Shown here piece by piece: positions 1 through 18,114 of a stretch of DNA of 18,114 nucleotides. Every line of letters begins with the position of its first letter. Position 1 is the first letter of the stretch. Below the pieces are notes generated by a model. That model was not told where the DNA came from and made no database searches. It saw nothing but the letters and a program-made list of their open reading frames with translations. A program made the translations under genes and the position numbers. Source of the DNA: Monoraphidium neglectum. Its lineage: Eukaryota > Chlorophyta > Chlorophyceae > Sphaeropleales > Selenastraceae. The stretch lies in contig NW_014013175.1 of NCBI RefSeq assembly GCF_000611645.1, forward strand, positions 1 through 18,114, read 5' to 3'.

Positions 1-394
1 CCCCCGGCCCGGCATGCGCCGCCGCCCCCGCCGGCCCGCCGCCGTCGCTGCTCGCGCCGTGCTTGACATCGCCGCCCCCGAGGCACATCATGAGGCCGCC
101 CAGATCTTTCGTCGTAGATCTGGGGCTCTTTGGGCTCCTCGGACTGCTCGAATCGCTGTGCCGCCCCTCCTCGACGTCCCCCAACTCGCTGCCGTCGACG
201 GCGCCGCTCGCGGCGCGCGACAGCCGCGGCGTCCCCGCGCCGCTGCCGCCGCGGCGGCCGCTGCCGGCGCGGCGGTCCTCGCCATCGTCGCTGGCGCCGC
301 CGCCGCCGAAGCTGCGGAGCGTGATGAAGCGGGGGCGCTGCTTGTCACGCCAGCGCTTGCGGCGGTTGCGGCCCTCCAGCTTCTCATCCTCGCC
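1..394 (-). CDS. Last visible exon of the CNNM-like gene: low-complexity cytosolic tail
   Basis: This exon follows an ACAG acceptor at 398-395 and begins GEDEKLEGRNRRKRWRDK, then FITLRSFGGGGASDDGEDRR, then Gly/Arg/Ser-rich sequence and SSSPRSPKSPRSTTKD, a run of SP/TP-like sites. No stop occurs before base 1, so the C-terminus lies outside. The basic patch directly after the CBS pair suggests a cytosolic regulatory tail; that role is inferred from position and composition only. An antisense reading frame at 63-455 on the plus strand is a shadow of this GC-rich exon. Confidence 0.75.
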
Positions 395-3300
395 CTGTGC
401 GCGCATGGGCGGCAGGAGGGCGGCGCGGTTGGCACATTGTGCCAGGAGCGATTAAAAAGTGGTCCGCAAGCGACGCTCCTGCTGGTCCAGCTACAGCGAC
501 ACCCAACACCCCAGAATGCCATGGACACCTGCAGGCAGCAAGCGACTCCCCCCTGAAACGCGCGGCCCTGCAGGCGGAGACGCCCTCCCAGAACGCGCAG
601 CCGTGGAGGCATCGTGATCGTGTGTATCAGCGGGCGTTTAAAGCCACGTCTGCATTACGCTTAGAATCACTGCTGGGCTGGGTCCCAGCGCACCTTGTCT
701 TCCAACACAACGCCGTCCACCTCAGCCAGGCGCCCATTCCGCCACTTAGCGGACGCGGCCCCGGTGGCCTGGCTCTTGGGCGCCGTCAGCAGCGCCATGT
801 GGGACTGGCCGGTCTGTTATCAGGGCATGGAAGTGCGCGAATGAAGGCGTCTGAGCAGCTAAGCTTTAGGGATGTCCAAGCACAACAAGTGGGCTGCCGA
901 CACCTCTGCATGATGCAGCCGCCGCCTGAGTCCGCAGAACCCATCATGCTCCTACACGACACGCCACACGAGCCACATTCACACGTCCAGTATCCCAAGC
1001 ACTTGTGCTCTGAAGGCACCTTCCTCGCACTGCGTTCCCTGTACAAAACCGTTCCAGGCACGACCTTTGACAGCCGCGGTGCCGCATTGGAACGGGTCTG
1101 GCGGGCTTCGCATGCCTCCCAAACTGCACTGGCACGAAGAATCACACACATGCCCGGCCCCTGCTCTGCAGTTATGTGCACACCACCACGGCCCCCACCT
1201 GGAAGAGGTCTAGCAGGTGGTACATTCGGGTGTTGACCGGCAGCTGCAGCACGTCCCGCAGCTCGATGTCGCCGATGCGGGGCGGGGCCTGGCGGCGTGC
1301 GGCGGGGATCGGTCGTGCGGCTCACGCCTTGGACCTTTGAACGGCGCGTGCCCAGCTTGCAGCTGGGCCTTTTGATCGCCACTTTGCAAGAAGCCAGTGT
1401 TTCTTTGCGAACGCACAAGACGACAAGCAAAAAGGCTGGGTGGGGGTCGTGGCTCTTATCTGCACCCTGTCACCTGGGGTCCTGACAACAGGCCAGCGTA
1501 CTGCAGCAGCTCCTTGGCGATGATCAGGCCCTGGATGGCGGAGCGGTCGCTGCCCTCGTACACTGGAACGCGGGAGTGGCCGCTCGCCAGGATGCGCTGC
1601 GGCGGATGGTTGATGTTGGGTGGAGGGGGAGGAAAACATGAGGGTGGCGTTGTCGTGTCACGTTGAGAGGGTGGGTTGCTGTGGTTGGGCTCGGGGGCGT
1701 GCAGCCAGGGAGCGTGGGGGTGGGATGACGACAATCCGGGGCGGCCGGAGGGCTGAAGGAGGGCGCGGCAGCGCCCGCCCGTACCTGACAGAGTTTCTGT
1801 CAAACAATTCGCAGCACGGGCCCCGCAGGCCCCACCTGCAGCGTGGCCTTGTCCAGCCGGTCGTCTGTCGACAGCATGAACACCTGAGCACGCGTGTGTG
1901 GGGGGGGGGGGCGGGGCGAGGGCCAGTGATACATCAATCAGCTGTGCGGTGCCACGGTGCGCCCTGCCCATTCAGGTAGCGTCAAGCATGACGCCAGCTT
2001 GGCTGCATCAAAGCACACCCCGTGCAGCGGGCCCGCTCGCTCCCGGTCAGAATCGCAAACCCCGTGCCCGCGATCTCGCCTTGTCTAGCGGCGTCATGTT
2101 GCTGGCGGCGGTCTTGGATGTCATGTCGAGGGCCCCCAGTATCACGTTGAACTCGTCGTCGGCCAGGGGCCCGCCCATGCCAGTCGACGTCCTGCGCCCG
2201 GGCAGGGTGCGCGCTTGCACGCGTGAGCGACGCAGAATCAGGAAGACCCGTGCGCACGGGACGCATCAGGAGCGGGAATACGTGAGTCGTGGCCGGGATG
2301 CAGCAGGACAAAGGCGTTGCGCAGCGGGCACGTGGAAAACGCAAGGCCGTCGGGGGCCGCTCCGGCTTCAACCTGGCCCTGCTGCTGGTGCCGCGCAGCA
2401 AGACGCCGTAGGGCAGGCCCCAGCTGCCGCGGCGGCCGCATGAGCAGGATCGTTCAACCCTCAACCCTAAATCCTAAACCCAAAGCGAGCGATCCCCAAA
2501 TTCCAAAGCAAGCCAAGCCCGGAAGCTAGCCCCACCTGTGAAGGTCCACTAGGGCCATGAGCTGGCGCCGCCCAAACACGCCGCCCTTGGTGCCCAGCAG
2601 CCAGTCCAGCAGCCAGCTGCGGCAGCCGGGGAGACGCGTTGCAATGCTGAAGCAGGGGACGCGTCCATCAATGAAATGATGATTGGGGCTGCCAAGATGC
2701 AACAAGAACTTGCTTGCGGGGAGACGGCAGGAGGGTTGCCCGGCGCTGGCCCAAGCACAAAATCGCTGCTCCTGTTGCGCACCCGCGGCTACCCCCCAGC
2801 AGCCGCTCCCTGGAGGCGTTGCGCGCTCACCCAATCGGCCAGCTCAGCGGGCCCGTCAGCCACATCAGCACGCGGACCATGGGCGCCATGGTGCCGCCAA
2901 TCGCGAGGCCGTGGCGCGAGCACACGGCCTTGGGGTTGAGGTTTACGATTTAGAGCCGAAAGGGGTGACAGGGATAGCGAAGGTTGAGTATGGGAGGCGC
3001 TCACGGGCTCACGGCACCAGAGCGAGATCAATGCTTCGGCACAACGAGGGATTATGAGGGGGTCTGCTCTTGACACGGATCCACAAGCGGTCAACCAGGG
3101 GTCGCCTGTGCAACCTCGTTTGACCGACCGCATCCAGCGCTGCTCACCTGGGGTATAATCTCCCCGAACAGGACGATTGCCGTCGACGACACCACCAGCG
3201 CCACCAACGAGCTGACCAGGCGGTCCATGCACAGCGGCAAGGCCACCGACGACACGGTGTTGAAGATCACCTGGTAGGCAGCAAACGTGGGGCGTCAGGG

Positions 3301-4212
3301 GACGCAGCGACGGCGGCGCGGGCGGCACTGCAGATGCTGGCGACCGGCGCATCCAATGGTGGATCGGCGCGCGGCCTGAAAAGCGCCCGGACGGGCGGGA
3401 GCCGCAGGAGTGGGCGCCATGCGCTCGTGTGCGCCGCGCATGCTGCATGCGCTGTGCCACATGCCTGCGCACCAGCGTGGCGAGCACCCAATGGGGGTAC
3501 TTCACAATCGGCGCCAGCCGGGCTGCGTAGGCCTGCTCCTTGGGCGTGCCTGTTCGCACCATCACCTCCAAGTCCAATCGGTCCAAGGAAAGCAGCCCCA
3601 GGGTTAGGCCGCTCACTGCGGAGTGCCGGGGGGCGAGATGGGGGGCGGCGGTGGAGGGGCGCGAGCGGGCCGGAGGCGGCGGTGGGGCTCGCCAAGGAGG
3701 AGGGGCGCAGCAGGGGCGAGAGCAGGTCTCGCATCCGCAAATGCACATCGGATAACCGAGACCAAGCGCGAGCGTGGGGGGGCGCGCCGCATGCTTGAGG
3801 TGCAGCCATGTGAAGCGACAAGATGGGAAGCTGCTCACTGAGGCCTGAAAGGAGCACCGTGATCACAACGCCTGCTGACAGCCCTATGGTGGCCCCCACG
3901 CCAAACTCGGCGATCGGGTCCTGCGGGGGCAGTGGATGGATGCATGGCACAAGGACGGTTGCTGGTCGGCATCTGAGCGGCGGGCGGCGTCGGGCGTGCT
4001 GCTGAGGCAGCATGCAACCCGCGTGCAGCAGACGGCCCTGCATGCGCATGTGCTGGTTCTTCACGACATACAAGCTCGGCCTGCAGCGATCCACTGCATA
4101 CAAAGATACCGTTGTGTTTAGTTGCCATGGAGCTGCGCGCGGGCTAGCTCTGGGCAGCGTTCACAAACTCGCCCGCCCCGCCCACCGGCTGCGAGAAGGT
4201 GAACTCGCCCAT
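1..4212 (-). CDS. CNNM/ACDP-family DUF21 + CBS metal transporter, 12 exons, 3' end off the window
   Basis: Likely membrane transporter for Mg2+ or another divalent cation (CNNM/Mam3/CorC family). Exons on the minus strand: 4212-4165, 3920-3839, 3615-3473, 3270-3148, 2928-2831, 2616-2536, 2191-2080, 1883-1836, 1596-1474, 1288-1199, 813-694 and 394-1, giving 487 codons before the edge. The DUF21 membrane domain comes first: a hydrophobic helix leads into GLMSGLTLGLLSLD, split by the exon 2/3 junction, then RTGTPKEQAYAARLAPIVK, LFGEIIPQ and AVCSRHGLAIG. Next come LLDWLLGTKGGVFGRRQL, GALDMTSKTAASNMTPLDK and VFMLSTDDRLDKATLQ. CBS1 holds GHSRVPVYEG, CBS2 begins RIGDIELRDVLQLPVNTRM, and QSHMALLT follows. 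The last exon is a charged, Gly/Ser/Arg-rich tail that stays open to base 1. Family identity is firm. The first exon is less sure: ATG 4212 reads MGEFTFSQPVGGAGEF and splices in phase, while an unspliced ATG at 4103 is the alternative. Intron 7 uses a GC donor. Confidence 0.85.
2080..2191 (-). CDS. CNNM-like exon 7, ends at a GC 5' splice site
   Basis: The exon encodes the acidic linker before CBS1, with GALDMTSKTAASNMTPLDK at its end. The next exon (1883-1836) begins VFMLSTDDRL, and MTPLDK followed by VFMLS is the uninterrupted family sequence, so the exon must end after the AAG at 2080. The intron then starts GCGAGA (2079-2074) and ends TCAG at 1887-1884. No GT lies at the required position. 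This is therefore a GC-AG intron, unless the reference base is wrong. Confidence 0.8.
2454..2481 (+). repeat. Four degenerate telomere-like heptamers (TAAACCC family)
   Basis: Four consecutive heptamers stand in perfect register: TCAACCC twice, then TAAATCC, then TAAACCC. They are one- or two-base variants of the plant/green-algal telomere unit (CCCTAAA, read as TAAACCC). They lie inside intron 6 of the CNNM-like gene (2192-2535), an interstitial position. At 28 bp a chance match is possible, but the AT-richness and fixed 7-bp period stand out from the GC-rich surroundings. Confidence 0.5.
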
Positions 4213-4778
4213 CAGGACGCGCTTGATTGTATCCTCAAACTTAAGCGTTCTGCGAGCCACACGGCGGGCTCTAGGCTATGTACGGTATGATCGGATCGGC
4301 CACTCGGCCACTGACGTCAAATCCAACCGGGTCCAACTAGCTTCTAACGAATGCCTCCGTTTATCAACGAACCCTTCTCTCGGCCCCACCTAACCACCTG
4401 CACCGCTGGCTACGCGCTGTCAACGGCATGTGGGTCACCCGCCATGCCGTCGAGTGCTGTCGGCAGCTGCACGTCGCGGGGCAGTGGCAGGGAGCGTGAC
4501 AATATTCCTAGAGGCGCCCTTGCAGGCCGATGCAATCCCCTGCAATCGGTGAATGCACCGCCTGCTTGCTCTGCAATCTGTGCTGGCCGAGATTGGCTCA
4601 TCATGACTGGGCGTACATGCGCAGCTTCACCGAAGCATCTTGCCTTTGCGGCCTCAAGCACAGCACGCCCCCCCAATGCTGCCACTCCTTCACGATCCCA
4701 TTTCCAGCTGTTTTGTTGTGGTTCCCTGCACAGCAGCCCAGCGTCACCTCGCCCAGCCCTGCTACACGGCCAGGCGCG
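4213..4778. promoter_or_regulatory. Divergent intergenic spacer, presumed shared promoter region
   Basis: This 566-bp stretch lies between the proposed start of the minus-strand CNNM-like gene and the ATG of the plus-strand NTF2-like gene, so it should hold both promoters and 5' UTRs. I see no convincing TATA box or named motif. Open frames on both strands here have no recognisable family content. The call rests on gene orientation only. Confidence 0.45.
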
Positions 4779-6203
4779 ATGGACCAGGTGCCGCTTACGG
4801 GTTTGGTCACGGATTTGCTGTCGGGCGATCGCTGCCGCCAGCGCGCGGCCGTGGACTCGTTTGTGGACGAAGACGTGCGGTTCAGCCACATCTTGGGCAC
4901 CCTCAGGGGGCGGGAGGCCTTCTATGGGATCTACCGCCTCGCCGCCACCGTCTGGCGATACAAGGTGAGCGCGCGAGCGCGCGTGCCACCGCCTGCTGCT
5001 GCAGTGCCCTGCCGCTGCCTGCTTCCTGCAGCAGTGCGCAGCGGCGCCCTTTTGAGAAACGCACACACCATCCTGCAGATCACGTGGGTCGAATACATCC
5101 GCAGCGGCAACACAGTGGTGCTGCAGCTGGACCTGGGCATCAAGGTGCCGCCCTTTTACCTAGTGCGGTAGGTGCGAGCGTGCAGATATACTTGGGTACA
5201 GACTGTGGCATGTGACTTGCCTCCTGATCATGTGTGGTTGCCGCGCAAATGTGTGTGCTGATGTGCTGGGAAATTGGGATTGCTGCACAATCGCCAACGT
5301 GCTTGCGTGCTACGCAGTGCGTGCCTTTAGGCGCACGCACATGGCCGCCCTTCGTATTCCGACCCAATGCCTGTTCTCTCATTTAGTTCACATGAGTTCA
5401 AGTTCCATATGCACGCCCTCCCCTGCGCCGCAGCTACCACTTCCCCACCATCGTGCTGCTGCGCTTTAGGGAGGGGCCGGACGGCAAGCCGCGCTTGGTG
5501 GAGCAGGTGGGATTGTACCTGTGCATGTGCGTGTCACGTCGTCACTGCGCTCCTCCACTGAGACTACTCATGATGCAAAAGCCAACAGCTTCATCAGGAC
5601 CTTGGGCGGTGTCACATGCCGGCTGCCAGCACCCAGGCTGCATGAATTTGCAGCGCAGATTCTGAGTGATCACTGAGTGCGAGGACGTAAACCTGATGCG
5701 GACCTTTCCTTCAGAACCATGGCGTCGCGTCCGAACATTGGTGTGCGCCATAGGTGGACCACCACAGCATGCTGGCCCTTATGTGGCTCCTGGGCTGGCC
5801 CTTCACCGCTGTCAGTGAGATGATCATCAGGCCAACGCAGGGTGGGTCTTTTCGCAAAACTTTAGCCCAGCTGCGGTCAGTTTGCCAGTTGCGCGATCCA
5901 AATGTGTCTTCCTGTCGCCACGCCTGCTGCTGCCTCTGCTGGTTGTGCTGCCACAGCGCGCTGGCATCTCAACCAATGTTGGGGCCAATGCCGTTGCCCT
6001 TCACAGGCTTTGTTTTCTCGCGCCTGGGCTGGGCACTGGATGCGCTTCTGGATGCGAAAGACTCCCTGCTGGGCACGACACAGGCGGCCGCTAGCGAGCT
6101 GCGGGAGGCGGCCGCGGGCATGCTGGAGCCAGCGGGGGCCGTGTTTGAGGGCGCGATGGTCTGCGACGGGACTCGTGGAGGTGCCACGAGGAAGTCAAGA
6201 TAG
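4779..6203 (+). CDS. NTF2-like (SigF-like type) protein with one membrane segment, 5 exons
   Basis: Exons are 4779-4964, 5079-5167, 5434-5506, 5754-5841 and 6007-6203; all phases agree and give 210 aa. The first about 115 residues have the layout of an NTF2-like/SnoaL alpha+beta fold: a helical start (LTGLVTDLLSG, AAVDSFVDEDVRF), GREAFYGIYRLAATVWRY, then strands ITWVEYIRSGNTVVLQLDL, VPPFYLVRYHFPTIVLLRFR and GKPRLVEQVDHHS. A hydrophobic segment, MLALMWLLGWPFTAVSEMII (about residues 122-141), looks like a membrane or monotopic anchor, followed by an Ala-rich amphipathic tail. The arrangement recalls fungal SigF-like NTF2-like proteins, as I remember them. The conserved FYLV...YHFPTIV...VEQ.DHHS block makes it a real gene, but substrate and role are unknown. 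Intron 4 (5842-6006) is 3n and stop-free. Confidence 0.75.
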
Positions 6204-6732
6204 GTAGACAGGCAACGGGGCGATTCACTATTGGGCTGAGCTGGGGCATGATGATGTCCATGTAGGCGGGTCAATGCAACGCAGGGAAACCTCAACTGCA
6301 GCGCTTGTGCATGTGGCCACAGCGCACACAGCGTGACTGTTAATCATGTTAAGTTGTGTGTATCTCATGTCACTCGAGGGTCTGCGCGTCCTGTTGGTGC
6401 AGCAGTGACACATGTGACTCTACAAGATCTCCCCAGCGAAATGAAGAGGCCGCGTCAGTGGGGATACGGCAGAGGCCAAACACATACATTTGACAACTCT
6501 TACAGTATCAAAGTGCGAGATCCGCTTGAATCCAAGCTTGTGCCTGTTTTACGCTCTCGCTGCATCTCAAAACGCCCCGCACGGAGCTATATCAACTAAG
6601 CAATAATGCAGATGATTTTAAGGAATCCCGTAGCGCAGCGGCCACTTCAGCAGCAGCAACGGCGGCGCACAGGCGAGTGCGCAGGCACACCTTGGCAGGG
6701 TCGCAAGTGCGAGGTGTCCTTCCTAGCTGAGG
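6204..6732. other. Intergenic spacer between the NTF2-like gene and UROS
   Basis: No conserved coding segment is visible on either strand. The stretch must hold the 3' UTR of the upstream gene and the promoter of the downstream one. A plus-strand frame from ATG 6606 reads MQMILRNPVAQRPLQQQQRR, a basic, Gln/Arg-rich start that could be a UROS transit-peptide exon if spliced at GAG|GT (6713/6714) to 6796. I could not confirm this. No TGTAA signal was seen in 6204-6600. Confidence 0.35.
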
Positions 6733-8177
6733 ATGCCTGCTCTGTGCTGCCACCCCTCCCACTTGCATGCACGCGCAGTACTGTGCAACGCGCAGCAGCC
6801 ACGTGTTGTGGCGACACGTGAACAGGGCAAGAATGGCAAGCTGATCAAGGGGCTGGAGAGCCATGGCATCAGCTGCATCGAGCTGCCGCTGATCGAGCAT
6901 GCGCCAGGGCCCGACAGGTACGCGCAGCGCTTCAGCTTGCTCTAGAGTCGCGCGCCTGCAGCCTTGCAGCAGCGAAAGCTTGGCATGACGGCATGAGATC
7001 TTGCGTCACTGGCCGGCCACGTCATGCCTCAATCCAGGGAGAAGCTGCCCGGGCTGCTGCAGCAGGGGGGCTACGACTGGGTGGCGGTCACGTCGCCGGA
7101 GGCAGCGGCGGTGTTGATTGAAGGCTGGGAGAAAGCCGGCAAGCCGCAGGTGGGCAACGACGCGGGCGACGTCGACGTAGCTAGATCACAAAGACGCCAT
7201 GTGTGATCCACCTATGATTCCATCGCTCTGAGGTTGAGTTTCTGTGCTGCCAGCAGCCGAATGTGGTGCAAGATGCGTTCGTTACAACGCATGCAAGGAC
7301 ATACGCCAAGCAGCAATGGTTTTGCGGTTGTTGTGTTGTGACCGCAGGTCCGCGTTGCGGTGGTGGGGGGTGGCACGCGCGACGCGCTGATCGCAGCTGG
7401 CGTCGAGCCCGCCTTCACTGCCAGCAAGGTGCGTTGGCACGGACTGTTTGTGCCCTGGCGTCGCAGAGCGGCACCACTGGCTGCACTGCAGCCTTGACAG
7501 TCACGCCTGTCAGGACGCTTGCGCCCGCGCGCTGATTTGCAGCCTCAACCAGTCCTGCACCCAGCTCTAAATTGATCATGCCAGGCTTCGGGGTGCAACA
7601 GCGGCCTAAGCTCCCTGTATTTTTGGCCCCGTACGAACAATACCAACAGGCTTATGGCAAGATAATGGGCGCCGAGCTGCCGCACATCCCTGGCGGCACC
7701 GACGTCGTCCTCTACCCCGCATCGGCGCGTGCGTCCGGCGACCTGCAGAACAGCCTGGAGGCCAGCGGCTTCAGCGTCAACTGCATCCGCACGTATGACA
7801 CCGTCGGTGTGAAAAATGTCGACCCTGAGTTGCTCCAGCAGGCGATCAATGCGGACGCTGTCACTTTCGGCTCACCTTCAGCTGTCAAGTGAGGGTGTTG
7901 GGGCTCGTGGGAGCACACGTTTGAACAGCAGCATCGGCAGCACCACCAGGGGTGTGATGGGTGCTGGTTGGTGCTTGTGAGGCTGGGCTGTGCCTCTCTG
8001 TGCTGCGCTTGGTGAATCCAAGTCCGCCGAGTATCAACTAGCACGACACTGCCAGGCGAGCAGCACAGCATTCGCAGGGGGGGCGTTGCCAGCCTGCCCT
8101 CGCATCACGCATCAAGTCACACACAGGCTCGCCATCATCACTCAAAGCAGAGATCGACACCAACACACCCTCCTTGC

Positions 8178-8211
<34 letters not shown>

Positions 8212-8422
8212 GCAACCCGTTCCCAGGGCCTGGATTGCGCTGGTGGGCGAGGCTGCAGCCAAGAAGACGGTGGCGGTCTGCATCGGTTCCACATCAGCGC
8301 GGGCATGCGAGGCGGCAGGCATCTCACGTATTTTCTACCCCGACAGCCCCGGCATTCAGGAATGGGTGGAGACCGTCCGAGAAGCGCTGGGGCAGGCACA
8401 GGGTGCGCCGGCACTCCGGTGA
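6733..8422 (+). CDS. HEMD: Uroporphyrinogen-III synthase, 5 exons
   Basis: The enzyme cyclises hydroxymethylbilane with ring-D inversion to uroporphyrinogen III, the branch point to heme, siroheme and chlorophyll; in plants and algae it is plastidial. Exons are 6733-6917, 7038-7149, 7348-7428, 7650-7888 and 8227-8422, giving 270 aa, normal for the family. Visible family features in order: [67 protein letters not shown], the hinge [84 protein letters not shown] and [14 protein letters not shown] near the C-terminus. Identity is clear. The N-terminus is not: ATG 6733 leaves only about 20 residues before the catalytic domain, short for a transit peptide, so an upstream exon such as 6606-6713 may be missing. 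Intron 4 carries a long AC repeat near its acceptor. Confidence 0.9.
8179..8209 (+). repeat. (AC)n microsatellite in UROS intron 4
   Basis: An uninterrupted AC dinucleotide run of about 15 units ends 17 nt before the acceptor CCCAG at 8222-8226. It sits where the polypyrimidine tract would be expected; every second base is C but there is no T-run. Confidence 0.95.
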
Positions 8423-9285
8423 AGGCACGATGTGAACGAATGCTGGCTGGAGTGGGATCACGACTGAGGGGGGGATGACTGTCAGCAGGTCCCTTTCCGC
8501 TTGCATGCACATACTTCTGGAGCAACACTGCCACTTGGTAAACTAGATGTGCGTCGCCCTTCCCAGTCTGTTTAACAGTACCTGCGGGGTTGGGCAAGAC
8601 AGGTGGCTTGGCAAGTCAGCACTAGAGACCAGCAATGTGCAGGCGTCGAGTGCTCAATGAGGGGAGGAAAGGCCTCGGTTTGCTGGGGATCATCATGCTG
8701 GGCGAGGAAGCCCATAAGGTGGTTGATCCTAAAAAGCATTTCGTCACCGGCCATAGCACAACAATGAGACGGAGACCCACACACTGCCGCCACACAGCAG
8801 CCGCCGCAGGCAGCGCTTGCACCCTGCAGGATCCATCGGGCCACCCATTGTCTCAGCCAACAACAAATTTCCAAGGCAATAAAACGAGCATTGCAGCACC
8901 CCGCGGGCGGAGTTACAGCCTGCAGGAGCCGTGCCGCACCTTGATGATCTCGTCCCTTGTAATGGTGGACTGGAATGCCTCGAAACCTCGTGAAAAACTG
9001 TATGCGAGTTAGGTTCTAACCAATGCTGTTGTGCAGCGCGACCTATATTGCAAACTTGCCGAATTTCCTGTGTGCCTGTTCGCTGGCTGCTCGCTGCATC
9101 ATACAGTACGGTACCCGTGGCGCGCGTGTGGGGTGGCTATTTGGGATCAAAGCCTGATTGGCAGCTTTCACGCTCTTCGCATTCAGGCCAACCAGACTGC
9201 TTGCCAGATCTATGATCTCCACCTTTGGCTTTTGAAGATTGTATACGTGGTCACTCAGGATCGGCGAAGGAGCATCATATCAAAC
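8423..9285. other. Intergenic spacer between UROS and thioredoxin
   Basis: No recognisable gene was found. A TGTAA at 8958-8962 fits a chlorophyte poly(A) signal for UROS, about 540 nt past the stop. On the minus strand, 8997-8940 looks like an exon: it follows an ACAG acceptor, reads EAFQSTITRDEIIK with GC-ending codons, and stops at AAG|GTGCGG. I found no convincing partner exons, so it is not called as a gene. Confidence 0.4.
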
Positions 9286-10621
9286 ATGCTCGCCTCCTCG
9301 ATGTCTGGGCTAGTGCCAGGTGTCTTGCGCATGGCCTGCAGCCAGGCAGCAGCGGCTCAAGCAGTTGCAGCAAGGCGGGCGTTTGCTGCGGACGCCGGTG
9401 CGTCTTATGAGGGCGCTGTAGAATAGCGGATTGGCGGCTCGTCATCATGAAAGATGTCCTGGCTCCAGCAGCTGCGAAGGTGTACAACACAGGCTCGTGC
9501 GTGGCCGCATGCAGGCGGCGAAGCACACCAGCCAATGAGCCAGATTACAAGGTCCATCCCTATCAACCCCACCTCGCCATGCGCAGCAGGCTCCTTAGTC
9601 AAGGACGTCGAGAGCGACGCCGACTTTGAGAGCGAGATCAAGCAGCTTGCGCGTGAGCCCTCTGCAAACAACACAAGCAACTTTGCTTTGCAGCGCACTT
9701 CCCCTGCCTGCATGATCTATGCGCCCCATCGCAGAAAGTATCAGCCCATGGCGCGCGCAGCTGGCTCCCGTCCCGCGTCTGCAGCACCAGCACAAAACAA
9801 AACGCCCGTCATGAGCGCTGTCCGCATGCCCCGCATGCATTCCGCACCCTGCGCCCCTCCCAGAGACTGGCGCGGTGGGCGTTGTGGACTTCACCGCGAA
9901 GTGGTGCGGGCCCTGCAGGGCGGTGGCGCCGATTTACGAGGCCCTCAGCAAAGAGTACCCCAACGTAGGCTGAGTTTTGAGGGGCCCGACATGACCAGGC
10001 GGGGCTTGAGGGTGGAGGGGTGTGTGGAGGGCAGCGGCCGTGCTATGTCTCGACGCCTGCACGCTGACGCAGCTGGTGCCTGCTGGCGCCTGAGCGCCGC
10101 TACGATACCGCGAGCTCAGGCGGACTCCGGCATCTGGGGTCGCGCCCAGCCGCAGCCCTGGACCGCCCGGCCGGCCGGCTGCCGGCCTTTGCTGACTGCC
10201 CGAACGCACACGTCATGCGTGCACCATCTGTTCACTGTCAGGCGCGGTTTCTCAAGGTGGACATCGACAACGAGCAGCTGCAGCGCACAGTCATGGACCA
10301 TGGCATCACAGGAGTGGTGGGCACTCGTGTTGAGGGGTGTTGGGTCACTAAGGCAGCGGCGTTGACCACGGCTCAGTAGGCGCAGACCTCACCTGCGGCA
10401 CGCCGCAAGTTTGTTGATGTCCCTGCTTGCCTGGGCGCAGTTTTGTCAGCAGCCTTCGCAGGAATCATCTGGACCGCGGGCTTCGCCGATTGACCCTGCG
10501 TCCCGCTTGTGCACCGCAGCCGACGTTTGCCTTCTACAAGGGGCGGCAGCGCGCTGAGTCCTTCACGGGGGCGCGGGTCGACCTGCTCAAGGACACAATC
10601 AAGAAGCTGGCCGGCAGCTGA
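9286..10621 (+). CDS. TRXo: Mitochondrial o-type thioredoxin, 5 exons
   Basis: A small disulfide reductase. Exons are 9286-9397, 9590-9652, 9864-9964, 10242-10316 and 10520-10621; phases agree and give 150 aa. Residues 1-37 form a presequence: Ala-rich, with Arg15, Arg30 and Arg31, no acidic residue until Asp36, and a plausible cleavage zone at RRAFAADAG, which points to the mitochondrial matrix. The thioredoxin fold begins [16 protein letters not shown]; the active site WCGPC is at residues 72-76 (bases 9902-9916) after VGVVDFTAK, followed by [35 protein letters not shown] and the cis-Pro motif PTFAFYKG, with Val-Pro split by intron 4. It ends in an amphipathic helix, [13 protein letters not shown]. 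Thioredoxin identity is certain; the o-type call rests on the presequence. An alternative start at ATG 9535 would give a cytosolic-looking N-terminus, but the spliced exon 1 fits better. Confidence 0.9.
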
Positions 10622-10676
10622 TTATAGCTGGAGCCCGTGTTATGCTTTGTGTACAAAACGACACATTGTTCACTGC

Positions 10677-10681
10677 TGTAA
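10677..10681 (+). terminator. TGTAA polyadenylation signal of the thioredoxin gene
   Basis: TGTAA, the usual chlorophyte near-upstream poly(A) element, begins 56 nt after the stop codon. A second copy lies at about 10784-10788. Either could direct 3'-end formation. Confidence 0.5.
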
Positions 10682-11166
10682 AATTTCCTTTTGCGCTGAT
10701 TTTTTTGGGGAAGGGGGGGGGTGTCACGCAGGACGATTGATCATCTCTCTGCTCTTGCCATGCAAAGCACACCTGCATCTCTGTGTAATCCTGCCTATGA
10801 CTAGCATCCGCCATCAATTCCTTGTTACGACTGTGCTGAGTGGTGGGTTCAAGACTCTGAGAACAGCGCTTGATATTCTTGATATCCCCCTGAGAATTGG
10901 CACATCGCACGAGTGAGGGATCATGTTGGTGGGTCTCAACCGTTGTTGTTTGTCCAGGATTGGCAAGAGTGACTGGTTGCAGTTGGATGGGGCCCTCAAC
11001 ACATACATGCGGCTCACCTCTTGCAGGGGCCCATAACGATGGCCAGCACCTCACACTTTAAGGCAGTCAGTCGACCGGACCGGGGCGCAACTGCCACTCG
11101 CCCTGCCACCACAGAATCTGTGTCGCCACAAAGCTCTGCACCACAGAATGGAGGGCAGCAAGGTGT

Positions 11167-11169
11167 GAT
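11167..11169. repeat. Left copy of the 3-bp target-site duplication (GAT)
   Basis: GAT directly precedes the CACTGCAAGAA terminus and is matched by GAT at 12078-12080 directly after TTCTTGCAGTG. A 3-bp duplication is the length made by CACTA-type transposases. Three bases can match by chance (1 in 64), so this supports the element call but does not prove it. Confidence 0.55.
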
Positions 11170-11541
11170 CACTGCAAGAACAGGGGTTCTCCTCAGACAC
11201 TCCTCAAGATCCTCCTTATCTGTGGGCCAAGGAGTCTGCAAGGAGACTGTAAGGAGGAGGCCTCCCTGCTAATATCATTGTGGCTAAGGAGTGAAATGGA
11301 GCCGGTAAGGAGTTGATAAGGAAGTGGCCTTACAACGGGCAGCCTCTTGACTGTTTCCATCTATGAATATTAGTATCATGCATCTAAAGTACATGCATTG
11401 ATGAAGGTGCATTGCGCACTCACATTTGGTGCGGTTGGCACACCACGGCGCCTGCATGCTGACTGCGTGCCTGGCAGTTTGCTCAATTGCCAGGCGTGCA
11501 TGCAGCAGCAGGTTGTGAAATGTGACAACCAAAATCATGAA
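11170..11541 (+). repeat. Left terminal inverted repeat arm
   Basis: Runs from CACTGCAAGAACAGGGG inwards to about TCATGAA and pairs with 11702-12077. The pairing is perfect from 11170 to 11335, followed by scattered mismatches, all transitions by my count. It contains a smaller palindrome, GCCTGGCA...TGCCAGGC, at about 11468-11495. Confidence 0.9.
11212..11323 (+). promoter_or_regulatory. Subterminal AAGGAG motif cluster (left arm)
   Basis: AAGGAG occurs at 11229, 11240, 11251, 11286 and 11307, with AAGGAA at 11318 and the reverse form CTCCTT at 11212. Three gaps are exactly 11 bp, about one helical turn. The cluster is mirrored in the right arm. In CACTA elements such subterminal repeats bind the element-encoded TNPA-like protein; that function is inferred here by analogy. 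Confidence 0.6.
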
Positions 11542-11701
11542 ATTAAACCGCCTTGCACCCATCCGCCAGTGTCATGCAGGGGTGACACCTTCAACAATGA
11601 AACACTGCACAGCAGTTGCATCTAGCATGCTTGAGTATGTACCCTGGTTGTACAATCTTAAGCACATGCAATGCGGCTTTGCTTCCTTCTGATGCATCAT
11701 T

Positions 11702-12077
11702 TTCATGACTTTGGTCGTCACATTTCACAACCTGCTAGCTGCTGCACGCACGCCTGGCAATTGAGCAAACTGCCAGGCACGCAGTCAGCATGCAGGCGCC
11801 GTGGTGTGCCAACCGCACCAAATGTGAGTGCGCAATGCACCTTCATCAATGCATGTACTTTAGATGCATGATACTAATACTTATAGATGGAAACAGTCAA
11901 GAGGCTGCCCATTGTAAGGCCACTTCCTTATCAACTCCTTACCGGCTCCATTTCACTCCTTAGCCACAATGATATTAGCAGGGAGGCCTCCTCCTTACAG
12001 TCTCCTTGCAGACTCCTTGGCCCACAGATAAGGAGGATCTTGAGGAGTGTCTGAGGAGAACCCCTGTTCTTGCAGTG
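11702..12077 (-). repeat. Right terminal inverted repeat arm
   Basis: The reverse complement of the left arm with a 4-bp insertion around 11745 (AGCTAGCTG-like context against a plain GCTGCTG) and six substitutions. It ends TTCTTGCAGTG at 12077. Confidence 0.9.
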
Positions 12078-12080
12078 GAT
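12078..12080. repeat. Right copy of the 3-bp target-site duplication (GAT)
   Basis: GAT directly follows the right terminus, TTCTTGCAGTG, and matches 11167-11169. Confidence 0.55.
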
Positions 12081-12767
12081 GCCGCTCCACAGCTTCACAG
12101 GCAGGCCCTGTGCCTGCCCCGGGGCCTGAGCAAGCTTGCAAGCCAGGACAATTGGCCCGAGCAAGTAAGCTCGGCTCTGCCCTGTCTGATTTAATGTAAT
12201 AACATCTGCAAAACTCTCAAGCCGCTTCGAACCCATGCTGTATGCAATATGCACACCTGAGCTGCGCAACAGGTTTGATTGATTTGCCACCTACATGCAG
12301 CCATGTGATGCCTCCCCAAGCACTGCTGCCAGCAATCCTGATACAGTGCTCAGGCAAGTTGAAGCTTCAATTTTGGTCTGGCGCGGTGTCCGGCATCAAG
12401 CACTTGGACACAGCACACCAGCGCCAGACTCACAGACAGGTGCAGGCGCTCTGCTCACAGACTGCAAGACTGGCTTGTTGCACTGCAGCATTGCAATTTT
12501 CTCTGACACTGAGACAAAAGTTGTGTGAACTGTTTGCTGACAGTTGGACCCGGCCATTTCATGAGGTGCAATGCAGACTGACGTCATCGCCAGGTGGTCA
12601 TTGCTGTGGCGTCACTGCGTCACTTTGTCTGCTGCCTCCGCCGTCTTGTCAAAGTCTTACCAACCGTGGTATGTAAGTCTAGGTATGAGTCCATCTCTGC
12701 AGGGTCTCGAAGCATCTCAACAGTCGCCATTGGCACAAAACACATCGTTGGCATGCTGTGATCTGCG
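12081..12767. other. Spacer between the element and the ABC transporter gene
   Basis: No gene is recognised. Codon use in the open frames on both strands is not GC3-rich like the real exons nearby, and none shows a domain. A minus-strand stretch at about 12770-12660 (MCFVPMATVEMLRDPAEMD) ends near a GTAAG, but no partners were found. The promoter and 5' UTR of the ABC transporter gene should lie here. Confidence 0.35.

Positions 12768-18114
<5,347 letters not shown>

What the first reader, a model, noticed from the sequence alone, without database searches (positions are those of the whole stretch)
11167..12080. Fold-back CACTA-like transposon with near-identical ~370-bp arms
Seen: inverted arms 11170-11541 and 11702-12077, CACTGC/GCAGTG ends, flanking GAT duplication, no transposase. 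The mix of CACTA-type ends and 3-bp duplication with very long inverted repeats is not the classic CACTA layout (short terminal repeats). The outer 166 bp of the arms are identical, which suggests recent origin or ongoing gene conversion. It may be an unnamed algal fold-back family.
Basis: partly seen in the sequence, partly recalled or inferred. Interest (0 to 1): 0.8.

Follow-up and report, generated by a model that had tools for sequence, protein, structure and literature searches.

The report
Fold-back CACTA-type transposon in green alga
A 908-base stretch in a green alga's genome is a gene-less jumping-DNA element whose two halves are near mirror images; its ends and target duplication look like the known CACTA transposons, but its mirrored arms are much longer than is usual for them.

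Summary
In detail: a 908-bp element (11170-12077) with inverted arms of 373/377 bp (97.3% identical; 4 substitutions in the outer 340, none in the outer 166), a 158-bp loop, CACTGC/GCAGTG ends and a GAT duplication. The search of its genome found four decayed relatives of a single arm (68-85% identity) and a second element family with a similar end. One member, 2257 bp on contig C1464, has both ends, ~40-bp terminal repeats and its own 3-bp duplication, CTT. The 26-bp end pattern occurs 8 times in 34.6 Mb (reversed control 0), each at an end of these elements. Ends, 3-bp duplication and subterminal AAGGAG repeats are textbook CACTA/EnSpm, so the layout is not mixed; only arm length is unusual. 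Best reading: a non-autonomous CACTA-type element whose one end was copied in inverse orientation. The arms resemble each other far more than any copy found, so the copying is younger than the family. No transposase was found, but that test was weak. No empty allele could be compared. Gene conversion is not needed to explain the identical outer 166 bp (P = 0.07).

The parts
11167..11169 (.). left copy of the 3-bp target-site duplication, GAT
   Evidence: sequence
11170..11542 (+). left arm (long terminal inverted repeat), begins CACTGCAAGAACAGGGG
   Evidence: pairs with 11701-12077, 377 columns, 97.3%
11170..11335 (+). outer 166 bp of the left arm, identical to the right arm (11912-12077)
11189..11324 (+). 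subterminal zone with repeated AAGGAG/CTCCT-type motifs (AAGGAG 5 times in the arm against a mean of 0.13 in 2000 mononucleotide shuffles of the arm)
11543..11700 (.). 158-bp loop, no other copy found in the genome
   Evidence: search with 11510-11737 finds only this locus and its own arms
11701..12077 (-). right arm, ends CCCCTGTTCTTGCAGTG
12078..12080 (.). right copy of the target-site duplication, GAT
   Evidence: sequence

Best explanation
It is a non-autonomous DNA transposon of the CACTA (EnSpm) type, in fold-back form. Shown: precise CACTG..CAGTG ends, a 3-bp duplication, dense subterminal repeats, relatives with the same or a similar end elsewhere in the genome, no recognisable coding frame. 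Inferred: a CACTA-type transposase made elsewhere binds the repeated AAGGAG motifs, cuts at CACTG and inserts the element with a 3-bp stagger. Inferred: the ancestor had one such ~370-bp end and a different other end, as in the related C1464 element, where only ~40 bp are shared between the ends. An inverted duplication of that end (for instance by template switching during repair after excision) replaced the interior and the other end. This happened either before this insertion, so that a left-left element jumped, or in place inside an older insertion.
For: Ends and GAT/GAT. The related element C1464:4391-6647 has the same 26-bp end on both sides and CTT/CTT outside, an independent 3-bp duplication. 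8 of 8 genome sites of the 26-base end pattern (up to 3 mismatches) are ends of these elements or relics; reversed control 0. The bases outside the CACTG look unrelated by eye among 11 ends listed. AAGGAG is enriched in the arm. CACTA definition in plants with CACTA or CACTG ends, TIRs mostly under 50 bp and 3-bp TSD: PMC10741241 passage; subterminal repeats: PMC8978399 passage; an active CACTG-ended CACTA element of a fungus, CNIRT6: PMC12810828 passage. Recent inverted copying: arms are 99% alike over 340 bp, while the longest well-preserved other copy (C376) is 81%, and both arms share a 4-bp stretch absent from C376 and C786. Precedent: a Galileo copy whose TIR grew because an internal region was duplicated and inverted (PMC3573991 passage).
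Against: No transposase was found: Pfam Transposase_21, KDZ and Transpos_assoc gave 0 matches in the genome, though 0 of 14 control genomes rang either, so absence is not shown. 4 frames of the C1464 element also lack a Pfam match above cut-off (one weak Hydrophobin_2 match, E 0.03). Only one two-armed copy was found, so the fold-back form has not been seen to multiply. A TIR of 373 bp is far outside the usual CACTA range. The one-armed relics could also be two-armed elements that lost an arm. Neither an empty site nor an ancestral left-right element of this family was found.
Confidence: 0.72

Rival explanations
1. An old fold-back family with two long arms from the start, kept alike by arm-to-arm gene conversion; the one-armed copies lost an arm because long palindromes are unstable.
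For: Arms are far more alike than copies of the family; the C786 relic covers the arm nearly to its inner boundary, element positions 21-366; the inner ~35 bp next to the loop are more diverged than the rest.
Against: 0 of 4 other arm-bearing loci has a second arm; the related element C1464 has different subterminal regions at its two ends; the run of 166 identical bases is not exceptional (P = 0.067), though this does not exclude conversion.
Confidence: 0.15
2. A local inverted duplication or assembly artefact around a one-armed relic, not a mobile unit; the GAT match is chance.
For: All 4 other arm copies found are one-armed; a 3-bp match has probability 0.018, which is not negligible; the assembly is fragmented (1632 contigs).
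Against: Pairing stops exactly at CACTGC on both sides, the same boundary as in 9 other ends with different flanks; the related two-ended element also has a perfect 3-bp duplication, so both by chance is about 3e-4 (0.018 squared); the arms carry arm-specific differences and enclose a unique loop.
Confidence: 0.08
3. A fold-back of the Mutator or PIF/Harbinger superfamily.
For: Most fold-backs seem to belong to Mutator (PMC4079207 passage) and Mutator TIRs can exceed 300 bp (PMC10741241 passage); PIF/Harbinger makes 3-bp duplications (PMC2213677, start of abstract in the listing).
Against: The duplication is 3 bp, not the 7-12 bp of Mutator (passage). The duplications here are GAT and CTT, not the TAA/TTA that PIF/Harbinger prefers, and CACTG ends do not fit it (preference and end types recalled, from no call). 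No transposase of either kind was searched for.
Confidence: 0.05

Closest known systems
CACTA / EnSpm transposons (En/Spm type)
   Same: CACTG..CAGTG ends, 3-bp target duplication, subterminal zone of short repeats (PMC10741241, PMC8978399 passages)
   Different: TIR is 373/377 bp instead of mostly under 50 bp (passage; 5-8 bp in the grapevine rows seen in the PMC2528002 passage); element is 908 bp with no genes; no transposase located
Galileo copies made of two TIRs (P superfamily, Drosophila)
   Same: Two long arms and little else; TIR growth by inverted duplication of internal sequence is described there (PMC3573991 passage); several transposase-binding sites in the long TIRs (PMC3688188 passage)
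   Different: Different superfamily; 7-bp sequences at the borders there (passage); TIR 18-1250 bp
Tetris, a Foldback element of Drosophila virilis
   Same: Long inverted arms, non-autonomous, ends shared with a shorter element type, no transposase found (PMC4079207 passages)
   Different: 8-10 bp duplications and ~220-bp internal repeats in the arms there; its authors suggest Mutator
C1464 element of the same genome (L040:3392-5648)
   Same: 16-bp end identical apart from one base, 3-bp duplication, AAGGA-type repeats near the ends
   Different: 2257 bp, ~40-bp TIR (90%), ends differ beyond that

Membership tests
CACTA (EnSpm) superfamily | termini CACTA or CACTG / TAGTG or CAGTG | tested here: met
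   CACTGC...GCAGTG
CACTA (EnSpm) superfamily | 3-bp target-site duplication | tested here: met
   GAT/GAT here, CTT/CTT in the related C1464 element: 2 of 2 two-ended elements found
CACTA (EnSpm) superfamily | subterminal repeats in direct and inverted orientation | tested here: met
   AAGGAG 5 times and CTCCTT once in the arm; shuffle means 0.13 and 0.06. The motif is 6 bp, shorter than the 10-20 bp units described for plant elements (PMC8978399 passage)
CACTA (EnSpm) superfamily | short TIRs, mostly under 50 bp | tested here: not met
   373/377 bp here; the source says 'mostly' (PMC10741241 passage), so a usual trait, not an exclusive one; the related C1464 element meets it (~40 bp)
CACTA (EnSpm) superfamily | DDE transposase of the Tnp2 / Transposase_21 type in an autonomous partner | tested here: inconclusive
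   PF02992 and PF13963: 0 matches in G000, and 0 of 14 control genomes rang; RVT_1 was found in G000 by the same tool, 4 matches, with 3 of 14 controls ringing
Mutator fold-backs | 7-12 bp target duplication | tested here: not met
   duplication is exactly 3 bp
Fold-back form (structural class) | long inverted arms around a short middle, no transposase gene inside | tested here: met

The most novel reading that the evidence does not exclude
An end-symmetric CACTA element: two copies of the same (left) end suffice for a CACTA-type transposase to excise and insert DNA, so the usual difference between the two ends of CACTA elements is dispensable in this algal lineage, and fold-backs arise in the CACTA superfamily by end duplication as in Galileo.
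Probability: 0.3. Interest if true: 0.45.

Novelty: new variant of a known kind. Interest (0 to 1): 0.3.

Why it matters
It adds a probable CACTA-type case to the superfamilies in which fold-back elements have evolved, from a little-studied green algal lineage, together with a conventional two-ended relative in the same genome. If the left-left element did jump, it is a natural experiment on whether a CACTA transposase needs two different ends. A near-perfect hairpin of about 370 bp between two genes is also a plausible source of small RNA and of rearrangements; neither was tested.

Tried and rejected
Transposase search: PF02992, PF18758 and PF13963 gave 0 matches, with 0 of 14 controls ringing, so absence is not shown; RVT_1 as a check that the tool finds mobile-element proteins in this genome did ring, 4 matches. 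Interior of the C786 relic as a guide to the ancestor: 1001 bp searched, only the arm part matches elsewhere. Loop as a guide: no other copy. Rfam: 0 matches in the window at gathering thresholds. Phage records: no match. The loose 16-base end pattern with 3 mismatches gave 494 sites against 218 in the reversed control and was too loose to count; the 26-base pattern replaced it. Second ends on the relics: a scan of about 9.9 kb of each of C54, C151, C345, C1165 and C594 found one good end each (0-5 mismatches in 23) and no second candidate with fewer than 8 mismatches; the insides of the first four were also read by eye over 240-2860 bp. Paper searches on CACTA with fold-back, long TIRs or algae showed no CACTA-type fold-back in the titles and abstract starts listed; several lists were capped and I saw passages of only 8 papers, so this does not show that none is in print.

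Full report
Setting. The window is the whole contig C439 of genome G000, 34.6 Mb in 1632 contigs. A 720-aa protein from another contig of the same genome (C151) matched 5 proteins: one identical and two further ones marked only 'jgi', and two named ones from the green alga Monoraphidium neglectum (62% identity over 54% of the query, 56% over 59%). So the host is a green alga, probably related to Monoraphidium. The element lies between a thioredoxin gene and an ABC transporter gene. The thioredoxin exon at 9815-9970 matches Pfam; that its last coding frame ends at 10621 is read by eye, and that fragment alone has no Pfam match. The ATP-binding part of the transporter is at 17362-17796; its first exon was not located. 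The element is therefore probably intergenic.

Observation. The arms are 11170-11542 and 11701-12077, 377 alignment columns, 97.3% identical, with a 158-bp loop. The outer 340 bp hold four substitutions, at arm positions 167, 196, 198 and 331; a 4-bp indel and two substitutions follow in the inner part. The folding energy is about 60 standard deviations below 20 shuffles. The pairing ends at CACTGC on both sides and is flanked by GAT on both sides. None of the 19 open frames of 45 aa or more that overlap the element has a Pfam match.

Relatives in the genome. One arm finds four other places: C376 (81%, 333 bp, end intact), C1239 (78%, 148 bp), C786 (68-70%, about 350 bp, end decayed) and C676 (85%, 74 bp at the end only). 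In none of the four does a second arm lie within the 7.9-9.9 kb fetched around it. Searching with the C376 arm adds no new place. The DNA search states that its counts are lower bounds.

A second family with a similar end. The end pattern led to C1464:4391-6647, 2257 bp, whose two ends share about 40 bp (90%) and which is flanked by CTT on both sides. One-ended relatives lie on C151, C345, C1165 and C54, and one without the end on C320; a right-end relative lies on C594. A 26-base end pattern with up to three mismatches has eight sites in the genome: two in the window element, two in C1464, one each in C376, C54, C151 and C345; the reversed pattern has none. Eleven ends listed from the CACTG onward are alike, and the 15 bases before it look unrelated by eye. 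Both families carry several AAGGA/TCCTT-type repeats within about 150 bases of their ends.

Mechanism. CACTA elements of plants are described by CACTA or CACTG ends, mostly short TIRs and 3-bp duplications (PMC10741241 passage; PMC4158355 passage), with subterminal repeats (PMC8978399 passage). All but the short TIR are met. The simplest history is that one end of a normal element was copied in inverse orientation. The two arms are about 99% alike over 340 bp, whereas the C376 copy is 81%, and both arms share a 4-bp stretch that C376 and C786 lack; so the copying is younger than the split of the copies. Some differences arose in each arm afterwards: at position 331 the left arm departs from C376 and C786, and the 4-bp insertion is in the right arm, judged on C786 alone (read by eye). 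Inverted duplication lengthening a TIR is described for Galileo (PMC3573991 passage). Two orders of events remain open: copying first and then insertion of a left-left element, or insertion of a normal element and copying in place.

What counts against this reading. No transposase was found, although the test was weak. Only one two-armed copy was found. The TIR length is outside the usual CACTA range. The left flank has no second copy in the assembly, so no empty allele was seen.

Verdict. A real, probably young, non-autonomous CACTA-type element in fold-back form: an unusual variant of a well-known kind, of modest interest.

Noticed in passing
window 11470-11494 (and mirrored in the right arm): A small palindrome CCTGGCA..TGCCAGG sits inside each arm and is kept in the C376 relic and partly in C786 (by eye); it may be a protein-binding site or a nested hairpin.
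   Followed up: partly
L049:3390-3431 (contig C676): A 42-bp palindrome (90% self-complementary) lies 13 bp from the 74-bp end relic.
   Followed up: no
L041:4949-5034 (contig C54): An 86-bp end fragment is flanked by a longer direct match (GCCTGC on both sides, by eye), possibly a truncated insertion at microhomology.
   Followed up: no
G000:C54:12114-12593: Reverse transcriptase domain in a 1584-aa open frame without stops, so a possibly intact retroelement.
   Followed up: no
L052:5455-5823 and L043:1013-1395: An 83% identical DNA stretch shared by two contigs, overlapping an open frame at L052:5167-5694 that has no Pfam match.
   Followed up: partly
window 13261-13318 and 17517-17592: A GC-rich tandem repeat of two 29-bp units, and a CAG run of about 25 units just upstream of the ATP-binding part of the ABC transporter.
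   Followed up: no
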